Positions 1 through 64,000 of a DNA stretch of 64,000 bases are shown here, piece after piece. The notes beneath the pieces were generated by a model, which was not told the origin of the DNA, searched no databases, and saw only the letters and a list, made by a program, of their open reading frames with translations. This DNA is from Saprospiraceae bacterium. Lineage in GTDB: Bacteria > Bacteroidota > Bacteroidia > Chitinophagales > Saprospiraceae. Within the stretch, counting starts at the first letter, position 1, and each line of letters opens with the position of its first letter. The stretch lies in assembly GCA_028284395.1 (NCBI GenBank), contig JANQRV010000339.1, forward strand, positions 1-64,000, in the 5' to 3' direction. The translations under genes were made by a program, and so were the position numbers.

Positions 1-2
1 CT

Positions 3-1673
3 CTTTTTTGGAAGAAATTTTGTCTAGTGCCTGCTCACGGCAATCTGGAAGGCATGAAACATCGTTTGCGGCAAAGTATGATTGTGGTGAGCGATGGAGA
101 TTCAGAACCGACCTGGGGGTTTATCGACACTTTGGGAAATTGGGTGGCATCGACTCGATTTGATTTTGCAAGAGATCTTGTTGATGGCCAATCTGTGGTG
201 GTTCGTAATGGTCGATGGGGCATTTGGGACGCAGTGGCCGACAGTATGCTGGTTGATTTTGAGTTTGCTCATATTTCTGATTACTATGGAAACTGGAAGG
301 TCAATTACCCCAATAAAGGTATCATCTTATTTGACCGAAAGGGGTGGGAGTTATCTAGTTTTGAGTACAAGTCCATTGAACCCTTTAAGGAAGGGTTCAG
401 TCGTGTGTTGGCTGATAGTACGAACCGATGGGGAATAATTGATACCCTTGGACAAGTCGTCATCCCCTGTTCGTATTTGGAAATTCGCGACTTTTCGGAA
501 GGATTGGCAGCAGTTCGTTCAGATAGTCAATGGTTTTTTATCGATACCACCGGATCGGTGGCATTAGACTTGCAGGCCATCGGCTGGTCAGTCAGTACCG
601 TCGGGAGCTTTAGCGAAGGGCTTTGCTGGTTCCGATCAGGAAAATTTGTGGGATATTTGGATCGTCGAGGCAATGTAGTGATCCCTCCAGATAGATATGT
701 GAATGGCTTGGATTTTGAGAATGGAATAGCAAGGGTCGTAGCGGCTAACCGTAAGACCGGTTTGGTCGATAAAGAAGGTAAAGAAATACTGTCGCCTTCT
801 GCTTTTGAAGTGATCAGGGACTTCAACGAATATGGAGTTGCCAAAGTGGCAAGAAGAGCGACAGTCAAAAAGTTTGAATTGATCGATCGGCAAGGCAATG
901 TACTCACCACGGCTGGAAAGAAATACGATTTCATCGGAGAATTCGAAAATGGATTGGCCCTAGCGAAAACCGGAAACAGGTTTGGCTACCTTGATACCTT
1001 GGGAAAAGTTGCCGTTGCATTTCAATTTGTCGCTGCCCGAAGCTTTTCTGAGGGGTTAGCTGCCGTAAAACTGGAAAACCGGAAGGGGTGGATTTATATT
1101 GACGGCGATGGTCAGAAAGCATTCGATGGTCAGTTTGCCGTTGCAAAATCATATCGGAATGGTTTTGCCGAAGTGCAAGTTCGGTTGAATGACCTGAGCA
1201 CAAAGATGGTTCTGGATTCCAATGGCCATGCTGTCCATTTTGAGAGAGGGACTTTTCAATTCTATCACGAAGGCATTTTTGGAATGCACGATAAAGATTC
1301 TCCGGTCCGGAAGCACCCCTTTTACTACGCTGATAAGAAAGGGAATAATCTATTCGATCTGTATTTTGAAAAGATTGAACCCTTTTATCAGGGGTTTGCT
1401 TATGCAGAACAAAACAGTAGGAAGGTTATTTTGGATAAATTAGGCATGTTCGCTTTACGTCCCAAATATCGGGCTGTGGAACTCCTGGGAGATGGGTATT
1501 CATTGGTAAGACCTCCGGCTTTTGGTATCATAAGTCGAACTGGAGAAGAGCTTCTACCTCCGGAGTTCGATTTTGTAACCGTTTTGAGTGGGAATATTCT
1601 GAAAGCCGAAAAGGGCGAACAAATTGGGTACATGAATGCTCGTGGTCAATGGATTTGGAGCATGCAAAAGTAA
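3..1673 (+). CDS. WG-repeat protein, 5' end cut by window edge
   Basis: The reading frame is open from the first bases of the window, so the true start probably lies upstream; the first start-like codon inside is GTG at 27. About twelve degenerate WG (KWG) beta-hairpin repeats cover the whole protein, each with a core like WGFIDTLG or FGYLDTLG followed by a V-I-P turn and an EGLA/NGLA motif roughly 20 residues later. Such repeats are common in secreted or surface proteins of Bacteroidota and have no known enzymatic role. No C-terminal sorting domain follows the last repeat. The gene converges on the pterin dehydratase gene 15 bases downstream. Family assignment is firm, function unknown. Confidence 0.85.
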   Translation, partial: LFWKKFCLVPAHGNLEGMKHRLRQSMIVVSDGDSEPTWGFIDTLGNWVASTRFDFARDLVDGQSVVVRNGRWGIWDAVADSMLVDFEFAHISDYYGNWKVNYPNKGIILFDRKGWELSSFEYKSIEPFKEGFSRVLADSTNRWGIIDTLGQVVIPCSYLEIRDFSEGLAAVRSDSQWFFIDTTGSVALDLQAIGWSVSTVGSFSEGLCWFRSGKFVGYLDRRGNVVIPPDRYVNGLDFENGIARVVAANRKTGLVDKEGKEILSPSAFEVIRDFNEYGVAKVARRATVKKFELIDRQGNVLTTAGKKYDFIGEFENGLALAKTGNRFGYLDTLGKVAVAFQFVAARSFSEGLAAVKLENRKGWIYIDGDGQKAFDGQFAVAKSYRNGFAEVQVRLNDLSTKMVLDSNGHAVHFERGTFQFYHEGIFGMHDKDSPVRKHPFYYADKKGNNLFDLYFEKIEPFYQGFAYAEQNSRKVILDKLGMFALRPKYRAVELLGDGYSLVRPPAFGIISRTGEELLPPEFDFVTVLSGNILKAEKGEQIGYMNARGQWIWSMQK

Positions 1674-1688
1674 CTACACATGCCGGCA

Positions 1689-1931
1689 TTATGAAAACCG
1701 GGCGTATACTCGATCGATCGCTTTTGCCAGGGCCCGGTCTTTATCCGTTACGATATTACCGGCATCATGGGTTGACAGACTGATTGTAACCGTATTGTAA
1801 ACATTGCTCCAATTGGGGTGATGGTTCTGCGTCTCTGCATAAAAAGCAACTTCCGTCATGAATGCAAATGCAGCTTTGAAGTCGGCAAATTTGAAAGATG
1901 CATGTAATTGATTGTCTTTTTCCTCCCACAT
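1689..1931 (-). CDS. 4a-hydroxytetrahydrobiopterin dehydratase (PCD/DCoH family)
   Basis: This 80-residue protein carries the pterin carbinolamine dehydratase signature: the histidine cluster [11 protein letters not shown] at about residues 40-50 and the closing [16 protein letters not shown] segment. The family dehydrates 4a-hydroxytetrahydrobiopterin so that the cofactor of aromatic amino acid hydroxylases can be recycled. The protein is short but lacks none of the core, matching the compact bacterial versions. No phenylalanine hydroxylase gene is next to it; the neighbours are a WG-repeat gene (convergent) and an M42 peptidase gene 28 bases upstream on the same strand, so it may be cotranscribed with that peptidase. 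Confidence 0.9.
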
Positions 1932-1959
1932 GATTATTTCGTTTTCAGATTCTGGTAAA

Positions 1960-3057
1960 CTAAAAGCCTAAATCGCCTGATCCGCCTTCCAGGTCGATGT
2001 TTTCAAAAGCCCAATTATTGTTATCGATGTTTTCCAATGCTGTAGTTAGTAGCTGGATACTATCGGCAATGTCTTGCTTATGGGCGAGCTCGATGGTTTG
2101 ATGAATATGACGCAATGGAATTGAGATAGCTCCCGTGATGGCACCATTCTTACCGTAGCGTTGGATACCTGCAGTGTCTGTTCCGCCGGCCGGGAGAATT
2201 TCGGGCTGCCATTTGATGTCGTTTTCGGTGGCGATTTTTTTCAGATACTTTACCATTCTATAATCACAAATGGTGGAGCCATCCATGATCTTGATGGCTG
2301 TCCCGCCCCCCAATTTGGTAACGTACTCGTGTGGTTGGGCTGCTGGGACATCAAAGGCGATGGTCACATCCAGACCAAATCCAAAATCTGGATTGATGGC
2401 ATGGGCGGCGGAGATTGCTCCTCTTAGTCCCACCTCTTCCTGAACAGTAAAGACGCCGTAAACATCATAGGGTACTTCCTTGTCCTGTAAGGCTTTTAAG
2501 GTTTCGATTAGGATATAAACAGATACTCTGTTGTCAATGGATTTGCAAGTCACGCAATTTCCCATTTCGACCAAATCTCGATCCCGGGTGATCGGATCAC
2601 CAATCGAAACGATTGCTTGTACTTCCTCTTTCTTCATACCGGTGTCGATGAAGTATTCTGTGATGGGGAGCGGCTTGGTTCTTTCTGCCGGGCTCATAAT
2701 GTGGATCGGCTTGCAGCCCATAACCCCATAAATATCTTCTTTGCCGTGGATGATGACTCTTTGTGAAGTTAGTGTTTTGGGATCGAAACCCCCGAGTGTA
2801 TGAAACCGAATGAATCCCTCGTCGTCGATATGGGTGACAATGAAAGAGATTTCATCCATATGAGCTGCAATCATCACTTTTTTGCGTTCTTTACCTCTTT
2901 TAATGGCATAAATATTCCCCATGGCATCCACGGTAATCTTATCTACTAGAGGACGGACTTCTCGTACGACCAATTCTCTGATTCTCTGTTCGAAACCTGG
3001 AGCACCTGCAACTTCACAGATTTCCTTCAGCAGTTGTATATCGATCATCTTGCTCAT
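1960..3057 (-). CDS. M42 family metallopeptidase (glutamyl aminopeptidase/endoglucanase-like)
   Basis: The 365-residue protein is a co-catalytic zinc aminopeptidase of family M42. Visible family residues are AAHMDE (first metal ligand His and catalytic Asp), the [10 protein letters not shown] catalytic glutamate segment, the GLDV Asp ligand and the C-terminal RHIHQ ligand histidine. M42 enzymes trim cytosolic peptides as large tetrahedral assemblies. I chose the ATG at 3057 because it starts a typical N-terminus ([21 protein letters not shown]); an in-frame ATG at 3111 would add 18 residues unlike the family. It diverges from the flippase gene at 3133, with 75 bases between starts. Confidence 0.9.
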
Positions 3058-3093
3058 TTTCTCGTTAAATGGAATGAGGGAACAAATTAGGAT

Positions 3094-3101
3094 TATTTTT
3101 G
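3094..3101 (+). promoter_or_regulatory. -7 box TATTTTTG upstream of flippase gene
   Basis: An exact match to the Bacteroidota TAnnTTTG -7 element lies 31 bases before the ATG at 3133. A clear -33 TTTG element at the usual 19-21 base distance is not seen, so this is a candidate only. Confidence 0.45.
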
Positions 3102-3132
3102 CATCGTTCAATCATCAGAGAAATAAAATTTC

Positions 3133-4626
3133 ATGTCACTAATAAAACAGTTGGCTAAGGAAACGGCGATCTATGGTATTAGTAGCATTTTAGCTCGGTT
3201 ATTGCCGTTCGTCATTTTTACGCCATTCTATACTTGGTTGTTTGAGAAAATAGAATACGGGATTGTCACGGAGGTTTATGTATGGACAGCGGTATTGATC
3301 GTCCTGTTCACCTATCGAATGGAAACTACTTTCTTCCGATTCGGTAGTAAGAAGGAGGATATGGAAAAGGCGTTTTCTACTGCTTCGCTTTCCTTGATTT
3401 TGACGACTGTTTTATTTGGGGGGATCCTGCTGTTGTTGACCCCAACGATTACCGAGTTGCTATTCAAAGAAGCGTCGAGACAACCCCTCTTCCTACTGTT
3501 GGTAAGTATTGTGGCTCTCGATACGCTTGCTGCTATTCCGTTTGCCCGCTTGCGATTGGAAAAAAGACCGATGCGATTTGCGGTGATCAAGATTGTTAAC
3601 ATTTTGACTAATATTGCGTTCGTCTTCTTTTTTCTGATGGCGTGTCCCTGGCTGATCGACAATGGTTATTCCTCTTTCGAGTATATATATGAAGAGGAAA
3701 GTCGTATAACCTACGTTTTTTGGGCAAATTTGATTGCGAGTCTGGTCACCCTGATCATTTTTTTGCCGATGTACGGCAAGATGAAATTCAAATTCGATCT
3801 TAACCTTTGGAAACGGATGTTGGTATATACCGGCCCGCTGATCATTGTTGGACTGGCCGGAGTGATTAATCAGTTATCGGGGAATACCTTGATAAAAGAA
3901 TTGGCTTCGGATGATTACAACCGGAATTTCGAGTTCGAAGCTATTTATGCAGCAATTGCCAAATTGGCCGTATTTATGAATTTATTTACCCAGGCTTTCA
4001 ATTATGCCGCTGAACCCTTCTTTTTTAATAATGCTCACCGGAAGGATGCCCGACAGAACTATGCTGATGTAGCCAGGTTGTTCACGATTACCGGAGTCTT
4101 TGTTTTTCTTGGAATTTGGTTTTACATCGATATTGTAAAGCGATTCATTGCCGACAAATATCACGAGCACCTAGAGATAGCTCCAATCTTACTGTTGGCG
4201 TATCTGTTTTTGGGACTGTACTACAATTTTTCAATCTGGTATAAATTGACGGACCAGACCAAATATGGAGGAGCGATTGCTCTTGCAGGAGTTGTCATTA
4301 CCCTTGGGTTAAACCTAACCTTGATTCCCGATCCGGATATTAGTTTTTACGGACCGGCATGGGCGGCATTGGCCTGTTATTTTTTTATGACCTCCATTGC
4401 TTATTTGCTGGGCCGCAAGAAATACCCAATACCCTATGAAATAGGCCGAATGGCGGCGGCTATTATCATCGGTCTGCTGTTGTTTGGGGTGAGCTTTTGG
4501 ATGAGAAACGTAATTGGATTGGAACCGATAACGCTGATGTTGAGCAACACGGTTTTATTAGTGGTGTTTGCCTTGGTGATATACCGAATGGAGAAGCCAT
4601 TTTTTGAGCGCGTCCTACGCACTTAA
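3133..4626 (+). CDS. Polysaccharide/oligosaccharide flippase (Wzx-like, MOP superfamily)
   Basis: This 497-residue protein is built almost entirely of hydrophobic helices, around 12 to 14, with the opening pattern KQLAKETAIYGISSILARLLPF that is typical of Bacteroidota Wzx/RfbX-like flippases. Members move lipid-linked sugar units across the inner membrane for O-antigen, capsule or exopolysaccharide assembly. No glycosyltransferase or polymerase genes flank it, so it is an isolated copy rather than part of a surface polysaccharide cluster, and its substrate cannot be inferred. It converges on the DUF4294 gene with 14 bases between stops. Confidence 0.85.
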   Translation: MSLIKQLAKETAIYGISSILARLLPFVIFTPFYTWLFEKIEYGIVTEVYVWTAVLIVLFTYRMETTFFRFGSKKEDMEKAFSTASLSLILTTVLFGGILLLLTPTITELLFKEASRQPLFLLLVSIVALDTLAAIPFARLRLEKRPMRFAVIKIVNILTNIAFVFFFLMACPWLIDNGYSSFEYIYEEESRITYVFWANLIASLVTLIIFLPMYGKMKFKFDLNLWKRMLVYTGPLIIVGLAGVINQLSGNTLIKELASDDYNRNFEFEAIYAAIAKLAVFMNLFTQAFNYAAEPFFFNNAHRKDARQNYADVARLFTITGVFVFLGIWFYIDIVKRFIADKYHEHLEIAPILLLAYLFLGLYYNFSIWYKLTDQTKYGGAIALAGVVITLGLNLTLIPDPDISFYGPAWAALACYFFMTSIAYLLGRKKYPIPYEIGRMAAAIIIGLLLFGVSFWMRNVIGLEPITLMLSNTVLLVVFALVIYRMEKPFFERVLRT

Positions 4627-4640
4627 TGGTACGGGCTCGG

Positions 4641-5237
4641 CTACCCTTTAGAATAAGAAATATCCATATCGTTCAAAACGGCATCCAGGATGGGATCTTC
4701 GCCAGGTATGTACCCTTTTTTTAGCTTATAGCCCAGGAAACTACCCGCTATTTTCCATTTTCTGGCAGTAATTCCATTTCTAAGATCTTTAATCAGGAAA
4801 TACATGGGCGTATCAAGCTCTTTTTCAATCATTTTGATTAGAATACGACCCTGAGTTCTGGTCAATTTTTTCAACGGGTCAGTAAATTCGTCTTTTAGAT
4901 CTTTATGTAGCTGCTTAGTGTATTTTCTTCGTTGTTTTTTCTTCATTTGCTGGGTTTCGATCTCTAGTTCTTTAAATATTTTGATCGCTTCCACAGCATA
5001 GGGATATACCTTGGCAGCATACCGGCGATATTTCCGATAGCGGTTGTATTCTTCTTTACTTTCAAACTCTCTAAATGAAGAAACCGAAACTCCGTCTAGA
5101 TTGACAAGCACCAACGTATCTCCACATTCGTCAATTATAAATGGCATGAACTCACCATTCACTCGAGTGGTGCCGTCTTGAGCCATTAAGAATGGAGAGC
5201 ACATTATCCCTATCAAAAGCAGCTTAAAATTCCTCAT
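4641..5237 (-). CDS. DUF4294 domain-containing secreted protein
   Basis: From the ATG at 5237 the protein begins with a signal peptide (MRNFKLLLIGIMCSPFLMAQ), and 198 residues follow in total; an in-frame start 9 codons earlier would spoil the signal. The body is lysine- and arginine-rich with the DUF4294 core around RYRKYRRYAAKVYPYAVEA and the conserved end GFLGYKLKKGYIPGEDPILD-like segment (here SFLGYKLKKGYIPGEDPI). DUF4294 is found almost only in Bacteroidota and has no assigned function. The basic central helix suggests a structural or envelope role, which is inference. Neighbours give no further clue. Confidence 0.85.
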   Translation of the reverse strand: MRNFKLLLIGIMCSPFLMAQDGTTRVNGEFMPFIIDECGDTLVLVNLDGVSVSSFREFESKEEYNRYRKYRRYAAKVYPYAVEAIKIFKELEIETQQMKKKQRRKYTKQLHKDLKDEFTDPLKKLTRTQGRILIKMIEKELDTPMYFLIKDLRNGITARKWKIAGSFLGYKLKKGYIPGEDPILDAVLNDMDISYSKG

Positions 5238-5368
5238 TTCAATACAATTTCTAAACAACTTCAATTTAAGGCAAATTTTAGAATGATGCTGTTTCGGTTC
5301 TGTTAATATTGGTATATTGACAACGAATATTGCCTCTGAATAGTTTATTGCTCTAAAATCATACTGTT

Positions 5369-6535
5369 TTGTTGAAAGAAGAAAATTTGGCTTTGGAGTT
5401 TACACGTCGGATCCGGTTAAGTATTGAAAATCAAACCTTTGTTAAGGTGACTTTAAGTAAGTCAACTGGTGCCGCAGAAAAACCGAAGAACATCTACGGG
5501 CGATTGGTGGAGATAAAAGGAAGAGAACAATTGTCGTTTACGCTGCGATTCCAAACGCGGGATGAAGTTAAAAATTTCGATCCGGAGGAAGGTCTGGAAA
5601 ATTTGACTGGGTGGCTCGGAAGCCATTTTCTCAATGCCGATTTGTTTACTCTTGATGGTGACTTTACACTTTTGTACAATCGAAAAAGAAAACCTCGGAT
5701 TTTGCAGAAGCGACCTTCTTTTTCGGAGCGACAACCCATGTCGCACGATAGGCAGAAAAGACGGTGGGTCGTGGGAGAAGACAGTCCCTATTTGCATCAT
5801 TTGGGCATTACGAGTCGGGAGGGAAAGGTACTCAAAGCAGGACAAAAAAAGTATCGTCAGATCAACAAGTATATCGAAATCGTCGCCACTTTATTGAAGC
5901 AATGCGAATTACCGAGTTCGTCCACGATCGTCGATATGGGTTCGGGTAAAGGATATTTAACATTTGCTCTTTACGACTACCTTGCCCACTGGAAGGACAT
6001 GCGGCCAGCAATAACCGGAATTGAACTGCGCCCCAATTTGGTGGAGCTTTGCAATCAAATTGCTCGAGACATTGGTTTCGAACATTTGAACTTTGTCGCC
6101 CAGGACATACAAGAATTTCCCACAGAGAGAATAGATATGCTGATTGCTTTACACGCTTGTGATACCGCAACAGATATTGCCCTGGCAAAGGGCATTCAAG
6201 CAAACGCCAAAATCATTGTGGTAGCTCCATGTTGCCACCGACAGATTCGCAATCAGATGGATTGTCAAAATGAACTAAAGCCCATACTTGATTTTGGCAT
6301 TCTGAAAGAACGACAGGCGGAGATATTGACCGATGGCCTCCGGGCGCTAATCTTAGAAGCAAATGGCTATCGGACGAAAGTCTTTGAGTTCATCTCGACG
6401 GAACACACGAGTAAAAACCTGATGATCACTGCTGTACAGGGTAAAAAAGATCCGGGAGCATTAGAAAAGGTAGACAATATTAAGCGGAAATATGGTATCG
6501 AATACCACTATTTGGAAAAGCTGTTGGCTAAATAA
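5369..6535 (+). CDS. Class I SAM-dependent methyltransferase (METTL25/Methyltransf_32-like)
   Basis: The 388-residue protein has a poorly conserved N-terminal half of about 150 residues and a Rossmann methyltransferase domain from about 185. Motif I is VDMGSGKGYLTFALYDYL, followed by GIELRPNLVELCN (acidic ribose-binding loop), IALHACDTATDIAL and the unusual Cys-rich motif VVAPCCHRQIRNQ. The HACDTATD and PCCH motifs are shared with the METTL25-like group, whose substrates include RNA or ribosomal protein. The only available start is TTG at 5369 (or TTG at 5372), because a stop lies just upstream in frame. The 3' end overlaps the end of hemA by 8 bases. Confidence 0.8.
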   Translation: MLKEENLALEFTRRIRLSIENQTFVKVTLSKSTGAAEKPKNIYGRLVEIKGREQLSFTLRFQTRDEVKNFDPEEGLENLTGWLGSHFLNADLFTLDGDFTLLYNRKRKPRILQKRPSFSERQPMSHDRQKRRWVVGEDSPYLHHLGITSREGKVLKAGQKKYRQINKYIEIVATLLKQCELPSSSTIVDMGSGKGYLTFALYDYLAHWKDMRPAITGIELRPNLVELCNQIARDIGFEHLNFVAQDIQEFPTERIDMLIALHACDTATDIALAKGIQANAKIIVVAPCCHRQIRNQMDCQNELKPILDFGILKERQAEILTDGLRALILEANGYRTKVFEFISTEHTSKNLMITAVQGKKDPGALEKVDNIKRKYGIEYHYLEKLLAK

Positions 6536-7757
6536 CGGCTTCTCTAGCGGCCTTCATTGGTATGCCAATGCACTTCTTTTCCATATAAGTCATCATGCGT
6601 TCGAGTAGCTCCCGACTCTCCTGGTCCAGGGAGGCAACTTCTTTTTGGAAGACCTCGTTGAACGCTTTTTCTCTGACGGCTTTTACTTCCGTAGGGATTT
6701 GTCGCAATGCAATTTCGAGTTGACGTTGACGAAGCAAAACGGGAAACTGATCCAGTTCTTCAGAGAGAAGATTTCGAGCTTTAACGACTTCTTGTTCGCG
6801 ATAGGATAGATTGACATCAGCAAGAGATTTCAGTCCTTCGATTTCGATGTAGCGGACTGGGTAATGCTCCAGTACTTCTTTGTCAACATTATGCGGGATG
6901 GCAAGATCGATAAGGATCTTTGACGTGGTTTCACCAGCCAGCAATGTGGTGTACATTTGCCGATCGATGATTGGGGTCACGGCACCGGTACACACAATCA
7001 TGCAATCAAAGCCCCCTTTATGATTTGACAATTCAGATAAAGATGCAGCTTTACCACCAACCATCTCTGCAAGAAGGCTGGCTTTACTTTCGGATCGATT
7101 GAAAACCGTGAGGTTCTCATAACCGTACTTTGCCAGAAATTTGGTGACAAGGGTATTGGTTTGGCCTGCGCCGATCATCAAAATCCTTGCATCTTTCGGC
7201 AGGTTGGTCTTTAGCATTTGCCGTATGGCTAATGAAACTACCGAAACCGGTTTCTCTCCAATACCGGTTTTAGAATAAACCGCTTTTGCGGCTAACACAG
7301 CTCGATCTAATGCCAACTTGAGTTGATCGCCAATCAACTGCCATTCTAAACACTTCTGATATGCTTCACGAAGCTGCCGCAATATCTCTCTTTCTCCGAT
7401 TACCAATGAGTCGATAGAAGCACTAACTTCCATCAAGTGATTGAGTGCAGCTCTCCCCTCCAATTTAAGAATGGGATCGCTGATTGGATGGTCATCTGAA
7501 GTTGTTTCTGTTTGGCCAACAGATTGTAAGAATCTCGAGACGAAACTCTCGTCTAGCGGAGCATCGCTCGTAAAAAAATACATCACCCGGTTGCAAGTCT
7601 GCAAATAAAAAAGTTCTCCTAAATCAAGTTGAGAACGAATTGCTTTTAACCGGGCTTCTATGCCAATACCATTTTCATCTGCAACAACATAGTGTTTCAG
7701 ATGTTTGAGGTTAACGGTCTTATGTGTGACGCTTAATATTTTGTAATGGCTTAGCAT
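6528..7757 (-). CDS. hemA: Glutamyl-tRNA reductase
   Basis: HemA reduces glutamyl-tRNA(Glu) to glutamate-1-semialdehyde with NADPH, the first committed step of C5-pathway tetrapyrrole synthesis. The 409-residue sequence has the catalytic cysteine in YLQTCNRV (C55), the SIDSLVIGEREILRQLREAY substrate region, the nucleotide-binding motif MIGAGQTNTLV and a C-terminal dimerisation helix. No other heme gene is adjacent, so this is a separated hem locus. A good -7 box lies 48 bases upstream of the start (7805-7812), and an inverted repeat lies further upstream at 7848-7870. The stop codon overlaps the convergent methyltransferase gene. Confidence 0.95.
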   Translation of the reverse strand: MLSHYKILSVTHKTVNLKHLKHYVVADENGIGIEARLKAIRSQLDLGELFYLQTCNRVMYFFTSDAPLDESFVSRFLQSVGQTETTSDDHPISDPILKLEGRAALNHLMEVSASIDSLVIGEREILRQLREAYQKCLEWQLIGDQLKLALDRAVLAAKAVYSKTGIGEKPVSVVSLAIRQMLKTNLPKDARILMIGAGQTNTLVTKFLAKYGYENLTVFNRSESKASLLAEMVGGKAASLSELSNHKGGFDCMIVCTGAVTPIIDRQMYTTLLAGETTSKILIDLAIPHNVDKEVLEHYPVRYIEIEGLKSLADVNLSYREQEVVKARNLLSEELDQFPVLLRQRQLEIALRQIPTEVKAVREKAFNEVFQKEVASLDQESRELLERMMTYMEKKCIGIPMKAAREAVI

Positions 7758-7804
7758 ACCTGATTTCTACCGAATTTTCGTAGCATAAAAGTACTTTAGA
7801 TCCC

Positions 7805-7812
7805 CAAAACTA
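7805..7812 (-). promoter_or_regulatory. -7 box TAGTTTTG of hemA promoter
   Basis: Read on the minus strand, this is an exact TAnnTTTG match located 47 bases before the hemA ATG at 7757. It gives a leader of about 40 nucleotides, normal for this phylum. The -33 element is not obvious. Confidence 0.55.
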
Positions 7813-7847
7813 GTGTCACGCTTCTGTAAACAGCATTTTTCTGTTGG

Positions 7848-7870
7848 CTATTTAGAAGGTGTCTAAATAG
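7848..7870. repeat. Perfect 9-bp inverted repeat in hemA-araC spacer
   Basis: CTATTTAGA at 7848-7856 and TCTAAATAG at 7862-7870 are exact reverse complements around a 5-base centre. It lies upstream of the hemA -7 box and 138 bases before the araC start, with no T-run, so an operator or a leader hairpin is more likely than a terminator. Part of it (TTAGAAGGTGT, 7852-7862) recurs at 7937-7947. Confidence 0.5.
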
Positions 7871-7936
7871 TAATAGTGGTGGTTGGTTGCGTGGCAAACC
7901 TAGTGCACTTGACTATCTACTGCTTATTAAGTGAGA

Positions 7937-7947
7937 TTAGAAGGTGT
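7937..7947 (+). repeat. Second copy of TTAGAAGGTGT direct repeat upstream of araC-type gene
   Basis: The 11-base string TTAGAAGGTGT occurs at 7852-7862 and again here, 85 bases apart, in the 250-base spacer between hemA and the AraC-family gene. AraC proteins usually bind direct repeats, so these may be sites for the adjacent regulator; spacing is larger than usual. Confidence 0.3.
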
Positions 7948-8007
7948 TAGGTTCCCGGAGTCTAAAAATTCTTAAAACTAAGTTAGTGATTTTTTATTCT
8001 ATTTAAT

Positions 8008-8799
8008 ATGGTCTATCAGGAAATAAATCCCGATCCTTCCCTTAAAGAGTACATTCTTTGTTACTGGAAGTTCACGGTTTCCGAGCTAAAGGATTCGGAA
8101 GAACCTCTGCGTCATTTTTTTCCACCGGATGGATGCACTTCCCTTATTTTTGTTTCGATACCAAAATTCCAGTTTAAGGATACCATTTTGTTTGGTCCCA
8201 CGAAACTAATCACCGAGAAACCGGTCATCGCATGCTCTTCCATTCTAGGGATTCGGCTTAAACCGGGCATTGTGCAGCAACTTTTTCCCATTCTCCCTTT
8301 GGATCTAAAAGACCAGAGCTTGAGCCCGGTTCCCGTCTTAGATAATTTTGACTATGGAACGATACACGAAAAGCTGTTGGAAGAAGGCGATCATTTCGCC
8401 TTCGTTAATGATTGGTGTAGGCAGGTTTTTTCTGACCGATCGATTGAGTTTGACCCATTGGTCAGGCAGGCAACCGAGCTGCTTTTCGAAGCCCAGGGAA
8501 ATATTAAGATATCGGAAATCCTTCGACAGGTTCCATTGAGCGAGCGACAGTTGCAGAAAAGATTTAAACGAGAAGTAGGATTGACACTAAAGGAATTTGC
8601 TACCGCAATGAGAATCCGGGCGTCCATCATAAATCTCGAGATTGAGAAAGAGGATTATCAAGACACCGTATTCAACTCCGGTTACTACGATCAGGCCCAT
8701 TTTATCCGCGATTTTTCCAATTTGTCCAAGATCTCGCTACCGGCATTTAAATCCTACATCCGGAACATCCATCACGTAGATGTCGAGTTTCGTAAGTAG
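8008..8799 (+). CDS. AraC family transcriptional regulator (DUF6597-type N-terminus)
   Basis: The 263-residue protein has an N-terminal sensing domain of the DUF6597 type (YCYWKFTV-like opening, FFPPDGCTSLIF) and a C-terminal AraC double helix-turn-helix from about 165. The second helix region reads LSERQLQKRFKREVGLTLKEFATAMRIRA, and the family signature YDQAHFIRDFSNLSKISLPAF closes it. It likely controls the secreted protein gene that begins 78 bases downstream on the same strand, though that gene has its own promoter box. The spacer in front holds two copies of an 11-base repeat that may be its binding sites (inference). Confidence 0.88.
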   Translation: MVYQEINPDPSLKEYILCYWKFTVSELKDSEEPLRHFFPPDGCTSLIFVSIPKFQFKDTILFGPTKLITEKPVIACSSILGIRLKPGIVQQLFPILPLDLKDQSLSPVPVLDNFDYGTIHEKLLEEGDHFAFVNDWCRQVFSDRSIEFDPLVRQATELLFEAQGNIKISEILRQVPLSERQLQKRFKREVGLTLKEFATAMRIRASIINLEIEKEDYQDTVFNSGYYDQAHFIRDFSNLSKISLPAFKSYIRNIHHVDVEFRK

Positions 8800-8853
8800 A
8801 AGCCCATTTTTCATAATGACGGTTTTTTCCAATCACCTTTTTTCCAAACCCTT

Positions 8854-8861
8854 TAAGTTTG
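8854..8861 (+). promoter_or_regulatory. -7 box TAAGTTTG for secreted DUF1579-like gene
   Basis: Exact TAnnTTTG match 16 bases before the ATG at 8878, with a T-rich stretch at about 8824-8828 near the -33 position. It argues for a separate transcript from the araC-type gene. Confidence 0.5.
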
Positions 8862-8877
8862 AAGAAAATCAATATTT

Positions 8878-9414
8878 ATGAAGAAAATTATCGTTTTAGT
8901 ATTCATGAGTTTTTCCTTCTTCTCGACGATTGCTCAAACAGATCCGGCCGTTATGAAGGAGGCTATGAATAAGCTTTCTTTCATGGCTGGTCAATGGTCG
9001 GGTTCGGGCTGGATGTATTTGGAAGGAGGGGTAAGGGCTGAATTTACCCAGACGGAAGACATTCGATTTGAATTGGATGGGGAGGCTTTGGTCATTAAAG
9101 GTTTGGGCAAGAGCAAAGATGCGGCTTCGGGTAAAGAGAGAACCGTTCATCATGCCCTGGCTATGGTTACTTACAACCCGGGATCTGAAGATTACGACTT
9201 CCGTTCTTACGCAGTGGGGCGAGGAAGTGGGAATTATAAGGGGCGCATGATTGCAGAGCATACCTTCGAATGGACGCTAAACATGCCTCAAGGTAAAGTG
9301 AGGTATATCATTACCTTGAATGAGCAGGGGCAATGGTTTGAGATCGGGGAATTCGCACGTGGAGACTCCTGGTTCAAGATATTTGAAATGACCCTCAATA
9401 AACTGGAAGAATAA
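8878..9414 (+). CDS. Secreted DUF1579-like (lipocalin-fold) protein
   Basis: A signal peptide (MKKIIVLVFMSFSFFSTIAQ) precedes about 158 residues resembling DUF1579/heme-binding lipocalin-like proteins: LSFMAGQWSGSGWMYLEGG near the N-terminus, a VHHALAMVTYNPGSEDYDFRSYA strand region and a final WFEIGEFARGD strand. Proteins of this group are often encoded beside AraC regulators in Bacteroidota, as here. The ligand is unknown. The last four codons (K-L-E-E) and the stop form the left arm of a perfect hairpin with the end of the convergent acylase gene, see 9402-9433. Confidence 0.75.
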   Translation: MKKIIVLVFMSFSFFSTIAQTDPAVMKEAMNKLSFMAGQWSGSGWMYLEGGVRAEFTQTEDIRFELDGEALVIKGLGKSKDAASGKERTVHHALAMVTYNPGSEDYDFRSYAVGRGSGNYKGRMIAEHTFEWTLNMPQGKVRYIITLNEQGQWFEIGEFARGDSWFKIFEMTLNKLEE

Positions 9415-9433
9415 GAGAGCTTATTCTTCCAGT
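9402..9433. terminator. Bidirectional hairpin made of both genes' final codons
   Basis: ACTGGAAGAATAA at 9402-9414 and TTATTCTTCCAGT at 9421-9433 are exact reverse complements around GAGAGC. Both convergent genes end with the codons for Leu-Glu-Glu followed by TAA, and these identical ends form the 13-bp stem. There is no long T-run, so it may work as an mRNA 3' end stabiliser or a factor-dependent terminator. Confidence 0.6.
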
Positions 9434-11535
9434 GTTTCCGTCTCGAACCCGCTAGAAGTCAGCGTTTCTGTCTTTTCGCTATTCTTGAGGACGTCACTGC
9501 GTCTGAGCAGTGCGTCCCGATATTGTTTTTCCGAGAAAAGCTTCAATTGATCTCCATTGTGTGGAGATCCCTCTTCGGATGAGTTGCCATAACTCAGGGC
9601 CACCTTGGCGCGTACGGAGTTGCCGAATTCTACGATTGCCACATAGGAATCACCACTGCCAATGATCTTTTGGTTATCCTTCATTCTGCCGGGACCGGCT
9701 ACTCTGAAAACCCCTAGTCCTCCCGGTGCACCATTGGCCGGCAGGTCGATTTCCCCCTTCTTTAATCTGTGAATTTCGCCCCAGGCAATATCCAGCGCCC
9801 CGAACTGATCAAAGACCTCATCAGCGACTGATTCCAATACCCGGACTGCTTCGACAGGATTACTCAGACCATCGGGGGTTGTCCTGGCCTCTTCCAGGCT
9901 CCACTCTTTTTCGAAAACACCGGGTTTTTGAAAATTCATATTCACTACCCAGCGGTAAAACAGCCAAGCACCTTTACTGTCATTCTCGGCACTTCTATCC
10001 CATGCTTCCAAGACTTTACCTGCTTCTAAAGCCCGCCCCTTGCCGTACTGTTCGATGGCCGGGATCAGGTCGTCGAGAATCCTGTCTGCTAACTCCATTC
10101 GCGTCGACATCTTATAATCCAGTAATTCCTGGAAGGAAATAGATTCGTCTTCAGCCAGCATTCGCACGGATCGTTGGGGTCGGAAGGGCATAAAAACCGG
10201 AGCCATGTACGGAGGATAGTCTTCAGGCTTCAGGACCATTGGAAAAGTACTGGTCCAAGGAGGGTCATTGGCGTTTTGCAACCAGCCCTGGGCGGGATTG
10301 GTGAACTTTGGCAATTCGTCGTAACTGTGAATATCATTCCAAATCAGCTCTGACTGATCTCCCGGAACAAGTCCGTCCCAAAAACTCCAATCGCCACTTG
10401 GTCTTTTGGGGACTTGACCATTGAAGAGGTAAAAAATGTTCCCCTGTGCATCGGCGTAAATGGTGTTGAACATAGGGACTTGAAGGTCCTGCATGGCAGC
10501 CTCAAATTCTGCCAGGTTGTTGGCTAATCCCATTTGCCACCATTGATAAGCGCTGTGCGGTCTGTCGGCACCCGGAATCCGCAATGCTACTGCCTGTCCA
10601 TCCTTTTGGGCAACGACTGGCCCATGAATGGAGTTGTAGATTTCGATCGGCTTCTCCAATATGCCTTCCTCGGTTTTTACTTTAAGGGTTTTCTTTTGGA
10701 TGTAAAAATTTGTGACTTCGCCGTCGAGTACATAACCGTTACCCTTCAGTTGCAAAGCGTATAGGTCCGCAGCGTCGATGGTATTGACCGTATGGGTCCA
10801 TCCAAGAGAATCATTAAAGGCAATTGCCAAAGTAGGTAAACCAACCAATCCCGTTCCGTAGATATTGACACCCGGAGCATTCATATGTGCTTCATAGAAG
10901 GTGAATTCATTATGCCACGGCAAATGTGGATTTGCAACGAGCATTGCTCGGCCGCTTTCCGATCTTGAAGGTGCGATTGCGTATGCATTCGAGCCCAGGT
11001 TTTCAGCCCAACGCATCCCGGTCTGGATTTCGTCACCCGCTATGAACTGCCCAAAAACATCGTAGAGACCAAGGGCAAAGATGTCTTCAGCCAGAATGGG
11101 CAGCACCTGGTTGAACTCTATTCCGATTTGATCCGGGTGAGCTTTTGCATAATCATTCAACCCTTCTACAAAAGCATCTACCAATGGTTTGAATTCTGCA
11201 TGTTGTTCCCGATACCAGTCGGCAGCCAGTTTGTCGAATGCCATTGTATGGACGAGAATGTCTGTCTGCAAATATTCCTCTCCCCAGTATTCCGCACCTT
11301 TGCCCCGGGCAGTTCCGTACAACTTTAGCAACAAATTGCAGTGACTCTGCATCTGAGCCCATCCGAAACTGTAAAACAGATCCCGGTTATTCAGAGCAAA
11401 AATGTGAGGAACACCCCATTCATCCCAGATGATTTGACTTTGTTCCGGTTGTGTATCTTCGGAGGGAAGGGAGCATCCAAAAATAAATGAGGAGATCAAA
11501 ATAATGACACCGTAAATGCGGAAAAAGGGTTTCAT
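9421..11535 (-). CDS. Penicillin acylase family lipoprotein
   Basis: The 704-residue protein is an N-terminal nucleophile hydrolase of the penicillin acylase family. A lipoprotein signal ends at C21 (SSFIFGC). The alpha-chain region has WDEWGVPHIFA and FSFGWAQMQSHCNLL-like motifs, and the beta chain would begin at S182 in ENLGSNAYAIAPSRS after autocleavage of the Gly181-Ser182 bond. The SGRAMLVANPHLPW segment carries the conserved asparagine and histidine region. Family members cleave amides such as beta-lactams or acyl-homoserine lactones; the substrate cannot be read here. The mature enzyme should sit on the periplasmic side of a membrane. Confidence 0.9.
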   Translation of the reverse strand: MKPFFRIYGVIILISSFIFGCSLPSEDTQPEQSQIIWDEWGVPHIFALNNRDLFYSFGWAQMQSHCNLLLKLYGTARGKGAEYWGEEYLQTDILVHTMAFDKLAADWYREQHAEFKPLVDAFVEGLNDYAKAHPDQIGIEFNQVLPILAEDIFALGLYDVFGQFIAGDEIQTGMRWAENLGSNAYAIAPSRSESGRAMLVANPHLPWHNEFTFYEAHMNAPGVNIYGTGLVGLPTLAIAFNDSLGWTHTVNTIDAADLYALQLKGNGYVLDGEVTNFYIQKKTLKVKTEEGILEKPIEIYNSIHGPVVAQKDGQAVALRIPGADRPHSAYQWWQMGLANNLAEFEAAMQDLQVPMFNTIYADAQGNIFYLFNGQVPKRPSGDWSFWDGLVPGDQSELIWNDIHSYDELPKFTNPAQGWLQNANDPPWTSTFPMVLKPEDYPPYMAPVFMPFRPQRSVRMLAEDESISFQELLDYKMSTRMELADRILDDLIPAIEQYGKGRALEAGKVLEAWDRSAENDSKGAWLFYRWVVNMNFQKPGVFEKEWSLEEARTTPDGLSNPVEAVRVLESVADEVFDQFGALDIAWGEIHRLKKGEIDLPANGAPGGLGVFRVAGPGRMKDNQKIIGSGDSYVAIVEFGNSVRAKVALSYGNSSEEGSPHNGDQLKLFSEKQYRDALLRRSDVLKNSEKTETLTSSGFETETLEE

Positions 11536-11605
11536 TGGTCCAAATAAATTGATTCCCGATCAAGATCGTGATATTTCCTTAAAGGAAAGAAAATTTAACG
11601 GCTAT

Positions 11606-12061
11606 CTATTCCTTTTCTCCTCCTTCCGGCCCATAGAAAACGACCCAGGTGAGAAAGTCTTCCGAAAAATTTTCGAAGCGGTGCTCTTCTCCAGCCGCCA
11701 CGAATAAAACGTCGCCGGCTTTAAAATCACTTTTCTGATCCCCGTTGATAAACGTACCAGTTCCCTGCATGATGATGTATACTTCATCCTGTTCATGTGG
11801 TCGCTGCTGGTCCATTCCTTTGGGTTGGTACATACCTACGTGCATAGTACCATTCTGAATGAAGCGACCATAAACCTTGTCATTTTCTTTCAGGTAGCTT
11901 GTGGCCTCTTCCATAGTCACCAACCATTTATCGGGAGGTTGCTGTCCAGTGAGGACTTTTTTAGGGGGTTCTTCATTTTTGGAAGCTTCTTTTTCGGAAC
12001 TCGAACAGGTCAGCAATCCGAGAGCGAGGCCGATTAGAGCTAAAGGAATAGGAATTCTCAT
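11606..12061 (-). CDS. Cupin-domain lipoprotein
   Basis: The protein begins with a hydrophobic leader ending in LGLLTCSSS, which fits a lipoprotein site at C19, and continues with a KE-rich linker and a single cupin beta-barrel. The cupin metal-binding motifs are visible: HEQDEVYIIMQGTG (motif 1, with H and E) and GDVLFVAAGEEHRFEN (motif 2, with a histidine). Small cupins bind a metal and can be dioxygenases, isomerases or sensors, so no reaction is assigned. I start it at the ATG at 12061; the TTG just before it is less likely. It lies 70 bases upstream of the acylase gene on the same strand and may share its transcript. Confidence 0.8.
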   Translation of the reverse strand: MRIPIPLALIGLALGLLTCSSSEKEASKNEEPPKKVLTGQQPPDKWLVTMEEATSYLKENDKVYGRFIQNGTMHVGMYQPKGMDQQRPHEQDEVYIIMQGTGTFINGDQKSDFKAGDVLFVAAGEEHRFENFSEDFLTWVVFYGPEGGEKE

Positions 12062-12106
12062 CAATTTCGGTTTGATTTCTTTAATTAGAGAAAGTTACAT
12101 GATTTC

Positions 12107-12820
12107 TCAGGAATTCCGACCAATAACCGCCAGCATTCTGCCGGTTTGTCCCTTTTCTTTTCGATAAGAAAAATATTCTTCGTTGTGGATAAAGGTGGAG
12201 TAGGGAGAAATTTCAATGTGCTTTTCCTGTAGTCCGGATTGAATGAGTTGATTTTTGTTTGCCCCCTTTAAATCCACATAAAACTTGCCCTGTTTTTCTC
12301 CTTCTGATTTGAAAGCAGGGGCGAAATGTTTGGCCACTTCTTCGCCTACCTCATAAGAGTGCTGATCAATACAGGTACCGATGAAGGCAATGCACTGCTC
12401 CGGCACGATCCGGAATTGAACGATCATTTTTTGAATGGTCTTCGCCGCGATGGAGGCAACAGTTCCGCGCCAACCCGCGTGGATTGCTGCTAAACTTCCG
12501 CTGGGAGGATGGTAAATTAATACTGGTGTGCAATCGGCTATGGTAATGGTAAGGAAAATATTCGAATGATTGGTGATCAGGGCGTCGTATCCTTCAACGG
12601 CAACGGGTTGTTCTACTAAGAGGATTTTGTCAGAATGACATTGATGGGCGTGGGCAATCGTCGAATTTTTAATCCCAAGGCTATTAAAGAAGTGATTTCT
12701 ATTTGCTATTACAGCACTCTTTGTATCTTGAGTAAATAGCCCAAGGTTGCCACTTTTCCTAGTGCTTTCAGCAGCAATGATCTCGGGATATGCATCAAAA
12801 ATCTTCGGTTTTCTATACAT
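12107..12820 (-). CDS. pgeF: Peptidoglycan editing factor PgeF (YfiH, laccase-domain/DUF152 family)
   Basis: The 237-residue protein has the three metal ligands of the YfiH family: a histidine in HAHQCHSDK, a cysteine in ADCTPVLIY and a histidine in AAIHAGWRGT. E. coli PgeF removes wrongly inserted L-serine from peptidoglycan precursors; relatives act as purine nucleoside phosphorylases or have been called polyphenol oxidases. It has no signal peptide and acts in the cytoplasm. The gene begins only 30 bases from the divergent MerB-like gene, so the two promoters must overlap or extend into the coding regions. Confidence 0.9.
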   Translation of the reverse strand: MYRKPKIFDAYPEIIAAESTRKSGNLGLFTQDTKSAVIANRNHFFNSLGIKNSTIAHAHQCHSDKILLVEQPVAVEGYDALITNHSNIFLTITIADCTPVLIYHPPSGSLAAIHAGWRGTVASIAAKTIQKMIVQFRIVPEQCIAFIGTCIDQHSYEVGEEVAKHFAPAFKSEGEKQGKFYVDLKGANKNQLIQSGLQEKHIEISPYSTFIHNEEYFSYRKEKGQTGRMLAVIGRNS

Positions 12821-12850
12821 GTGTCATTTTTTATCTTATTAGGTAAACCT

Positions 12851-13525
12851 ATGAAATACTATCAAGAACAGCAGGATAAGATCCGTTATCAAATTAATAA
12901 GTACATTTTTGAAAATGGCTATGCCCCGGAAGTGAAGGACCTTTCCGCAATTATGCATGTATCAGAAAAAGAAATCGAAAAGGGGCTGGACGAACTAGCT
13001 GCCAACCACGCTCTAGTATTGCATCCCGCTTCTTACAAAATTTGGGTAGCTCATCCGTTCGCATTATTCCCGACGCTTTTTTGGGTAAAGACAAGTAAAA
13101 AAAGCTGGTGGGGAAATTGTACCTGGTGTTCTTTTGGCATTGCCGCTGCGATCAAGAAAGATGCGGAGATTTACACCAAAATGAAGGGAGAAGAAGAAAC
13201 TATTATTTTATCCATTAAGGATGGCCAGCTTCAAGATGCCGATTTACTGGTGCATTTTCCGGTTCCAGCGAAGAAGTTTTGGGATAATGTTATTTATACC
13301 TGTGCCAATATGTTGGTTTTTCGGTCCGAACCGGAAATTGTGGAATGGTGCGAAAGGCACCGGGTAAGCCGCGGAGAAATAGTCCCGATTCAACAAGTAT
13401 GGGAGTTGGCTCAGCATTGGTATGGCAACTACTTGCACCCTCGCTGGACGCGTAAAACAGTGTCGGAGGCGGAGACAATTTTCAAGCAGGTTGGATTGAC
13501 CTCTGATTTTTGGCGATTGTCTTAA
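12851..13525 (+). CDS. Alkylmercury lyase (MerB)-like protein
   Basis: The 224-residue protein has an N-terminal winged-helix-like region (about 1-65) and a C-terminal MerB-like domain. Characteristic are WWGNCTWCSFGIAAAI (C90, C93) and IYTCANMLVFRS (C151), which match the regions holding the active-site residues of organomercurial lyase, Cys96-Asp99-Cys159. Here the aspartate position is occupied by C93. No merA, merR, merT or merP lies nearby, so a mercury role is doubtful; many Bacteroidota carry such isolated homologues of unknown function. The ATG at 12851 is preferred over the GTG at 12821, which abuts the divergent pgeF start. Confidence 0.75.
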   Translation: MKYYQEQQDKIRYQINKYIFENGYAPEVKDLSAIMHVSEKEIEKGLDELAANHALVLHPASYKIWVAHPFALFPTLFWVKTSKKSWWGNCTWCSFGIAAAIKKDAEIYTKMKGEEETIILSIKDGQLQDADLLVHFPVPAKKFWDNVIYTCANMLVFRSEPEIVEWCERHRVSRGEIVPIQQVWELAQHWYGNYLHPRWTRKTVSEAETIFKQVGLTSDFWRLS

Positions 13526-13538
13526 ATGTACGATGATG

Positions 13539-13574
13539 GCAGCCGGTTAACTAGATTACTGCTGCACCGGCTGC
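13539..13574. terminator. Hairpin between convergent MerB-like and DUF1501 genes
   Basis: GCAGCCGGT at 13539-13547 pairs exactly with ACCGGCTGC at 13566-13574 across an 18-base loop. It fills the 63-base gap between two converging genes. No T-run follows on either side, so its strength as a terminator is uncertain. Confidence 0.45.
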
Positions 13575-13588
13575 TCCTATTGATCGAA

Positions 13589-15208
13589 TTATCTGGCGAC
13601 CCTAATTTTCTGACTGGCGATTGTATTGCCTGCGCGGATCGAATAAATATATATGGAGGCGGGGATCCGACTTTGTCCAATTGAGAACGGGATTTGGTGT
13701 TGGCCTTGACTTTGCATGCCATCGAACAAGGTTGTTACGTGTTGTCCGGCCACGTTGGAAATGTCGATCCTCACTGGCATTGAATGTGGAAGTTCGTACT
13801 GGATCAGAATCTGATCTTGCTGGTAGACCGCCTTATGGAAGAGTTGGTGGCCTGCGAAATTGGCAACGGGAGTGGTAGGATTACAGGACAATCCTAACTC
13901 ACCCATGCGATCGAAGGACTGTCCCAACGCCAGATCCACGGCTTCTTTGTCCAGGCACAGCCAGTTTTCCAGGACGGTAGCATAGATTTCACGGAAATCG
14001 GTCCCGAATTTCAGGTTGCCAACATCGTCAACGTCCTGGAGGTCCGGAGCTTTACCCAAGACTCCGTTTCCATTCAAGCCCGCTCCAAATAGCATCATGG
14101 GGGCAGCCGCTCCGTGGTCGGTACCTGCAGAGGCGTTTTGTTCTATTCGCCGCCCGAATTCCGAGTAGGTCATGGCCAAAACATTTTCGGCACAGCCACC
14201 ATCAGTCAGATCTTCAAAGAATTTCTGCACTTCATTCGCAATGGTGGAAAGCAGGAAAGGGTGCGCGTTGTTCTGACTTGCATGAGTGTCGAAACCATCG
14301 ATGGAAACCATATACAGTTGAGTTCCCAGGTTGCCTTTGATCAACCTGGCCACCAAGGCCAGTTGTTCGCCGAGACTTTGTTCGTATTCGACGGCATTGT
14401 TTCCTCTTTCGAAAGCCTCCGCTATGATGTCGGCGTAGAAAAAGGTACTGTTGGCCACTGTTCTGACATGCCGCAATTGCTCTCCATAATAGCAATCAGG
14501 AACATCATTGGGGTCGTATAAGACTCCCGTTTCGGCAATTTCAGCAAGTTGCTCGGGGTTATTGACAATGACGCCCAACGTTGTCATGTCAGTATTGTTA
14601 AAGAGAATATTGCCCGTGCCGCCAATTTGGATGGCTGGCGGATTGGTAGGTGGATTATTGAGATAGTCTGGATACTTATTATCCAACAACCGACCGAGCC
14701 AACCGGACTGGTCATTGACATTGGCGTCGCTGGCTGAAGCCCAAATGTCTGAAGAACGGAAATGGGATAGATTTTGGTCGGGATATCCAACACTGTTGAT
14801 CACTTTCATTTGGCCCTCCTCCCACAGTGGGAAGAGGTTCCCCATATAATTCGGTATTCCAAATTCGTCGGTCAGATTGATGATCTGATTTTCCGGGATA
14901 TGGATGGTGGGTCTTTTACTACGATAGGTTCCGTAATCGAATAGGGGGATAATCGTATTCAGCCCATCATTTCCTCCTTGCATTCGGATCAGTACCAGAA
15001 TTCGGTTACTGTCGTTCTGACCAAGGGCCATGCTCAATGGTGAATTCGATAAGGCGGAGAGCGGCAATTTGTTCAGGAACATGGAAACGCCGCCGGCTAA
15101 GCCCAAATTGCGAATGAATGACCTTCGACTCCACTGGTTGTGGTCACGTTCGTGAGCTTGTCCATGTTCGAGTGCACTACCGTATCTTTTCGTATGATTG
15201 TGTGACAT
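13589..15208 (-). CDS. DUF1501 protein with Tat-like signal and T9SS C-terminal sorting domain
   Basis: The 539-residue protein has an N-terminal twin-arginine stretch (SRRSFIRNLGLAGG, residues about 27-40), then the DUF1501 sulfatase-like fold with LVLIRMQGGNDGLNT, DGFDTHASQN and TYSEFGRRIEQNASAGTDHG. The last 85 residues form a type IX secretion sorting domain: PVRIDISNVAGQHVTTLFDG followed by a final strand ending ASQKIRVAR. DUF1501 proteins are almost always paired with a DUF1800 gene, as here (25 bases apart), and are thought to act together at the cell surface; the reaction is unknown. The combination of Tat-like export and T9SS is unusual. Confidence 0.9.
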   Translation of the reverse strand: MSHNHTKRYGSALEHGQAHERDHNQWSRRSFIRNLGLAGGVSMFLNKLPLSALSNSPLSMALGQNDSNRILVLIRMQGGNDGLNTIIPLFDYGTYRSKRPTIHIPENQIINLTDEFGIPNYMGNLFPLWEEGQMKVINSVGYPDQNLSHFRSSDIWASASDANVNDQSGWLGRLLDNKYPDYLNNPPTNPPAIQIGGTGNILFNNTDMTTLGVIVNNPEQLAEIAETGVLYDPNDVPDCYYGEQLRHVRTVANSTFFYADIIAEAFERGNNAVEYEQSLGEQLALVARLIKGNLGTQLYMVSIDGFDTHASQNNAHPFLLSTIANEVQKFFEDLTDGGCAENVLAMTYSEFGRRIEQNASAGTDHGAAAPMMLFGAGLNGNGVLGKAPDLQDVDDVGNLKFGTDFREIYATVLENWLCLDKEAVDLALGQSFDRMGELGLSCNPTTPVANFAGHQLFHKAVYQQDQILIQYELPHSMPVRIDISNVAGQHVTTLFDGMQSQGQHQIPFSIGQSRIPASIYIYSIRAGNTIASQKIRVAR

Positions 15209-15233
15209 TTTCTTTAGATTTTGATATGAAAAA

Positions 15234-16679
15234 CTATTGCAACTGGAATTCTGGAAGTTGAGTCAGGTGACGCATGAGAAGTGCGACCTGAGCCGGGGCA
15301 GTTTCCCAGTCAAGATTCCATAATTCCTCGTCAAAATAATTTTGTGGCACCTCAAATTTGAAGACAGCTGTAGCCTGGTCGTAGGCATTGGGAGCGTTCA
15401 AACCATTAGGAATAAAATGATCAATGATCGATTGTGTGACCACGGCCGGGTCTATGGAATCATTACTGACGACTTTGGCAAATTGTACGAGAGCCTCGGG
15501 TTGGTTCTCAAACATGGAAAAAATGTAGAATGTCATTGACTGCCAGCGTATCGTAATGGTGTTGTTATTGATCCAATTGCGATTGCCGGGCCAGCCGGAG
15601 ACGTCGGGAGGGCTGAAGAGTTGCTGACCGGCCAAATACGAAAAGTAGGTGACCGCTTCCATTGTTTCGTCATTGGTTGGGAATTCACCGTCTCTGATGA
15701 AGGAAAGGTACATGTCGACCGGACTTTTAATCAAGGCGCCAGGTATCTTGTCATCGAAGAAATGTTCGCTTTTAAACAATTGACGCAGTACCGGTGCAAT
15801 TTCGAAGTCATTGTCTTTAAACGTTTTGGCAAGTTCTGATACAATGTTCATATCCGGTTCCGGGTGAACGAAGTTGGTGTAGAACTTTGTGCAAATGTAG
15901 GTAGCAATTTCGTCGGCTCTTTCTTCGAAAAGAATGCGATGGACGTCTTCGTAGTTCCAATTGCCGACTTGTCCAAAAATCTCTTTTTCTCCTTTGTCGT
16001 GAAAAACATCAACAAAGCCGATTGGTGCGCAGAAGACTTGAAATCCAACGTAACCGGTAAGGGCTCGGGCGGTCTCTTCAATGTCCCTTTGATTGTAGCC
16101 ATTGTCTCTTCCAAGAGAGAAGAGTTCGTAGAGCTCACGGGCATAATTTTCGTTCGGATTGATATTGGTGTTTTGAACCCCGTTGAGAAAAAGCAACATA
16201 GCGGGGGTGCGGCCCATTTCCATCAAGAATTCCTTGAAGTTTCCCAAAGCATATTGCTGTAATAATCTATGGTACTGATACATGTAGGATGGACATAGGT
16301 AGGCTTCTATTTTTGTTACGAAGTGATTGTGCCAAAACAATGCCATTTTTTCCCGCATACCGTTCCGGGCCATGTCTTTCATCCATTGGATAAACCAACC
16401 AATCCGTTGTTCATTCGTTTCTTCATCGAAATTGGTATAGTCGTTTTCATTCCAGTTGGCCCATTCCGGTGTTTGTGTAAGGGGCATATTGATTGCTTCG
16501 TCGATCAATTCGTCGACCAGTTGAGCAGGTGATTTCTGGAGGGCATCGCCGACCATCGGCGGATTGGCTCCAAACCCCATTCTTCGATAGAGGTGTTGGA
16601 CCTTGACGGTGGTCCACGGCCTTATTTCATCGGGTACATAAGGCGTTATGGTACCAGTTGCGCAATTCATCGTTGTCAT
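15234..16679 (-). CDS. DUF1800 domain-containing protein
   Basis: The 481-residue protein matches DUF1800: HLYRRMGFGANPP at the start, MREKMALFWHNHFVT, the NENYARELYELFSLG motif in the middle and PPDVSGWPGNRNWIN near 380. The family always travels with DUF1501 proteins and is found in Bacteroidota, Planctomycetes and Proteobacteria; it may help display or process the DUF1501 partner (inference). I see no convincing signal peptide. It is the first gene of a two-gene transcript with the DUF1501 gene downstream. ATG at 16679 or a second ATG three codons later could be the start. Confidence 0.9.
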   Translation of the reverse strand: MTTMNCATGTITPYVPDEIRPWTTVKVQHLYRRMGFGANPPMVGDALQKSPAQLVDELIDEAINMPLTQTPEWANWNENDYTNFDEETNEQRIGWFIQWMKDMARNGMREKMALFWHNHFVTKIEAYLCPSYMYQYHRLLQQYALGNFKEFLMEMGRTPAMLLFLNGVQNTNINPNENYARELYELFSLGRDNGYNQRDIEETARALTGYVGFQVFCAPIGFVDVFHDKGEKEIFGQVGNWNYEDVHRILFEERADEIATYICTKFYTNFVHPEPDMNIVSELAKTFKDNDFEIAPVLRQLFKSEHFFDDKIPGALIKSPVDMYLSFIRDGEFPTNDETMEAVTYFSYLAGQQLFSPPDVSGWPGNRNWINNNTITIRWQSMTFYIFSMFENQPEALVQFAKVVSNDSIDPAVVTQSIIDHFIPNGLNAPNAYDQATAVFKFEVPQNYFDEELWNLDWETAPAQVALLMRHLTQLPEFQLQ

Positions 16680-16763
16680 ACGGATCTGATATTATTTGTA
16701 AAATGAAATACGCACCTGAAACGATTCAGCTGAACAGGACCCTACCCGGTATTTGAATTTTTT

Positions 16764-17255
16764 TTAAAATAAACTGGCCTGGCGGGCAAAACTCATTGGA
16801 TTTTCAAGCTCTAGAAGACTCCGCTTGATGTCAAGCCCGTAGAAATAGCCATGCAAATCTCCATTTTTGGCCAGAACTCGGTGGCAAGGAACCACGATGG
16901 CAATGGGGTTGTTCCGGTTCGCTAAACCAACTGCTCTGACGGCTTTGGGATTTTCGATCTTATGAGCTAAGGCCGAATAAGAAGTGGTGTGTCCGTAAGG
17001 GATTTTGATCAACTCTTTCCAGACGGAGATATTGAACTCAGACTTGCCGGCCCAATCGAGTTTTAGATCAAATTCCTGTCTCTTTTGCTGAAAATATTCG
17101 TCGAGTTGATGGACTGCTTCCATCAGTATTTCGGGCACAGGACCCTGGTTTTTCATGGTGGGCTCCTCTACGAGTTTTAAAGAGGAAATTCCCAAATAAC
17201 TGCCTTTTATTTCCAGTAGACCGAAAGGACAGTGATAATGAATTACGTGAAGCAT
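16764..17255 (-). CDS. ogt: Methylated-DNA--protein-cysteine S-methyltransferase
   Basis: The protein is a 163-residue suicide repair enzyme that takes methyl groups from O6-methylguanine onto its own cysteine. The active site IVVPCHRV contains C124, the helix-turn-helix region has IPYGHTTSYSALA with the arginine-finger segment KAVRAVGLANRNNP, and the end reads GYFYGLDIKRSLLELE. There is no Ada regulatory domain, so it is of the Ogt type. It is the third gene of a probable hisF-hisIE-ogt unit (44 bases after hisIE). Confidence 0.93.
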   Translation of the reverse strand: MLHVIHYHCPFGLLEIKGSYLGISSLKLVEEPTMKNQGPVPEILMEAVHQLDEYFQQKRQEFDLKLDWAGKSEFNISVWKELIKIPYGHTTSYSALAHKIENPKAVRAVGLANRNNPIAIVVPCHRVLAKNGDLHGYFYGLDIKRSLLELENPMSFARQASLF

Positions 17256-17299
17256 GACCGTGGGATGTGGTTACCCTAGCAAGATACCAATTTGTCCCC

Positions 17300-17911
17300 T
17301 TACTTATGCCGTTCTCGCAAAATTTCTTCTACATCCTCTAAAGCGAAGCCCTTTTCCGTTAATAGTACCAGAAAATGATACAGGAGGTCGGAGGCTTCAT
17401 TGAGAAAGAGGTCGTTGTTCTGGTCTTTTGCCTCGATGACCAATTCTACTGCTTCTTCCCCTACTTTTTGAGCGATCTTATTGATGCCTTTCTGAAAAAG
17501 TCGATTGGTATAGGACCCTTCCTGGGGATTGGCTTTTCGTTCTTCGATTATGCGTTGAAGCCGGGCCAGGAAGCCACCGCGATTGATTTCGTCGAAACAA
17601 GTATCGGCTCCAGTGTGGCAGGCGGGACCTACTGGATCAACTTTGATGAGCAGCGTATCGTAGTCACAGTCGTGCAAAATTTTCTTAAGGTGAAGAAAAT
17701 TGCCAGAGGTTTCTCCTTTTGTCCACAGCCTCCCTTTTGAGCGGCTAAAGAAAGTGACCTTTCCCGATTCAATAGTTGCCTTTAACGCTTCTTCATTCAT
17801 GTAGGCAACCATGAGAACTTTTTGGCTGATGTAATCTTGAACGACTGCTGGTACCAAGCCATCAGATTTTGTGAAGTTGATCTTGGAAATGTCTTTTTGT
17901 AAAATTCTCAC
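17300..17911 (-). CDS. hisIE: Phosphoribosyl-AMP cyclohydrolase / phosphoribosyl-ATP pyrophosphatase
   Basis: This 203-residue bifunctional enzyme performs steps two and three of histidine biosynthesis. Residues 1 to about 110 are the HisI cyclohydrolase with FFSRSKGRLWTKGETSGN and the zinc-binding HDCDYDTLL and PACHTGADTCF motifs. The rest is the HisE pyrophosphatase with SYTNRLFQKGINKIAQKVGEEAVELVIEA and the all-alpha end. It starts with GTG at 17911, 20 bases after hisF. The order hisF-hisIE is the usual end of a his operon, but the upstream his genes are not in the window. Confidence 0.95.
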   Translation of the reverse strand: MRILQKDISKINFTKSDGLVPAVVQDYISQKVLMVAYMNEEALKATIESGKVTFFSRSKGRLWTKGETSGNFLHLKKILHDCDYDTLLIKVDPVGPACHTGADTCFDEINRGGFLARLQRIIEERKANPQEGSYTNRLFQKGINKIAQKVGEEAVELVIEAKDQNNDLFLNEASDLLYHFLVLLTEKGFALEDVEEILRERHK

Positions 17912-17931
17912 GTTATCTCGTTTTTTTGGGT

Positions 17932-18699
17932 TTAGTGTATATTGGACAACCGCATGGGCAAGCCCTTATCTTGTAGAAATTGTTTTAGTTCCGGAATTCC
18001 GATCTCCTTAAAGTGAAAGATGCTGGCGGCAAGCCCGGCATCGGCTTTACCTTCCGTAAACACCTCGTAGAAGTGATCCATGGTGCCCGCTCCTCCCGAT
18101 GCAATGACTGGAATGTGAAGATCGGTCGAGATCTTTGCCAGCGCCTGGCAGGCAAAGCCAGCTTTTGTTCCATCGTGATCCATGGAGGTGAAAAGAATTT
18201 CGCCCGCCCCTCTTTCTTGGCATTCATGAGTCCATTCAAAAAGTCGGCGTTCGGTCGGAATTCGGCCGCCACTCAAGTGGACAATCCAGTCTTCGGCCAC
18301 ATTTTTGGCATCCACGGCAACCACGACAAATTGACTTCCAAATTGCTGAGCCAGTTCATCCACTAGTTTTGGGTTTTTAACCGCAGCAGAATTAATGGAT
18401 ATTTTGTCGGCACCGGATTCTAACATAATGCGAGCGTCTTCTACGGATCGGATACCACCACCGATGGTAAATGGGATGTTTAAATTTTCAGCGATCTTTT
18501 TGGCCAAGGCAGAAAGGGTTTTCCTTTTTTCATGCGTGGCGGTGATGTCGAGGAACACCAATTCGTCGGCGCCCTGGTCGCTGTAAAGTTTGCCGAGTTC
18601 AACGGGGTCGCCAGCATCTCGAAGGTTGACGAAGTTGATACCCTTTACCGTTCTGCCATCTTTGATATCCAGACAGGGAATGATTCTCTTAGCCAGCAT
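17932..18699 (-). CDS. hisF: Imidazole glycerol phosphate synthase, cyclase subunit
   Basis: HisF joins with the HisH glutaminase to make imidazole glycerol phosphate and AICAR. The 255-residue TIM barrel from the ATG at 18699 shows [20 protein letters not shown] with the first catalytic aspartate, [13 protein letters not shown], the phosphate-binding [12 protein letters not shown] and VVAVDAKN with the second aspartate, and [14 protein letters not shown] longer in-frame reading from 18774 would add a basic tail unlike the family. HisH and HisA genes are absent here: hisF stands alone with hisIE, diverging from ligA. Confidence 0.95.
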
Positions 18700-18749
18700 G
18701 GATTCTTTTTTTGACTGTAAAGATATTTTCTTGCGGGGTATTTTTCGGA

Positions 18750-18757
18750 TATATTTG
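18750..18757 (+). promoter_or_regulatory. -7 box TATATTTG of ligA promoter
   Basis: Exact TAnnTTTG match 37 bases before the ATG at 18795, with a TTG at 18731-18733 about 16 bases upstream that could serve as a weak -33 element. Confidence 0.55.
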
Positions 18758-18794
18758 TGGTGTTTCAACCCCATTGTTCAATTAAAAGATGTAA

Positions 18795-20920
18795 ATGTAC
18801 TCGAAGACGGTCCAGAAATCACTTTTTGAACTATCCAAAAAATACTTAAATGAGGAAAAAAGTTCCTCCGTTGAAGTTGCAATCGAAGATTTGCGTCGGC
18901 TGATTAACTATCATGAATGGCGCTATTATGTCCTGAATGATCCGGTTGTCAGTGATTTCGAATACGATTCCCTCTACAAGAAGCTGGAAGCATTGGAGGC
19001 CGAAAAACCAAGTCTCATTACTCCAGACTCTCCCACACAAAGGGTTTCAGCCGATTTGACCGATGATTTTCCATCGGTGGAGCATCTCCTCCCCATGCTA
19101 TCTCTCGACAATACTTACAACGCCGAAGATTTACAGGATTTTGATACACAAGTCCGTAAGCTGGGGGGTATTGAAGAGGGGGTTGAAATTGAGTACGTAG
19201 TAGAACCGAAATACGACGGTGGAAGTATTGCTTTGGTATACGAGGATAACCACCTCCTGCGCGCTGCAACCCGAGGCAATGGCACCAAAGGGGAGGAAAT
19301 GACCGCCAATGCGCGGACCATTAAATCCATTCCATTGAAGGCAGATTTTGCGGGACGTGGCATTCACCGCGCTGAACTTAGGGGGGAGGTGGTGATCCGA
19401 AAGGACGTCTTTAATAAAATGAATGAGGCCCGGGCGAAGGAAGGGCTGGCACTTTTTGCGAATGCACGAAATACCGCATCGGGCGGGCTTCGAATGAAGG
19501 ACCCGAAAGCGGCTTCAAAGAGAGGTTTGGTGGCATTTGCCTTCCAGTTGGGGTTTGCCGAGGATGCCTCCGGGCAAAACGTATTGTCCAACTTCCGAAC
19601 CCATGATGAAAGTATAGAAATGTTGAGCAATCTGGGCTTCAAAGTGCCTACGGAAGAGCGAAAGGTCTGTAAACACATATCGGAAGTAGTAGAATTTTGC
19701 CAGTTTGGGAAGCCAAAAGGGAGGACTACCCCTTTGAGATCGATGGAATGGTCGTGAAGGTGAATAGTCGGGAACTCCAAGAAAAATGTGGCTATACCAG
19801 TCACCATCCGCGATGGGCGGTAGCATATAAATTTAAGGCAAAGCAAGCAACTACCAAATTGCTCAGCGTAGAATATCAAGTTGGCAAGATTGGATCTATT
19901 ACACCGGTTGCTAAATTGGAACCGGTTTCTTTAGCGGGTGTCACCATTTCTTCTGTTTCTCTGCACAATGAAGACTTCATTCTCGAGAAGGACTTGAAGT
20001 TGGGAGATACCGTTTTAGTGGAGCGAGCGGGGGATGTGATTCCCTACATCGTCAAAGCAATGGGAGATCTAAGAGATGGATCGGAGAAAACCATTAGCTT
20101 TCCCGATCAATGTCCGATCAATGATACCGATCAACCAGTCGATCTGACAAGGGTAGAAGGGGAGGCAGCGTGGCGTTGCCCAAATTGCGTTTGTGGTGCC
20201 CAGGATCTTCAGCGGATGATCTTTCACGTATCGAAGGATGCAATGGATATTGAAGGGTTTGGTAGAAGCATTGTGGAGCGCTTTCATAAGATCGGCTGGT
20301 TAAGGACGATTGCGGATATTTATCGGCTTGATTTTGATGCGATTGCTGAACTGGAGGGGTTTGGCGAAAAGTCGGCAAAGAATATGCAATCCTCCATAGA
20401 AAGAGCAAAACAGAATCCCATTCATCGTCTGTTGCATAGCTTAAGCATTCATCACCTCGGTAAAAAAGTTTCTAAGCTGCTGGCTGCCGAAATAAAACAT
20501 GTACTGGACCTTCAAAATTGGGTGCTGGAGGACTATACAAATATCAATGATGTTGGACCAATTGTTGCGGAAAATGTTATGGCGTTCTTTCAGAAACCAT
20601 CGAATGTGGAATTGTTGGAGACGATGGAGTCACTTGGGGTAAACTTACATCAAAAAGAAGAAGATAAGCCCCGCCAGGTTGCCGCAGACGCTCCCCTGGC
20701 CGGAAAAACCATCTTGTTTACAGGAAGCTTGCAACAATTGGGTAGAAAGGAAGCGAAAGATCGAGCCGAGGCAGCCGGTGCTCGAAACCTCAGTGCGGTC
20801 AGTTCAAAGTTGAATATCCTGGTGGTCGGAGAGAAAGCGGGATCAAAGCTTAAGAAAGCCCAGGAGTTGGGAACCGTTGATATCATGACTGAAGCCCAGT
20901 TTCTCGAATTGGTATCATAG
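18795..20920 (+). CDS. ligA: NAD-dependent DNA ligase, interrupted by a one-base frameshift
   Basis: LigA seals nicks in replication and repair with NAD. The N-terminal part (18795-19757 frame) holds the Ia domain, the adenylation motif EPKYDGGSIAL with catalytic K139 and the NARNTASGGLRMKD motif. The C-terminal part is in the -1 frame to 20920 with the FEIDGMVVKVN and AVAYKFKAKQA motifs, OB fold, a Cys cluster, helix-hairpin-helix repeats and a BRCT domain. The switch is at about 19701-19708 (CAGTTTGG): one added T would give Q-F-W-E-A-K-R and a 708-residue ligase. The zinc finger has CPIND instead of CPxC. It ends overlapping the convergent TPR gene by 6 bases. Confidence 0.93.
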
Positions 20921-21439
20921 ATTCTTTTGCAAAGCCAGTGCTTCTTCCCTTTTAAAAGTTGGTTGCAGTGAAAGGTAGTTGGTCAGCAGCTTTTTGGCCT
21001 GGTTCTCCTGTTCGAGCTGGAGGTAAATCAAAATCTGATACCAGAGTGCGGGGTGATAATAATCGGAATTGGAGGAAATTTTTTTTAAACTTTCCATAGC
21101 TGGTTGAAATTGTTCTTGTACCAGCAGTGCGCAGGCTCTGAAGAGTTGAATGTCTTCGCTTTTTGGGTGATAAGGGATTTGGTCGAATAAAATCAATGCC
21201 TGGTCGTAGCGTTCCTCAGAGTATAGCCTGAAGGCTTGCTCTGTGAGGTTGGTGGGGGCTCGGTTTGGTGGAAGCTTCAGGTAATCATTGGGATGTGGCT
21301 CAAAAAGTGCTTCGAAAGATGGTTCAATCCTTCCCGCCGCCGAAAAAGGCCAAAACTGGATGCAAAGCAACAAAACAATGGCCAGAACGAGGATTGACCT
21401 GATTGCGGAAAATAAACTCCTTTGATTTTCTTTACCCAT
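20915..21439 (-). CDS. Membrane-anchored tetratricopeptide-like protein
   Basis: The 174-residue protein has one N-terminal membrane helix (about residues 12-32, SILVLAIVLLLCIQFWPF) and a soluble tail of helical repeats that look like two or three TPR units (AFRLYSEERYDQALILFDQIP; FQPAMESLKKI; LQLEQENQAKKLLTNYL). TPRs mediate protein-protein contacts; the tail should face the periplasm if the short N-terminus is cytoplasmic. I do not recognise a named family. Upstream lies a short inverted repeat (ATTTGTA / TACAAAT, 21445-21462) just before its start. Confidence 0.7.
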   Translation of the reverse strand: MGKENQRSLFSAIRSILVLAIVLLLCIQFWPFSAAGRIEPSFEALFEPHPNDYLKLPPNRAPTNLTEQAFRLYSEERYDQALILFDQIPYHPKSEDIQLFRACALLVQEQFQPAMESLKKISSNSDYYHPALWYQILIYLQLEQENQAKKLLTNYLSLQPTFKREEALALQKNL

Positions 21440-21444
21440 AATGT

Positions 21445-21462
21445 ATTTGTATTTTTACAAAT
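21445..21462. repeat. Inverted repeat ATTTGTA-TTTT-TACAAAT
   Basis: Seven-base arms flank a TTTT centre in the 221-base spacer between the TPR gene and the Crp-family gene, 6 bases from the TPR gene start. It could be an operator for the TPR gene. The rest of the spacer (21463-21660) shows no gene I trust and no tRNA. Confidence 0.35.
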
Positions 21463-21660
21463 CCTCTTTGCCCGCTTATGAGATCGCTGATTTGTCATTA
21501 GAACGATCGGCAAACTACGAACAACCAGGAAATTATGATTTTTTTCCAAGATTTGGATTTCAGTGTAATTTCCAAGACAATTCAGACTGGAATATTTTAG
21601 TAGAGCAGAACCTAAATAATGATTCGTTGTTCATTTTGATAAAAATAAACACATCCACCT

Positions 21661-22356
21661 ATGAGTAATGGTCAGCCAATTTGGTACTTCGAAAACCTGG
21701 ACGTTGCGGGCATTTTCTGTCCACAGAAAATTGGTGCCGGTGATATGGAAAAACATCCCCACAAGGTGTTCAAAAAGGGAGATTATATTTTTTTACCCGA
21801 AGAACATGCTGACAAGGTCTTCTTCATTACCGACGGGAGGGTAAAAATAGGGACGTACGGCGAAAGCGGAAAGGAAATTACCAAAGCCATTCTAACTCCC
21901 GGCGAGATATTCGGAGAACTGTCTCTCATAGGAGCTCGGAAAAGACGCGATTTTGCCTATGCCATGGAGCGAACGGAGGTTTGTATCTTAGCGGTGGGCG
22001 ATATGAAATCGTTGATGCGTGATCACAGCGGATTAAGTGTATTTCTAATGAAGATCATGGGATCCAGGATGTTGGAAATGGAACAACGGTTGGAATCACT
22101 GGTGTTTAAGGATTCACGTACCAGAATTGTTGAATTTCTGGGGAATTTGGCTAGTAGAAAAGGGCAAAGGGTTGGATATGAAATGGTTGTTCGACGTTTC
22201 ATGACACATCAGGAAATTGCTAACCTTACCGCTACATCCCGCCAAACCGTTACAACGGTCTTAAATGAATTGCGCAACAAAAATATTCTTACCTTTAATC
22301 GTCGTAGATTGCTGATCCGGGACATGGACCTCCTGGCAAAAGAAGCAGAAGTTTGA
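21661..22356 (+). CDS. Crp/Fnr family transcriptional regulator
   Basis: The 231-residue protein has an N-terminal cyclic-nucleotide-binding-type beta barrel (about 30-140, with GEIFGELSLIGARKRRDFAYA where cAMP would bind) and a C-terminal winged helix with MTHQEIANLTATSRQTVTTVLNELRNKNIL. There is no N-terminal cysteine cluster of the Fnr type, so oxygen sensing through an iron-sulphur centre is unlikely. The ligand pocket lacks a clear cAMP-binding RS pair, so the effector is open. Its stop codon overlaps the TTG start of the helicase gene, so the two are translated from one message. Confidence 0.9.
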   Translation: MSNGQPIWYFENLDVAGIFCPQKIGAGDMEKHPHKVFKKGDYIFLPEEHADKVFFITDGRVKIGTYGESGKEITKAILTPGEIFGELSLIGARKRRDFAYAMERTEVCILAVGDMKSLMRDHSGLSVFLMKIMGSRMLEMEQRLESLVFKDSRTRIVEFLGNLASRKGQRVGYEMVVRRFMTHQEIANLTATSRQTVTTVLNELRNKNILTFNRRRLLIRDMDLLAKEAEV

Positions 22357-25300
22357 TAGAAAAGTACAATCAGTTTTTCGTCAATGAAGTTCTGACACGT
22401 TTAAATGAACGCCAGAAAGCAGCAGTAGATCAGATCGAAGGCCCGGTCATGGTGATTGCGGGCCCCGGTACTGGTAAAACCCATATCCTGGCAGCTCGAG
22501 TTGGCAATATCCTATTGAAAACGGATGTCCACGCCAAGAATATTCTTTGCCTCACCTTCACGGAAGCGGCAGTCTTAGCTATGCGAAAGCGATTGCTCCG
22601 CTTTATCGGACCGGAAGCTCATCGCATCCATATTTTCACCTTTCACTCTTTTTGCAATCGGGTCATCCAAGACAACTTGGAACTGTTTGGGATGCAAGAG
22701 TTGGAGCCTTTGAGTGAACTCGAACGCATTGGCATTCTCAGAGGAATCATTGATCAATTGCCCTATCGGCATCCCTTGAGGCTTGGGCGTTCCAACCCCT
22801 ATTTTTATGAGCGTCATCTTAGGAGTTTGTTTCGCTGGATGAAATTGGAGAGATGGAGTGCAGAGGACATCCACGAAAAAACGGAAGCCTACCTTGGGGA
22901 ACTACACCTTCGAAAAGAATTTGTGTATCAGGTCAGTCGTGGGAATATTGAGAAGGGCTCCCTAAAACAAGCCAAGGCGGATGCCGTTCGGTTAAAGATG
23001 AAAAGACTGAAAGCCGCTTCAGATCTTTTTAGTTTGTACAATGAAGCTTTGGCACAGGCACGCCGATACGATTACGAAGACATGATCCTTTGGGTGATCA
23101 GAGCTTTCGAGGAACACGAATACCTATTGAAGACTTACCAGGAACAATACCAATATTTTTTAATCGATGAATTTCAGGATACCAACGGTGCGCAGAACGA
23201 AATCATTAAAAAGCTTGTGGCATATTGGGATAACCCCAATTTATTCATTGTTGGTGATGATGATCAATCCATTTTTGAATTTCAGGGGGCCAGGCTAAAA
23301 AATCTGACAGATTTTCGCCAGAAGTACATTGATGGCATTCAGCTCTATGTTTTAGACCATAATTACCGTAGTTCGCAGCGTATTTTGGATGGTGCTCATG
23401 CGCTGATTAACAAAAATGAAAAACGGATTGTACATTCATTGGGAAGTACTTCGATCGAAAAATTACTGGTTGCGAAGCATCCGGAATTTGCCGACCTCCC
23501 TTTTTTTCCGGAAGTGATCATTTTCAAAAATCGTTTTCAGGAAGACGTGGCCATCGTGCAAGCGATTCGGAAATTGCAGGAAGAAGGGGTTCCGCTGGAG
23601 GAAACGGCGGTTATTTACGCTCGTCATCGCCAATCGGTCAACATCGTTACCTTATTGGAAAAATACGGCATCCCCTACCAAACACACCGAAAGATCAATT
23701 TGCTAAATATCCCTTTGGTCATTCAGTTCCGTCAATTGTTGAGTTACCTGGCCTCCGAGCTCGAATATCCGGGGCGAGGTGATCATCAACTCTACAAGAT
23801 CCTCCACTTTCAATTTGTCGGCATTCCAAGGAGCGATATCGAGAAGATTAGTTGGCATCTTGCCAAGACCATGGACACCACAATGGGAAGGTGGGGATTG
23901 GCTATCGCCGATACCGCCTTACACAAGAAACTGGAGTTGGAGTCCGGTACTCAGATAAAGCAATTGAGCAATTTACTTCGAGAGGCCATTCAACGTTCCA
24001 CCAATTATTCGCTGCCCTACTTTATAGAGTGGTTGATTAATCAATCTGGTGTCTTGAAGTTTGTGATCGGCCATCCCGAAAAGGTTTGGTTGATACAGAT
24101 TGTTAAATCCTTTATGGATTTTGTGAAAACGGAACACAATAAGAAACCCAGGTTATCCCTAAAAGGATTGTTGGAGCTTCTAACGCAAATGGACGACAAT
24201 TATCTTCCGATCGAAGCCATCAATGAGGTAAAGGCTCATCAGGGGGTAAATTTGCTGACCGCGCACAGTGCGAAAGGATTGGAATTCCAACGCGTTTTCA
24301 TTATTGATGCCGTCAAAGAAAATTGGGAGCCCAGTAACCGAGCCGGAGCCTTTCAATTTGCCCTTCCGGATACATTGACCTATTCCGGTGAAGAGGATGC
24401 GGTAGAGGCCCGAAGGCGTTTGTTTTACGTGGCGATGACACGCGCGAAAGAAAGAGTAACCATTTCTTACAGCGAGGAAAATGGTATTGGAAAACCTTTA
24501 GAAAGAGCGCTTTTTATTGATGAGTTGATTGAAGGAAGTTCCATTGTAGAACGGCACGAAGTTTTGTCGGAAGAAATGATATTGGAAACTCAGATATTGG
24601 AACTGCGCGAACAAGTGATCCCTTCCATTCAAGTCCTGGACGAAAAGTGGATAGACGATTTGCTAGCTGGCCTCAAGTTGAGTACTTCGGCCCTGACGCA
24701 ATACTTGCGCTGTCCATTGGGGTTTTATTACGAATACATTTTGCGCGCTCCTTATCTTCCAAGTGAGGCCGCTACTTACGGGACTGCAATTCACGGTGCC
24801 TTGTATCAGTTTTTCGCCAATATGCTGAATCATAAAAGGAAGGCATTTGCGGCGAAAACCAATCTGTTGCAATCTTTTGAAAAAGAAATGTCTTTCCGGC
24901 GCGGGGATTTTGCGTTTCAGAACTACAAGAGATATTTGGAGCAGGGCGGACAAAATCTGTCTAATCTATACGATCGCAAAGTCAAAGAATGGCATAAAAA
25001 GGTACAGGTAGAAATGACGATTAAGGAAGTAGAAGTGGATGGTGTGCCGTTGAAAGGGACGATTGATAAAATTGAGTTTTACGAAGGCCAGCAAGCTGCC
25101 ATTGTCGATTACAAAACCGGCGGACAAGATAAGAGTAAGTTGAGTCGTCCTACTAAATCCCGACCTTACGGAGGGAACTATTGGCGACAATTGGTCTTTT
25201 ATAAGTTGTTGTACGAAAACTACGAAATTGCCCCCTCTACCGTCAAAGAGGGGAAGGTCGTTTACATAGACCCAGATGATACCGGGCAAAATCATGAAGT

Positions 25301-25493
25301 GGTTGTTCCCATTACCAAGGAAGATGTCGACCAGGTCCGGACTTTCATTAAGGATGTTTACCAAAAAATTCAGAACCACGAATTCTATCAAGGTTGTAAT
25401 AAGCCAAACTGTAAATGGTGCGGTTTCGTAAAGAACAATGATCTGGTTGCGGGTTTTTCCAACCAGCTGGTCGAAGAGTTGGATGACAAATAG
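22353..25493 (+). CDS. UvrD/PcrA-like helicase fused to a PD-(D/E)XK nuclease with a cysteine cluster
   Basis: The 1046-residue protein combines a superfamily 1A helicase with a RecB-type nuclease. Helicase motifs: QKAAVDQIEGPVMVIAGPGTGKT (Q motif and Walker A), FLIDEFQDTN (II), VGDDDQSIFEFQGA (III), LLTAHSAKGLEF (V), FYVAMTRAKER (VI). The nuclease domain (about 775-1030) has YGTAIHGALY, the catalytic IVDYKTGG and four cysteines C787, C1015, C1020 and C1023 spaced as in AddB/Cas4-type iron-sulphur nucleases. This resembles an AddA/AddB-like double-strand break repair enzyme in a single chain. The start is TTG at 22353, overlapping the Crp gene stop. Confidence 0.88.
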   Translation: MIEKYNQFFVNEVLTRLNERQKAAVDQIEGPVMVIAGPGTGKTHILAARVGNILLKTDVHAKNILCLTFTEAAVLAMRKRLLRFIGPEAHRIHIFTFHSFCNRVIQDNLELFGMQELEPLSELERIGILRGIIDQLPYRHPLRLGRSNPYFYERHLRSLFRWMKLERWSAEDIHEKTEAYLGELHLRKEFVYQVSRGNIEKGSLKQAKADAVRLKMKRLKAASDLFSLYNEALAQARRYDYEDMILWVIRAFEEHEYLLKTYQEQYQYFLIDEFQDTNGAQNEIIKKLVAYWDNPNLFIVGDDDQSIFEFQGARLKNLTDFRQKYIDGIQLYVLDHNYRSSQRILDGAHALINKNEKRIVHSLGSTSIEKLLVAKHPEFADLPFFPEVIIFKNRFQEDVAIVQAIRKLQEEGVPLEETAVIYARHRQSVNIVTLLEKYGIPYQTHRKINLLNIPLVIQFRQLLSYLASELEYPGRGDHQLYKILHFQFVGIPRSDIEKISWHLAKTMDTTMGRWGLAIADTALHKKLELESGTQIKQLSNLLREAIQRSTNYSLPYFIEWLINQSGVLKFVIGHPEKVWLIQIVKSFMDFVKTEHNKKPRLSLKGLLELLTQMDDNYLPIEAINEVKAHQGVNLLTAHSAKGLEFQRVFIIDAVKENWEPSNRAGAFQFALPDTLTYSGEEDAVEARRRLFYVAMTRAKERVTISYSEENGIGKPLERALFIDELIEGSSIVERHEVLSEEMILETQILELREQVIPSIQVLDEKWIDDLLAGLKLSTSALTQYLRCPLGFYYEYILRAPYLPSEAATYGTAIHGALYQFFANMLNHKRKAFAAKTNLLQSFEKEMSFRRGDFAFQNYKRYLEQGGQNLSNLYDRKVKEWHKKVQVEMTIKEVEVDGVPLKGTIDKIEFYEGQQAAIVDYKTGGQDKSKLSRPTKSRPYGGNYWRQLVFYKLLYENYEIAPSTVKEGKVVYIDPDDTGQNHEVVVPITKEDVDQVRTFIKDVYQKIQNHEFYQGCNKPNCKWCGFVKNNDLVAGFSNQLVEELDDK

Positions 25494-25682
25494 AGGACCT
25501 GTGCCTGGTTGTCCAAATAAATTTTTTTTTAACCTACGGCCCGTGAAATTTTATATCACAAAACAGTTCTCTTACCTAATCGACTAGGTGCTGAAAAAAA
25601 ACGATTCTAACTCTTTGTTTTTCAGTTCATCAGAAATATGTAAAAAAATCAAAATCGCATTTTTAAATACAATATAAAATCA

Positions 25683-25690
25683 TACCTTTG
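25683..25690 (+). promoter_or_regulatory. Promoter of the atp operon (-7 TACCTTTG)
   Basis: Exact TAnnTTTG box 42 bases before the atpB start, with a TTTTT stretch at about 25660-25664 at the -33 position. The 239-base spacer upstream of atpB (25494-25732) is otherwise AT-rich and holds no other recognisable element. Confidence 0.65.
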
Positions 25691-25732
25691 CACCGATTTT
25701 AAAGCCCCGTGGGGGATAAAACATTGTAGAGG

Positions 25733-26995
25733 ATGCGTTGTACGTTTCTAAGTATTTTTTTCCTTGCCATTTTTCAGGTCGCCATCTACGGACAGGACGA
25801 CCATTCCCACGACGGTCATGATTCTCATAGCGAAAGCAAAGAGCATACTGATGACCATGGTCATGACAGCCCCTGCGGCGGGCATCATGATACGGAATTT
25901 GATGCTCAAGCTACTGCTTTCCACCACATTGGTGATGCCAATGTATACAGCATTGGGCCATGGAGCATACCCTTGCCCTGTATGTTGTATGCTCCGGGTC
26001 ACGGATGGTCTTTCTTTTCTTCCGCAAAATTTGGTATTGGACATCACGGGACAGGCCACAAGGCCATTGACCGGTACGTACTAGACGGCGGAACGGTCAA
26101 ACGAATCCCCGATGAGTCCTTTCCTGCCGGAGAGGTTGAGATTGATGGAATCTTTCACAAGGAAGAAGAGAAAGGCGGCAAGAAAGTAGAATCCACTTAT
26201 GTGTGTTACGGCGGGTCTACTTACAAGGCGGATTCAAAAAGTACCGCTGATGGGGGAATGTTTGGCGGTGGAATTACATCTTTTTATGATTTTTCTTTGA
26301 CCAAGAATGTGGTAGCCATGTTGTTGGTTGTTCTCCTTTTGAGCTGGATGTTTCTCAGCATCGCCAAGGCTTATCGGGTCAGAGATGGCCGGGCTCCAAA
26401 AGGAATACAATCTTTCATCGAACCGATTTTTCTATTTATTCAGGAAGAGGTTGCCAAGCCATTCCTTGGAGCCAGATGGGAGCAATTTTTGCCCTTGATC
26501 ATGACTCTTTTCTTTTTCATTCTTGGATTGAACTTATTTGGTCAAATCCCCTTTTTGGGAGGAGCCAACGTAACTGGTAACCTCGCAGTGACCATGGTCT
26601 TAGCGGTCATTGCATTCATCGTTACCAATATTAATGGTAACAAGCATTACTGGGAGCATGTGTTCTGGATGCCGGGAATTCCGGCATGGGTAAAGCCAAT
26701 CATTACTTTTGTGGAAGTTTTGGGGCTGTTTATCAAACCAATTACTTTGATGCTGCGGTTATTCGCCAACATTACGGCGGGCCACGTAGTAATTATTGTC
26801 TTTGTAGGATTGATATTTATTTTCGGTAAGTCGGGGGCCAATCCCGGAGCTGCCTGGGGAACGGCAGTCGGATCGACCTTACTGACGCTATTTATGATGT
26901 CCATCGAGCTGTTGGTTGCTTTTATTCAGGCATTCGTCTTTGCGATCCTGACTGCTTCCTACATTGGTGCAGCAATTGAAGATCACCATCACTAG
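25733..26995 (+). CDS. atpB: F0F1 ATP synthase subunit a
   Basis: Subunit a forms the proton half-channels against the c-ring. The 420-residue protein starts with a signal peptide (MRCTFLSIFFLAIFQVAIYG) and a histidine- and aspartate-rich tail (DDHSHDGHDSHSESKEHTDD) typical of Bacteroidota AtpB. Five or six membrane helices follow from about 195, including the essential arginine in LMLRLFANITAGHVV and the final helix IELLVAFIQAFVFAILTASYIGAA. It is the first gene of atpBEFHAG. A 95-base spacer before atpE contains an imperfect hairpin (ATCTTTAT / ATAAAGAT). Confidence 0.95.
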   Translation: MRCTFLSIFFLAIFQVAIYGQDDHSHDGHDSHSESKEHTDDHGHDSPCGGHHDTEFDAQATAFHHIGDANVYSIGPWSIPLPCMLYAPGHGWSFFSSAKFGIGHHGTGHKAIDRYVLDGGTVKRIPDESFPAGEVEIDGIFHKEEEKGGKKVESTYVCYGGSTYKADSKSTADGGMFGGGITSFYDFSLTKNVVAMLLVVLLLSWMFLSIAKAYRVRDGRAPKGIQSFIEPIFLFIQEEVAKPFLGARWEQFLPLIMTLFFFILGLNLFGQIPFLGGANVTGNLAVTMVLAVIAFIVTNINGNKHYWEHVFWMPGIPAWVKPIITFVEVLGLFIKPITLMLRLFANITAGHVVIIVFVGLIFIFGKSGANPGAAWGTAVGSTLLTLFMMSIELLVAFIQAFVFAILTASYIGAAIEDHHH

Positions 26996-27087
26996 GAAGA
27001 AACCAGAGGGACATCATCACTGTTGAAGATCTTTATTTTCAAGCTATATAAAGATAGTTAGTACTTTTTAACAATAAAACACAGTAA

Positions 27088-27294
<207 letters not shown>

Positions 27295-27404
27295 AAACCT
27301 ATCAACAAAGAATTACTGACTCCGTAGTCTAATAAATAGGCTCCGGGGTCAGTCCATAGGTTTAAGCCACAACCCGTTGACGGTACAGCGACCGTTAAAG
27401 GGTT
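27295..27404 (+). promoter_or_regulatory. Tandem hairpins between atpE and atpF
   Basis: Starting at the base after the atpE stop, AAACCTAT (27295-27302) pairs with ATAGGTTT (27356-27363), enclosing ACTGACTCCG (27315-27324) against CGGGGTCAGT (27344-27353). A second hairpin pairs AACCCGTTGACGGT (27371-27384) with ACCGTTAAAGGGTT (27391-27404) with two mismatches around ACAGCG. No T-run follows, so these are not ordinary terminators but probable RNA processing or stability elements in the operon mRNA. Confidence 0.6.
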
Positions 27405-27466
27405 CAAAACGACTATTAGTTATCGCAGATCTTTCTACGGAAAGAGCGACATTAAATATATAGCAC

Positions 27467-27979
27467 ATGATGTTTTTAGCAGACTTTTCGGTAATTAAAC
27501 CAGATTTCGGCCTACTCGCATGGAGTACGTTGATTTTTTTGCTTTTCTGGGGAATCATGGCGCGATTCGCGTTTCGCCCCATCGCAACCGCTTTGAAAAA
27601 GAGGGAAGACGATATCCAGGATTCACTGGATGAAGCTAAGAAAGCAAGAGATGAAATGGCCAATCTGAAGTCAGAGAATGAGCAATTACTGATTCAGGCT
27701 CGTGAAGAGCGGGCAAAAATCCTGAGAGAAGCTAAAGAGGCGAAAGACACCATTATTAAAGAGGCAAAGGATAAAGCCAAGGAGGAAGCAAAGAAAATTG
27801 TAGCTAGTGCCAAGACGGAAATTGAGAATCAGCGTATGGCAGCCGTAATCGATATCAAAAATCAGATCGGTAATATTGCTATTGAAGTGGCAGAAAAGGT
27901 ATTGCGGAAGGAATTGCAAGGGGATTCTTCCCAAGAAGCATTCGTGAAGTCACTGGTAGAGGAAGTTAAATTGAATTAG
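27467..27979 (+). CDS. atpF: F0F1 ATP synthase subunit b
   Basis: The 170-residue peripheral stalk subunit has one N-terminal membrane helix (about 15-35, LAWSTLIFLLFWGIMARFAF) followed by a long charged coiled coil (KKREDDIQDSLDEAKKARDEM...) and a C-terminal part that contacts AtpH. ATGs at 27467 and 27470 are both possible starts. It follows atpE after a structured 172-base spacer and precedes atpH by 19 bases. Confidence 0.95.
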   Translation: MMFLADFSVIKPDFGLLAWSTLIFLLFWGIMARFAFRPIATALKKREDDIQDSLDEAKKARDEMANLKSENEQLLIQAREERAKILREAKEAKDTIIKEAKDKAKEEAKKIVASAKTEIENQRMAAVIDIKNQIGNIAIEVAEKVLRKELQGDSSQEAFVKSLVEEVKLN

Positions 27980-27998
27980 AAAGTCCTAATTATAAGGT

Positions 27999-28568
27999 AT
28001 GTCTGTACAAAGAATTGCTACACGTTACGCTAAGTCGCTGATAGACCTTGCCGTCGAACAGGGAAAACTGGATTCTATCCTTGGGGATGTTCAGGCTTTT
28101 GGAGAGGCGGTTAAGAATAGAGACTTGTTTTTAATGTTGAAGAGTCCGGTTGTTTCCGGAAGCAAAAAAACGCAAGTCATTGAAGCGATTTTCGGAGGGC
28201 ACTTCGATGAGTTGACCATGGCTTTCCTCAACATTCTGATCAAAAAAGGTAGAGAGTCTTTTTTGCCTGAGATTACCAGGTCCTTTTATGCACAATACAA
28301 AAAACTGAAACACATATCTACCGTTACTCTAACTACTGCCAGTGAGATAGGAGAAGATGTTGTGGCTTCGATTCACGAAAAATTGGCTGGAAGTTCCGTG
28401 ACTGATGAAAACATTGAAATCATTACGGAGGTCGATCCCGACTTGATTGGTGGTTTTGTGATTCGTTTTGACGACAAGATTTATGATGCCAGCGTTGCCA
28501 GTAAGCTGGAAGAAATGAAAAAAGAATTCAGAGATAACCTCTATATATCCCAGATTATTGCCAGTTAA
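27999..28568 (+). CDS. atpH: F0F1 ATP synthase subunit delta (OSCP)
   Basis: The 189-residue subunit links F1 to the stalk. It has the helical N-terminal domain (RIATRYAKSLIDLAVEQGKLD) and the C-terminal signature DLIGGFVIRFDDKIYDASVASKLEEMKK. Length and organisation are normal. Gap to atpA is 52 bases. Confidence 0.95.
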   Translation: MSVQRIATRYAKSLIDLAVEQGKLDSILGDVQAFGEAVKNRDLFLMLKSPVVSGSKKTQVIEAIFGGHFDELTMAFLNILIKKGRESFLPEITRSFYAQYKKLKHISTVTLTTASEIGEDVVASIHEKLAGSSVTDENIEIITEVDPDLIGGFVIRFDDKIYDASVASKLEEMKKEFRDNLYISQIIAS

Positions 28569-28620
28569 TCATTATTGTAAATGTTTCACGTCGGATACGG
28601 CGGAATTAAAATAAAGTCTT

Positions 28621-30225
28621 ATGGTAGGTGTCAAACCTGATGAAATATCAGCAATACTCAAACAACAATTATCCGGTTTAGATTCAGCAAGTGAACTGGA
28701 AGAATATGGAACGGTACTTCAAGTTGGTGATGGAATCGCCCGAGTATACGGTCTGACCAAAGCACAGGCCGGTGAATTGGTTGTTTTTGAAACGGGAGTA
28801 GAAGCCATCGTTTTGAACCTGGAAGAAGATAATGTAGGAGTTGTATTGATGGGATCGGGAGAAGGCATTCGGGAAGGTTCGAGAGTGCGTCGTACCAGCC
28901 GCATTGCTTCGATCGAGGTTGGGGACGGTTTTGTTGGACGTGTTGTTAATCCACTGGGTATTCCCATTGATGGTAAAGGAGAAATCGGCGGTGCCAAATA
29001 CGAAATGCCCCTGGAGCGCAAAGCCCCGGGTGTAATTTATCGTCAGCCGGTACAAGAGCCATTGCAGACGGGGATCAAAGCGATCGATTCCATGATTCCG
29101 ATTGGAAGAGGACAACGGGAACTAATTATTGGTGACCGTCAGACTGGTAAAAGTGCAATTGCCATTGACACCATCATCAACCAAAAAGAGTTTTACGAGC
29201 GGGGAGAACCTGTTTTCTGTATATATGTGGCAGCTGGTCAAAAGGCTTCTACGGTAGCTCAGGTTGCCAAGACTCTCGAGGATAACGGGGCCATGGATTA
29301 CACGGTGATCGTTTCCGCTTCTGCCTCTGATCCAGCACCATTGCAGTTCTATGCACCATTTGCTGGTGCAGCAATTGGAGAATATTTCCGAGATACTGGT
29401 CGCCCGGCGCTGATTGTATACGACGATCTATCTAAGCAAGCCGTAGCCTATCGAGAAGTTTCTCTTTTACTTCGCCGTCCTCCCGGGCGTGAGGCTTATC
29501 CTGGTGATGTATTCTACTTACACTCGCGTTTATTGGAACGCGCTGCCAAGATCATCAACAACGATGAGATTGCCAGAGATATGAATGACTTGCCGACTTC
29601 TCTATTGGAAGCCAAGGATGAAAATGGGCAACCACTGGTTAAGGGAGGTGGTTCTTTGACGGCACTGCCGATCATCGAAACACAAGCAGGAGATGTTTCC
29701 GCTTATATTCCCACCAATGTGATTTCCATTACCGACGGTCAGATCTTCCTGGAGTCCAACCTGTTTAATGCCGGGGTACGTCCGGCGATCAACGTTGGTA
29801 TCTCGGTATCCAGGGTAGGAGGTTCGGCACAGATCAAATCGATGAAGAAGGTGGCAGGTACCTTGAAATTGGACCAGGCTGCTTATCGAGAATTGGAAGC
29901 ATTCTCTAAATTCGGTTCGGATCTGGATGCTGCGACCATGGCGGTACTTGAGAAAGGTAAGCGGAACGTTGAAATCCTGAAGCAACCTCAGTATTCTCCG
30001 GTGACGGTAGAAAAACAAGTTGCCATTATCTATCTGGGAACAAAGGGACTTTTGAAAGATGTGCCAGTTGATAAGATTAAGGAGTTTGAAGCATCTTTCC
30101 TGGTAACTTTAGAACAGCAGCACCCGGAAGTATTAAAAGACTTCCAAGCAGGAAAGTACACTTCGGAACAAACGGATGTTGTTGAAAAGTTAGCGGCCGA
30201 AATGACTGCTAAGTACCGTTCTTAA
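28621..30225 (+). CDS. atpA: F0F1 ATP synthase subunit alpha
   Basis: The 534-residue regulatory subunit of F1 has the beta-barrel crown, the non-catalytic Walker [14 protein letters not shown] at about 170 and the family motif [17 protein letters not shown]. It assembles with AtpD, whose gene is not in this window. Length fits the family. It is followed by atpG after 32 bases. Confidence 0.97.
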
Positions 30226-30257
30226 TTTATTCTGGCTAAAAATAAAAAAGACCATAT

Positions 30258-31154
30258 ATGTCAGGTCAACTAAAGGAAGTACGCGATCGTATCAAGACTG
30301 TAAATAACACACAGCAGATTACCAAGGCCATGAAGATGGTATCTGCGGCCAAATTGCGGCGTGCCCAACAGGCGATCGTGGAGATGAGACCGTATGCAGA
30401 TAAGCTCAACCAAATGTTGCGCAATATTCTGTCGAACCTTGAAGGAGGGGCAGATACTTCCTTTGGCGAAGAAAGATCTATTTCTAAAGTTTGTATAGTA
30501 GTCGTAACCTCAAACCGAGGTCTGGCAGGTGCTTTTAACACCAATGTTTGTAAAGCGGCATTTGCCAAGATCAATGATGAATATGCCGAACAGAAGGCAA
30601 ACGGAAGTTTGACACTGCTTTTCATCGGAAAAAAGGGTTACGACTACTTCAAAAATCGTATTTCCGGAGTCGAATTCAACCTCGATCACGTGAGTCTATT
30701 CGAAGACTTGGGTTTTGATAACGTGGCGAAAGTATCTCAAAGTTTGATGGATGCCTTCGAAAATCATGAATACGACCGCATAGATGTGGCTTATGCTCGA
30801 TTCAAAAATGCCGCCACTCAGTTTTTCGTCGCCGAACAATTTCTTCCCGTTGCCAAATTGGATAAAAGCGACGATGGAAAAGACCTCAAAGCGGATTACA
30901 TTTTTGAACCTAGTATGGAAGGATTGCTGCAACACTTGGTTCCCAGCATTCTCCAAACGCAGTTTCACAAATACCTCCTCGATACGCATGCCTCCGAACA
31001 CGGAGCCCGCATGACCGCCATGGATAAGGCTTCAGAGAATGCCAATGAACTACTGCGGGATCTGAAAATTTCTTACAATAAAGCCCGTCAGGAATCCATC
31101 ACCAAAGAGATTCTGGAAATTGTCGGCGGTGCTGCCGCACTGGAAGAAGGGTAG
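30258..31154 (+). CDS. atpG: F0F1 ATP synthase subunit gamma
   Basis: The 298-residue central shaft has the N-terminal coiled-coil helix (VRDRIKTVNNTQQITKAMKMVSAAKLRRA) and the C-terminal helix (ARMTAMDKASENANELLRDLKISYNKARQESITKEILEIVGGA) that reaches into the alpha/beta hexamer. It is the last gene of the operon; atpD and atpC do not follow, as often seen in Bacteroidota where they form a separate pair. Confidence 0.97.
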   Translation: MSGQLKEVRDRIKTVNNTQQITKAMKMVSAAKLRRAQQAIVEMRPYADKLNQMLRNILSNLEGGADTSFGEERSISKVCIVVVTSNRGLAGAFNTNVCKAAFAKINDEYAEQKANGSLTLLFIGKKGYDYFKNRISGVEFNLDHVSLFEDLGFDNVAKVSQSLMDAFENHEYDRIDVAYARFKNAATQFFVAEQFLPVAKLDKSDDGKDLKADYIFEPSMEGLLQHLVPSILQTQFHKYLLDTHASEHGARMTAMDKASENANELLRDLKISYNKARQESITKEILEIVGGAAALEEG

Positions 31155-31261
31155 TCTTGTAAGCCAAATAGTATTTCTCCTTTCTAATCTTTTTTTGCAT
31201 TCCTGGAAAAAAATCACAGATTCTATTGTCTAATGGTCAAACAATAGAATGTAACTTACTT

Positions 31262-31870
31262 GTGGTTAAATTCAAGAGATTGGAATTACAACTGAAATCA
31301 ACTGATGCCGCTTTACTTCTAAAGGCACGTCAGGGAGACCGACTGGCCTTTAGGGACTTGGTAAATAGGCATCAACAGCAGGTAAGGACAACGGTATACT
31401 CAATGTTGGGTGATACCGCTGAAGTGGATGACGTAGCGCAAGAGGTTTTTGTTCGGTTCTATCGAAGTATGAGTGATTTTCGGGAAGAGGCAAAATTGTC
31501 GACCTATTTGACGCGAATCGCAATCAATCTCTCTTTGAATGAATTGAAAAGACGGCAGCGAAAACAGAGGATCTTACCTTTGTTTTGGCAGGCCGGGGAG
31601 GGCAGTGAAGAAGTGATGGAAATCGAAGACCACTCGATGGGGCCCGGCCGATTTGACTTGGATGACTTGATTCGGAAGAGCCTACGGTATTTGTCTCCGG
31701 AGTATCGGGCAGTTGTTGTGCTGAGGCTAGTCGAAGGTTATTCCGTGGCGGATGCGGCAGAAATATTGGACTTGCCCCAGGGGACGATTGCCTCTCGGTT
31801 GGCAAGAGCGCAGAAGAAACTTAAAGGGATCATTGAACGGTGGGAACAGGATGAAAAAACTAAGAATTAA
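31262..31870 (+). CDS. ECF-type RNA polymerase sigma factor
   Basis: The protein has sigma region 2 (DRLAFRDLVNRHQQQVRTTVYSMLGDTAEVDDVAQEVFVRFYRSM) and region 4 (LSPEYRAVVVLRLVEGYSVADAAEILDLPQGTIASRLARAQKKLK). The start is unsure: no ATG fits, and GTG at 31262 or TTG at 31226 are the options; I use GTG. It is followed after 10 bases by a membrane anti-sigma candidate and then by a CnrX/Spy-like gene, an arrangement like the CnrH-CnrY-CnrX metal-responsive system. The target promoters are not identifiable here. Confidence 0.88.
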   Translation: MVKFKRLELQLKSTDAALLLKARQGDRLAFRDLVNRHQQQVRTTVYSMLGDTAEVDDVAQEVFVRFYRSMSDFREEAKLSTYLTRIAINLSLNELKRRQRKQRILPLFWQAGEGSEEVMEIEDHSMGPGRFDLDDLIRKSLRYLSPEYRAVVVLRLVEGYSVADAAEILDLPQGTIASRLARAQKKLKGIIERWEQDEKTKN

Positions 31871-31880
31871 ATGATGAATT

Positions 31881-32279
31881 ATGGATAAAGAAGCTTTACT
31901 GGAGCTGCTGATTTTTTCGCTGGATAATGAACTACCAGCCCAACAAAAGCTTCAATTGGAAAAGGCTTTACAGGAACAACCCTGGCTTCGTAAAGAAAAG
32001 CAAGTGCTGTTGCAATTGCGCGCCGGTTTGGCGAGGGTTTCCGCGCCTCCAAGTGAAAGCTTTACCGATGCAGTCATGGCCGATTTGGGGAAAAGTGAAG
32101 AGTTGCGGCATAGCATTATCGTCCGTCTTTTCCCTAAGGTAGCTGCAGCCTGTGCTGTCTTTTTACTAGCCTTTATTCTAAATGTTTACTTTTCGGATGG
32201 GAGCATCTCTATGGATTCAGTAATTGGAGTAGCAGATCTCTCTCCGGAGGAGGCATATTCATTACTTCTTGAAGAATAG
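31881..32279 (+). CDS. Probable membrane anti-sigma factor
   Basis: The 132-residue protein has a soluble N-terminal helical region (DKEALLELLIFSLDNELPAQQKLQLEKALQEQPW), one membrane helix at about 85-105 (KVAAACAVFLLAFILNVYF) and a short periplasmic tail rich in acidic residues. Its N-terminus lacks the zinc HCC motif of ZAS proteins. Position between the sigma gene and a periplasmic-sensor gene, with spacers of 10 and 5 bases, argues that it holds the sigma factor at the membrane. This is inferred from context and topology, not from a motif. Confidence 0.72.
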   Translation: MDKEALLELLIFSLDNELPAQQKLQLEKALQEQPWLRKEKQVLLQLRAGLARVSAPPSESFTDAVMADLGKSEELRHSIIVRLFPKVAAACAVFLLAFILNVYFSDGSISMDSVIGVADLSPEEAYSLLLEE

Positions 32280-32284
32280 TCAAA

Positions 32285-32716
32285 ATGAATGCATTAAAGA
32301 CAATATTAGCGATGGTAGGCCTGATATTAATTGGTTTCTTTACCGGCTTTTTTACCCATCGTCAGATGACCATCAATCGGATTGAAAAGATCGCTGACAT
32401 GACACGCGGTCCGGGATTCAATCGTCAATTGCTTGATAAACTGGAAGTTACATCGGATCAGAGGGTGCTCTTGGAGCCAATTGTACAGGATTATGGGAAG
32501 CGGCTCGGCGCACTTCATCGGGAATCAAGACAACATCGGAAAGAAGTGATAGATTCCTTGCATGCTGCACTTAAACCTCATCTCACCCCTGAGCAGACCA
32601 AACGACTGAATAGTTTTTCGAAGCGATTTCGAGGGAAACCACCTAAAGGTTGGAAGGCCGGCCCTAGATATGACCAAACATTAAAAAGGCAGCGCCGGGA
32701 AAAAAAAGACACCTGA
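32285..32716 (+). CDS. Membrane-anchored Spy/CnrX-like periplasmic sensor
   Basis: The 143-residue protein has an N-terminal membrane anchor (about residues 5-25, TILAMVGLILIGFFTGFF) and a helical periplasmic domain with two LTxxQ-like sites: LEVTSDQRVLLEPIVQDYGK and LTPEQTKRL. This is the fold of Spy/CpxP and of the metal sensors CnrX and ZraP. By analogy it may sense metal or misfolded protein and release the sigma factor through the anti-sigma protein encoded upstream (inference). The basic C-terminal tail is unusual. It lies 5 bases after the anti-sigma gene. Confidence 0.75.
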   Translation: MNALKTILAMVGLILIGFFTGFFTHRQMTINRIEKIADMTRGPGFNRQLLDKLEVTSDQRVLLEPIVQDYGKRLGALHRESRQHRKEVIDSLHAALKPHLTPEQTKRLNSFSKRFRGKPPKGWKAGPRYDQTLKRQRREKKDT

Positions 32717-32787
32717 TCTTGTCTCACTGATATCAGACCATAATTACGGTTCTCGTTTTCTATTTTTTAACCATTAAATCAAGAACA

Positions 32788-33999
32788 ATGACCAGATTTA
32801 ATATAGCCATTCTAGTCGCCCTACTATTCCTGTCTGTTGAGCTTCTGCACGGACAGCGCGGTCCCAAACATCACCGTGATAAAGGATTTGCCCTCGGACA
32901 AATTGATCACTTGAAAGAGGATCTACAACTGACGGAGGCGCAAGTCGCAGAAATAGAGATCGTCAAACAGGATCTTGACGAAAAATTGAAAGCCTTGAAA
33001 GACCAGGAATTTGAAAGCCACGAAGATCGTCGGGATGCTTTCAAAACCATCAGAACTGAATTGAAAACAGCTTTGGATAACCTATTGACGGAGGAGCAAA
33101 AGGCGCTGCTCGAGGAAAAAAGGAAGGAACGTTCCGAACATTTCAGGAAAGGTCGGGGAATGAAGGATAAAGAAGAATTGGGAAAAGCACTCAAGGAATA
33201 CCATGATCAGAATATCCAGCCCGCCCTTTTGGCAGAAAGGGCCAAGTTGGAGGAAAAGATTTCTGAAGAAGACCAAGCCACTTTGGTTTCCCTGCGGGAA
33301 CAGTTGAAAGACTTGAAGCGCAAAGGTAGACGGCCCCACAAAAAGGATATGCACCCGCGAAGGTCCGAAAGGGAAATGAGAGGCCATTCAGAATTATCCG
33401 ATGAGCAGAAAAGTGCGTTGGCAGCTTTGAAAGACCTAACCGAAAAATATAATTCCGAAATCGAAGTTCATTTATCCAACCTACAGGGGCAAAGAGAAAA
33501 GTGGGCGGAGGAAATGAAGCAAATCCGGAGCTCTTTTATCGAGGATCACCGCAGATCCAACGAACTTAAAGAAGATAGAGAAAAACCCAGCCAATTTGAG
33601 GGAAGAAGACGCCAGGGAATAGGAATGGAAGGGCGGCGGGAGTTGGAAGGAAGAAGAGGAGAGCATTCCAAGAGGCGATTTCTGTTGTTAGCGCCCGTTG
33701 GAGAAGTACTTCCGGACCCGACTAAAAAGACTGCCGTCTTTAACCAGGTAAATGTCTTTCCCAATCCTTCTGCATTTTCCAATACTTTGAACTACCATAT
33801 GCAAGAGGCTGGAAAGATACGCGTTGAATTGCGCCGGGAGAGTGGGGGACTGGTGAAAGTGTTATTGGATGATTATCGTGAGGTTGGAAAACATCAACTG
33901 GAAGTGGATTTTGCCGGCTTGAATGATGGTGTATACTACATTACCTTGATTGATGCACAGGGAATGGCTATTTCGGAGAAAGTGATCATCTCTAAATAA
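32788..33999 (+). CDS. Secreted Spy/LTxxQ-repeat protein with T9SS sorting domain
   Basis: After a signal peptide (MTRFNIAILVALLFLSVELLHGQ) this 403-residue protein has several long charged helices with LTxxQ motifs: LQLTEAQVAEIE, LLTEEQKALLE and LSDEQKSALAAL, as in Spy and CpxP chaperones but repeated. A lysine- and arginine-rich linker follows, and the last 85 residues form a type IX secretion sorting domain (VNVFPNPSAFSNTLNY and a final GMAISEKVIISK strand). It would be exported to the surface. It follows the sigma/anti-sigma/sensor trio by 71 bases and could be their output. Confidence 0.85.
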   Translation: MTRFNIAILVALLFLSVELLHGQRGPKHHRDKGFALGQIDHLKEDLQLTEAQVAEIEIVKQDLDEKLKALKDQEFESHEDRRDAFKTIRTELKTALDNLLTEEQKALLEEKRKERSEHFRKGRGMKDKEELGKALKEYHDQNIQPALLAERAKLEEKISEEDQATLVSLREQLKDLKRKGRRPHKKDMHPRRSEREMRGHSELSDEQKSALAALKDLTEKYNSEIEVHLSNLQGQREKWAEEMKQIRSSFIEDHRRSNELKEDREKPSQFEGRRRQGIGMEGRRELEGRRGEHSKRRFLLLAPVGEVLPDPTKKTAVFNQVNVFPNPSAFSNTLNYHMQEAGKIRVELRRESGGLVKVLLDDYREVGKHQLEVDFAGLNDGVYYITLIDAQGMAISEKVIISK

Positions 34000-34009
34000 T
34001 GAAATGAAA

Positions 34010-34043
34010 ACTGCTGTACGTAGTGAAAACTACGTACAGCAGT
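34010..34043. terminator. Strong hairpin between convergent Spy-like gene and aspS
   Basis: ACTGCTGTACGTAGT (34010-34024) pairs perfectly with ACTACGTACAGCAGT (34029-34043) around a GAAA tetraloop. Outer bases (ATGAAA / TTTCAT) can extend the stem after a small bulge. It sits between two converging genes and probably terminates both; the T-run is broken on each side. Confidence 0.75.
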
Positions 34044-34048
34044 CACTT

Positions 34049-35827
34049 TCATTCAACTTCCTCCAGGATTTTCAGATCGAGGTTTAACTCGTCTAATTGC
34101 TCCGGAGCAATACGGGCGGGGGCATCGATCATCATATCCCGACCCTGGTTGTTTTTCGGGAACGCAATGAAGTCCCGAATCGATTGTTGACCGGACATGA
34201 TCGCACAGAGTCGGTCGAACCCGAAAGCAATGCCTCCATGGGGCGGAGCACCATACTCAAAAGCTCCCATTAGGAAACCGAATTGCTCTTCTGCTTCTTC
34301 CTGGGTAAAGCCCAATAATTTGAAGTTCTTCTCTTGAAGGGCCCGATCGTGAATCCGGATAGAGCCACCGCCAATCTCAGCACCATTAATGACCAGGTCA
34401 TAGGCATCGGCACGTAAGCTCTTCATCGTTTCGAAATCGCCATTTAACATTCTCGGGATGTCCTGTTTTTTGGGTGACGTAAACGGATGGTGCATGGCGT
34501 GAAAACGCTCCGATTCTTCATCCCATTCCAGTAGTGGAAAGTCCAGCACCCAAAGCGGCTTAAACTCGTTCGGGTCCATCAATCCCAAGCGGCGCCCCAT
34601 TTCAAGACGCAACTCATTGAGTTGCTTCCGCGTTTTGTCGGTCTCTCCCGAAAGAACAAAAAGCATGTCCCCTGGTTTTGCATTAAACTTATCGGCCCAT
34701 GCACGAAGGTCTTCCTCATTGAAAAATTTACCAACACTGGATTTAATGCTTCCGTCCTCATTAATCTTGACATAGACGAGTCCTTTCGCTCCTATCTGTG
34801 GGCGTTGTATCCATTCTGTGAGCTTCTTGATATCCTTATTGGAATACTGCGCTGCAATACCATCTACACAAATGCCTACCACCAGTTCAGCATTATCAAA
34901 TACTCCAAACCCTTTTCCTTTACCTAGGTCGTTCAGTTCGACAAACTGCATGCCAAAACGAGTATCCGGTTTATCCGAACCATAAAGTGACATTGCTTCG
35001 TCATAGGTCATTCGAGGAAAAGCCGGTAAGTCAATGCCTCGTGCCGCCTTGAATAAATAGCGCGTTAGGCCTTCAAATGTCTGCAAAATGTCTTCTTGTT
35101 CAACAAAGGACATCTCGCAATCGATTTGGGTAAACTCCGGTTGCCGATCTGCCCGCAGATCTTCATCTCTGAAGCACTTTACGATTTGGAAGTACTTGTC
35201 AAGTCCAGATACCATTAATATCTGCTTGAAGGTTTGGGGTGATTGAGGTAATGCGTAGAACTGTCCGGGGTTCATCCGACTAGGAACAATGAAGTCTCTT
35301 GCCCCTTCGGGCGTACTCTTGATAAGGTTGGGAGTTTCGACTTCTATGAAGCCGTGCTCGCTCAAATATTTCCGGGTTTCAATAGCAACTTTGCTACGGA
35401 AGATGATGTTGCTCTGTACCGGTGTGCGCCGTAAATCGAGATAGCGATATTTCATCCGAAGTTCTTCTCCACCGTCCGTTTCGTTCTCAATGGTGAATGG
35501 CGGTAGTTTTGATTCGTTGAGAATATTCAACTCGGAAACTTCTATTTCGACCCCACCGGTAGGGATCTTATCATTTTTAGAGGCCCGCTCAATAACGGAG
35601 CCAGTGACTTGAATGACAAATTCTCTTCCCAAGCCACGTGCTTTTTCAAACAAATTTTTATCGGTTTGTTCTTCCGAAAAAATCAATTGAGTAATACCGT
35701 ACCGATCTCGCAGATCTATCCACATCATAAATCCTTTGTCTCTTGTTTTTTGGACCCAGCCACTCAATGTGACGGTCTTTCCGACATCGGAGATTCTTAG
35801 TTCTCCGCAATTGTGTGTACGATACAT
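34049..35827 (-). CDS. aspS: Aspartate--tRNA ligase
   Basis: AspRS is a class IIb synthetase of 592 residues from the ATG at 35827. The anticodon-binding OB fold is at the start ([26 protein letters not shown]), the bacterial GAD insertion is in the middle, and class II motif 3 near the end reads [18 protein letters not shown]. The in-frame extension to 35881 would add an unrelated leader. A -7 box lies 33 bases upstream (35860-35867). Whether it discriminates against tRNA-Asn cannot be read from the sequence. Confidence 0.97.
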
Positions 35828-35859
35828 GTTATGAATATTTATTTGAAAATTGAGGACCT

Positions 35860-35867
35860 CAAAAATA
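35860..35867 (-). promoter_or_regulatory. -7 box TATTTTTG of aspS
   Basis: Exact TAnnTTTG match on the minus strand 32 bases before the aspS ATG at 35827. A clear -33 element is not seen at the right distance. Confidence 0.5.
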
Positions 35868-36032
35868 AGATTTCTGGGCATCCTTAATTAGTTATTACAG
35901 GAGAAATTGCGTTTGGGTTCCATTTTTTACTAAATCATGGAAAGGAAAGGACGGCCCCAATAGAGGAGCTTGTTATTGTGGACGGTATTGAACTAAAAAA
36001 GGGGCCTTTTTGTGTGGTGGAAGAAAACGGTT

Positions 36033-37283
36033 TTATTGTTTCCCGCTGACTTCATCTCGATATTCTGTCAGTAGATCCCAGTCGCCATTGATGGCCAATT
36101 GTGCTTGCGCCGGCCAGGAGGATGGGTCAATAATTTGATAACCCGGTCCTTCTGCAAGCAGGATCGAGCGAAGTTCTTCGTCGTTGGTTTCTGCCAAATC
36201 CTGCCAGTTGTTAATCCCGGCATCGTGCAAAATGGATTGCAGAATCGGACCAATACCTTCAATGACAGTCAGGTCGGAGCTGTCATCAGTGGAACCCGGC
36301 AGGTCAACCGACCTAGTTGAGGCCTCAAAAGAGTCTGGAGTTTCGTGAATGGAGGAGTCGGCGAGTTTGGCTGCTTGTCCAATCCAGTCGTCTCTTTCAA
36401 TTCTGCCGGGAATGTGGCCAATGGATCGTGTTAATTGAGGTATTTGATCCGCAGATACGGCGGCCAATTCAGCGTATGTAAATATGCCGGCTTCATTTAG
36501 TTTTTTCTCGAGAAAAGGACCGATACCATCGATCAAGGTGAGATTGTCTTTTTGCCGCTCGACCAGATCAATTTTTTGATCTAAGACCGATACTTCCATT
36601 TTTTTATCGAAGTCAATATCGTCGTCGACGTATTCTCCATTGGAAGTGACCTCTTTATCGTCTATCAAGGAAGCTGAAACAACTTCTGCCGGATCTACAC
36701 CCAGCTGATTGCGAAGGGCGGTATTTTCGGCTTGTAGCCGTTTCAAGTGTTCCTCTGTACTTTCTAGTTTTCGCTTTGTTGCAAGATATACGCTTTGCAT
36801 CTGAGCAAGGTTCTCCGTTTCGTGATCTTTGTCGAAAACGTCCGCTTTTAAGGAGTCATTGGTTGCTTTCAAGCTCAGGAGTTCCGTGTCCAATTCTTTT
36901 ATCTTGACTTCTAGGTCTTGGTTGATATTTCCGGCTTCTACGAGTTCTTCCTTTAGCTTATAAGCTTCCGTGTAGAATTTATTGCGTTCTGTTTCGAGGC
37001 GGGCAACTTTGTCCTGGCCCTCATTTATTTCGTATTTGAGACGATGAATGTCGGCTTCCTTAAGTTCCAATTGGTTTCTCAATTCTTTGATTTCCAACTT
37101 GGTCCCTTCCAATTCCTGGTTGCTTGCTTTTAGCGCCTTACGAAGTCTGCGTACGACACGACTACGGAGCAGGAAGGCAGCGAGAAACCCCAATAGAAAA
37201 GAAACGATCATAAAGAAGATCAACGCCAGACTCTCTGGATTGTCAAAGCCACCGAACAATGTTGAAATATCAAACTCTTCCAT
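36033..37283 (-). CDS. Membrane-anchored coiled-coil protein with two helix-hairpin-helix domains
   Basis: The 416-residue protein has a membrane helix at about 18-42 (ALIFFMIVSFLLGFLAAFLL), a long coiled coil from about 45 to 195 and two C-terminal helix-hairpin-helix modules, LTLIDGIGPFLEKKLNEAGI and LTVIEGIGPILQSILHDAGI, each followed by a TYAELA/NWQDLA segment as in DUF4332-like HhH proteins. Such domains usually bind DNA non-specifically or act in protein contacts. Membrane anchoring together with DNA-binding-type domains is striking. It is 20 bases before the OmpA-like gene start on the same strand (downstream of it), so the pair is likely cotranscribed. Confidence 0.8.
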   Translation of the reverse strand: MEEFDISTLFGGFDNPESLALIFFMIVSFLLGFLAAFLLRSRVVRRLRKALKASNQELEGTKLEIKELRNQLELKEADIHRLKYEINEGQDKVARLETERNKFYTEAYKLKEELVEAGNINQDLEVKIKELDTELLSLKATNDSLKADVFDKDHETENLAQMQSVYLATKRKLESTEEHLKRLQAENTALRNQLGVDPAEVVSASLIDDKEVTSNGEYVDDDIDFDKKMEVSVLDQKIDLVERQKDNLTLIDGIGPFLEKKLNEAGIFTYAELAAVSADQIPQLTRSIGHIPGRIERDDWIGQAAKLADSSIHETPDSFEASTRSVDLPGSTDDSSDLTVIEGIGPILQSILHDAGINNWQDLAETNDEELRSILLAEGPGYQIIDPSSWPAQAQLAINGDWDLLTEYRDEVSGKQ

Positions 37284-37303
37284 CGTCTAAAAATTAAATG
37301 CTG

Positions 37304-38176
37304 TTATTGAAGAATGAAGTTAATCCGGCGATTTTTTTGCCGTCCTTCATGTGTAGTGTTGTCTGCAGCAGGGCGATCCTCCCCCTCTGATTTTGCTTCA
37401 ATCCTTTTGTCGCTAATCTTGTATTGATCAAGTAGATATTGTTTCACACTTTTGGCTCTCTTTAATCCCAGTTCTTTGTTATAATCATTATCGCCAATCT
37501 TATCCGTGTGAGCAATGATGGTCAATGTTTTGTTTTTGTTTGCTTCCAGGTAATTGGCGACAGAGTCGGCATATTGCCGGAGTGCCGGCCCTGGATCGAA
37601 AGAATCAGAATCTAGTTTGAAATTACCATCTGAAAAGGTCATATTCTTGAATGTAAATGCTCGCTTCTCAAACTCATCTAAGCCTTCGGGAATATAGGTC
37701 TGGAAGTTTAGTGTTTCATTCAGCTGGTCGGCTGGTTGAAGTCCGTAATCAAGAGTTACTCGGGCTTCCTCAATGCCTCGACTTACCAACAGTCTTCTGA
37801 CCTCTGCTGCACGGCTTATCCCCAGGTTTTCATAAAATCCCTGGGATTTGCCTTTTTCACTCCCCGAGAAATAAGCAGTGATTTCCAAGTTCTTAGCAGG
37901 GTATTTCTTTAGATAGTAGGCTAGAGTGTCGATGAAAATGGCATTGTTGTCATTGATCTTGGGTCGACTGATTCCTTCTCCAAACTTAAATTGGTCAAAA
38001 TTGCGAAGAATCACTGCACCACTTTCCGTCAATTTCAATGATGATTCACGAGCCGGAATGACTGTCTCCGTCGCAACTTCATCGCACAATTGCTTTATTT
38101 CACAAATGTAATACCACCTCGCTACCAAAGCAAAGGCACAAAAAAAGAGGAAAATAAGGAGTGCGAGGAATCTCAT
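37304..38176 (-). CDS. Membrane-anchored protein with two OmpA-like domains
   Basis: From the ATG at 38176, the 290-residue protein has an N-terminal membrane anchor (MRFLALLIFLFFCAFALVARWYY) followed by two OmpA-type peptidoglycan-binding domains: the first, weaker, around LEITAYFSGSEKGKSQGFYENLGISRAAEVRRLLVSRGI, the second classic, TIIAHTDKIGDNDYNKELGLKRAKSVKQYL with NRRINFIL. It should tether the inner membrane to the cell wall. With the HhH coiled-coil protein just downstream it looks like an envelope-spanning pair (inference). A minus-strand -7 box (TATCTTTG, 38185-38192) sits only 9 bases from the ATG, implying a very short leader. Confidence 0.85.
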   Translation of the reverse strand: MRFLALLIFLFFCAFALVARWYYICEIKQLCDEVATETVIPARESSLKLTESGAVILRNFDQFKFGEGISRPKINDNNAIFIDTLAYYLKKYPAKNLEITAYFSGSEKGKSQGFYENLGISRAAEVRRLLVSRGIEEARVTLDYGLQPADQLNETLNFQTYIPEGLDEFEKRAFTFKNMTFSDGNFKLDSDSFDPGPALRQYADSVANYLEANKNKTLTIIAHTDKIGDNDYNKELGLKRAKSVKQYLLDQYKISDKRIEAKSEGEDRPAADNTTHEGRQKNRRINFILQ

Positions 38177-38184
38177 AGAATTGT

Positions 38185-38192
38185 CAAAGATA
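38185..38192 (-). promoter_or_regulatory. -7 box TATCTTTG just upstream of OmpA-like gene
   Basis: Exact TAnnTTTG match only 8 bases from the start codon at 38176. If used, transcription would begin at or just before the ATG, giving a nearly leaderless message; otherwise it is a chance match. Confidence 0.35.
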
Positions 38193-38386
38193 ATTTTTCT
38201 CAATGTAAGCAATAATACGTTTTTCTGCAATATTTTATTGATTGCGCTTGATGCCAAACAACTTCATTGTTGATCCTTGCCGGACGGATGGCGTTTGAAA
38301 AGTTTAAACGAACGACTAATTTAACAACGATTTATATCGGAACGAATTTTCTTTCATCCTTGTTCTGGGCAATAAATCCCGGATTA

Positions 38387-39238
38387 ATGGAACTCACAGT
38401 TTATGCAAATGCCTTTGATTTTCTCCACGAGAATCGTTCTTTTCTCGAACATGAGGAAGCGCTCAATAATTTAATTCTAGGTCAGTCGGAGGCCTTACTT
38501 CGACCATCGGTACCAATATCCAAACCACCGGTTTTCATCGCAATAAAAAATCGGCGAGGACCTTCCTTGGTCGCCCTCCAAAATGGGGATAACCCAACGG
38601 TATTTTATGGCCTGACCAAGCTTCTACCCGAAAGCCTTCCAGTACTTAAGGAATTTGCTGCAGAATACCCCTCATTTCTAGATCGAATCATTGGGCCCCA
38701 GAAACTGTTAAATCCATTAGCAAACCAACTGGAAAGAATGTTGGATAGAAAACACCGAATGGGGATTTGCCACATCCTCTATCAATTAAAAGAAACCTTG
38801 AAGCCATCGGGTGGAACTGGAACAATGAGAGAGGCAAATACCGGCGACCAAGATTTGGTCACTCATTGGTTTCAAACTTTTTACCAGGATGCTTTCGGCA
38901 ATCAGATGGACGAATCACAATGCAAACAAAAGGCAATTGACAGAATTGATCGGCGACAACTTTTCCTTTGGGAAACCGAGTTGGAAGTGGTTGCGATGGG
39001 GGCCATCGGGCGACAGACCAGAAAGGGTATGGCGATCAATTACGTCTTCACTCCGAGAGCAGCCCGCAAGAAGGGATATGCTTCTCAGCTGGTGGCTGCA
39101 TTGAGTCAACATGTTCTGGATCAAGGCTTTGAATTCTGTACGCTATTCACGGATAAAAATAACGCTACGACCAACAAGATTTACCGACTCATTGGTTATG
39201 AGCCGGTAGCAAACTTTGTACAGGTTTTATTTGATTAA
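38387..39238 (+). CDS. GNAT family N-acetyltransferase
   Basis: The 283-residue protein has an N-terminal accessory domain (about 1-145, FDFLHENRSFLEHEEALNNLIL) and a C-terminal GNAT acetyl-CoA domain with YVFTPRAARKKGYASQLVAALSQHVLDQG and CTLFTDKNNATTNKIYRLIGYEP, where the RxxGYA turn binds the pyrophosphate. The N-terminal domain is typical of a Bacteroidota group with unknown substrates. I start at ATG 38387; an in-frame start at 38267 would add 40 residues without family support. It converges on the YceI gene and shares the TTAA of the stop codons. Confidence 0.85.
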   Translation: MELTVYANAFDFLHENRSFLEHEEALNNLILGQSEALLRPSVPISKPPVFIAIKNRRGPSLVALQNGDNPTVFYGLTKLLPESLPVLKEFAAEYPSFLDRIIGPQKLLNPLANQLERMLDRKHRMGICHILYQLKETLKPSGGTGTMREANTGDQDLVTHWFQTFYQDAFGNQMDESQCKQKAIDRIDRRQLFLWETELEVVAMGAIGRQTRKGMAINYVFTPRAARKKGYASQLVAALSQHVLDQGFEFCTLFTDKNNATTNKIYRLIGYEPVANFVQVLFD

Positions 39239-39810
39239 TCGGGGTTTTGTCGCTCCAGTGCAAACCTTATTTCCAGTGTAAACTCGTCAGCAATGGCATT
39301 CTGTTTGAGGTTTTTGAAGTAATTGGGAGAATTGTAAAATATGTCAAAATCAGTCCGGTCGACATTTAGGACCCCTTCTATGGTTACTTCGTCTTCGGTA
39401 GGAGGTTGACAGCGGCACGAAAATGAATACGGTTTAGTAATTTCCTTGATAGTAAGCAAGCCCGAAACAGCAATAGAATCCGAATTCAGTTGTTCTACCT
39501 GCTGAGCCGAAAAGGATGCCTGCTGAAATTGCTTCACGTCAAAGAAGTCCTGACTTTTCAGGTGTTTCGTAAGTTCTTTAAGATCGGATTGGATGGTTGT
39601 CATGTCTATCTTGATAGAAGCGTTCCGAAGCTGACCGTTTTCGATTTGGGCAGAAGCTGAACTCACTGCAACGGTGCCGGAGAGGGTGTAAGCGTTAAAT
39701 GCTGCTTTTCCCGTCCATACAATTTCACTGGTGTTTGGCTTCAACTGATAAGATTGACCGAAGGTAGTGAAGTGGGTACAGACCAGGATGAGGAGACAGA
39801 TGTATTTCAT
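39235..39810 (-). CDS. YceI family secreted lipid-binding protein
   Basis: A signal peptide (MKYICLLILVCTHFTTFGQ) precedes about 170 residues of the YceI lipocalin-like barrel: YQLKPNTSEIVWTGKAAFNAYTLSGTV, IDMTTIQSDLKELTKHLKSQDFFDVKQFQQASF and the ANAIADEFTLEIR-type end. YceI proteins bind isoprenoids such as polyisoprenyl quinones in the periplasm. The protein is complete. The gene ends with a stop codon overlapping that of the convergent GNAT gene. Confidence 0.93.
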   Translation of the reverse strand: MKYICLLILVCTHFTTFGQSYQLKPNTSEIVWTGKAAFNAYTLSGTVAVSSASAQIENGQLRNASIKIDMTTIQSDLKELTKHLKSQDFFDVKQFQQASFSAQQVEQLNSDSIAVSGLLTIKEITKPYSFSCRCQPPTEDEVTIEGVLNVDRTDFDIFYNSPNYFKNLKQNAIADEFTLEIRFALERQNPD

Positions 39811-39854
39811 GATTTTATTTTTATTGTTAGAGATATATTTTGACGTGAAGGAGA

Positions 39855-40346
39855 TTAATTGTTGTAGAGCGTGCCGACCGTTTCGAGTTTGCCTACACCA
39901 TATACTTGCTGGCCGAATTCATCAGTGCCAATGATGTACCACATTGCCCATCCGCCGAAGAGTCGATTGTCGGTACGCCAATTGTCCGAGAAAGTATAGG
40001 GTTGTCCATGTTTCATTTTTCCTTCGGGGCAATTAAAGAGTTTGGTAAATGTCTTAGTGTCATAGCTGACGCGGAGATTCCATTGGTTGTTGTAGAAGAT
40101 GTATGCACCACATTCAATGACTTCGACATTGCTCTGACTGGCAAGGACGGCAGTATTGTGTTTCCAGAAATATTTAAAGTCCTTTGAATCTGGATCTTCA
40201 GATGCGTAAACCGTAGCGGGAAAGTGATTGATCAGGACTCTTGGCTCCATTCCGCTGAATTTTTCCGGCAGGGGAGCATCTGCTGGAGATTGTGCAAAAC
40301 TAAGAATGCTTAGAAAGAGTTGAAAAATGATGATGATACGTTTCAT
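39855..40346 (-). CDS. Secreted protein of unknown function
   Basis: From ATG 40346, a 163-residue protein begins with a signal peptide (MKRIIIIFQLFLSILSFAQ). The mature part has WKHNTAVLASQSNVEVIECGAYIFYNNQWNLRVSYDTKTF and several aromatic strands, suggesting a small beta-rich fold, but I recognise no family. It is 44 bases upstream of the YceI gene on the same strand and likely cotranscribed with it. A longer start at 40397 would spoil the signal peptide. Confidence 0.65.
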   Translation of the reverse strand: MKRIIIIFQLFLSILSFAQSPADAPLPEKFSGMEPRVLINHFPATVYASEDPDSKDFKYFWKHNTAVLASQSNVEVIECGAYIFYNNQWNLRVSYDTKTFTKLFNCPEGKMKHGQPYTFSDNWRTDNRLFGGWAMWYIIGTDEFGQQVYGVGKLETVGTLYNN

Positions 40347-40468
40347 AATTTGTTTTTGCTGCAAATCAAGAAGATTGCAAGGGATGAAGCGCCTCATTTG
40401 TGAAATTGAGGCTTCCCAAACGTATCAATTCAAGGAAATAAGACTTTTGAGCGTATTTGGAGCAAAGA

Positions 40469-41587
40469 TTAAGTGGTTTTCCTAAGTTCTTTCGGCGACT
40501 TACCCGTAAATTTTTTAACCATCCGATTGTAAGTAGCCTTGGAATTAAAACCTGATTCGAAGGCAATGGCCAGCAAGGTAAAGTTTTCGTAATCCGGTCG
40601 ATTGATCAAGGTAGTGAATTCCCTGACCCGGTATTCATTGACATAATCACTAAATGACTTGGTTAGTATTCCATTGATTGCCTTGGTTATCAGGTAGGAT
40701 TTGATGCCCGTTTTTTCAGCCAGTGTTGCTACATTGAGTACTGGATCTAGGTAGGGTTTTTGAGTTTTCATGAATTGCTCCAATTGGTCGGCAATTGCTC
40801 TTAACTGCTCGTCTTTAACCGGTGCACTGATCTTTTCAAGGCTCGGTGAATTGCGATTCAACAAACCCTGCAATCCTAGCCAATAGGTAAGCAGGGCCAT
40901 TCCGACATAAATGGGATAGATGTAAAAAGGATTAAAGGCGTAGTTGAAGAAAAGGTAGTCGGTCAAACAAGTTAAAAGGATGGCAATTGAAAAAACCACA
41001 TAAGTGCTCAATAGAAGATTGATTCTTTTGGCACTGCTTTCAGTTGGACGCCAGCCGGAAGTTTTTTCTCTAGCGGCTTTCACCATTTTCCTGGATCTCA
41101 AGGCATAATACAAGATTAGAGAGGTCGCAACAAGGTACTGAAAGGGCGTGTGCATCCAGAGGATGTAAGATTGGGCCCCCATCCAACTCAAGCTTTCCTG
41201 AGTGCCGTCCCAGAAAAAATTTTGACTCTTGACAAAATTGCTGAAAACAAACTCAATGATGATGGGCAATAAATGCAGGCGATAAGATCGACCAAACTTT
41301 AGCCCGGGATTGAGTAAAGCCGCGATGTAAAAGAACAGCAGGGGGCCATAAACCCAGTTGAATTCGATGAAGATGTGGTATAACGGAGACTCGTAAGCCC
41401 TAATTTCCTGGCTGTGCCACAATTGAACAACCAGCCGATAGGAAAAAAAGAAAAGGATGATAGCCAGGATTTTATTGGCCAGATTTTGGTTGTTCTGCTG
41501 TTTGCTTCTAAGGAGTAAAACGCCAAAGACAACTCCTTGTACCATACCAAGAAATAGGATCAACCGATATATCTGAATCCAATCCAT
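40469..41587 (-). CDS. Membrane-bound AraC family regulator (7TM-HTH)
   Basis: The 372-residue protein begins with about seven membrane helices (residues 5-235; for example LILFLGMVQGVVFGVLLL and LILYYALRS) and ends with an AraC helix-turn-helix (KTGIKSYLITKAINGILTKSFSDYVNEYRVREFTTLI and FESGFNSKATYNRMVKKFTGKSPKELR). The layout is the 7TM-AraC type widespread in Bacteroidota, where a membrane signal probably drives a cytoplasmic DNA-binding domain. The stimulus is unknown. It may act on the secreted-protein genes beside it or on the sugar dehydrogenase gene 38 bases away. Confidence 0.88.
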   Translation of the reverse strand: MDWIQIYRLILFLGMVQGVVFGVLLLRSKQQNNQNLANKILAIILFFFSYRLVVQLWHSQEIRAYESPLYHIFIEFNWVYGPLLFFYIAALLNPGLKFGRSYRLHLLPIIIEFVFSNFVKSQNFFWDGTQESLSWMGAQSYILWMHTPFQYLVATSLILYYALRSRKMVKAAREKTSGWRPTESSAKRINLLLSTYVVFSIAILLTCLTDYLFFNYAFNPFYIYPIYVGMALLTYWLGLQGLLNRNSPSLEKISAPVKDEQLRAIADQLEQFMKTQKPYLDPVLNVATLAEKTGIKSYLITKAINGILTKSFSDYVNEYRVREFTTLINRPDYENFTLLAIAFESGFNSKATYNRMVKKFTGKSPKELRKTT

Positions 41588-41625
41588 GCGAATGAGGTTC
41601 TTTTGGCCCGCCTATTGGTCGAGCT

Positions 41626-43020
41626 TTAGGGAGCGGGCACAATCCGGAATACCCGACCCGGTCCTTCTACCGTAAAATAGATCAATCCGTCATGGCCCAT
41701 TTTGATGTCTCGCACCCGACCAATATTGCTTACCAACTTTTCTTCGCCCACAATCTTATTGTTTTCCATCTTCAGTCGGGCAATATACTGAAATCGGAGT
41801 GATCCGGCTAAAAGGTCGCCCTTCCAGGCGGGATACCGATCTCCGTGAACAAAAGTGAGTCCACAAGCCGCGATCGACGGTACCCAGTACAGCTCTGGCT
41901 GCATCATCCCTTCTTTTTCGGTAATGTTGGTAAACTGGGTGCCACTATAGTTGATGCCATAAGAAATGACGGGCCAACCGTAGTTCTTACCTTTTTGGAT
42001 CAAGTTGACCTCGTCTCCTCCTCTCGGACCGTGTTCGTGGGCCCAAATTTGGCCTGTAGCCGGGTTTCTAGCCAGTCCCTGTGGATTGCGGTGGCCATAG
42101 GAATAGATGGATCCGACTGCACCTGAGGTGTTGACAAACGGATTGTCCTCCGGTATGGAGCCGTCGTCGTGGACGCGGTGAATTTTTCCACAATGGTTGT
42201 CCAGACTTTGAGGATTCTGATCCCGCCGACCTCGATCTCCAACGGATAGGAATAGATATCCGGAACGGTCAAATTCGAGACGGGAACCGAAATGAATGCG
42301 GCGACTGGAATACGGAGCTGCTTCTAAAATAACTTTCTGGTCGATCAATCGATCATTTTCGAGTTTAGCTCTTAGGATGGCGGTTGTTTGTTCATTGCCC
42401 TTAGGTTTGGAATAAGAAAGATAGATCCATTTGTTTTCGGAAAAGTTGGGATGAAGCTCGACATCCATCAAACCTCCTTGTCCGCGGGCAGCTACTTCGG
42501 GGACTCCACGAATGGCGTGCAGTTTCTCACCGGCTCGATAGCGGTGAAACTTGCCAGATCTTTCGGTGATAAGCATATCGCCGTTGGGCAAGAATGCTAA
42601 ACCCCACGGGACACCAAGATTGCCGACAACTTCCTCCACTTCAAACTTCATTTCTTCCGATTCGATGATGCCGCTTAAATCAAAGTCATCATCAAAATAT
42701 TCTTGGGTAATTGATTCGATTCCGTTTAAAATGTAGTCGGTAAGCTCTCCGATTTGCTGGTCCGTGAAGGCGGTATCGTATGCAGGCATTCCATCATCCG
42801 GATAGCCTTCCTTTATGCTGGCGAACACTTCGTTCCAAGAGTTGCCATAAATCCACTTACGATTTACAAAAGATTTGAGTTGTTCACCATGGCAACCGGC
42901 GCAGTATTCTTTGTAATGGGCTTTGGGGTTTTCGAAGGAAGGCTCGTCTTTCTTTAAGGCGAAGGCTACGATTGTTCCGATAAACAAGATGAGAAGACCA
43001 AACAAAAGGAATTTTTTCAT
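41626..43020 (-). CDS. PQQ-dependent sugar dehydrogenase with N-terminal cytochrome c
   Basis: The 464-residue protein has a signal sequence (about 1-20), a cytochrome c domain with heme site CAGCH near residue 40 and axial Met in DDGMPAY, and a six-bladed soluble glucose/sorbosone dehydrogenase domain from about 130 (VPWGLAFLPNGDMLITER, GQGGLMDVELHPNF, HRNPQGLARNPATGQIWAHEHGPRGGDEVNLI). It should oxidise a sugar in the periplasm and pass electrons through its own heme. The single-chain fusion makes an internal electron relay possible. The stop lies 38 bases before the start of the membrane AraC gene. Confidence 0.9.
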   Translation of the reverse strand: MKKFLLFGLLILFIGTIVAFALKKDEPSFENPKAHYKEYCAGCHGEQLKSFVNRKWIYGNSWNEVFASIKEGYPDDGMPAYDTAFTDQQIGELTDYILNGIESITQEYFDDDFDLSGIIESEEMKFEVEEVVGNLGVPWGLAFLPNGDMLITERSGKFHRYRAGEKLHAIRGVPEVAARGQGGLMDVELHPNFSENKWIYLSYSKPKGNEQTTAILRAKLENDRLIDQKVILEAAPYSSRRIHFGSRLEFDRSGYLFLSVGDRGRRDQNPQSLDNHCGKIHRVHDDGSIPEDNPFVNTSGAVGSIYSYGHRNPQGLARNPATGQIWAHEHGPRGGDEVNLIQKGKNYGWPVISYGINYSGTQFTNITEKEGMMQPELYWVPSIAACGLTFVHGDRYPAWKGDLLAGSLRFQYIARLKMENNKIVGEEKLVSNIGRVRDIKMGHDGLIYFTVEGPGRVFRIVPAP

Positions 43021-43057
43021 GACTCCGGATTATTTGGTACTAAAGTATAAAAATGGC

Positions 43058-43089
43058 GTTAACTATTTCACATCGGCGAAATAGTTAAC
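43058..43089 (-). terminator. Perfect 12-bp hairpin after glyS
   Basis: GTTAACTATTTC (43058-43069) and GAAATAGTTAAC (43078-43089) are exact reverse complements with an 8-base loop. It lies downstream of glyS and upstream of the sugar dehydrogenase start on the same strand; on the minus strand it is followed by GCCATTTTTATA. Terminator of glyS or leader element of the next gene. Confidence 0.6.
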
Positions 43090-43121
43090 AATGGGGAATC
43101 ATGCACCGGGTTTGTCAAAGA

Positions 43122-44714
43122 TTAACTACCGACCGATTCGGGAATGTTGATCTGGTCCGTAATGTTTTGGAGTAACGTGCTCATATTCGTTCTTTCTCGA
43201 ACAATCGCTTCTACCTGATCGATGGAGATGCGCTCCTGTTTTAAGGAATCTCGTTCCCGGATTGTCACCGTATCGTCCTCTAAGGTGTCGAAATCAATGG
43301 TAACACAGTAAGGGGTACCAATTGCGTCTTGTCTGCGATAACGGCGGCCGATCGCATCTTTTTCATCATATTGACAGTTGAAAGAGAGCTTGAGTCGATC
43401 GAATATGGCGCGTGCCTTGGAAGTTAATGCTTCTTTGTTTTTGAGCAGTGGTAATACGGCACATTTTACTGGAGCGATTGCTGGGGGTAACTTCAGGACC
43501 ACCCGACTAGAATCTTTGCCTTTAGCGTCCGGAACAGTTTCTTCTCTTAGGGCCAGGCTCATCAGTGCCAAGAACATTCGGTCACAACCAATTGATGTTT
43601 CGACGACGTAAGGCACGTAGTTTTCTCCCAATTCAGGATCAAAATATTGAAGCTTTTTGCCCGACAATTCCTGATGACTACTTAGGTCGAAGTCGGTCCT
43701 AGAGTGAATACCTTCTAATTCTTTAAAGCCAAAAGGGAATTCAAATTGAATATCGACGGCTGCATTAGCGTAATGGGCCAGATTATCGTGATCGTGAAAT
43801 CTGAGTTTTTCCGCTGCCGTACCCAACGAAGTATGCCAAGCTAAGCGAGCCTTTTTCCAATAGTTGTACCAAGTCATTTCCGAACCTGGTTGAACAAAGA
43901 ACTGCATTTCCATCTGCTCGAATTCCCGCATCCGGAAGATGAATTGCCGGGCAACAATTTCGTTTCTAAATGCCTTACCGATTTGTGCAATACCAAAAGG
44001 AATCTTTTGACGAGTAGACCGTTGGACATTCAGGAAATTCACAAATATACCCTGAGCAGTTTCGGGTCTCAGGTAGAGTTTGCCTTCAGCACCCGCAATG
44101 TTACCCAATTGGGTAGAAAACATAAGATTGAATTGCCGGACCTCCGTCCAATTACGGGAACCACTTTCGGGACAGGCGATCTCCAGTTCTTCAATCATGG
44201 TTTTGAGTTCCGCCATATCTCCATCCGACATCGCTTTGGCCAATCGATTTTTGACGGTGTCAAATTTTTCTTGGTTGGCCAAGACCCGGGGATTCGTTTC
44301 CCGAAACTTGGCTTCGTCGAAGGATTCACCAAAACGCTTGCCGGCCTTTTCAATCTCTTTATTGATCTTCTTTTCGATCTTATCCATATAATCCTCAATC
44401 AGCACATCTGCACGATAGCGCTTCTTGCTGTCTTTGTTATCGACCAACGGATCATTGAAGGCGTCGACATGACCCGAGGCTTTCCAAGTTTTGGGGTGCA
44501 TAAAAATGGCTGCATCCAGACCGACGATGTTCTCGTGCATTTGAACCATGGAACGCCACCAATATTGTTTGATGTTGTTTTTTAGCTCAATTCCATAGGG
44601 ACCATAATCATAAACGGCACTTAAACCATCGTACACTTCACTAGATTGAAAAATAAAACCGTATTCTTTACAGTGGGAGATAAGCTTTTTAAATAAATCG
44701 CTTTGCTGAGCCAT
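43122..44714 (-). CDS. glyS: Glycine--tRNA ligase (alpha2 type)
   Basis: The single-chain alpha2-type GlyRS of 530 residues is the eukaryote/archaea-like form also used by Bacteroidota. It opens with LFKKLISHCKEYGFIFQSSEVYDGLSAVYDYGPYGIELK (class II motif 1 region), has FLNVQRSTRQKIPFGIAQIGKAFRNEI (motif 2) and ends with the anticodon-binding domain CAVLPLLKNKEAL...YDEKDAIGRRYRRQDAIGTP. It charges tRNA-Gly. A palindrome lies about 70 bases upstream (44785-44799) near a weak -7 box. Confidence 0.96.
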   Translation of the reverse strand: MAQQSDLFKKLISHCKEYGFIFQSSEVYDGLSAVYDYGPYGIELKNNIKQYWWRSMVQMHENIVGLDAAIFMHPKTWKASGHVDAFNDPLVDNKDSKKRYRADVLIEDYMDKIEKKINKEIEKAGKRFGESFDEAKFRETNPRVLANQEKFDTVKNRLAKAMSDGDMAELKTMIEELEIACPESGSRNWTEVRQFNLMFSTQLGNIAGAEGKLYLRPETAQGIFVNFLNVQRSTRQKIPFGIAQIGKAFRNEIVARQFIFRMREFEQMEMQFFVQPGSEMTWYNYWKKARLAWHTSLGTAAEKLRFHDHDNLAHYANAAVDIQFEFPFGFKELEGIHSRTDFDLSSHQELSGKKLQYFDPELGENYVPYVVETSIGCDRMFLALMSLALREETVPDAKGKDSSRVVLKLPPAIAPVKCAVLPLLKNKEALTSKARAIFDRLKLSFNCQYDEKDAIGRRYRRQDAIGTPYCVTIDFDTLEDDTVTIRERDSLKQERISIDQVEAIVRERTNMSTLLQNITDQINIPESVGS

Positions 44715-45049
44715 TTTCTTAAGTTTTGGTGAATTTTCCCCGTTAAATTTTGGTTAATGAAATTGCGGCAAAGATCGGAAAATATGCCAAATTTTGGCAA
44801 TTCGGTCAAAATGCCAGGAAAATAATGTTAGATGTTTTAACAATTGGTATAGAAAACGTTAATTTTTTCAAAAAGAGATAGGGTGGAAAGCCTCTACACC
44901 CATCATCATCTTGAGACCGTGAAAAAATCGCTGCAACTTTACAAAAGTTAGCGACGTCTTTTAAACACAATAGTCGAATTAAGAAGAAGTAACGAAACTA
45001 AAGAAGAATAAGTTTCACTTTTTGCTAAAACCTTTAAACTATCAATTTT
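44715..45049. other. 335-base spacer between divergent glyS and DUF2807 genes
   Basis: No gene is seen here. The spacer holds a near-match minus-strand -7 box for glyS (GATCTTTG), a perfect palindrome TGCCAAA-T-TTTGGCA at 44785-44799, several AATTTTGG repeats around it, and AT-rich leader sequence of the DUF2807 gene from about 44960. Confidence 0.6.
44785..44799. repeat. Palindrome TGCCAAATTTTGGCA upstream of glyS
   Basis: Seven-base arms around a single T. It lies upstream of the presumed glyS -7 box and could be an operator for glyS or for the divergent gene. No known motif name is claimed. Confidence 0.4.
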
Positions 45050-45739
45050 ATGAAAACGGCTAGTCGAGTTTTTCTTGTTATTCTGTTTTTCCTGTTTATC
45101 TGGCTTACCAATACTTTTGGTCAAACTCGTCGTACCTTAGCTGCTTTTGATGCCATTTCTGTAACGGGCAACATCGACTTGATTTTAGAGGAGGGAGAAA
45201 CGGAAGAAGCCACCGTTTATGCACACGGGATCCCGGAGGATAAAGTAAAGGTGAAGGTTGAAAGGGGGACTTTGAAATTTAAATTGTTAAATTCCGTTTT
45301 CTATAAAGACGACGAAGTGGAAGTCCGTGTTACCTACAAAAAACTTCGGGGGGTAAAGGGGCAAGCCGGTGCCTATATTCGCAATAAAGGAGTGCTCACA
45401 TCAGACCATCTGAAGGTTGTTGCCAATAGTGGAGCCACCATTAAGCTCGATGTCGAAACCAACGCGATCGACGGCAGCGCATCGGAGGGTGGGGTGCTCG
45501 AGTTAGAAGGAAAGACCGGTAGTCAAAATGCCAGTGCAGTGACCGGTGGTCAGTATGATTCTGTTGATATGCAAAGTGAAAGGACCTACGTTAGGGCCGG
45601 CACAGGAGGCCAGGCAATCGTAAATGCTTCGGAAGTATTGGAGGCATCGGCCAACACCGGCGGTGTGATCGAGTACGAAGGGCATCCAAAAGATAAAACC
45701 GTCAAAAAATTACTAGGCGGAACTGTCAGAGGAATTTAG
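45050..45739 (+). CDS. DUF2807 (GIN domain) secreted protein
   Basis: The 229-residue protein has a signal peptide (about 1-25, ending LTNTFGQ) and a DUF2807 beta-helix: RRTLAAFDAISVTGNIDLILEEGETEEATVYA at the start, then repeated short strands such as VVANSGATIKLDVETNAIDGSASEGGVLELEG. GIN-domain proteins sit at the cell surface or in the periplasm; their role is unknown. Clear terminator follows the stop at 45778-45808, so this is a single-gene transcript. Confidence 0.88.
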   Translation: MKTASRVFLVILFFLFIWLTNTFGQTRRTLAAFDAISVTGNIDLILEEGETEEATVYAHGIPEDKVKVKVERGTLKFKLLNSVFYKDDEVEVRVTYKKLRGVKGQAGAYIRNKGVLTSDHLKVVANSGATIKLDVETNAIDGSASEGGVLELEGKTGSQNASAVTGGQYDSVDMQSERTYVRAGTGGQAIVNASEVLEASANTGGVIEYEGHPKDKTVKKLLGGTVRGI

Positions 45740-45777
45740 AAAGATACAAGCTCTTACTTAAGAAACTCAGAACTTAG

Positions 45778-45808
45778 AAGGAATTGCCCTCCAGCAATTC
45801 CTTTTTTT
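45778..45808 (+). terminator. Intrinsic terminator of the DUF2807 gene
   Basis: AAGGAATTGC (45778-45787) pairs with GCAATTCCTT (45794-45803) around CCTCCA, and seven Ts (45802-45808) follow. It is a textbook Rho-independent terminator 38 bases after the stop. Confidence 0.9.
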
Positions 45809-45856
45809 GATTGAAGAATGCTACAATGGTACGTAAAAAGGTGAGCGGGCGAGCAT

Positions 45857-45889
45857 AAAAAAAGTGCCTTCAAAAAGGAATGAAGGCAC
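45857..45889 (-). terminator. Intrinsic terminator on the minus strand without an obvious gene
   Basis: GTGCCTTC (45864-45871) pairs with GAAGGCAC (45882-45889); on the minus strand the stem is followed by a run of seven Ts (As at 45857-45863 on plus). This orientation would end a transcript coming from about 46100 downwards. Confidence 0.75.
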
Positions 45890-46098
45890 GACAATAGTTA
45901 GAATCCCATGAATGTTGTCTTCATGCTGTTAAAGCACAATATCTTTGTTGGCTAGTGATTGCAGTTATTAAAGAGGAGAATTGTAATCAGACATCGGTTG
46001 CTCTACATTAATAATGCAAAAACTAAGCTATTGGTTCTGATAATTTTGAATAAGCGTGTAAAAAATATCCGAATAGGTAGGGTATTTCATCTAATTAA
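45857..46098 (-). ncRNA. Candidate small RNA
   Basis: A possible transcript of about 240 nt from a minus-strand -7 box (TAGTTTTG, plus coordinates 46106-46113) to the terminator at 45857-45889. No open frame of useful length lies inside; the longest tidy one is a start at about 45934 reading M-K-T-T-F-M-G-F before a stop. There is no match to tmRNA, 6S or SRP that I can recognise. Pure inference from the signals. Confidence 0.3.
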
Positions 46099-46201
46099 TT
46101 ATTTACAAAACTACCCAGGCCCTATATTTATTGTGTGTAAAAAGAAATATTCGAGATTTTGAGCACGTGGTGTTGGATCTAGGGTTCTAAATATTGGTTT
46201 A

Positions 46202-46711
46202 ATGAAAAAAGGAGGTCCCGAAAACATATGTGAAGAAAGAACTTTTCAAACCTTGTTTTTAGACTTGGGGCAACGACTATGCCACTTTCTGTACATCCGA
46301 ACGGGGGACCGTGAATTGGCCAATGATCTGACCCAGGAGTCCTTTCTGCGTCTGTGGAAATCCTGTGCTAAGGTAGATTTGGCACATGCCAAGAGCTTCC
46401 TGTATACCATTGCCCACCGGCTTTTTTTGGACGAAATGAAGAAGGAAAAAGTGCGGCTTCGATTCAAGAATAAAACCCATGCCTTGGCCGTACCGGATGA
46501 TCCTCACCAAATTGCCGTGGGTGAAGAACTTCAAGAGAAAATTATCAAAACCATCAATTCTCTACCGGAAAAAAATAGAACCGTATTTCTGCTAAACCGA
46601 ATTGAAAAAATGACTTACAAAGAAATTGCGGAATTGCTGGGAATTTCAGTTAAAGCCGTAGAAAAACGCATGCATAACGCACTTTTACGGTTAAAGGAGG
46701 CCGTGGAGTAG
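46202..46711 (+). CDS. FecI-like ECF sigma factor
   Basis: The 169-residue sigma-70 factor has region 2 (CHFLYIRTGDRELANDLTQESFLRLWKSC) and region 4 (LPEKNRTVFLLNRIEKMTYKEIAELLGISVKAVEKRMHNALLRLKEAV). It stands before a FecR-type anti-sigma gene and a TonB-dependent receptor gene, as in the Fec surface-signalling systems of Bacteroidota. It likely activates transcription of the receptor gene. Confidence 0.93.
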   Translation: MKKGGPENICEERTFQTLFLDLGQRLCHFLYIRTGDRELANDLTQESFLRLWKSCAKVDLAHAKSFLYTIAHRLFLDEMKKEKVRLRFKNKTHALAVPDDPHQIAVGEELQEKIIKTINSLPEKNRTVFLLNRIEKMTYKEIAELLGISVKAVEKRMHNALLRLKEAVE

Positions 46712-46765
46712 GGTCTGGCAGATTTGAATCGTTTAGGTTAAAGCTTATTGGATAAAGAATGTCAA

Positions 46766-47686
46766 ATGGATGAACAAAGCAAGGAGGCCTCCATTTTAGC
46801 AAAGTGGCTGGCAGGAGAATTGAGTGAAGCAGAATTAGCAAAACTTCAAAAGGAATTTGATCTTCCGTTATTGGAAAAGATCGTTCGCGCTACCGATGAA
46901 CTGGAGTTTGATGTGTATGATGGAAATGCTTCCTGGCAAAAACTAAAAGAAAAAAAGGACAGGCTTCGGCAATTAAGGCGGCGGCAACGCAGAAAATATC
47001 TTATTGCTGCTGCAATAGCTTTCGTTGCATCGCTTTCCGTTTGGCTATGGTTAGATCAACCTGTGGATCACATGGTAGTGAGGGCAGGCGAGCAAAAGCA
47101 GTATACCTTGCCGGATGGATCTACCGTATTCCTGAATGCCGGAAGTGAATTGCAATTAGCTCTTGGGAACTGGGATTCAAATAGGTCCATGACCATGAGC
47201 GGAGAAGGCTTTTTTGAAGTGACTCCCGGCCGAACATTTACCGTCAGGGCCTCCTTGGGAGAAATCGAGGTGTTGGGTACCAGTTTCAATGTTTTATCGC
47301 GTTCTTCGGATCAATTTTTCGTTCGGTGCTATTCTGGTCGGGTAATCGTTAGGTACGGTACGGTACAAGTTGTTTTAGAGGCGGGCGGAATGGCCTCATT
47401 AAATGCTCAGGGGCAGTTAATAGATGAAAGGTTTGAATTGGAAAGCTCGGGTCGATCTTCTTGGATCGATGGTTTATCCAAATTTAATGATGCAACCCTT
47501 GGCGACGTATTCGCTGAGTTGGAACGCCAGTATGACATTACCATTCATGGTGCCGGTCTTGCGACCCGAAGATACGGAGGAGCCTTCGTACATGATGATT
47601 TGGCGAAGGCACTCAAAATGGTCTGTGAACCCATGAATCTCCGTTTTTCGTATATCAACGAAAAGGAAATTGAAATTTCCGAGTAG
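46766..47686 (+). CDS. FecR family anti-sigma factor
   Basis: From ATG 46766, the 306-residue protein has a cytoplasmic N-terminus (ASILAKWLAGELSEAELAKL), a membrane helix at about 75-95 (KYLIAAAIAFVASLSVWLWL) and the FecR periplasmic domain (QYTLPDGSTVFLNAGSELQLAL, GEGFFEVTPGRTFTVRASLGEIEVLGTSFNVLS). The C-terminal part around DVFAELERQYDITIHGAGL and KALKMVCEPMNLRFSYINEKEIEIS is a DUF4974-type secretin/STN-like domain that contacts the receptor. An in-frame TTG at 46748 is a less likely start. Confidence 0.92.
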   Translation: MDEQSKEASILAKWLAGELSEAELAKLQKEFDLPLLEKIVRATDELEFDVYDGNASWQKLKEKKDRLRQLRRRQRRKYLIAAAIAFVASLSVWLWLDQPVDHMVVRAGEQKQYTLPDGSTVFLNAGSELQLALGNWDSNRSMTMSGEGFFEVTPGRTFTVRASLGEIEVLGTSFNVLSRSSDQFFVRCYSGRVIVRYGTVQVVLEAGGMASLNAQGQLIDERFELESSGRSSWIDGLSKFNDATLGDVFAELERQYDITIHGAGLATRRYGGAFVHDDLAKALKMVCEPMNLRFSYINEKEIEISE

Positions 47687-47705
47687 CATCAAGTCCTATA
47701 ACGCT

Positions 47706-50378
47706 ATGAACGCTCCAGAAAAAAGGCAGTTTCATCTATCTTCTTTCGTTCGGTCGATTGGTCGATGGTTGTTGGTGACTGGCTTTTGCTGTTTCGGATC
47801 GCAAATTGTCACTGCTCAACAATCAAAACCACTTAAGGAGATCATACACCAGATCGAGGAGCAATATCGGGTGGTATTTGCCTATGATGAAGAAGCTGTA
47901 GCCCACGCTAAGGCGGTTATGCCTTCCCTAGCTGATGCAAAGCTTGCGGAGGTTCTGGACCAAATATTAGTTCCCAACAAATTGGAGTATGAATTACTGG
48001 ACAATCGCTTCGTCCTGATAAGAAAAGCATCATTGACCGTAGAGAAGGAAGCCAAGAGACCGTTACCGAATATTTGCGGCCGGATCATCTCCTCCCGTAC
48101 TCAGGAAGCACTCCCATACGCTACCGTTGGATTTCTAAATACCGATCACGGTGTATATGCCGATGCCAATGGTAATTTTGAATTGTACACAGCAGCTTCG
48201 AGAGACGATAGCCTGATTATCCGCCATTTGGGGTATGAAGAACTGCATCTTTCAGTCGCATCCGTTATTGATCAGCCATGTCGGGATATTTTGGTCAACC
48301 CGGCACAATTTACCATCGATAATGTAATCATAGAGGAGCGGGCCATTCGGCTCTTAAGGTCGGCTTCTAAGGGTAGTGGCTGGCAAATTAAGCCCGATAA
48401 AATGAGTACATTACCGGGTTGGGGAGACAACGACCCTCTGCGAATGGTTCAACTGCTGCCGGGCATCCATTCTACCGATGAATCAGCGTCTAATCTTCAT
48501 ATTCGAGGAGGAACTCCCGATCAAAACTTAGTATTATGGGATAATATCCCCATCTACCATACGGGGCACTTTTTTGGCCTTTTTTCTGCATTTGACCCTT
48601 TTGCTGCGGAAACAATCGACGTATATAAGGGCGGTTATGGACCCAAATTTGGCGGACGCGTTTCTGGAGTTATTGATATTAAAAGCAAACCTTCCCGGAT
48701 CGATTCATTAGAGATGGGATTCGGGGCGAATTTAATCAACGTACAGGGGTATTTGAAGGCGCCCTTGGATAAGGGTAAATCAGCACTTTGGGTATCCGGG
48801 CGCCGATCCTTTACCGATATTGTTCAAAGTGGCACTTACCAGAACCTCTTTAACCAAATTGCGAGCAGGGGTAGAATTCGAGACAATGAACAAACCTTTA
48901 ATCAGGAAGATCTGGAGATCCTCCTATCTCCTGAATTCTACTTCAGTGATTTAAACATTAAATGGGTGATGAGGCCAGCAGAAGATCAGCAGCTTGATCT
49001 GAGTTTTCATTGGGGAAATGATTTTCTTGATTATCAAGTTTTTCTGGATCAATTCGGATATTATCTCGATTCCAGAGATTTGATCGAATTGAATAGTGGT
49101 GGCGCCAGCATTTCCTGGCGTCAAGCTTTTGGCGATGAATTTGATTTTGGGCTGAACCTCGTGTATTCACGCATTGACAAAAAATATGACCTCGATGCGA
49201 CTTGGAGAGCCAATGAAGTTTTTGGCTATCTAAGGAGTCAACGCAACGATTTGGAGGAGTTGGAAATGCAGGCATTAGGGAACTGGCGCCCCAATCAAAA
49301 TCACCATCTTTCGTTTGGACTCGAGAGCCACCGGTTGAACTTGGGTTTTAACCTCGGAGTAGAAGACCGGGTAGAGATGCAAAGACATCGATCCGGCGGA
49401 CGATTAGAGGGCACGCTCCACAATCTTCTGATAGACTACTCCTACTCCATTAAAGAAGAGGTGGCTTTGAATTATGGACTTCGAGTAGGTCATTACGATC
49501 ACTTTGATTTCTGGTTTTGGGAACCCCGTTTTTCTATTGATTATCATATGTCGAAGCCTCTCAAGTTGCGGATGGCTGCAAGTCGAAATTTGCAATTTGT
49601 TTCTCAAATTGTTGAACTCAATGATCTGGGATTGGAAGAGGAATTGTGGATTCTAGCCAGTGAACAGGTTGGTACTCCACCCATGGTGGCCACCGAATAC
49701 TCTTTGGGGCTTAATTACGAAAAGAACAACTGGTTTGTCAACCTCGAAGGCTACAAAAAGCGCATCAACAACATTACGACGGTGAAATTGCGTTCCGATA
49801 CCAACGACAATCTACCAACTACATTAGGGGGGTCCGAGATCGAAGGAGTGGACCTTCTTTTTAAGCGAAAATGGAAGGTTTACGAAACTTGGTTCTCTTA
49901 TGCGTATGGCCACGTAGACTATTCTTTCCCGGACTTGGAAGAGGACGGGTATTTTCCCGCTTCCCATGATCAACGGCATACGGTCAACTGGACCCATTTT
50001 TTAAAGGTGGGTTCCTGGGATTTTTCATTGAGTTGGAATTTTCATACCGGCCGGCCATTTACGCCGGCCGCGGGAGTAGATGTGAATGTTGATGAACAGG
50101 GAGAGGAGTTGGGAAAACGCATTGTGCTTGGACGCAGAAATAGCGAACGACTACCGGATTACCGTCGCATGGATTTGAGTGTTACCTATAATTTTATCCG
50201 TGATCGGTATCGTTGGAAAATGGGACTCTCCATTTTCAATGTGTTTAATCAAGAGAATATTTTTGATCGCAAATTCATACCATTTGAGGAGCATCGACCC
50301 GAAAGCAAGGGATATTTTGGGTTGGACCGCACGATGATCGGCCGTACTCCCAATATCTTTTTCAGAGTTGATTGGTAA
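47706..50378 (+). CDS. TonB-dependent outer membrane receptor with STN and CarboxypepD-like domains
   Basis: The 890-residue protein has a signal peptide (about residues 18-38), an STN domain (KPLKEIIHQIEEQYRVVFAYDEEA and LVPNKLEYELLDNRFVLI) that normally relays the signal to FecR, a carboxypeptidase-like regulatory domain (ICGRIISSRTQEALPYATVGF), a plug (LPGIHSTDESASNLHIRGGTPDQNLVLWDNIPIYH) and a 22-strand barrel ending PNIFFRVDW. No SusD partner follows, so it is more likely an iron- or ligand-uptake FecA-like receptor than a polysaccharide system. It starts at ATG 47706, 19 bases after FecR. Confidence 0.93.
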   Translation: MNAPEKRQFHLSSFVRSIGRWLLVTGFCCFGSQIVTAQQSKPLKEIIHQIEEQYRVVFAYDEEAVAHAKAVMPSLADAKLAEVLDQILVPNKLEYELLDNRFVLIRKASLTVEKEAKRPLPNICGRIISSRTQEALPYATVGFLNTDHGVYADANGNFELYTAASRDDSLIIRHLGYEELHLSVASVIDQPCRDILVNPAQFTIDNVIIEERAIRLLRSASKGSGWQIKPDKMSTLPGWGDNDPLRMVQLLPGIHSTDESASNLHIRGGTPDQNLVLWDNIPIYHTGHFFGLFSAFDPFAAETIDVYKGGYGPKFGGRVSGVIDIKSKPSRIDSLEMGFGANLINVQGYLKAPLDKGKSALWVSGRRSFTDIVQSGTYQNLFNQIASRGRIRDNEQTFNQEDLEILLSPEFYFSDLNIKWVMRPAEDQQLDLSFHWGNDFLDYQVFLDQFGYYLDSRDLIELNSGGASISWRQAFGDEFDFGLNLVYSRIDKKYDLDATWRANEVFGYLRSQRNDLEELEMQALGNWRPNQNHHLSFGLESHRLNLGFNLGVEDRVEMQRHRSGGRLEGTLHNLLIDYSYSIKEEVALNYGLRVGHYDHFDFWFWEPRFSIDYHMSKPLKLRMAASRNLQFVSQIVELNDLGLEEELWILASEQVGTPPMVATEYSLGLNYEKNNWFVNLEGYKKRINNITTVKLRSDTNDNLPTTLGGSEIEGVDLLFKRKWKVYETWFSYAYGHVDYSFPDLEEDGYFPASHDQRHTVNWTHFLKVGSWDFSLSWNFHTGRPFTPAAGVDVNVDEQGEELGKRIVLGRRNSERLPDYRRMDLSVTYNFIRDRYRWKMGLSIFNVFNQENIFDRKFIPFEEHRPESKGYFGLDRTMIGRTPNIFFRVDW

Positions 50379-50436
50379 ACATAGATTTACCAAGCGATCT
50401 TCCTTATCTATTATATAAATCATTATCTTGCGAGGA

Positions 50437-50468
50437 TGGCAGGCCTGATGATTATGTACAGGCTGCCA
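50437..50468. repeat. Imperfect hairpin before the BON-LysM gene
   Basis: TGGCAGGCCTG (50437-50447) pairs with CAGGCTGCCA (50459-50468) with one bulged base. It lies between the receptor gene and the next gene on the same strand, without a T-run; weak terminator or leader structure. Confidence 0.4.
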
Positions 50469-50502
50469 ACAATCAATCATTCATTAAACTAAATTTTAGT
50501 CT

Positions 50503-50892
50503 ATGTCTCTTCAAGACAAGTACAGGGCTGTTCTAGACCTGGGTTTGGAATTAAATGTTCAGGACGGAGACGTCCAGGAGATGGATGGTGTCCTTCGGAT
50601 GAAAGGAACCACTCAGACTCAATACGAAAAAGATCTTATTTGGGATAAAATCAAAGAGATAGGAGGCGAGGACCCTGCTGATATTGCAGCCGACATCAAA
50701 GTGGCCATTACCGATTATTACCATAAACATACGGTAGCATCCGGAGAATCCCTTTCAAAGATTGCCATTAAGTATTATGGCAAGGACAAGGTGATGGATT
50801 ACAAACAAATTTTTGAAGCCAATACCGATATCCTCAAAAACCCGGATGTAATTCATCCCGATCAGGTTCTTACCATTCCTTTTCCTTCTTAA
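50503..50892 (+). CDS. BON-LysM protein similar to potassium-binding Kbp (YgaU)
   Basis: The 129-residue protein combines an N-terminal BON-like domain (about 1-70, with LNVQDGDVQEMDGVLRMKGTTQTQYEKDLIWDKIKEIGG) and a C-terminal LysM domain (HTVASGESLSKIAIKYYGKDKVMDYKQIFEANTDILKNPDVIHPDQVLTIP). The layout and length match E. coli Kbp/YgaU, a soluble K+ sensor. No signal peptide is present, so the LysM domain is cytoplasmic here as in Kbp. It is followed by a hairpin terminator at 50922-50960. Confidence 0.85.
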   Translation: MSLQDKYRAVLDLGLELNVQDGDVQEMDGVLRMKGTTQTQYEKDLIWDKIKEIGGEDPADIAADIKVAITDYYHKHTVASGESLSKIAIKYYGKDKVMDYKQIFEANTDILKNPDVIHPDQVLTIPFPS

Positions 50893-50921
50893 TTGGAGAT
50901 TTTTTGCTGATCCGATGGCTA

Positions 50922-50960
50922 GGGAATCATCTTTCACCACTTGATGTGAAAGATGGTCCC
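50922..50960. terminator. Hairpin after the Kbp-like gene, between convergent genes
   Basis: CATCTTTCAC (50928-50937) pairs exactly with GTGAAAGATG (50946-50955), and outer GGGA/TCCC bases add to the stem. It lies between the BON-LysM gene and recO, which converge, and may serve both. No clean T-run. Confidence 0.6.
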
Positions 50961-50978
50961 CCGGCAACTTGCGCTCGC

Positions 50979-51644
50979 CTACTCAAATACCTCTTTCAAA
51001 ATTTCGTGTGAATAGATGACTTGCATACCCTCCAGGTGTTGGCGGTAAAATTCTATTAGTTGGTTTAAAACGATTTGCCGTTCAGATTTCGACAGCTTCA
51101 TTTGATGGCAATCGGAGATCTCGCATAGCAACAAATCATCCAAAATTCGATCATCTATCCGGCCATAAAATTTTTCTTTCCAGCTTCTGCCGGGATAAAT
51201 ACCGAGGTATCTGCTAAGTTCGAGTAGATAACTGATGGGCAGATTTTTAGTTGATGAGGTAGTTTGATCCAGAAAGTGAAAGGCTTGAAACAGAAAATTG
51301 AATAGCGGCTGGTTTTCCTCCGCTTCTTTTATGGACTTCTCGGCAATTTCGATCATGAATAAGCCAACTGCACCTTTGACAACATCGAACGGGATCGATT
51401 GGTAAATAAGTGCGGATCGCAGTTCTTTTATTCGATTAATGGTCTTGTCTTCTCGGTCGTAGACGACCAAATGGAGCATGTTCATCGGGCGCAAGAGCCC
51501 AACTTTGGTCTTGGCGTTCTTGCTTCTAACACCGTTCAAGATATATTGACGTAAGCCTTTTTTTTCGGTGTAAACTGTGGAAATTAAGCTGGTTTCCGAA
51601 TATTTGGTGCTTTTCAGGACAATGCCCCTCGTGTTGATCAGCAT
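50979..51644 (-). CDS. recO: DNA repair protein RecO
   Basis: RecO loads RecA on single-stranded DNA together with RecR and anneals strands. The 221-residue protein has the N-terminal OB fold (RGIVLKSTKYSETSLISTVYTEKKGLRQYILNGVRSK) and a helical C-terminal domain with SYLLELSRYLGIYPGRSW. The zinc cysteines of some RecO proteins are not obvious (only two cysteines near CEISDC). The gene converges on the Kbp-like gene; a long 686-base spacer follows its start. Confidence 0.93.
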   Translation of the reverse strand: MLINTRGIVLKSTKYSETSLISTVYTEKKGLRQYILNGVRSKNAKTKVGLLRPMNMLHLVVYDREDKTINRIKELRSALIYQSIPFDVVKGAVGLFMIEIAEKSIKEAEENQPLFNFLFQAFHFLDQTTSSTKNLPISYLLELSRYLGIYPGRSWKEKFYGRIDDRILDDLLLCEISDCHQMKLSKSERQIVLNQLIEFYRQHLEGMQVIYSHEILKEVFE

Positions 51645-52330
51645 TCGCGGAGTTTAGAATCGACCTATAAAAATCTTCAAAACCTTTTGAAGGAATTAAA
51701 AGTTAATATACTCTTGATACGTGCTAAAAAACTAAGTATATTGCGGCCTGTCAAAAAAATACGGATATCAAGGCAGTCGAAAGGACAGCCGTTGTATCAA
51801 ATCATTCAAAAGTTTTGAAATTCGACTTCTAGGAAAGTTAAAATAATATTTCAATATATTTTGAGCAGATTTGTAACGTTTTGAAAAATGTCGAGTATTA
51901 ATGATAGAAATCTTTGTCAGACTAGAGACGCTTGAAGCTAGTATTTACAGGGCTTCTTGAGAAAAAAAGAAAAAAAATGTAACTTTTTTTAATTCTAATG
52001 CGTCTTTTCTGAAAACTGATTGTCTTTAAAGATGTACAAATTACCCGAGCTAAAATATGGAGACCCCTTATGGGTTTCTTACCAAACAAGTTTAACACAA
52101 TTACATTTTAAGTAGACTGTAAGAATTATAGTATTACCGTCATTGACGGTATTAAATAAGGAAGTTGGTGAAATTTCTTTTTGGAAATTTTCTGACCTAC
52201 TTGATCACCTGACTGTTTAAAATTATTGAAGGATGTTATATCCATCATTGCATTTACTCCAATGTCGGTGTAGATGCAAGATGGATGTTCCATCTGTAAG
52301 TTCTTAAACCAAATTTAACATAATTTACAG
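51645..52330. other. 686-base AT-rich spacer without a recognisable gene
   Basis: This is the longest gene-free stretch of the window, located between divergent recO and the gene at 52331. It is AT-rich, with runs of A and T near 51960-51990, a small hairpin (TACCGTC-ATT-GACGGTA, 52135-52151) and many short stop-laden frames. I find no tRNA, no ORF of length and no exact TAnnTTTG box near the downstream start. It may hold a long 5' leader, a lost gene or small RNA. Confidence 0.6.
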
Positions 52331-53128
52331 ATGAAAAGTGGAGTTGCGTCAATACTGAGTTTTCTATTCTGTTTTTCCCTTTCCTGGGCTTCAACAGTTT
52401 CTCATAACAATATGTTTTTGTGTGACGTCGATGTTAAAACTGTCCGGATCGAGCAGCAGTTATTGGCGAGTACATGGGCAACCTCTTTGAATCTTACTAA
52501 GGACAGATACATATTCCAGTTTAATCATGATGGATCCGGTCATTTAGTGAGGTATGATTACCCCACGGGTCGAGATTACGAACGTTATCAATGGCAGCTG
52601 GTGAGCGAAGACAATATGATTACGCTGGTGCTGGAGTACCCGGTTGAAGAAGGGGCTGTTTCGATTTTGGAAGTGGAAGCTACCGGGAAGGAGTTATTGC
52701 TAAAGGACCTTTCAACGGGGCAGAATTTTCGATTGCGTTTTCCAGTTGCTAAAGCTACGGGTCAGTTGGATAAGATCCGAGCCGGCTTGGTGGGAAAATG
52801 GGAAAATGCGACTTACGCCATTCAATCCCATTCTGAAAGTGGAATTCCCGTTTCTAATGATGTTTCGCTAGGTTTTCACTTCCAAAACGATGGAAAATAC
52901 GAGCGCGTAATTGGAAACAATGTGCGTGAGAAGAAAGAGTCCGGCACCTGGGAATTGTCGAAGGATGGTGATTACATATTTTTCAAACCGATGGGTAGTC
53001 CTGCAACCTCTTATATGGTCAAGATAAAGTATTTGGAGGGAGATGAGCTGGTGTTAGAGCAGAACCAACCCAAATCTAAGAAACCAAATTCAAGAAAAAT
53101 TAGAGATTATTTCTTTAATAAGATTTAG
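52331..53128 (+). CDS. Secreted protein with two lipocalin-like repeats
   Basis: A signal peptide (MKSGVASILSFLFCFSLSWA) precedes two similar halves of about 110 residues. Half one: LLASTWATSLNLTKDRYIFQFNHDGSGHLVRYDYPTG...YQWQLVSEDNMI. Half two: GLVGKWENATY...VSLGFHFQNDGKYERVIG...GTWELSKDGDYIFF. Each shows the short G-x-W, F-x-F-x-x-DG and W-x-L pattern of lipocalin-like (DUF5640-type) proteins, so an internal duplication is likely. A good terminator follows the stop. Function unknown. Confidence 0.7.
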   Translation: MKSGVASILSFLFCFSLSWASTVSHNNMFLCDVDVKTVRIEQQLLASTWATSLNLTKDRYIFQFNHDGSGHLVRYDYPTGRDYERYQWQLVSEDNMITLVLEYPVEEGAVSILEVEATGKELLLKDLSTGQNFRLRFPVAKATGQLDKIRAGLVGKWENATYAIQSHSESGIPVSNDVSLGFHFQNDGKYERVIGNNVREKKESGTWELSKDGDYIFFKPMGSPATSYMVKIKYLEGDELVLEQNQPKSKKPNSRKIRDYFFNKI

Positions 53129-53157
53129 TGAGCGTTTTTTCAACCAATTTATTTGAA

Positions 53158-53190
53158 GTAGCCTTGTTTGCGCAGGGCTACTTTTTTTTT
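53158..53190 (+). terminator. Intrinsic terminator after the lipocalin-like gene
   Basis: GTAGCC (53158-53163) pairs with GGCTAC (53176-53181) across a 12-base loop, followed by nine Ts (53182-53190). The Ts reach into the stop codon of the convergent small gene. Confidence 0.85.
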
Positions 53191-53515
53191 AGAAATCATC
53201 CCATCCGTCAATCTTATCCTGCTTATAGGCTATTTTTGAATGAACCCTCCTTTTTTGCCGATCTAAGACCAACCGAGCAATGCCGATATTTGCTGGCTCT
53301 TCTGAGTAAGGGGATAGTGCATGGTTAACTTTTTGTTCATCGATGTCTAACCGATACATCAAGCTCAATAGAAATTCCAATTTGTATTCGATCCAGTAAG
53401 CTACCTGGTCGGCCAGCATATTGAACAGCTCCTCTTCAGACAGATCTTCACTCGTACTCTCCATCTCAAAATCACGCATGATTAAATCCTGGGTTTGTTT
53501 TAATTGCTCTTTCAT
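53189..53515 (-). CDS. Small conserved acidic protein of unknown function
   Basis: The 108-residue protein starts at ATG 53515 and is rich in acidic and helical residues: LIMRDFEMESTSEDLSEEELFNMLADQVAYWIEYKLEFLLSLMYRLDIDE followed by VNHALSPYSEEPANIGIARLVLDRQKRR. The last part is a typical pattern of small Bacteroidota proteins with no name. It is free-standing, with converging and diverging neighbours. No signal peptide or membrane helix. Confidence 0.7.
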   Translation of the reverse strand: MKEQLKQTQDLIMRDFEMESTSEDLSEEELFNMLADQVAYWIEYKLEFLLSLMYRLDIDEQKVNHALSPYSEEPANIGIARLVLDRQKRRVHSKIAYKQDKIDGWDDF

Positions 53516-53659
53516 CAATCCAATTTTTTGTCGATCAAAATTTGTCTTGATCTATGCCGCTTAATATATTACTTTTTGAGCAACTGTAGTCGAAGATTTG
53601 GCTTTGAAGTCAAGTTGCAAGTATTTCGTTAATTTGCGTGAAACCTAACTAAAGCAATT

Positions 53660-54208
53660 ATGATTACCAGAGATGAAGCTTTTACGATATTATCCGAAAT
53701 GACTCAATCTAGCTCTCTATTGAGGCATGCCCGAACGGTTGAATTGGTGATGAGAGCAATGGCGAGGAAGTTTGCTGAAGACGAGGAGAAATTTGGCATT
53801 ACCGGACTTTTGCACGATGCGGATTATGAGAAATATCCCGACCAACATCCGGCAATCATAGTAGAAAAATTGGAAGGAATGGGTGAAAATGAAATTGCCC
53901 ATGCCATTAAAGGGCATTACACCAAATGGGATGTACCTCGAGAATCGCTCCTGGATAAGGCTATTATCGCTGCCGATGAATTGACGGGATTCATTGTTGC
54001 TGCTGCCCTGATCAGACCCACGAAGATTGAAGGAATGAAGGCGAAGTCAGTCTTAAAAAAATTTAAAACCAAAACATTTGCTGCTACCGTTGACCGGGAA
54101 GAAGTACGGAAAGGAGCCGAACTGCTGGGGTGGGAGCTCAGAGAATTAATTGACTTTATCATTCCGGTATTGGAAGCGCACAAAGAGGAATTGGAACTGA
54201 GTGCATAG
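53660..54208 (+). CDS. HD domain phosphohydrolase-like protein
   Basis: The 182-residue protein has an HD-type metal site: LLRHARTVELVMRAMARKF (first histidine), GLLHDADYEKYPDQHP (HD pair) and a later AADELTGFIVAAALIRPTKI (aspartate). Similar small HD proteins hydrolyse nucleotides or phosphates; the exact substrate is unknown. It lies 23 bases before the class V aminotransferase gene on the same strand and is probably cotranscribed. A near-match -7 box (TTAATTTG, 53630s) precedes it. Confidence 0.88.
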   Translation: MITRDEAFTILSEMTQSSSLLRHARTVELVMRAMARKFAEDEEKFGITGLLHDADYEKYPDQHPAIIVEKLEGMGENEIAHAIKGHYTKWDVPRESLLDKAIIAADELTGFIVAAALIRPTKIEGMKAKSVLKKFKTKTFAATVDREEVRKGAELLGWELRELIDFIIPVLEAHKEELELSA

Positions 54209-54231
54209 ATGCTAAGAAATCCCCGTTGAAA

Positions 54232-55515
54232 ATGACAAAAGAGAGACAAAATTACAGTCGTAGAACCTGGATGAGGCAAAGTTTTCTTGCTACCACCGGT
54301 CTTGCTTTTCTGTCGGATCGCATTCACACAAAACTACTAGCCAGTCAAGAAGGGTTAGCAGGCATGAAAGACCGCGACGAAAAGTTCTGGCGCCTAGTGC
54401 AAAAAACCTTCCAGTTCGAATCAGGACTTAGGTATTTTAATAATGCATCCCTTGGGCCATCACCGGATCTTGTAGTTGGTGCTACCAATGAATTTAGGCG
54501 CCAATTGGATGCCTTTCCTTCCAAATATATGTGGTATGAGTGGAAAGATGAAAAAGAAGAAGTCCGGAAGAAAATGGCGGCGATGTTGGGCGTGGATCCG
54601 GAAGAAATTGCTTTGACCCACAATACGACCGAAGGGATGAACCTGGTAGCGTCAAGTTTAGAGCTGGAAGCCGGCGATGAAGTGATCCTGAGCGATCACG
54701 AACACCATACCGGAACCATACCCTGGAAGTATCATCAAGAACGGAAAGGGGTTCGGTTGGTTCGACCAAAATTACCCCTTGTGCCCAACGATAAATCCGA
54801 GATCATCGAAGTATATCGTCAAGCGTTAACTCCGCGAACCAAAGTTGTTTCGATGGTTCATATGACTAATACCAATGGCATGATTCTGCCGGTGAAGGAG
54901 ATTAGCGAAATGTGCAGGGAGCGCGGCATACTGGTTGCTGTTGATGGTGCGCAATCCGTAGGGATGCTGCCGTTTAGTCTTCATGAACTCGGGTGTGACT
55001 TTTTTGCCGGCAGTGGCCACAAATGGTTGTTTTCGCCAAAAGGAATGGGCGTATTTTACGCTCGGAAGGCTAGTCAACACCTTCTAAAACCCATGATTGT
55101 CTGTGGTGGTTACGAGGATGAATCGATACGAAGGTTGGAAAATTATAACACCCGGAATTTGCCGGAACTATTGGGGATGGGGGCAGCTCTGGATTTTCAA
55201 GATCTGCTGGGACACGCTCATCGCTTCGATCGCATTCTGGCACTAAAGGCTCACCTTTTGCAAGGTTTGAAAGAGGATGACCGATTTTTGATCAAGACCC
55301 CTATTGGCGATGATTTTTCCGCGGGAATTATTACTGTAGAACTAAAGGGAAAACCCGTCAAGGCCATACAACAATCACTGATAGAAGATTATAGAATAGA
55401 TTGTCGACCAATGACAACACATGGACTAAATGGTCTGCGCTTGTCACTATCGGTATTCAACTCGAAAGAAGACATTGATTATTTGCTGGCCTCCTTGGAT
55501 GTATTGGCGGCCTGA
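54232..55515 (+). CDS. Class V aminotransferase (isopenicillin N epimerase/cysteine desulfurase-like) with Tat-like signal
   Basis: The 427-residue PLP enzyme has an N-terminal SRRTWMRQSFLATTGLAFL stretch that resembles a twin-arginine signal. The catalytic domain shows NNASLGPSPDLV, LTHNTTEGMNLVASSL, the cofactor aspartate in VAVDGAQSVGM and the Schiff-base lysine in GSGHKWLFSPKGMGVFYA. This subgroup is called isopenicillin N epimerase-like, but the true reaction here is unknown. Export would make it a periplasmic PLP enzyme. Its end overlaps the convergent 100-residue gene by 37 bases. Confidence 0.87.
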   Translation: MTKERQNYSRRTWMRQSFLATTGLAFLSDRIHTKLLASQEGLAGMKDRDEKFWRLVQKTFQFESGLRYFNNASLGPSPDLVVGATNEFRRQLDAFPSKYMWYEWKDEKEEVRKKMAAMLGVDPEEIALTHNTTEGMNLVASSLELEAGDEVILSDHEHHTGTIPWKYHQERKGVRLVRPKLPLVPNDKSEIIEVYRQALTPRTKVVSMVHMTNTNGMILPVKEISEMCRERGILVAVDGAQSVGMLPFSLHELGCDFFAGSGHKWLFSPKGMGVFYARKASQHLLKPMIVCGGYEDESIRRLENYNTRNLPELLGMGAALDFQDLLGHAHRFDRILALKAHLLQGLKEDDRFLIKTPIGDDFSAGIITVELKGKPVKAIQQSLIEDYRIDCRPMTTHGLNGLRLSLSVFNSKEDIDYLLASLDVLAA

Positions 55516-55781
55516 TTGGACGTGGATTTTTTTAATTCGCGGTAAAATTTGAAGTGTTTTTCATCCAGTTGATCTTTTCCTACTTCTAAGTTTTGCAATA
55601 TTTCTAACAAACAGCCAATCCGACCCTGTGTGTCATAAAATTTATTGATCACAGCAATACGTTTATCTTCCACGATGCAGTATCCGGAGTTAAAGTTTCC
55701 TCTTTCATACCGGATGATATAATCCAATTGCTCGAAAAGCTCTTCCAATTTTTTGAGATTATATTTGGTGAACTTGATCAT
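55479..55781 (-). CDS. Small conserved protein of unknown function
   Basis: The 100-residue protein (MIKFTKYNLKKLEELFEQLDYIIRYERGNFNSGYCIVEDKRIAVINKFYDTQGR) resembles a family of small Bacteroidota proteins I cannot name; the GNFNSGYCIV and VVINKFY-type strand pattern is recognisable. The last 20 residues are low-complexity (SNQAANTSKEASK), and this tail lies in the stretch overlapping the aminotransferase gene. It diverges from the beta-barrel gene with only 30 bases between starts. Confidence 0.72.
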   Translation of the reverse strand: MIKFTKYNLKKLEELFEQLDYIIRYERGNFNSGYCIVEDKRIAVINKFYDTQGRIGCLLEILQNLEVGKDQLDEKHFKFYRELKKSTSNQAANTSKEASK

Positions 55782-55811
55782 AAACTGAATTTTGCAGCAA
55801 AATAAACAAAA

Positions 55812-56402
55812 ATGAAGATAAAAGTTGTTCTCGTATCGTTACTGGTTGCACTAGCTTGTACGACGACTCTGCATGCACAGAGATTTAAGGGAGGTGTAAT
55901 TGGGGGATTTAATTTTTCGCAAATCGACGGTGACAATCTTGCGGGTTTCAACAAGGTTGGTTTGAATGGTGGAGGATATGTTTCGGCGATTTTGGCGGAT
56001 CGTTGGCAATTGAGTGTCGAGATGTTGTTTTCGCAACAAGGGAGCAAGCTGAATCCAAGAGATGGTTTCAATGCCGCTTTTGACAAAGTAGCACTGAATT
56101 TTGTGGAAGTCCCGGTAATGATCAATTTCAAAGAATGGAAGTTCCACGTACAGGCGGGCGTCAGTTACGCTAACCTCATTAATTCAGAGCTAATTTCGGT
56201 TACCGGGGAGGATGTCACCGATCAGGTGCCGTTACAATCCAGTATCTTTTCTTATGTGGTCGGAGTGACCTTTTTTCCGGGAGAAAAACTGGGCTATAAT
56301 TTTCGTTGGTTTAAGACTTTTAATGATCTGAGAGCGGATGAAGGTAGTAATACCTGGCTGGGCAGAAGTTTTAGTCTAAGGCTATTATATTTATTTAATT
56401 GA
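55812..56402 (+). CDS. Outer membrane beta-barrel protein (porin family, PorT-like)
   Basis: A signal peptide (MKIKVVLVSLLVALACTTTLHAQ) is followed by about 170 residues of alternating strands: FKGGVIGGFNFSQIDGDNLAGFNKVGLNGGGYVSAIL, then ALNFVEVPVMINFKEWKFHVQAGVSYANL and a closing SFSLRLLYLFN ending in an aromatic. This is the OMP_b-brl_2 type eight-stranded barrel common in Bacteroidota. Function is unknown; PorT-like members assist type IX secretion, but no specific sign points there. Confidence 0.82.
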   Translation: MKIKVVLVSLLVALACTTTLHAQRFKGGVIGGFNFSQIDGDNLAGFNKVGLNGGGYVSAILADRWQLSVEMLFSQQGSKLNPRDGFNAAFDKVALNFVEVPVMINFKEWKFHVQAGVSYANLINSELISVTGEDVTDQVPLQSSIFSYVVGVTFFPGEKLGYNFRWFKTFNDLRADEGSNTWLGRSFSLRLLYLFN

Positions 56403-56501
56403 GTGTATCAATTTTTCATGAGGGTTGACTCGGATAGATACCTCCGAGAAAGGGCTAATCCAGGGTAAATCAACTCGAATTGTTTGGTTAAAACTACAAC
56501 G

Positions 56502-56975
56502 ATGAAAAACATTATTTTTCTTTTCCTGCTGATTCTCTGTAGTTGTCAGAACAGCAGCAAGGATATCCGTGAAGCAGCGCAGGCTGATTCCGAAGCGGCG
56601 GTTGCCTACCCCAGTATCACCGAAGAGATAATGGTCAAATTGTGGGAACAGTGTGATTTTGTGGATTATATTTTTTACGACTACGACTTCAGTCTCAGTC
56701 AGGAGGAAAAAGCAGCCATTCAAACTTCGATCAATCATATTACGCGCGAGGTACCGGTGATCGACCCCGCTTGTCGTTCTATTGGTCGAATCTTCTATCA
56801 AATTGATGGAGAAAATGTGATGGAGGCTGACATCGTGGTGTCCGAAAAGTGCCAGTACTATGTCTTCTATGAGAATGGCAAGAAGACTTATGCCAATAAA
56901 TTATCGGCAGCCGGAATTGGGTTTTACCAGAAAATTTTTCAGCAGTTTGGCCAACATAAGTCAAACGGTGGATAG
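56502..56975 (+). CDS. Lipoprotein of unknown function
   Basis: The protein starts at ATG 56502 (157 residues) with a lipoprotein signal ending LLILCSCQ (cysteine at about 14 or 16). The mature part has VKLWEQCDFVDYIFYDYDFSLSQEEKAAIQTSINHITREVPVIDPACRSIGRIFYQIDGE and a final GKKTYANKLSAAGIGFYQKIFQQF. I recognise no family name. It lies 21 bases before the Ppx/GppA gene on the same strand, so the two may be cotranscribed. Confidence 0.7.
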   Translation: MKNIIFLFLLILCSCQNSSKDIREAAQADSEAAVAYPSITEEIMVKLWEQCDFVDYIFYDYDFSLSQEEKAAIQTSINHITREVPVIDPACRSIGRIFYQIDGENVMEADIVVSEKCQYYVFYENGKKTYANKLSAAGIGFYQKIFQQFGQHKSNGG

Positions 56976-56996
56976 TGTGGTATGTAAATTAGTACA

Positions 56997-57911
56997 ATGG
57001 ATAAATTAGGTGTTATTGATCTTGGTACAAACACTTTCCACTTGCTGATCGCTACGGTGGCAGTAGAAGGAGAGATCAAGACTTGTTACCGCGAACGTCA
57101 TTTCGTGAAATTAGCAGAAGCCGGAATTGAAGAGATCGGTGCCCAGCCTTTTCAGCGAGGATTAGAGGCCATGCAAAAATTTCGGAAAGCCATCGATTTG
57201 TATCAAGTTCGGCAGGTGAAGGCGATTGGGACGGCAGCTCTTAGAACCGCCAGGAACGGTCAGCAATTTATCGACACGATCAATAAGGCAACGGGGATTC
57301 GCGTCCAGCTTATTGATGGTGATGAGGAGGCACGACTCATTTATCTGGGGGTAAGGCAAGCCATCCCATTTGCAGAACGCAACTACTTAATAATGGACAT
57401 TGGTGGTGGGAGTGTCGAATTCATGATCGCTAATAACGACAGCCTCAAATGGTACCAAAGTTTTCCCATTGGTGTAGCGGTCCTATATAGATTATTTCAT
57501 CGGCATGAGCCGATTTTGCCCAATGATATTGATGCTCTAAATGACTTTTTGGAAGAACGCCTCCTACCTCTGCGCAAGGAGATATTAAAGTATCAGCCTA
57601 CTACTTTGGTTGGCGCTGCAGGAACCTTTGATGTATTGGAGAATGTATTGGAAGTAAAGTCAATTTCGCCAAATGGTTCGATGGTAGCGATTAAAGACTT
57701 TAGAGCTCTCTACAACATCATCTTGCCAATGGATCAAGTAAGTCGATTGAATTCAGACAAAATACCGGATTCGAGAGCAGATATGATTGTGGTTGCCTTG
57801 ATCTTGATTCATGCCGTACTTTCTTACGGAGATTTTCAACAGATCATTGTTTCTTCCTATGCCATGAAAGAGGGTGTTCTTAGAGAGCTACAAGAAAATG
57901 GATTTAGCTAG
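56997..57911 (+). CDS. Ppx/GppA family exopolyphosphatase/pppGpp phosphatase
   Basis: The 304-residue protein is of the Ppx/GppA family: MDKLGVIDLGTNTFHLLIA (phosphate-binding loop 1), IGTAALRTARNG, LIDGDEEARLIYLGV and IMDIGGGSVEFMI (loop 2). The length is that of the short single-domain forms. It may hydrolyse polyphosphate or pppGpp; the two activities cannot be separated here. It precedes the metal permease gene by 86 bases. Confidence 0.9.
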   Translation: MDKLGVIDLGTNTFHLLIATVAVEGEIKTCYRERHFVKLAEAGIEEIGAQPFQRGLEAMQKFRKAIDLYQVRQVKAIGTAALRTARNGQQFIDTINKATGIRVQLIDGDEEARLIYLGVRQAIPFAERNYLIMDIGGGSVEFMIANNDSLKWYQSFPIGVAVLYRLFHRHEPILPNDIDALNDFLEERLLPLRKEILKYQPTTLVGAAGTFDVLENVLEVKSISPNGSMVAIKDFRALYNIILPMDQVSRLNSDKIPDSRADMIVVALILIHAVLSYGDFQQIIVSSYAMKEGVLRELQENGFS

Positions 57912-57924
57912 ATAAAAAATAATT

Positions 57925-57940
57925 TTTAGATTAGTCTAAA
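57925..57940. promoter_or_regulatory. Candidate metal-repressor operator TTTAGA-TTAG-TCTAAA
   Basis: TTTAGA (57925-57930) and TCTAAA (57935-57940) are perfect reverse complements with a 4-base centre, embedded in TTAGATTAGTCTAA, which matches 13 of the first 14 to 19 positions pattern of DtxR-type boxes (TTAGGTTAGCCTAA...) at most places. It ends 22 bases upstream of the -7 box, covering the -33 region of the downstream gene, which encodes a DtxR/MntR domain. Confidence 0.6.
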
Positions 57941-57961
57941 TATATTTTTCAATAATTTTAA

Positions 57962-57969
57962 TACTTTTG
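57962..57969 (+). promoter_or_regulatory. -7 box TACTTTTG of the permease-repressor fusion gene
   Basis: Exact TAnnTTTG match 28 bases before the ATG at 57998. The -33 region falls inside the inverted repeat at 57925-57940, so repressor binding there would block the promoter. Confidence 0.6.
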
Positions 57970-57997
57970 TATTATAGTTATTGAAAAACAAACTGGC

Positions 57998-59491
57998 ATG
58001 GCTGAATATATTGAAATATTCCAATCGGAATGGGCGATTCGTGCACTGATAGCATCCATACTGGTGGGGCTGATTTGTGGGGTGATAGGGTGTTTTATTG
58101 TTTTGAGGAATATGGCTTTGATTGGCGATGCTTTATCGCATGCCATTTTACCAGGTGTTGTCTTTGCGTATGTCATTGTCGGAGGCTATAGTGTATTGGG
58201 GTTTTTTGTCGGATCGGCAATTGCAGGTTTGTTGGCTGCCATCATGATGACCTGGATTCAACAAAATTCGACGACCAAAGACGATGCCGCGATTGGAATC
58301 GTCTTTACAGCCCTATTCTCGATTGGGGTGATGGGGATTTCCTGGATTAGCAGGAATCAAGGTGTTCACCTGGATTTGAAGGACTTTCTCTTCGGTAATG
58401 TATTGGGCGTATCCGATGAAGATCTGATCTTGACTTCAGTGATTGCGGGTTACGTTCTTCTGAGCATTGCTACCTTTTACCGATATTTGTTTATCTCTAC
58501 CTTTCAGCCCGTTATTGCGCAAACAATGGGGATTTCTGTCAAAACCATTCACTACTTTTTGATGTTGTTATTGTCATTTGCAGTCGTGGCTTCTTTGCGT
58601 ACGGTAGGGGTCATACTGGTGGTAGCGATGTTGATCACGCCGGCATCTACGGCATTGTTGCTTTCAAACAGGTTGCGGGTCGTGCTCATTCTTTCGGGGC
58701 TTTTGGGGGTGCTTTCTGCTATTTTAGGTTTGGTGTTGTCGGTGGTGTTTAATACGACTCCCGGACCCGCCATGGCAGTCGTTGCTGCTCTCCTATATCT
58801 ATTGGCATTGCTGTTCTCACCAGGTAAAGGGCTGATCTCCAGGAACATTCAAAAGTATCGTCTGAATCGGAAAATCATGATCGAAGACACCCTCAAACAA
58901 GCGTTCCGATTGCAGCAATCCGGAAATCTGAAATTAATTTCATTGCGAGAAAATTTGAGCTATTCGGGGAGAAAATTGAATCATATGATCAAGCAATTGA
59001 GGGCAAAGGGTTGGATGTTGAAGGATCGGTTGACTTTGACGGAGGATGGATCGGATGAAGCCAGGAGATTGGTTCGTGCACACCGACTCTGGGAAACCTA
59101 CCAGGTGGAAAAACTGGGGCTTTCGGCAGAGCATATTCACGATGAGGCGGAAAAATATGAGCATTTCCTTACGGAAGAGATACTAGATGAGGTAGATCAG
59201 GAGCTTGGATATCCGACGAAGGACCCACATGGTTCACCGATTCCCCGTCGAATTGGAATGCCGAGTTTTTCGCTGCTCAATTTGGAGTTTAAGCAGCCAG
59301 CTAAAATTGCCGATGACCAGATCAGCGAAAATGTAGCTTCTCATCTTTGGAAATTGGGGCTACTACCCGACTCGCCGCTTTCGGTCTTGTCGGTCGACAA
59401 CCTGGAGGTAGTTATAGAGAGTAATGGAAAACAATATAAACTGCCCGTTCAACTGGCTAGGATGGTCAATGTAGAGCGGCAGAGGCTTTAA
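57998..59491 (+). CDS. Metal ABC transporter permease fused to a DtxR/MntR-type repressor and FeoA-like tail
   Basis: The 497-residue protein has a ZnuB/MntB-like ABC-3 permease (1-280, about eight helices, GVIGCFIVLRNMALIGDALSHAILPG and LITPASTALLLSNR), a winged helix (about 293-345), a DtxR dimerisation/metal region (LVRAHRLWETYQVEKLGLSAEH) with ligand candidates H362, E366, H381, E385, E388 and H389, and an SH3/FeoA-like tail (415-497). E385 sits where DtxR has cysteine, which is MntR-like. Such a fusion is known from Chlamydia (YtgCR). No ATPase or binding-protein gene lies beside it. A DtxR-like inverted repeat covers its promoter. Confidence 0.9.
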   Translation: MAEYIEIFQSEWAIRALIASILVGLICGVIGCFIVLRNMALIGDALSHAILPGVVFAYVIVGGYSVLGFFVGSAIAGLLAAIMMTWIQQNSTTKDDAAIGIVFTALFSIGVMGISWISRNQGVHLDLKDFLFGNVLGVSDEDLILTSVIAGYVLLSIATFYRYLFISTFQPVIAQTMGISVKTIHYFLMLLLSFAVVASLRTVGVILVVAMLITPASTALLLSNRLRVVLILSGLLGVLSAILGLVLSVVFNTTPGPAMAVVAALLYLLALLFSPGKGLISRNIQKYRLNRKIMIEDTLKQAFRLQQSGNLKLISLRENLSYSGRKLNHMIKQLRAKGWMLKDRLTLTEDGSDEARRLVRAHRLWETYQVEKLGLSAEHIHDEAEKYEHFLTEEILDEVDQELGYPTKDPHGSPIPRRIGMPSFSLLNLEFKQPAKIADDQISENVASHLWKLGLLPDSPLSVLSVDNLEVVIESNGKQYKLPVQLARMVNVERQRL

Positions 59492-59502
59492 AAAGAAAAA
59501 TT

Positions 59503-59949
59503 ATGCAAAGAGTTTCCTCCAATGCGACCCTTTTTCTAAAGTTGTTTATCCCAACTTTTTGGATCGTATTCTTCGGTGCATTTACGGTAATGACTTTGCT
59601 GTCCCGAACAGCTTACTTCGGACAATTTCCAGCAGTGCCGTTTAAAATTGGGACCCTGTTGTTCTATCTCAGTGGGTTAGCGATGTTCTACTTCACTTTA
59701 CTGAAGTTGAAACGCGTAGAAATGGATGACAAGTTTGTTTATGTGACGAACTATTTCAAACATTTTCGTTATCCCATGCACAATGTTGAGAAGATAGAAG
59801 ACAGTGATATTGGCTTTTTCCAAACGGCCAGCATCCGATTAAAAACGCCGGGCCATTTCGGTAGCCGCATCGTTTTTGTAGTGAGCCGGCCCAACTACGA
59901 ACATTTCTGGAAGACGCATCCTGAATTGATGGCCGCGCTGAAAAATTAA
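59503..59949 (+). CDS. Small membrane protein of unknown function
   Basis: The 148-residue protein has two membrane helices (about 12-34, KLFIPTFWIVFFGAFTVMTLL, and 45-65, IGTLLFYLSGLAMFYFTLL) and a soluble C-terminal part with VEMDDKFVYVTNYFKHFRYPMHNVEKIEDSDIGFF and FGSRIVFVVSRPNYEHFWKTHPEL, reminiscent of bacterial PH-domain membrane proteins. It begins 11 bases after the permease-repressor gene and is probably cotranscribed. Its stop shares TTAA with porX. Confidence 0.72.
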   Translation: MQRVSSNATLFLKLFIPTFWIVFFGAFTVMTLLSRTAYFGQFPAVPFKIGTLLFYLSGLAMFYFTLLKLKRVEMDDKFVYVTNYFKHFRYPMHNVEKIEDSDIGFFQTASIRLKTPGHFGSRIVFVVSRPNYEHFWKTHPELMAALKN

Positions 59950-61502
59950 CCTTTTGAACGCAGGGTGACCACTGGACAAATGATTTCTTCCAGTGAAATG
60001 CCTCCATGCTGAAAGGTATTCTTATAATAATTGTTGTAGTAGTTGTAATTGTTTGGATAGAGAAAAAACTTGTCTTCTTTGGCAAAGATGAAAGTACTAC
60101 TGACATTGGGTCTTGGCAGCACGGCATCTTCGGGTTTTCGCACTTCCAGGACATCCCTTCTTTCGTATTGCAGATTCCTACCCACCTTGTACCGAAGGTT
60201 GGTTGTCGTTTCGCGATCTCCCACTACTTTCGATGGTTGATTGACGCGTATGGTGCCGTGATCAGTTGTAACGACAAGCCGCACCTCTCTTTCTGACACG
60301 CGTTTGAGTGCCTCCCACAAGGGAGAATTCATGAACCAGGACTTGGTGAGGGAACGATAGGCCTTTTCATCGCCAGCCAACTCTTTCAAGACTTCCATTT
60401 CGGTGCGTGCGTGCGAAAGCATATCGATGAAGTTGTAGACGATAGCCGTCAGGTCGTTATTCAGATAATTCAGTACGTTGTCCTGAAGTTGTTTGGCGTG
60501 GTTGACATTTGTAACCTTAATGTAATCCGATCGAACGGCTTTGCGAAAAGTGCGACTGATCTGAGCATCGAACAGGTCATGTTCATGCAAATTTTTTCCT
60601 CCTTCGTCATTGTCATTCTTCCACCATTCCCGGTGTCTTTTCTGTATCTCTAGTGGCATTAAGCCGGCGAAAATGGCATTCCTGCTGTATTGGGTAGAAG
60701 TAGGTAATATGCTGTAGAAGAAATCCTCTTCTTCTATTCGGAAGAAATCTGAAATCGTTGGCTCGATTACCTTCCATTGGTCGTAGCGCAAATTGTCGAG
60801 CAACAATAAAATGGTTGGTACTTCATCATTGACCTGCGGAAATACCTTGCTTCTCAGCAAATTGTTCGACATAACGGGGCCGTTGCCGGTTTGTACCCAA
60901 TCCAGGTAATTGCGAACAATAAATTTTGAAAATTCCGAATTGGCTTCACTTTTCTGCATGGAGAGGATATCGGCCATCTCGACGGAATTGGATTCATCGA
61001 TTTTTATCTCCCAAGCGATTATCTTTTTATAAATATCGGCCCATTCTTCATAATCTAGACCGCTATTGATTTCGGTGAAAATTTGTCTGAATTCCTGCTG
61101 ATAATCCGACGAAGTTTTTTCGCGAACCAATCGTTTGTTATCTACTATTTTTTTGATTGTCAATAGGATTTGATGGGGGTTGACGGGCTTTATCAGATAG
61201 TCGCTTATCTGTGACCCGATGGCTTCTTCCATCACATTTTCTTCCTCATTCTTGGTGATCATTACGACGGGCAGGTGCGGATTGATGTCTTTGATCTTCG
61301 CCAGGGTTTCCAAGCCCGTTATGCCCGGCATGCTTTCATCCAGGAAAACGATGTCGATGTCGTTGTTTTCTTCGAACTCTTCCAGGGCGTCATAGCCATT
61401 TGAAACGGTGATGACATCGTATCCCTTTTTTTCAAGGAATATTAATTGGGGCTTGAGCAAATCGATTTCATCATCTGCCCAGAGTATTCTTATTTTATCC
61501 AT
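59946..61502 (-). CDS. porX: PorX: response regulator with PglZ-type phosphatase domain
   Basis: The 518-residue protein has a CheY-like receiver (1-120; LWADDEIDLLKPQ, phosphorylation site D55 in FLDESMPG, lysine in VVMITKNEEE) and a C-terminal PglZ/alkaline phosphatase-superfamily domain (LLLDNLRYDQW, NFIDMLSHART, VTTDHGTIRVN). In Porphyromonas gingivalis, PorX with PorY controls type IX secretion genes, and its phosphatase domain acts on cyclic oligonucleotides. This fits the T9SS cargo proteins encoded here. A good -7 box lies 30 bases upstream; PorY is not in the window. Confidence 0.95.
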   Translation of the reverse strand: MDKIRILWADDEIDLLKPQLIFLEKKGYDVITVSNGYDALEEFEENNDIDIVFLDESMPGITGLETLAKIKDINPHLPVVMITKNEEENVMEEAIGSQISDYLIKPVNPHQILLTIKKIVDNKRLVREKTSSDYQQEFRQIFTEINSGLDYEEWADIYKKIIAWEIKIDESNSVEMADILSMQKSEANSEFSKFIVRNYLDWVQTGNGPVMSNNLLRSKVFPQVNDEVPTILLLLDNLRYDQWKVIEPTISDFFRIEEEDFFYSILPTSTQYSRNAIFAGLMPLEIQKRHREWWKNDNDEGGKNLHEHDLFDAQISRTFRKAVRSDYIKVTNVNHAKQLQDNVLNYLNNDLTAIVYNFIDMLSHARTEMEVLKELAGDEKAYRSLTKSWFMNSPLWEALKRVSEREVRLVVTTDHGTIRVNQPSKVVGDRETTTNLRYKVGRNLQYERRDVLEVRKPEDAVLPRPNVSSTFIFAKEDKFFLYPNNYNYYNNYYKNTFQHGGISLEEIICPVVTLRSKG

Positions 61503-61531
61503 TTAGGTGCTATTTTTAAATGAGGACGAAA

Positions 61532-61539
61532 CAAAGGTA
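61532..61539 (-). promoter_or_regulatory. -7 box TACCTTTG of porX
   Basis: Exact TAnnTTTG match on the minus strand, 29 bases before the porX ATG at 61502. Same sequence as the atp operon box. Confidence 0.55.
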
Positions 61540-61640
61540 AAGAAAACCCATAGTAAAGTTTGTGATAATGGAAGAAGGTCATTTTAAAATCGAAATTTAA
61601 TGGCGTATTATTGCTCCCGCTTGAAAAATAAAAACTGGTT

Positions 61641-62870
61641 ATGGCTCAAAAGTCTGCCAAAGGCAAAATTTTTAATGACCCGGTCTACGGCTTTATTTTC
61701 GTTCCTTACGGGATCATTTTCGATTTGATCGAACATCACTTCTTTCAACGATTGCGTCGTATCAAACAGGTCAGTCTCACCCACTATGTTTATCCTGGCG
61801 CCCTTCACACCAGATTTCATCATGCGCTGGGCGCTTTTCACCTGATGACCCAAACCATCGAAATCCTTCGCAACAAGGGGGTGGACATCAATGAGGCGGA
61901 AGCGGAGGCCGTGTCAATTGCCATATTACTGCACGACATTGGTCATGGACCATTTTCCCACACCTTGGAAAACACTTTGATCAATATCCATCATGAAGAT
62001 CTATCCACCTTGTTCATGAATCGATTGAATGAGGAGTTTGGGGGCGCGCTTGACCTTGCGATCGAGATCTTCAATGATGATTATCCACGTCATTTTTTGC
62101 ATCAATTGGTTTCCGGTCAGCTGGACATGGACCGTTTGGACTACTTAAATCGCGACAGTTTTTTTACGGGCGTTTACGAAGGTGTGGTAGGATATGACCG
62201 TATCTTAAAGATGTTATCCGTTCATCAAGATGAATTGGTAGTAGAACAAAAAGGGATTTATTCGATTGAGAAGTTTCTCATTGCGCGTCGGTTGATGTAT
62301 TGGCAGGTATACCTCCACAAAACCGTGCTTGCTGCAGAACAGATGCTTATCAAAGCAATTTTGCGGGCAAAAGAATTGATCCGAAATGGTGCTGCCCTTC
62401 CAATGCCTCATAATCTGGCTTATTTTTTTCACAAGGATCTGAACGAGGACAATGCAGAGACCTATCGGGACGAGCTACTGGATCATTTCGCGGTTTTGGA
62501 TGATTTTGACATCATTTATGCTTTAAAACTCTGGACAAAATCGGAAGACGAAGTACTGAGTTATTTATCGAAAGGGCTGATTAATCGCCGGTTGTTTCGA
62601 ATGGAACTGCAGAATGAACCATTTTCTGAAAAGGATCTCCAATCCGTAAGGCAGAGGATTCAAAATATGAAACTGTTTCCGGCAGACACCATTCACTATC
62701 TCCTGATAAAAGGTAAAGAAACCAATAGTGCATACAGTACCTCCAAAGATGAGATAAAAATCCTGTTTAAGAACGGTTCCATTCTTCCGATGTCGGAGAG
62801 TACTGACTTTGATGTTCCCTCCAAAATAACGACGAAATACTTTTTGTGCTATCCAAAGGAGGCCATTTGA
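61641..62870 (+). CDS. HD domain phosphohydrolase (dGTPase-like, YdhJ type)
   Basis: The 409-residue protein has a large HD domain: YVYPGALHTRFHHALGAFHLM (first histidine), ILLHDIGHGPFSHTLENTL (HD pair) and SGQLDMDRLDYLNRDSFFTGVYEGVVGYDRIL (the family-typical LDxDRxDYLxRD end motif). Relatives are dNTP triphosphohydrolases of the SAMHD1-like group. The exact nucleotide is not evident. It diverges from porX by 138 bases. Confidence 0.9.
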   Translation: MAQKSAKGKIFNDPVYGFIFVPYGIIFDLIEHHFFQRLRRIKQVSLTHYVYPGALHTRFHHALGAFHLMTQTIEILRNKGVDINEAEAEAVSIAILLHDIGHGPFSHTLENTLINIHHEDLSTLFMNRLNEEFGGALDLAIEIFNDDYPRHFLHQLVSGQLDMDRLDYLNRDSFFTGVYEGVVGYDRILKMLSVHQDELVVEQKGIYSIEKFLIARRLMYWQVYLHKTVLAAEQMLIKAILRAKELIRNGAALPMPHNLAYFFHKDLNEDNAETYRDELLDHFAVLDDFDIIYALKLWTKSEDEVLSYLSKGLINRRLFRMELQNEPFSEKDLQSVRQRIQNMKLFPADTIHYLLIKGKETNSAYSTSKDEIKILFKNGSILPMSESTDFDVPSKITTKYFLCYPKEAI

Positions 62871-62904
62871 GGCCCTGACAAAAAAGATGCATACAATAAC
62901 CAGG

Positions 62905-62912
62905 TAATTTTG
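62905..62912 (+). promoter_or_regulatory. -7 box TAATTTTG upstream of the muconolactone isomerase-like gene
   Basis: Exact TAnnTTTG match, 133 bases before the ATG at 63046. The leader would be rather long; a second near-match (GACCTTTG) at about 62943-62950 is closer. Confidence 0.35.
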
Positions 62913-63045
62913 TTAAATTCGCCTTTACGATCAACTATCAAAGACCTTTGCCATTTAAGAAGAGTGGTTTGGTCATTTCAATTGTATAGGAACTGAGATC
63001 TCTGAACCGACTTTTGATTTTCAAAATATAATAGGTGCTAATCTA

Positions 63046-63348
63046 ATGGAGAAAGAATTTCAGTATATGGTGGATTTTACCATCCAATCGCATGAGAAAA
63101 AAGAGTTGGATGAGTTAATGCTCTATCAAAAAACGATGGTGCAGAAATTCTTTTCTCAGGGCAAGTTGCTCAACTATGCTTTTTCATTCGAGAATTCGAA
63201 GGCCTGGGCCATTTTTCGGGCGACTTCCATCAAGGAAGTAATTGGAATGGTTCTGGAGTTTCCACTGGCCAAGTTCACTAAATATGAAATCAGTAAACTA
63301 TCACAATACAACATCCATTCAATCAAACATGATTTTTCCTTAAATTAA
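63046..63348 (+). CDS. Muconolactone delta-isomerase-like small protein
   Basis: The 100-residue protein fits the ferredoxin-like alpha-beta barrel of the muconolactone isomerase family: FQYMVDFTIQSHEKKELDELMLYQKTMVQKFFSQGKLLNYAFSFENSKAWAIFRATSIKEVIGMVLEFPLAKFTKYEI. Family members include isomerases and many small proteins of unknown role. No aromatic-degradation genes surround it, so a true isomerase function is doubtful. It precedes the membrane protein gene by 12 bases. Confidence 0.75.
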   Translation: MEKEFQYMVDFTIQSHEKKELDELMLYQKTMVQKFFSQGKLLNYAFSFENSKAWAIFRATSIKEVIGMVLEFPLAKFTKYEISKLSQYNIHSIKHDFSLN

Positions 63349-63360
63349 ACCCCTGTTCAG

Positions 63361-64000
63361 GTGTTATCATTACTCAGGACAAATCAGACATTAGCAAGTT
63401 TCATTATCCTTCCATACCTTATCCTTTTGCATTTGCCGGGCTTCATTTTTGCTCAGGATTGGACGCCGCCTTCTTACGGTATTTTGACACAGGGTTTATA
63501 CGGCTTAGTAGGCACCCGTGGCTGGTTGATTCACATCCTAGTCATTCTGGTCCTGTTTATTGAAGGATTTCTGGCTAATTTACTGGTCTTAAAACACCGA
63601 TTGGGCAGAGAATACAATCTTTATGCGGGATTGTTTTTGGTTTTGGTGGCCAGCTCCATACCGGAGTTCTTGGTGCCTTCTTCCATGCATTTTGCGAACT
63701 TATTCCTCCTTTTAGGTATTTCAGAATTTCTCAATACCTACCGAAAGGGGGATTGTGCAGACAACATTTTTAATGCCGGCCTGTGGATTTCGATCGCTAG
63801 TTGTTTTCACTTTTCATACATTATCTTGGTCCTCTTAGGACTTTTTGGCCTTAACCTGATGCGTGCGCTGAAACTCAATGAGATCTTGATCTATCTATCC
63901 GGTTTTTTGGTCCCATACATCCTCATTGCCACCTACATGTTTTGGATTGATAAACTAGATGTCTTTTACTTTCAACACATTCTTCAAAATGTACAAATTT
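63361..64000 (+). CDS. DUF6427-type membrane protein, cut by window end
   Basis: An open frame from GTG 63361 continues to the last base (213 codons). It codes for hydrophobic helices: LASFIILPYLILLHLPGFIFA, GWLIHILVILVLFIEGFLANLL, GLFLVLVASSIPEFLV, IASCFHFSYIILVLLGLFGL and EILIYLSGFLVPYILIATYMF. This matches DUF6427, a Bacteroidota multi-pass membrane family of unknown function. A stop just upstream in frame makes GTG the first possible start. The 3' end is beyond the window. Confidence 0.75.
   Translation, partial: MLSLLRTNQTLASFIILPYLILLHLPGFIFAQDWTPPSYGILTQGLYGLVGTRGWLIHILVILVLFIEGFLANLLVLKHRLGREYNLYAGLFLVLVASSIPEFLVPSSMHFANLFLLLGISEFLNTYRKGDCADNIFNAGLWISIASCFHFSYIILVLLGLFGLNLMRALKLNEILIYLSGFLVPYILIATYMFWIDKLDVFYFQHILQNVQI

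Follow-up and report, generated by a model that had tools for sequence, protein, structure and literature searches.

The closest published relative that we found for the locus described here is the CirY/CirZ-Spy operon of Phocaeicola vulgatus (M0N98_01574-01576), which we liken to it by its description (PMC13114119). In that description, genes encoding an ECF sigma factor, an anti-sigma factor and a Spy-like protein lie on one transcript, and when the anti-sigma gene is deleted, expression rises for the sigma gene, for spy and for two genes downstream, of which one has LysM; a second sigma/anti-sigma-Spy locus of the same species adjoins SusC/D. According to one study, class I anti-sigma genes adjoin only 6% of Bacteroidetes ECF factors (PMC7406223), so that envelope surveillance in the phylum is poorly known. 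The cnr genes of the CnrYXH system are described in the order Y-X-H, with the sigma gene last, and the CnrH sigma factor as driving its own operon and a target operon (PMC4803752). CnrY is listed as a class II anti-sigma factor (PMC7406223), and CnrX is reported to require a conserved Met123 ligand (PMC7689651).

The window, a 64,000-nucleotide stretch of a Saprospiraceae contig, carries at 31262-33999 four neighbouring plus-strand genes as delimited by gene calls, here termed SIG, ANTI, SENS and OUT (Table 1), with gaps of 10 nt (SIG/ANTI), 5 nt (ANTI/SENS) and 71 nt (SENS/OUT). The original prediction of three closely packed genes followed by an LTxxQ/T9SS gene was borne out by these gene calls and by domain matches. 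We found that SIG-ANTI-SENS is kept in 19 of 21 same-family loci, and that the complete trio is present in 72 of the 80 named loci (14 of the 80 being repeats of same-family genomes), with 5 further loci interrupted by contig ends. Among the cultured relatives, Flavilitoribacter nigricans DSM 23189 (L201) and Phaeodactylibacter xiamenensis KD52 (L214) carry the module. SENS is followed immediately by OUT in 12 same-family module loci out of 19, and in the other 7 OUT is not adjacent. OUT-like genes are also present in 15 genomes without a close module; thus, OUT does not everywhere depend on it. Such loose linkage would suit a chance neighbourhood of an unrelated sigma pair and LTxxQ genes, yet module gene order and promoter are conserved across phyla, which leaves this coincidence scarcely credible. 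Judging by its conservation in relatives, the four-gene set is more than a chance association. As for ANTI itself, a phylum-wide search of 395 genomes at E 1e-8 had hits in 18, the majority of them partial matches, so its close form is scattered rather than universal.

Table 1. Predicted genes, domains and promoters of the locus, in window coordinates
Feature	Coordinates	Strand	Remarks
SIG, ECF sigma factor, about 196-202 aa	31262..31870	+	Start GTG 31262 or TTG 31280
ANTI, predicted membrane anti-sigma factor, 132 aa	31881..32279	+	Cytoplasmic class I-like domain, one TM helix, tail
SENS, predicted membrane-anchored Spy-like co-sensor, 143 aa	32285..32716	+	After ANTI in 19/21 same-family loci
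OUT, Spy-like protein, predicted secreted, T9SS type A sorting domain, 403 aa	32788..33999	+	
OUT residues 32-122, Spy-like helical domain with LTEAQ, LTEEQ	32881..33153	+	SENS alignment hhalign 98.1%; helices in model
OUT residues 314-403, C-terminal beta-sandwich sorting domain	33727..33996	+	Structural match to 6za2
Predicted SIG-dependent promoter of the sigma operon, GGAAAA-N17-GTCTAA	31205..31233	+	Exact match
Predicted SIG-dependent promoter of OUT, GGAAAA-N17-GTCTCA	32698..32726	+	One mismatch; overlaps SENS end

SIG matches Sigma70_r2 (67.7 bits) and Sigma70_r4_2 (50.9 bits), both above the Pfam cut-offs, with no sigma3 family among its Pfam matches; it is built of sigma2 and sigma4 domains, as are ECF (group 4) sigma factors. 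The solved chains nearest to it are AlgU/SigH, SigW and RpoE, CnrH being much more distant. The TTG start at 31226 given in the ORF list is unlikely, since it lies inside the promoter element at 31205-31233.

ANTI has no Pfam match, its NCBIfam anti-sigma matches are all under the cut-off, and the zinc motif HxxxCxxC is absent from all 76 of its relatives. A 19-row ANTI profile retrieved the RsiW anti-sigma domain (5wuq_C, E 4.6e-5, positions 3-76 of 134), with no CnrY chain among the five listed matches of this profile. ANTI appears to carry a class I-like anti-sigma domain resembling that of RsiW, and is predicted to bind SIG. Its TM helix lies near residue 86 in relatives, and its conserved tail measures about 28 aa, the tail motif being found in 54 of 76 relatives.

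SENS contains a single strict LTxxQ copy (LTPEQ), the remaining ones being degenerate, and its best Pfam match, Metal_resist, is sub-threshold (19.0 bits, cut-off 29.2). By hhalign, a 51-row profile of its periplasmic part matches OUT domain 1 at a probability of 98.1. The TM helix carries GxxxG, with G17 in 50 of 51 and G21 in 51 of 51 SENS rows, while Q59 and Q104 stand at helix starts. The AlphaFold2 model is helical (pLDDT 89.4); the fold search with SENS returned no confident structural match, and no Spy or CnrX row. When the SENS profile was compared with PDB sequences, apolipoprotein A-I ranked over Spy (0.086), a match that we read as helix composition.

These features have to be weighed against an arrangement in which the sigma pair is real, SENS is a co-transcribed periplasmic chaperone and no sensor, and ANTI is under regulated proteolysis in the manner of RseA/RsiW. 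The resemblance of ANTI to RsiW, which is cut by proteases, speaks for the proteolytic part, but the ANTI tail is short and conserved. For the co-transcribed Spy of P. vulgatus, the role described is that of a chaperone and not of a sensor (PMC13114119); SENS, however, is the fixed third gene of the trio, its membrane anchor is kept along with both glycines, and further LTxxQ outputs follow separately. We consider this arrangement doubtful, though worth keeping in mind. The sigma, anti-sigma and membrane-anchored LTxxQ sensor roles originally proposed for the three genes are supported.

OUT has two strict LTxxQ copies, LTEAQ and LTEEQ, the others being degenerate. Its profile reaches Spy (3oeo) with an E of 2.4e-4, and OUT scores 15.9 bits against PF07813, under the cut-off of 24.3, with an OUT relative (L096) at 25.1. 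It passes TIGR04183 (24.8 vs a cut-off of 23 bits) and is under the cut-off of PF18962 (24.7 vs 27 bits). The sorting domain matches a P. gingivalis PorU chain (6za2; VIA-align Z 9.7, rmsd 2.4, 86 aligned). Many unrelated beta-sandwiches score like this PorU chain against the sorting domain. Since the fold-search rows of OUT were taken up by its beta-sandwich, the helical part was barely probed. OUT residues 32-122 and 123-265 give a poor mutual alignment (hhalign 27.3%), so that we do not propose a tandem of two Spy domains. The same genome carries the T9SS translocon gene sprA (2404.6 bits), and OUT is a predicted T9SS type A cargo that would be displayed at the surface. Our literature search found no published T9SS-exported Spy protein, which is no proof of absence.

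New here is that one predicted promoter type, GGAAAA-N17-GTCTAA, precedes SIG and OUT; elsewhere it is found before LTxxQ genes and before a gene for an outer-membrane beta-barrel protein. The motif stands before SIG in 18 of 19 same-family loci at no more than one mismatch (13 exact), and in slightly relaxed form in 56 of 66 further named loci, against a block-shuffle mean of 0.34 of 66. Downstream of SENS, it precedes an OUT-like gene in 23 of 35 named loci, vs 2 of 17 where the next gene is not OUT-like; of the 12 same-family cases with OUT adjacent, 6 lack it even with one mismatch allowed, and an unlinked OUT (genome G054) has it exactly. With up to one mismatch, it was found before none of 14 OUT-like genes from genomes without a close module (L152-L165). 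The beta-barrel orthologue has the motif in 10 of 13 module-bearing genomes (own genome included; lacking in G030, G090 and G099), vs 0 of 4 module-free ones. Taken alone, the 12-base pattern shows hardly any genome-wide enrichment (58 sites vs 45 reversed-pattern sites in 19 genomes; 29 at wrong spacing) and was dropped as a genome-wide regulon finder; the 16-base form (51 sites vs 14) and the orthologue tests were used instead. Many one-mismatch sites of the 16-base form fall inside ORFs. The T9SS-tagged Spy-like output that had been proposed is upheld, behind the same promoter type as SIG, and the circuit is wider than first envisaged, its predicted regulon including LTxxQ genes and the beta-barrel protein.

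The original prediction had likened the trio to CnrH-CnrY-CnrX and spoken of an envelope or metal stress circuit. The roles do match in all three parts; the gene order does not, as sigma comes first here and last in cnr. Nor was kinship with CnrYXH supported: ANTI looks class I-like, SIG is nearer to AlgU/SigW/RpoE, and a conserved metal ligand is missing from SENS. In a metal circuit of the CnrYXH manner, SENS would bind a transition metal and OUT would be a surface metal binder. Besides the three shared roles, the short anti-sigma tail and the membrane-anchored LTxxQ-type sensor, such a circuit could draw on the sub-threshold Metal_resist match of SENS, on the 13 of 18 OUT proteins with at least two His right after the signal peptide, and on the efflux genes adjoining some modules in other phyla (HlyD and AcrB in L248; OEP, HlyD and ABC in L247; HlyD in L264). 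E. coli Spy is likewise His-rich near its N-terminus, which weighs against a metal reading of OUT. Moreover, the SENS alignments (69 and 51 rows) have no conserved column of His, Cys or Met, the matches of ANTI and SIG point to classes different from those of CnrY and CnrH, and no metal efflux gene is among the predicted targets of the own genome. On the strength of ANTI class, SIG kinship and the missing SENS ligand, metal is not favoured over misfolded envelope protein, and we hold a metal circuit to be unlikely.

We therefore prefer an autoregulated circuit responding to cell-envelope protein stress, which we consider probable from gene order, homology, the shared promoter, sensor-output homology, the T9SS tag and the T9SS gene; its binding steps, ligand, feedback and actual surface display are what we infer. 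At rest, SIG would be kept at the inner membrane by the class I-like domain of ANTI, and SENS, anchored beside ANTI via its GxxxG helix, would contact ANTI at its conserved tail or its TM helix and so keep the lock. Misfolded envelope proteins, likely outer-membrane proteins, would fill the Spy-like domain of SENS, upon which ANTI would release SIG. Free SIG would then take RNA polymerase to the GGAAWA-N17-GTCWAA promoters of SIG-ANTI-SENS itself, OUT, other Spy-like LTxxQ genes and the outer-membrane beta-barrel protein. The main same-family output bears the T9SS tag and would act at the cell surface. As this output is homologous to the sensor, the rising Spy-like protein could absorb the signal and turn the circuit off. 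More tentatively, as an idea that we hold to be less likely than not, this could be an ancient envelope-stress system of Bacteroidota and the phyla around them, with a single Spy-like domain used in two versions, one as sensor and one as effector: the inner-membrane copy would gate the anti-sigma factor, and the other, made under that sigma factor and in this family exported by T9SS, would serve as a surface Spy chaperone guarding the outer face and titrating the signal. The locus suggests a Spy-type chaperone acting at the cell surface, and the conserved trio, readable promoter and short predicted target list open the regulon to one RNA-seq test.

Compared with the CirY/CirZ-Spy operon as described, the window has the same order of sigma, anti-sigma and Spy-like genes. 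The differences are that the downstream targets of that operon act on peptidoglycan and are not beta-barrels, and that a sensor anchored in the membrane, an output with a T9SS tag and a promoter motif are not described in those words, as a word search of the main text had no hit for 'transmembrane', 'T9SS' or 'promoter motif' (PMC13114119). One Bacteroidales locus (L225) has a LysM gene downstream, as in the CirY/CirZ-Spy operon. With Spy/CpxP chaperones (LTXXQ, PF07813), OUT shares the profile match to Spy 3oeo and the LTxxQ motifs, but it has extra helices and a T9SS sorting domain, and SENS is membrane-anchored. RpoE-RseA and SigW-RsiW are akin in that RpoE and SigW are among the solved chains nearest to SIG and RsiW offers the nearest anti-sigma domain; ANTI differs in being without the zinc motif and in its only short periplasmic tail, and we know of no Spy-like third gene in either system. 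Like CnrYXH, the locus appears to encode a sigma factor, a small membrane anti-sigma factor and a membrane-anchored periplasmic sensor, and by its promoter sequences SIG would drive its own operon and a target operon. The Y-X-H order, conserved Met ligand and RND efflux output described for CnrYXH set the two apart, and so, going by the ANTI profile match, would its class II anti-sigma factor (PMC4803752; PMC7406223; PMC7689651). In its way of working the locus would resemble CnrYXH, but we do not class it as a member of that system.

We found that an ECF sigma factor (SIG), a single-helix membrane anti-sigma candidate (ANTI) and a membrane-anchored Spy/LTxxQ-like protein, the putative sensor (SENS), form a conserved module that shares a two-box promoter element with the next gene, encoding a Spy-like protein with a T9SS type A sorting domain (OUT). 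We read this as an autoregulated envelope stress circuit. Judging by sequence, the four genes are flanked 5' by what we take to be the last part of a run of ATP synthase genes and 3', presumably, by a convergent aspartyl-tRNA synthetase-like gene. The ANTI profile (19 rows) matched the RsiW anti-sigma domain with E 4.6e-5. The AlphaFold2 model of SENS has a pLDDT of 89.4 (51 rows) and the OUT model one of 79.1; the C-terminal beta-sandwich of OUT passes TIGR04183, the helical parts of OUT contain two strict LTxxQ motifs, and SprA is encoded in the same genome. Past the signal peptide (about 32851-32890) OUT carries a His-rich KHHRDK; at least two His follow the signal peptide in 13 of 18 OUT relatives as well.

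Features of the sigma factor locus
Feature	Position	Strand	Description
SIG	31262-31870	+	ECF sigma factor, above Pfam cut-offs
ANTI	31881-32279	+	without Pfam match; RsiW-like by profile
SENS	32285-32716	+	membrane helix, then helical periplasmic domain
OUT	32788-33999	+	hydrophobic leader, helical parts, terminal beta-sandwich
OUT promoter copy	32698-32726	+	own element before OUT

With ANTI as single query, 21 of 150 same-family genomes, own included, were matched at E <=0.001. All 20 non-window loci were fetched for gene-order comparison, and 18 (19/21 with the window) have the SIG-ANTI-SENS order, the other two (L043, L044) holding weak paralogues only. The ANTI profile splits the 150 genomes into 19 at E <=6.4e-32 and a remainder with a best value of 8.4e-11. 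Flanking genes vary among module loci. OUT directly follows SENS in 11 of the 18 (12/19 with the window), and in L036 a short OUT-like gene sits between them. Of the module genomes lacking an adjacent full-length OUT, three have it elsewhere (G014, G054, G101), while none was found in G072, G097, G099 and G120. Short Spy-only copies lacking the sorting domain precede full OUT in G103 (L036, 117-aa ORF) and G014 (L148:894-1280), each with its own promoter element upstream. Counting against the circuit reading, 15 genomes lacking the close module nevertheless have OUT-like genes (E <=1e-50); in one of these genomes, G033, the neighbour of that gene is a divergent module.

Public genomes scanned with the sigma alignment yielded 272 confirmed stretches. 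The 80 kept, some near-identical and 14 repeating family genomes, are mostly metagenome bins whose titles may be wrong. They include Saprospiraceae (e.g., Phaeodactylibacter, Lewinella, Flavilitoribacter nigricans), other Bacteroidota, and records titled KSB1, Zixibacteria, Calditrichota, Latescibacterota, Fibrobacteria, Ignavibacteriales, Aminicenantes and Acidobacteria. All three module genes are present in 72/80; five loci are cut by contig ends and three are incomplete (L234, L261, L274). The zinc motif HxxxCxxC occurs in none of 76 ANTI relatives, and a D/E/N-x-hydrophobic-x-G motif is retained in the short tail of 54. Since a Calditrichota locus (L262) encodes a TonB receptor together with an LTxxQ-type protein that bears a sorting tail, the surface output may predate the Saprospiraceae. 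Efflux genes adjoin some modules in other phyla; in a Zixibacteria bin (L247:7576-11334) the element precedes an OEP-HlyD-ABC efflux operon directly after the module.

The element recurs 5' of the sigma genes, and its GGAA and GTC boxes agree with the usual ECF promoter type. GGAAAA-N17-GTCTAA was found in 18 of 19 family loci at <=1 mismatch (13 exact) and, at spacings 10-14 and 19-24, in none; spacings adjoining N17 share matches owing to an A run. The relaxed GGAAWA-N17-GTCWAA is exact in 43 of the 66 named loci not repeating family genomes and within one mismatch in 56, versus block-shuffle means of 0.0 and 0.34 (50 rounds). Adjacent OUT genes carry the element in 6/12 cases at <=1 mismatch and in two more at two mismatches; two without it start 6 and 24 nt after SENS and may be read together with the operon. 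An ORF of at least 95 aa lies within 360 nt 3' of SENS in 52 of the 80 named loci. The OUT profile matches 35 of these ORFs, and the element precedes 23 of the 35 versus 2 of the 17 others. It precedes, at <=1 mismatch, none of 14 OUT-like genes in genomes without a close module (L152-L165; L149, cut by its contig, was left out). A perfect 10-nt inverted repeat, its arms (31220-31229, ATTCTATTGT; 31241-31250, ACAATAGAAT) separated by 11 nt, spans the sigma promoter's -10 element and, judged by eye, is not common to relatives.

Across the 19 module genomes a 12-base pattern gave no useful excess (58 sites versus 45 reversed and 29 at N12), and a 16-base pattern at <=1 mismatch gave 51 sites versus 14 for the control. 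Its 13 exact sites comprise seven in the module, two before LTxxQ-type genes (own C235; G054 C57), three before outer-membrane beta-barrel genes (own C130; G120; G073) and one inside an ORF. A single site says little on its own, as many of the 60 fetched non-module sites (L075-L115, L117-L135) fall within ORFs or stand in front of unrelated genes. Two genes for Porphyromonas-type peptidyl-arginine deiminases (PF04371), both starting with a leader-like stretch (L120:728-1954, G054; L129:2074-3423, G057), have upstream sites one mismatch from the 16-base form. In G101 the element precedes a gene that looks distantly sigma-like (L102:2338-2877), a possible cascade. The own genome has a third LTXXQ-like gene (L003/L116, G000:C313), with no exact element nearby.

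Comparison of beta-barrel orthologues is a cleaner regulon test. The gene (~950 aa; PF14905 with a CarboxypepD_reg-like domain) was sought in the 19 module and 20 module-free genomes, counting orthologues of >=45% identity with the 5' side present and the element before the gene or before a preceding LTxxQ-type gene. At <=1 mismatch it was found in 10 of 13 module genomes (G000, G001, G014, G037, G054, G057, G061, G089, G097, G120; not G030, G090, G099) versus 0 of 4 module-free ones (G006, G016, G023, G060), p ~0.015, one-sided by our own arithmetic. In the own genome the gene is divided between contigs C130 and C45, and its upstream side was taken from the site survey; G020 has only a 3' portion. 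The element is absent from a second G054 copy. In both groups the beta-barrel gene often directly follows an LTxxQ-type gene.

The SENS periplasmic part is homologous to the first domain of OUT (hhalign 98.1%, 71 columns; sorting domain control, 0.1), and the SENS membrane helix has a GxxxG motif (G17 in 50/51 rows, G21 in 51/51). SENS would dock on ANTI within the membrane and be relieved by unfolded envelope protein as its putative ligand; the homologous Spy-like outputs would counter the stress and could damp the signal. A rival reading would be a metal circuit in the manner of CnrYXH, to which the original prediction likened the module. The two have three roles in common and differ in gene order, metal ligand and sigma branch; the SENS alignment contains no conserved His, Cys or Met as a possible metal ligand. 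SIG matches 6in7, which we take to be AlgU (the entry itself reads sigma-H; 7e-36), SigW (2e-34) and RpoE (1.6e-31) far ahead of CnrH (2.5e-17), and ANTI is probably of another anti-sigma kind than that of CnrYXH.

A separate ECF motif tied to T9SS genes is described in F. psychrophilum (PMC9723704). The nearest published system we found is CirY/CirZ-Spy of P. vulgatus. Its induction in colitis exceeds 130-fold, and deleting cirZ derepresses it (PMC13114119). Set beside it by description, the module resembles it in arrangement, and we do not claim membership.

Follow-up and report, generated by a model that had tools for sequence, protein, structure and literature searches.

The 64,000-nucleotide window analysed here, from a Saprospiraceae genome, contains a gene that joins an ABC-3 metal permease to a domain of the DtxR family of metal-dependent repressors and to an SH3/FeoA-like tail (Table 1), raising two questions: (i) which transporter the permease serves, and (ii) whether its C-terminal part acts on DNA or on the transporter that carries it. 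The nearest published precedent is YtgCR of Chlamydia trachomatis, in which cleavage releases the C-terminal YtgR part as a transcriptional repressor (PMC7755916, PMC5599777); the initial annotation of the locus had rightly pointed to it, and had proposed a DNA-binding repressor that is either held at the membrane or released from it.

Table 1. Coordinates of the features discussed; positions without a locus prefix refer to the window.
Feature	Coordinates	Strand	Basis
Ppx/GppA phosphatase gene, just 5' of the fused permease	56997..57911		
Predicted DtxR/MntR-type operator TTTAGATTAGTCTAAA, 57 bp 5' of the ATG	57925..57940	.	Sequence match
Promoter element TACTTTTG, matching the Bacteroidota -7 consensus	57962..57969	+	Consensus match
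Fusion of ABC-3 metal permease, DtxR-derived metal domain and SH3/FeoA-like tail, 497 aa (ATG 57998, stop 59491)	57998..59491	+	Single ORF
ABC-3 permease domain, residues 11-273	58028..58816	+	Pfam; alignment to PsaC 7kyo
Continuous helix, residues 279-307, from just past the last TM helix into DtxR helix 1	58832..58918	+	AlphaFold
Decayed winged-helix region, residues 295-350 (variable recognition helix, shortened wing)	58880..59047	+	Alignment, Pfam
Metal-binding and dimerisation domain (Fe_dep_repr_C), residues 348-417, with D297 added from helix 1	59039..59248	+	Pfam
SH3/FeoA-like tail, about residues 425-494	59270..59479	+	Pfam, AlphaFold
ORF joining a response regulator receiver domain and a PglZ domain	59946..61502	-	
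Second free DtxR, 218 aa, contig C483	L043:6410-7066	-	
DtxR'-FeoA-FeoA gene	L195:1584-2621	+	
DtxR'-FeoA-FeoA gene	L196:1223-2284	+	
DtxR'-FeoA-FeoA gene	L197:1894-2997	+	
DtxR'-FeoA-FeoA gene	L198:905-1957	-	
DtxR'-FeoA-FeoA gene	L199:1096-2145	-	
DtxR'-FeoA-FeoA gene	L200:1155-2168	+	
DtxR'-FeoA-FeoA gene	L201:1169-2215	-	

Architecture of the fused permease

The reading frame runs without internal stop or frame break, and an interruption between residues 280 and 295, which would have made two genes of one, was looked for and is absent. The search for homologues of the same architecture, suggested in the initial annotation, found the fusion as one ORF in 66 genomes, this genome included, and it is therefore not a sequencing join; a broken gene or an assembly artefact is thereby ruled out. 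The fusion is kept in about two thirds of 100 genomes sampled from the family Saprospiraceae, with one assembly per genus.

Pfam places PF00950 (ABC-3) on the permease part (2e-71), with a full-length match in all 66 relatives, and Fe_dep_repr_C on the C-terminal part (1e-24), followed by a sub-threshold FeoA match (residues 427-494, 0.002). The permease residues D44, H48 and D96 are invariant in the 66 sequences, align to PsaC (7kyo), and are the counterparts of the DHD triad on the metal path of Bacillus anthracis MntC (PMC8487065). The SH3/FeoA tail is missing in about 14 of the 66 relatives, in which the C-terminal end lies near residue 420; as the tail-less sequences sit in scattered branches of the permease tree, the tail was apparently lost on many occasions, with the metal core always kept.

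The AlphaFold model, a monomer computed with 66 family members, has high confidence along almost the entire chain (pLDDT 89.1, pTM 0.81). Foldseek matches its permease part to PsaBC (7kyp, E 6e-17), with about 40% identity to PsaC, and the C-terminal remainder to SloR, ScaR, IdeR and DtxR, so the three-part architecture first proposed, including a C-terminal half with a DtxR fold, agrees with the model. The last TM helix (residues 255-273) is followed by a short turn with a conserved P275 and an invariant G278, and then by the continuous helix listed in Table 1, modelled with a pLDDT of 91-97. The model shows no disordered linker between permease and DtxR domain, the family alignment displays no conserved cleavage motif in this segment, where only P275 and G278 are conserved, and M294, which might serve as an internal start, varies among relatives.

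Partner genes elsewhere in the genome

The initial annotation described an orphan permease, and one part of that description stands: the window contains no gene for an ATPase or a binding protein next to the fused permease. The other part does not, since the partner ATPase maps to a separate contig (C573), with the genes in the order dtxR, binding protein and ATPase and no permease behind them. The window gene encodes the sole ABC-3 permease of the 11.15-Mb genome, and contig C573 carries its sole ZnuA/TroA-type binding protein. The assembly is fragmented (653 contigs, 6% estimated contamination); the split layout recurs in many relatives, among them one assembled as a single contig (G061), in which the two loci lie 2.8 Mb apart in sequence coordinates.

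The association holds across the family. All 64 genomes examined with the fused permease have exactly one true ABC-3 permease, namely the fused one, three further weak matches being probably FecCD-like, to judge from their scores; the binding protein is present in 62 of these 64 genomes vs 2 of the 25 family members that do not have the fusion (Fisher 7e-17). In six of the 64 (G003, G005, G022, G036, G070 and G098), falling in three places of the permease tree, the fused permease directly follows the binding-protein and ATPase genes, and dtxR heads this linked operon in five; in G036, no dtxR was found in the sequence stretch examined around the operon. The C573 operon and the co-occurrence in relatives rule out an orphan relic devoid of partners.

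The binding protein and the ATPase appear as a single ORF at L192/L077 (G065) and L146 (G036), of 590 and 530 aa, respectively. Such a fusion with a TM segment between its two parts would be topologically possible, since binding proteins encoded as separate ORFs have a hydrophobic, TM-like helix at the C-terminus.

Sequence comparison of the three components also bears on function and substrate. The ATPase core encoded on C573 is kept (Walker A GQNGAGKS, LSGGQQQ and LLLDEP) and, together with the intact DHD triad of the permease, suggests that the importer should be functional. The permease is nearest to PsaC, the binding protein closest to MntC/MntA and the ATPase closest to Mn/Fe ATPase models, and manganese is therefore the favoured metal, with iron possible and zinc less likely. 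At its third ligand position the binding protein has His, the residue also seen in zinc and TroA-type proteins, in place of the Glu of Synechocystis MntC. The best explanation is that the cell has a single importer of the MntABC/TroABC type, whose permease is the product of the window gene and whose ATPase, binding protein and repressor are encoded elsewhere.

Concerning the immediate neighbourhood, 37 of the 73 loci searched, at least half of the relatives, have a Ppx/GppA phosphatase gene immediately 5' of the fused gene, usually with the DtxR operator in the gap. This conserved neighbourhood raises the question of a link between polyphosphate and metal homeostasis. Downstream, a 148-aa ORF has no homologue in the 73 loci and is ruled out as a member of the system. 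Further downstream, a two-component protein with the receiver domain joined to a PglZ (alkaline-phosphatase-like) domain is devoid of an evident DNA-binding output.

A common operator

The operator TTTAGATTAGTCTAAA, which is close to the textbook DtxR box, precedes both the fused permease gene and, as an identical 16-mer, the C573 operon. These are the only two exact copies in the genome, among 17 sites of the form TTTAGN6CTAAA. Across relatives, the exact TTTAGN6CTAAA motif lies upstream of the permease in 49 of 60 split-layout genomes (55 of 60 with at most one mismatch) and before 46 of 52 dtxR operons, at a chance rate, from the genome-wide motif frequency, of about 4e-4 per upstream region. 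It is missing in front of all six permease genes that lie in the operon, as expected if these are read from the operon promoter. A promoter element of the Bacteroidota -7 type (consensus TAnnTTTG) lies between the operator and the start codon of the window gene. The 15 other sites are treated as chance occurrences, because a backwards control pattern is commoner in the genome than the motif itself and because, among the seven whose surroundings were read, none lies before an obvious metal gene and several fall inside ORFs.

The importer is thus split into two transcription units with one common predicted operator, an intact free DtxR being encoded in the other unit. As the operator is common to both, the two units would most simply be under one regulator, for which the free DtxR is the obvious candidate. 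The genome encodes a second free DtxR, on contig C483, preceded by a different palindrome, TTAGATAACACTAA.

A conserved metal site and a decayed DNA-reading surface

The fused and free DtxR proteins of the same 52 genomes were aligned and compared position by position. The metal-binding and dimerisation domain is well preserved in both groups: (i) PF02742 is detected in 66/66 fused and 52/52 free proteins; (ii) the identity over residues 379-418 is 0.65 in the fused and 0.72 in the free proteins; and (iii) the ligands H362, E366, H381, E388 and H389, together with D297 of helix 1, which belongs to the ligand set of the fused domain, are present in all 52 fused proteins, position 385 being Glu in 45 and Asp in seven. 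The ligand candidates named in the initial annotation are therefore essentially invariant, and its assignment of an MntR-like Glu to the position of DtxR Cys102 was correct. It had also read a lysine at the position of MntR Glu11 (K300) as a sign that metal binding may differ; this residue is uninformative on metal specificity, since the free DtxRs carry Lys there as well (52/52).

The winged-helix fold is still modelled in the fused domain, whereas the surface that would read DNA has diverged. The recognition helix (residues 322-336) shows a mean pairwise identity of 0.22 in the fused proteins vs 0.74 in the free DtxRs, and an entropy of 2.70 vs 0.70 bits; its core, [ST][VI][TSN], is found in 1 of 52 fused vs 52 of 52 free proteins, and the wing is shortened in 46 of the 52 fused proteins. 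PF01325, the N-terminal DNA-binding domain, is detected in two of the 66 fused proteins, the window protein not being one of them, vs all 52 free ones. By sequence, the C-terminal domain of the permease is thus a DtxR derivative that keeps the whole metal site and has lost the conserved recognition helix and part of the wing. A variable helix is in itself no proof that all DNA binding is lost; the recognition helix of the fused domain is the more basic one (net charge +3.2 vs +0.4), and some contact with DNA or with the membrane is possible. The DNA-binding repressor first envisaged, tethered or released, nevertheless appears unlikely, given the decay of recognition helix and wing and a free DtxR that would explain the operator.

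Comparison with known systems

Several known systems resemble the fused permease in part. YtgCR likewise combines an ABC-3 permease and a DtxR-type domain, in this order and with the metal ligands kept, in one polypeptide; however, it is encoded in ytgABCD together with a second permease, whereas the fused gene is usually unlinked and provides the only permease, and the cleaved DNA-binding repressor of YtgCR contrasts with a separate intact DtxR, a decayed fused winged helix and often a FeoA tail. The architecture is common to both and the DNA-binding part, the defining feature compared here, is not intact; the fusion is therefore, as far as tested, not filed as a YtgCR-type repressor but as an ABC importer of metal whose permease carries a putative regulatory domain derived from DtxR. 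The PsaBCA, MntABC and TroABCD importers share with it a related permease with the DHD triad, an MntC/MntA-like binding protein and a Mn/Fe-like ATPase, but the DtxR-derived cytosolic domain on the permease, the distribution of the genes over two loci and the additional C-terminal TM-like helix of the binding protein set the system apart. Compared to DtxR, MntR and IdeR, the fused domain displays the same fold, the same metal-site residues and often an SH3/FeoA tail, although it is attached to the membrane, with an unconserved recognition helix, a shortened wing and no PF01325 match in the window protein.

The fused permease resembles MetNI and ModBC in that an ABC importer carries a cytosolic domain, here one that may bind the substrate, whose two copies would pair in the homodimer; in those transporters the domain sits on the ATPase and has another fold, whereas here it sits on the permease and derives from DtxR. 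The accessible part of a 2023 review lists MetNI and ModABC, with their regulatory domains, as substrate-inhibited ABC importers (PMC10710835).

Related domains in other importer loci of Bacteroidota

Other Bacteroidota families encode a permease-DtxR fusion of 30-37% identity within a binding-protein and ATPase operon, mostly followed by a second permease, a gene layout equal to that of YtgABCD. In this class PF02742 is detected in 21/21 sequences and PF01325 in 0/21, and the ligands are conserved. In addition, 10 of the 100 family genomes encode a protein of 340-370 aa comprising a TM-like helix, a decayed DtxR domain and two FeoA domains (DtxR'-FeoA-FeoA), in which D297 and the ligands are conserved in 10/10, with E or D at position 385. 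In the loci read at length its neighbour is a gene for the FeoB G-domain, the membrane part of FeoB being encoded separately; two loci have a free DtxR gene in front, and eight of the 10 genomes do not have the ABC system.

In a tree of DtxR domains the free, permease-fused, YtgC-like and Feo-type domains each form one group, the free group splitting off with an SH-aLRT of 98, and the tree leaves the branching order among the other three unsettled. The YtgC-like and Feo-type parallels may share an origin with the fused permease, and are thus not fully independent evidence. A tentative generalisation, to which we give somewhat less than an even chance, is that DtxR domains whose DNA-reading surface was lost have been recruited as metal sensors on two unrelated importers, (i) fused to ABC-3 permeases and (ii) as a membrane-anchored DtxR'-FeoA-FeoA subunit of FeoB. 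Uptake of metal would in that case be controlled after translation, by a domain whose family also provides the transcriptional repressor of the importer.

Proposed mode of action

The reading we favour, at a probability of roughly 0.6, is that the fused domain is a metal sensor on the transporter that acts on transport activity by feedback inhibition, the free DtxR being the transcriptional repressor. When metal is plentiful, the free DtxR would repress both transcription units, and the fused domain, sensing the same cytosolic pool, would act on the transporter and not on DNA. Cytosolic Mn2+ (or Fe2+) would fill the site, the two copies of the domain in the permease homodimer would change their association under the membrane, and the rigid helix 279-307 would relay this change to the region where the ATPase docks and to the last TM helix, slowing transport. 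This would be a form of substrate trans-inhibition, comparable to that of MetNI/ModBC, with a sensor that is unrelated to theirs and sits on the permease; FeoA acting on FeoB is a further precedent (PMC8980893). Such feedback would set a fast control of activity atop the slow control of transcription. The least certain step is that the effect is inhibition rather than activation: inhibition, activation and mere metal delivery are indistinguishable from sequence, and conserved ligands alone are not proof of metal binding.

Sequestration of a regulator by a transporter is known from Mlc-PtsG and MalT-MalK, and the fused domain might analogously pair with the free DtxR and hold or release it at the membrane according to the transport state. 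The two proteins share the dimerisation fold and, in the genomes that encode both, seem to be under common regulation, yet their metal and dimer domains differ at group-conserved positions (361 A/K, 398 E/R, 413 S/D, and W377 in the free form only); self-pairing is therefore favoured, and sequestration is considered improbable. Alternatively, the domain might be a metal acceptor or an assembly module, catching metal at the permease exit or stabilising the dimer with no regulatory role, for which ligand conservation and a dimerisation fold would suffice and with which repeated loss of the tail, the core being retained, is in keeping. In DtxR-type proteins, the helix-1 residue equivalent to D297 couples metal binding to helix movement. 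The fused domain keeps the full sensor set including D297, for which a mere buffer would have no need, and a domain of this kind also occurs beside a FeoB system, so that this alternative, too, is held to be unlikely.

A third and about equally unlikely alternative, cleavage as in YtgCR to give a soluble metal-dependent repressor of importer genes, draws on the common domain order, the intact metal site and the persisting winged-helix fold, and is countered by an unconserved recognition helix with PF01325 lost in 64 of 66 proteins, by the partner operon's own intact free DtxR, whose recognition helix is conserved and which would explain the operator, by the continuous helix with no cleavage motif in place of a linker, and by the unconserved M294.

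Biological implications

As far as the literature search reached, activity-level feedback on Mn/Fe ABC importers has no known sensor domain, and no paper linking DtxR and "transinhibition" was found within the literature accessible to it. If feedback by the fused domain holds, a sensor carried by a transporter would have come from a family of transcription factors, and proteins that annotation would label, by their C-terminus, as iron-dependent repressors would not be repressors. The fused permease would also provide a test case for rereading other permease-DtxR fusions, including whether YtgCR does both jobs.
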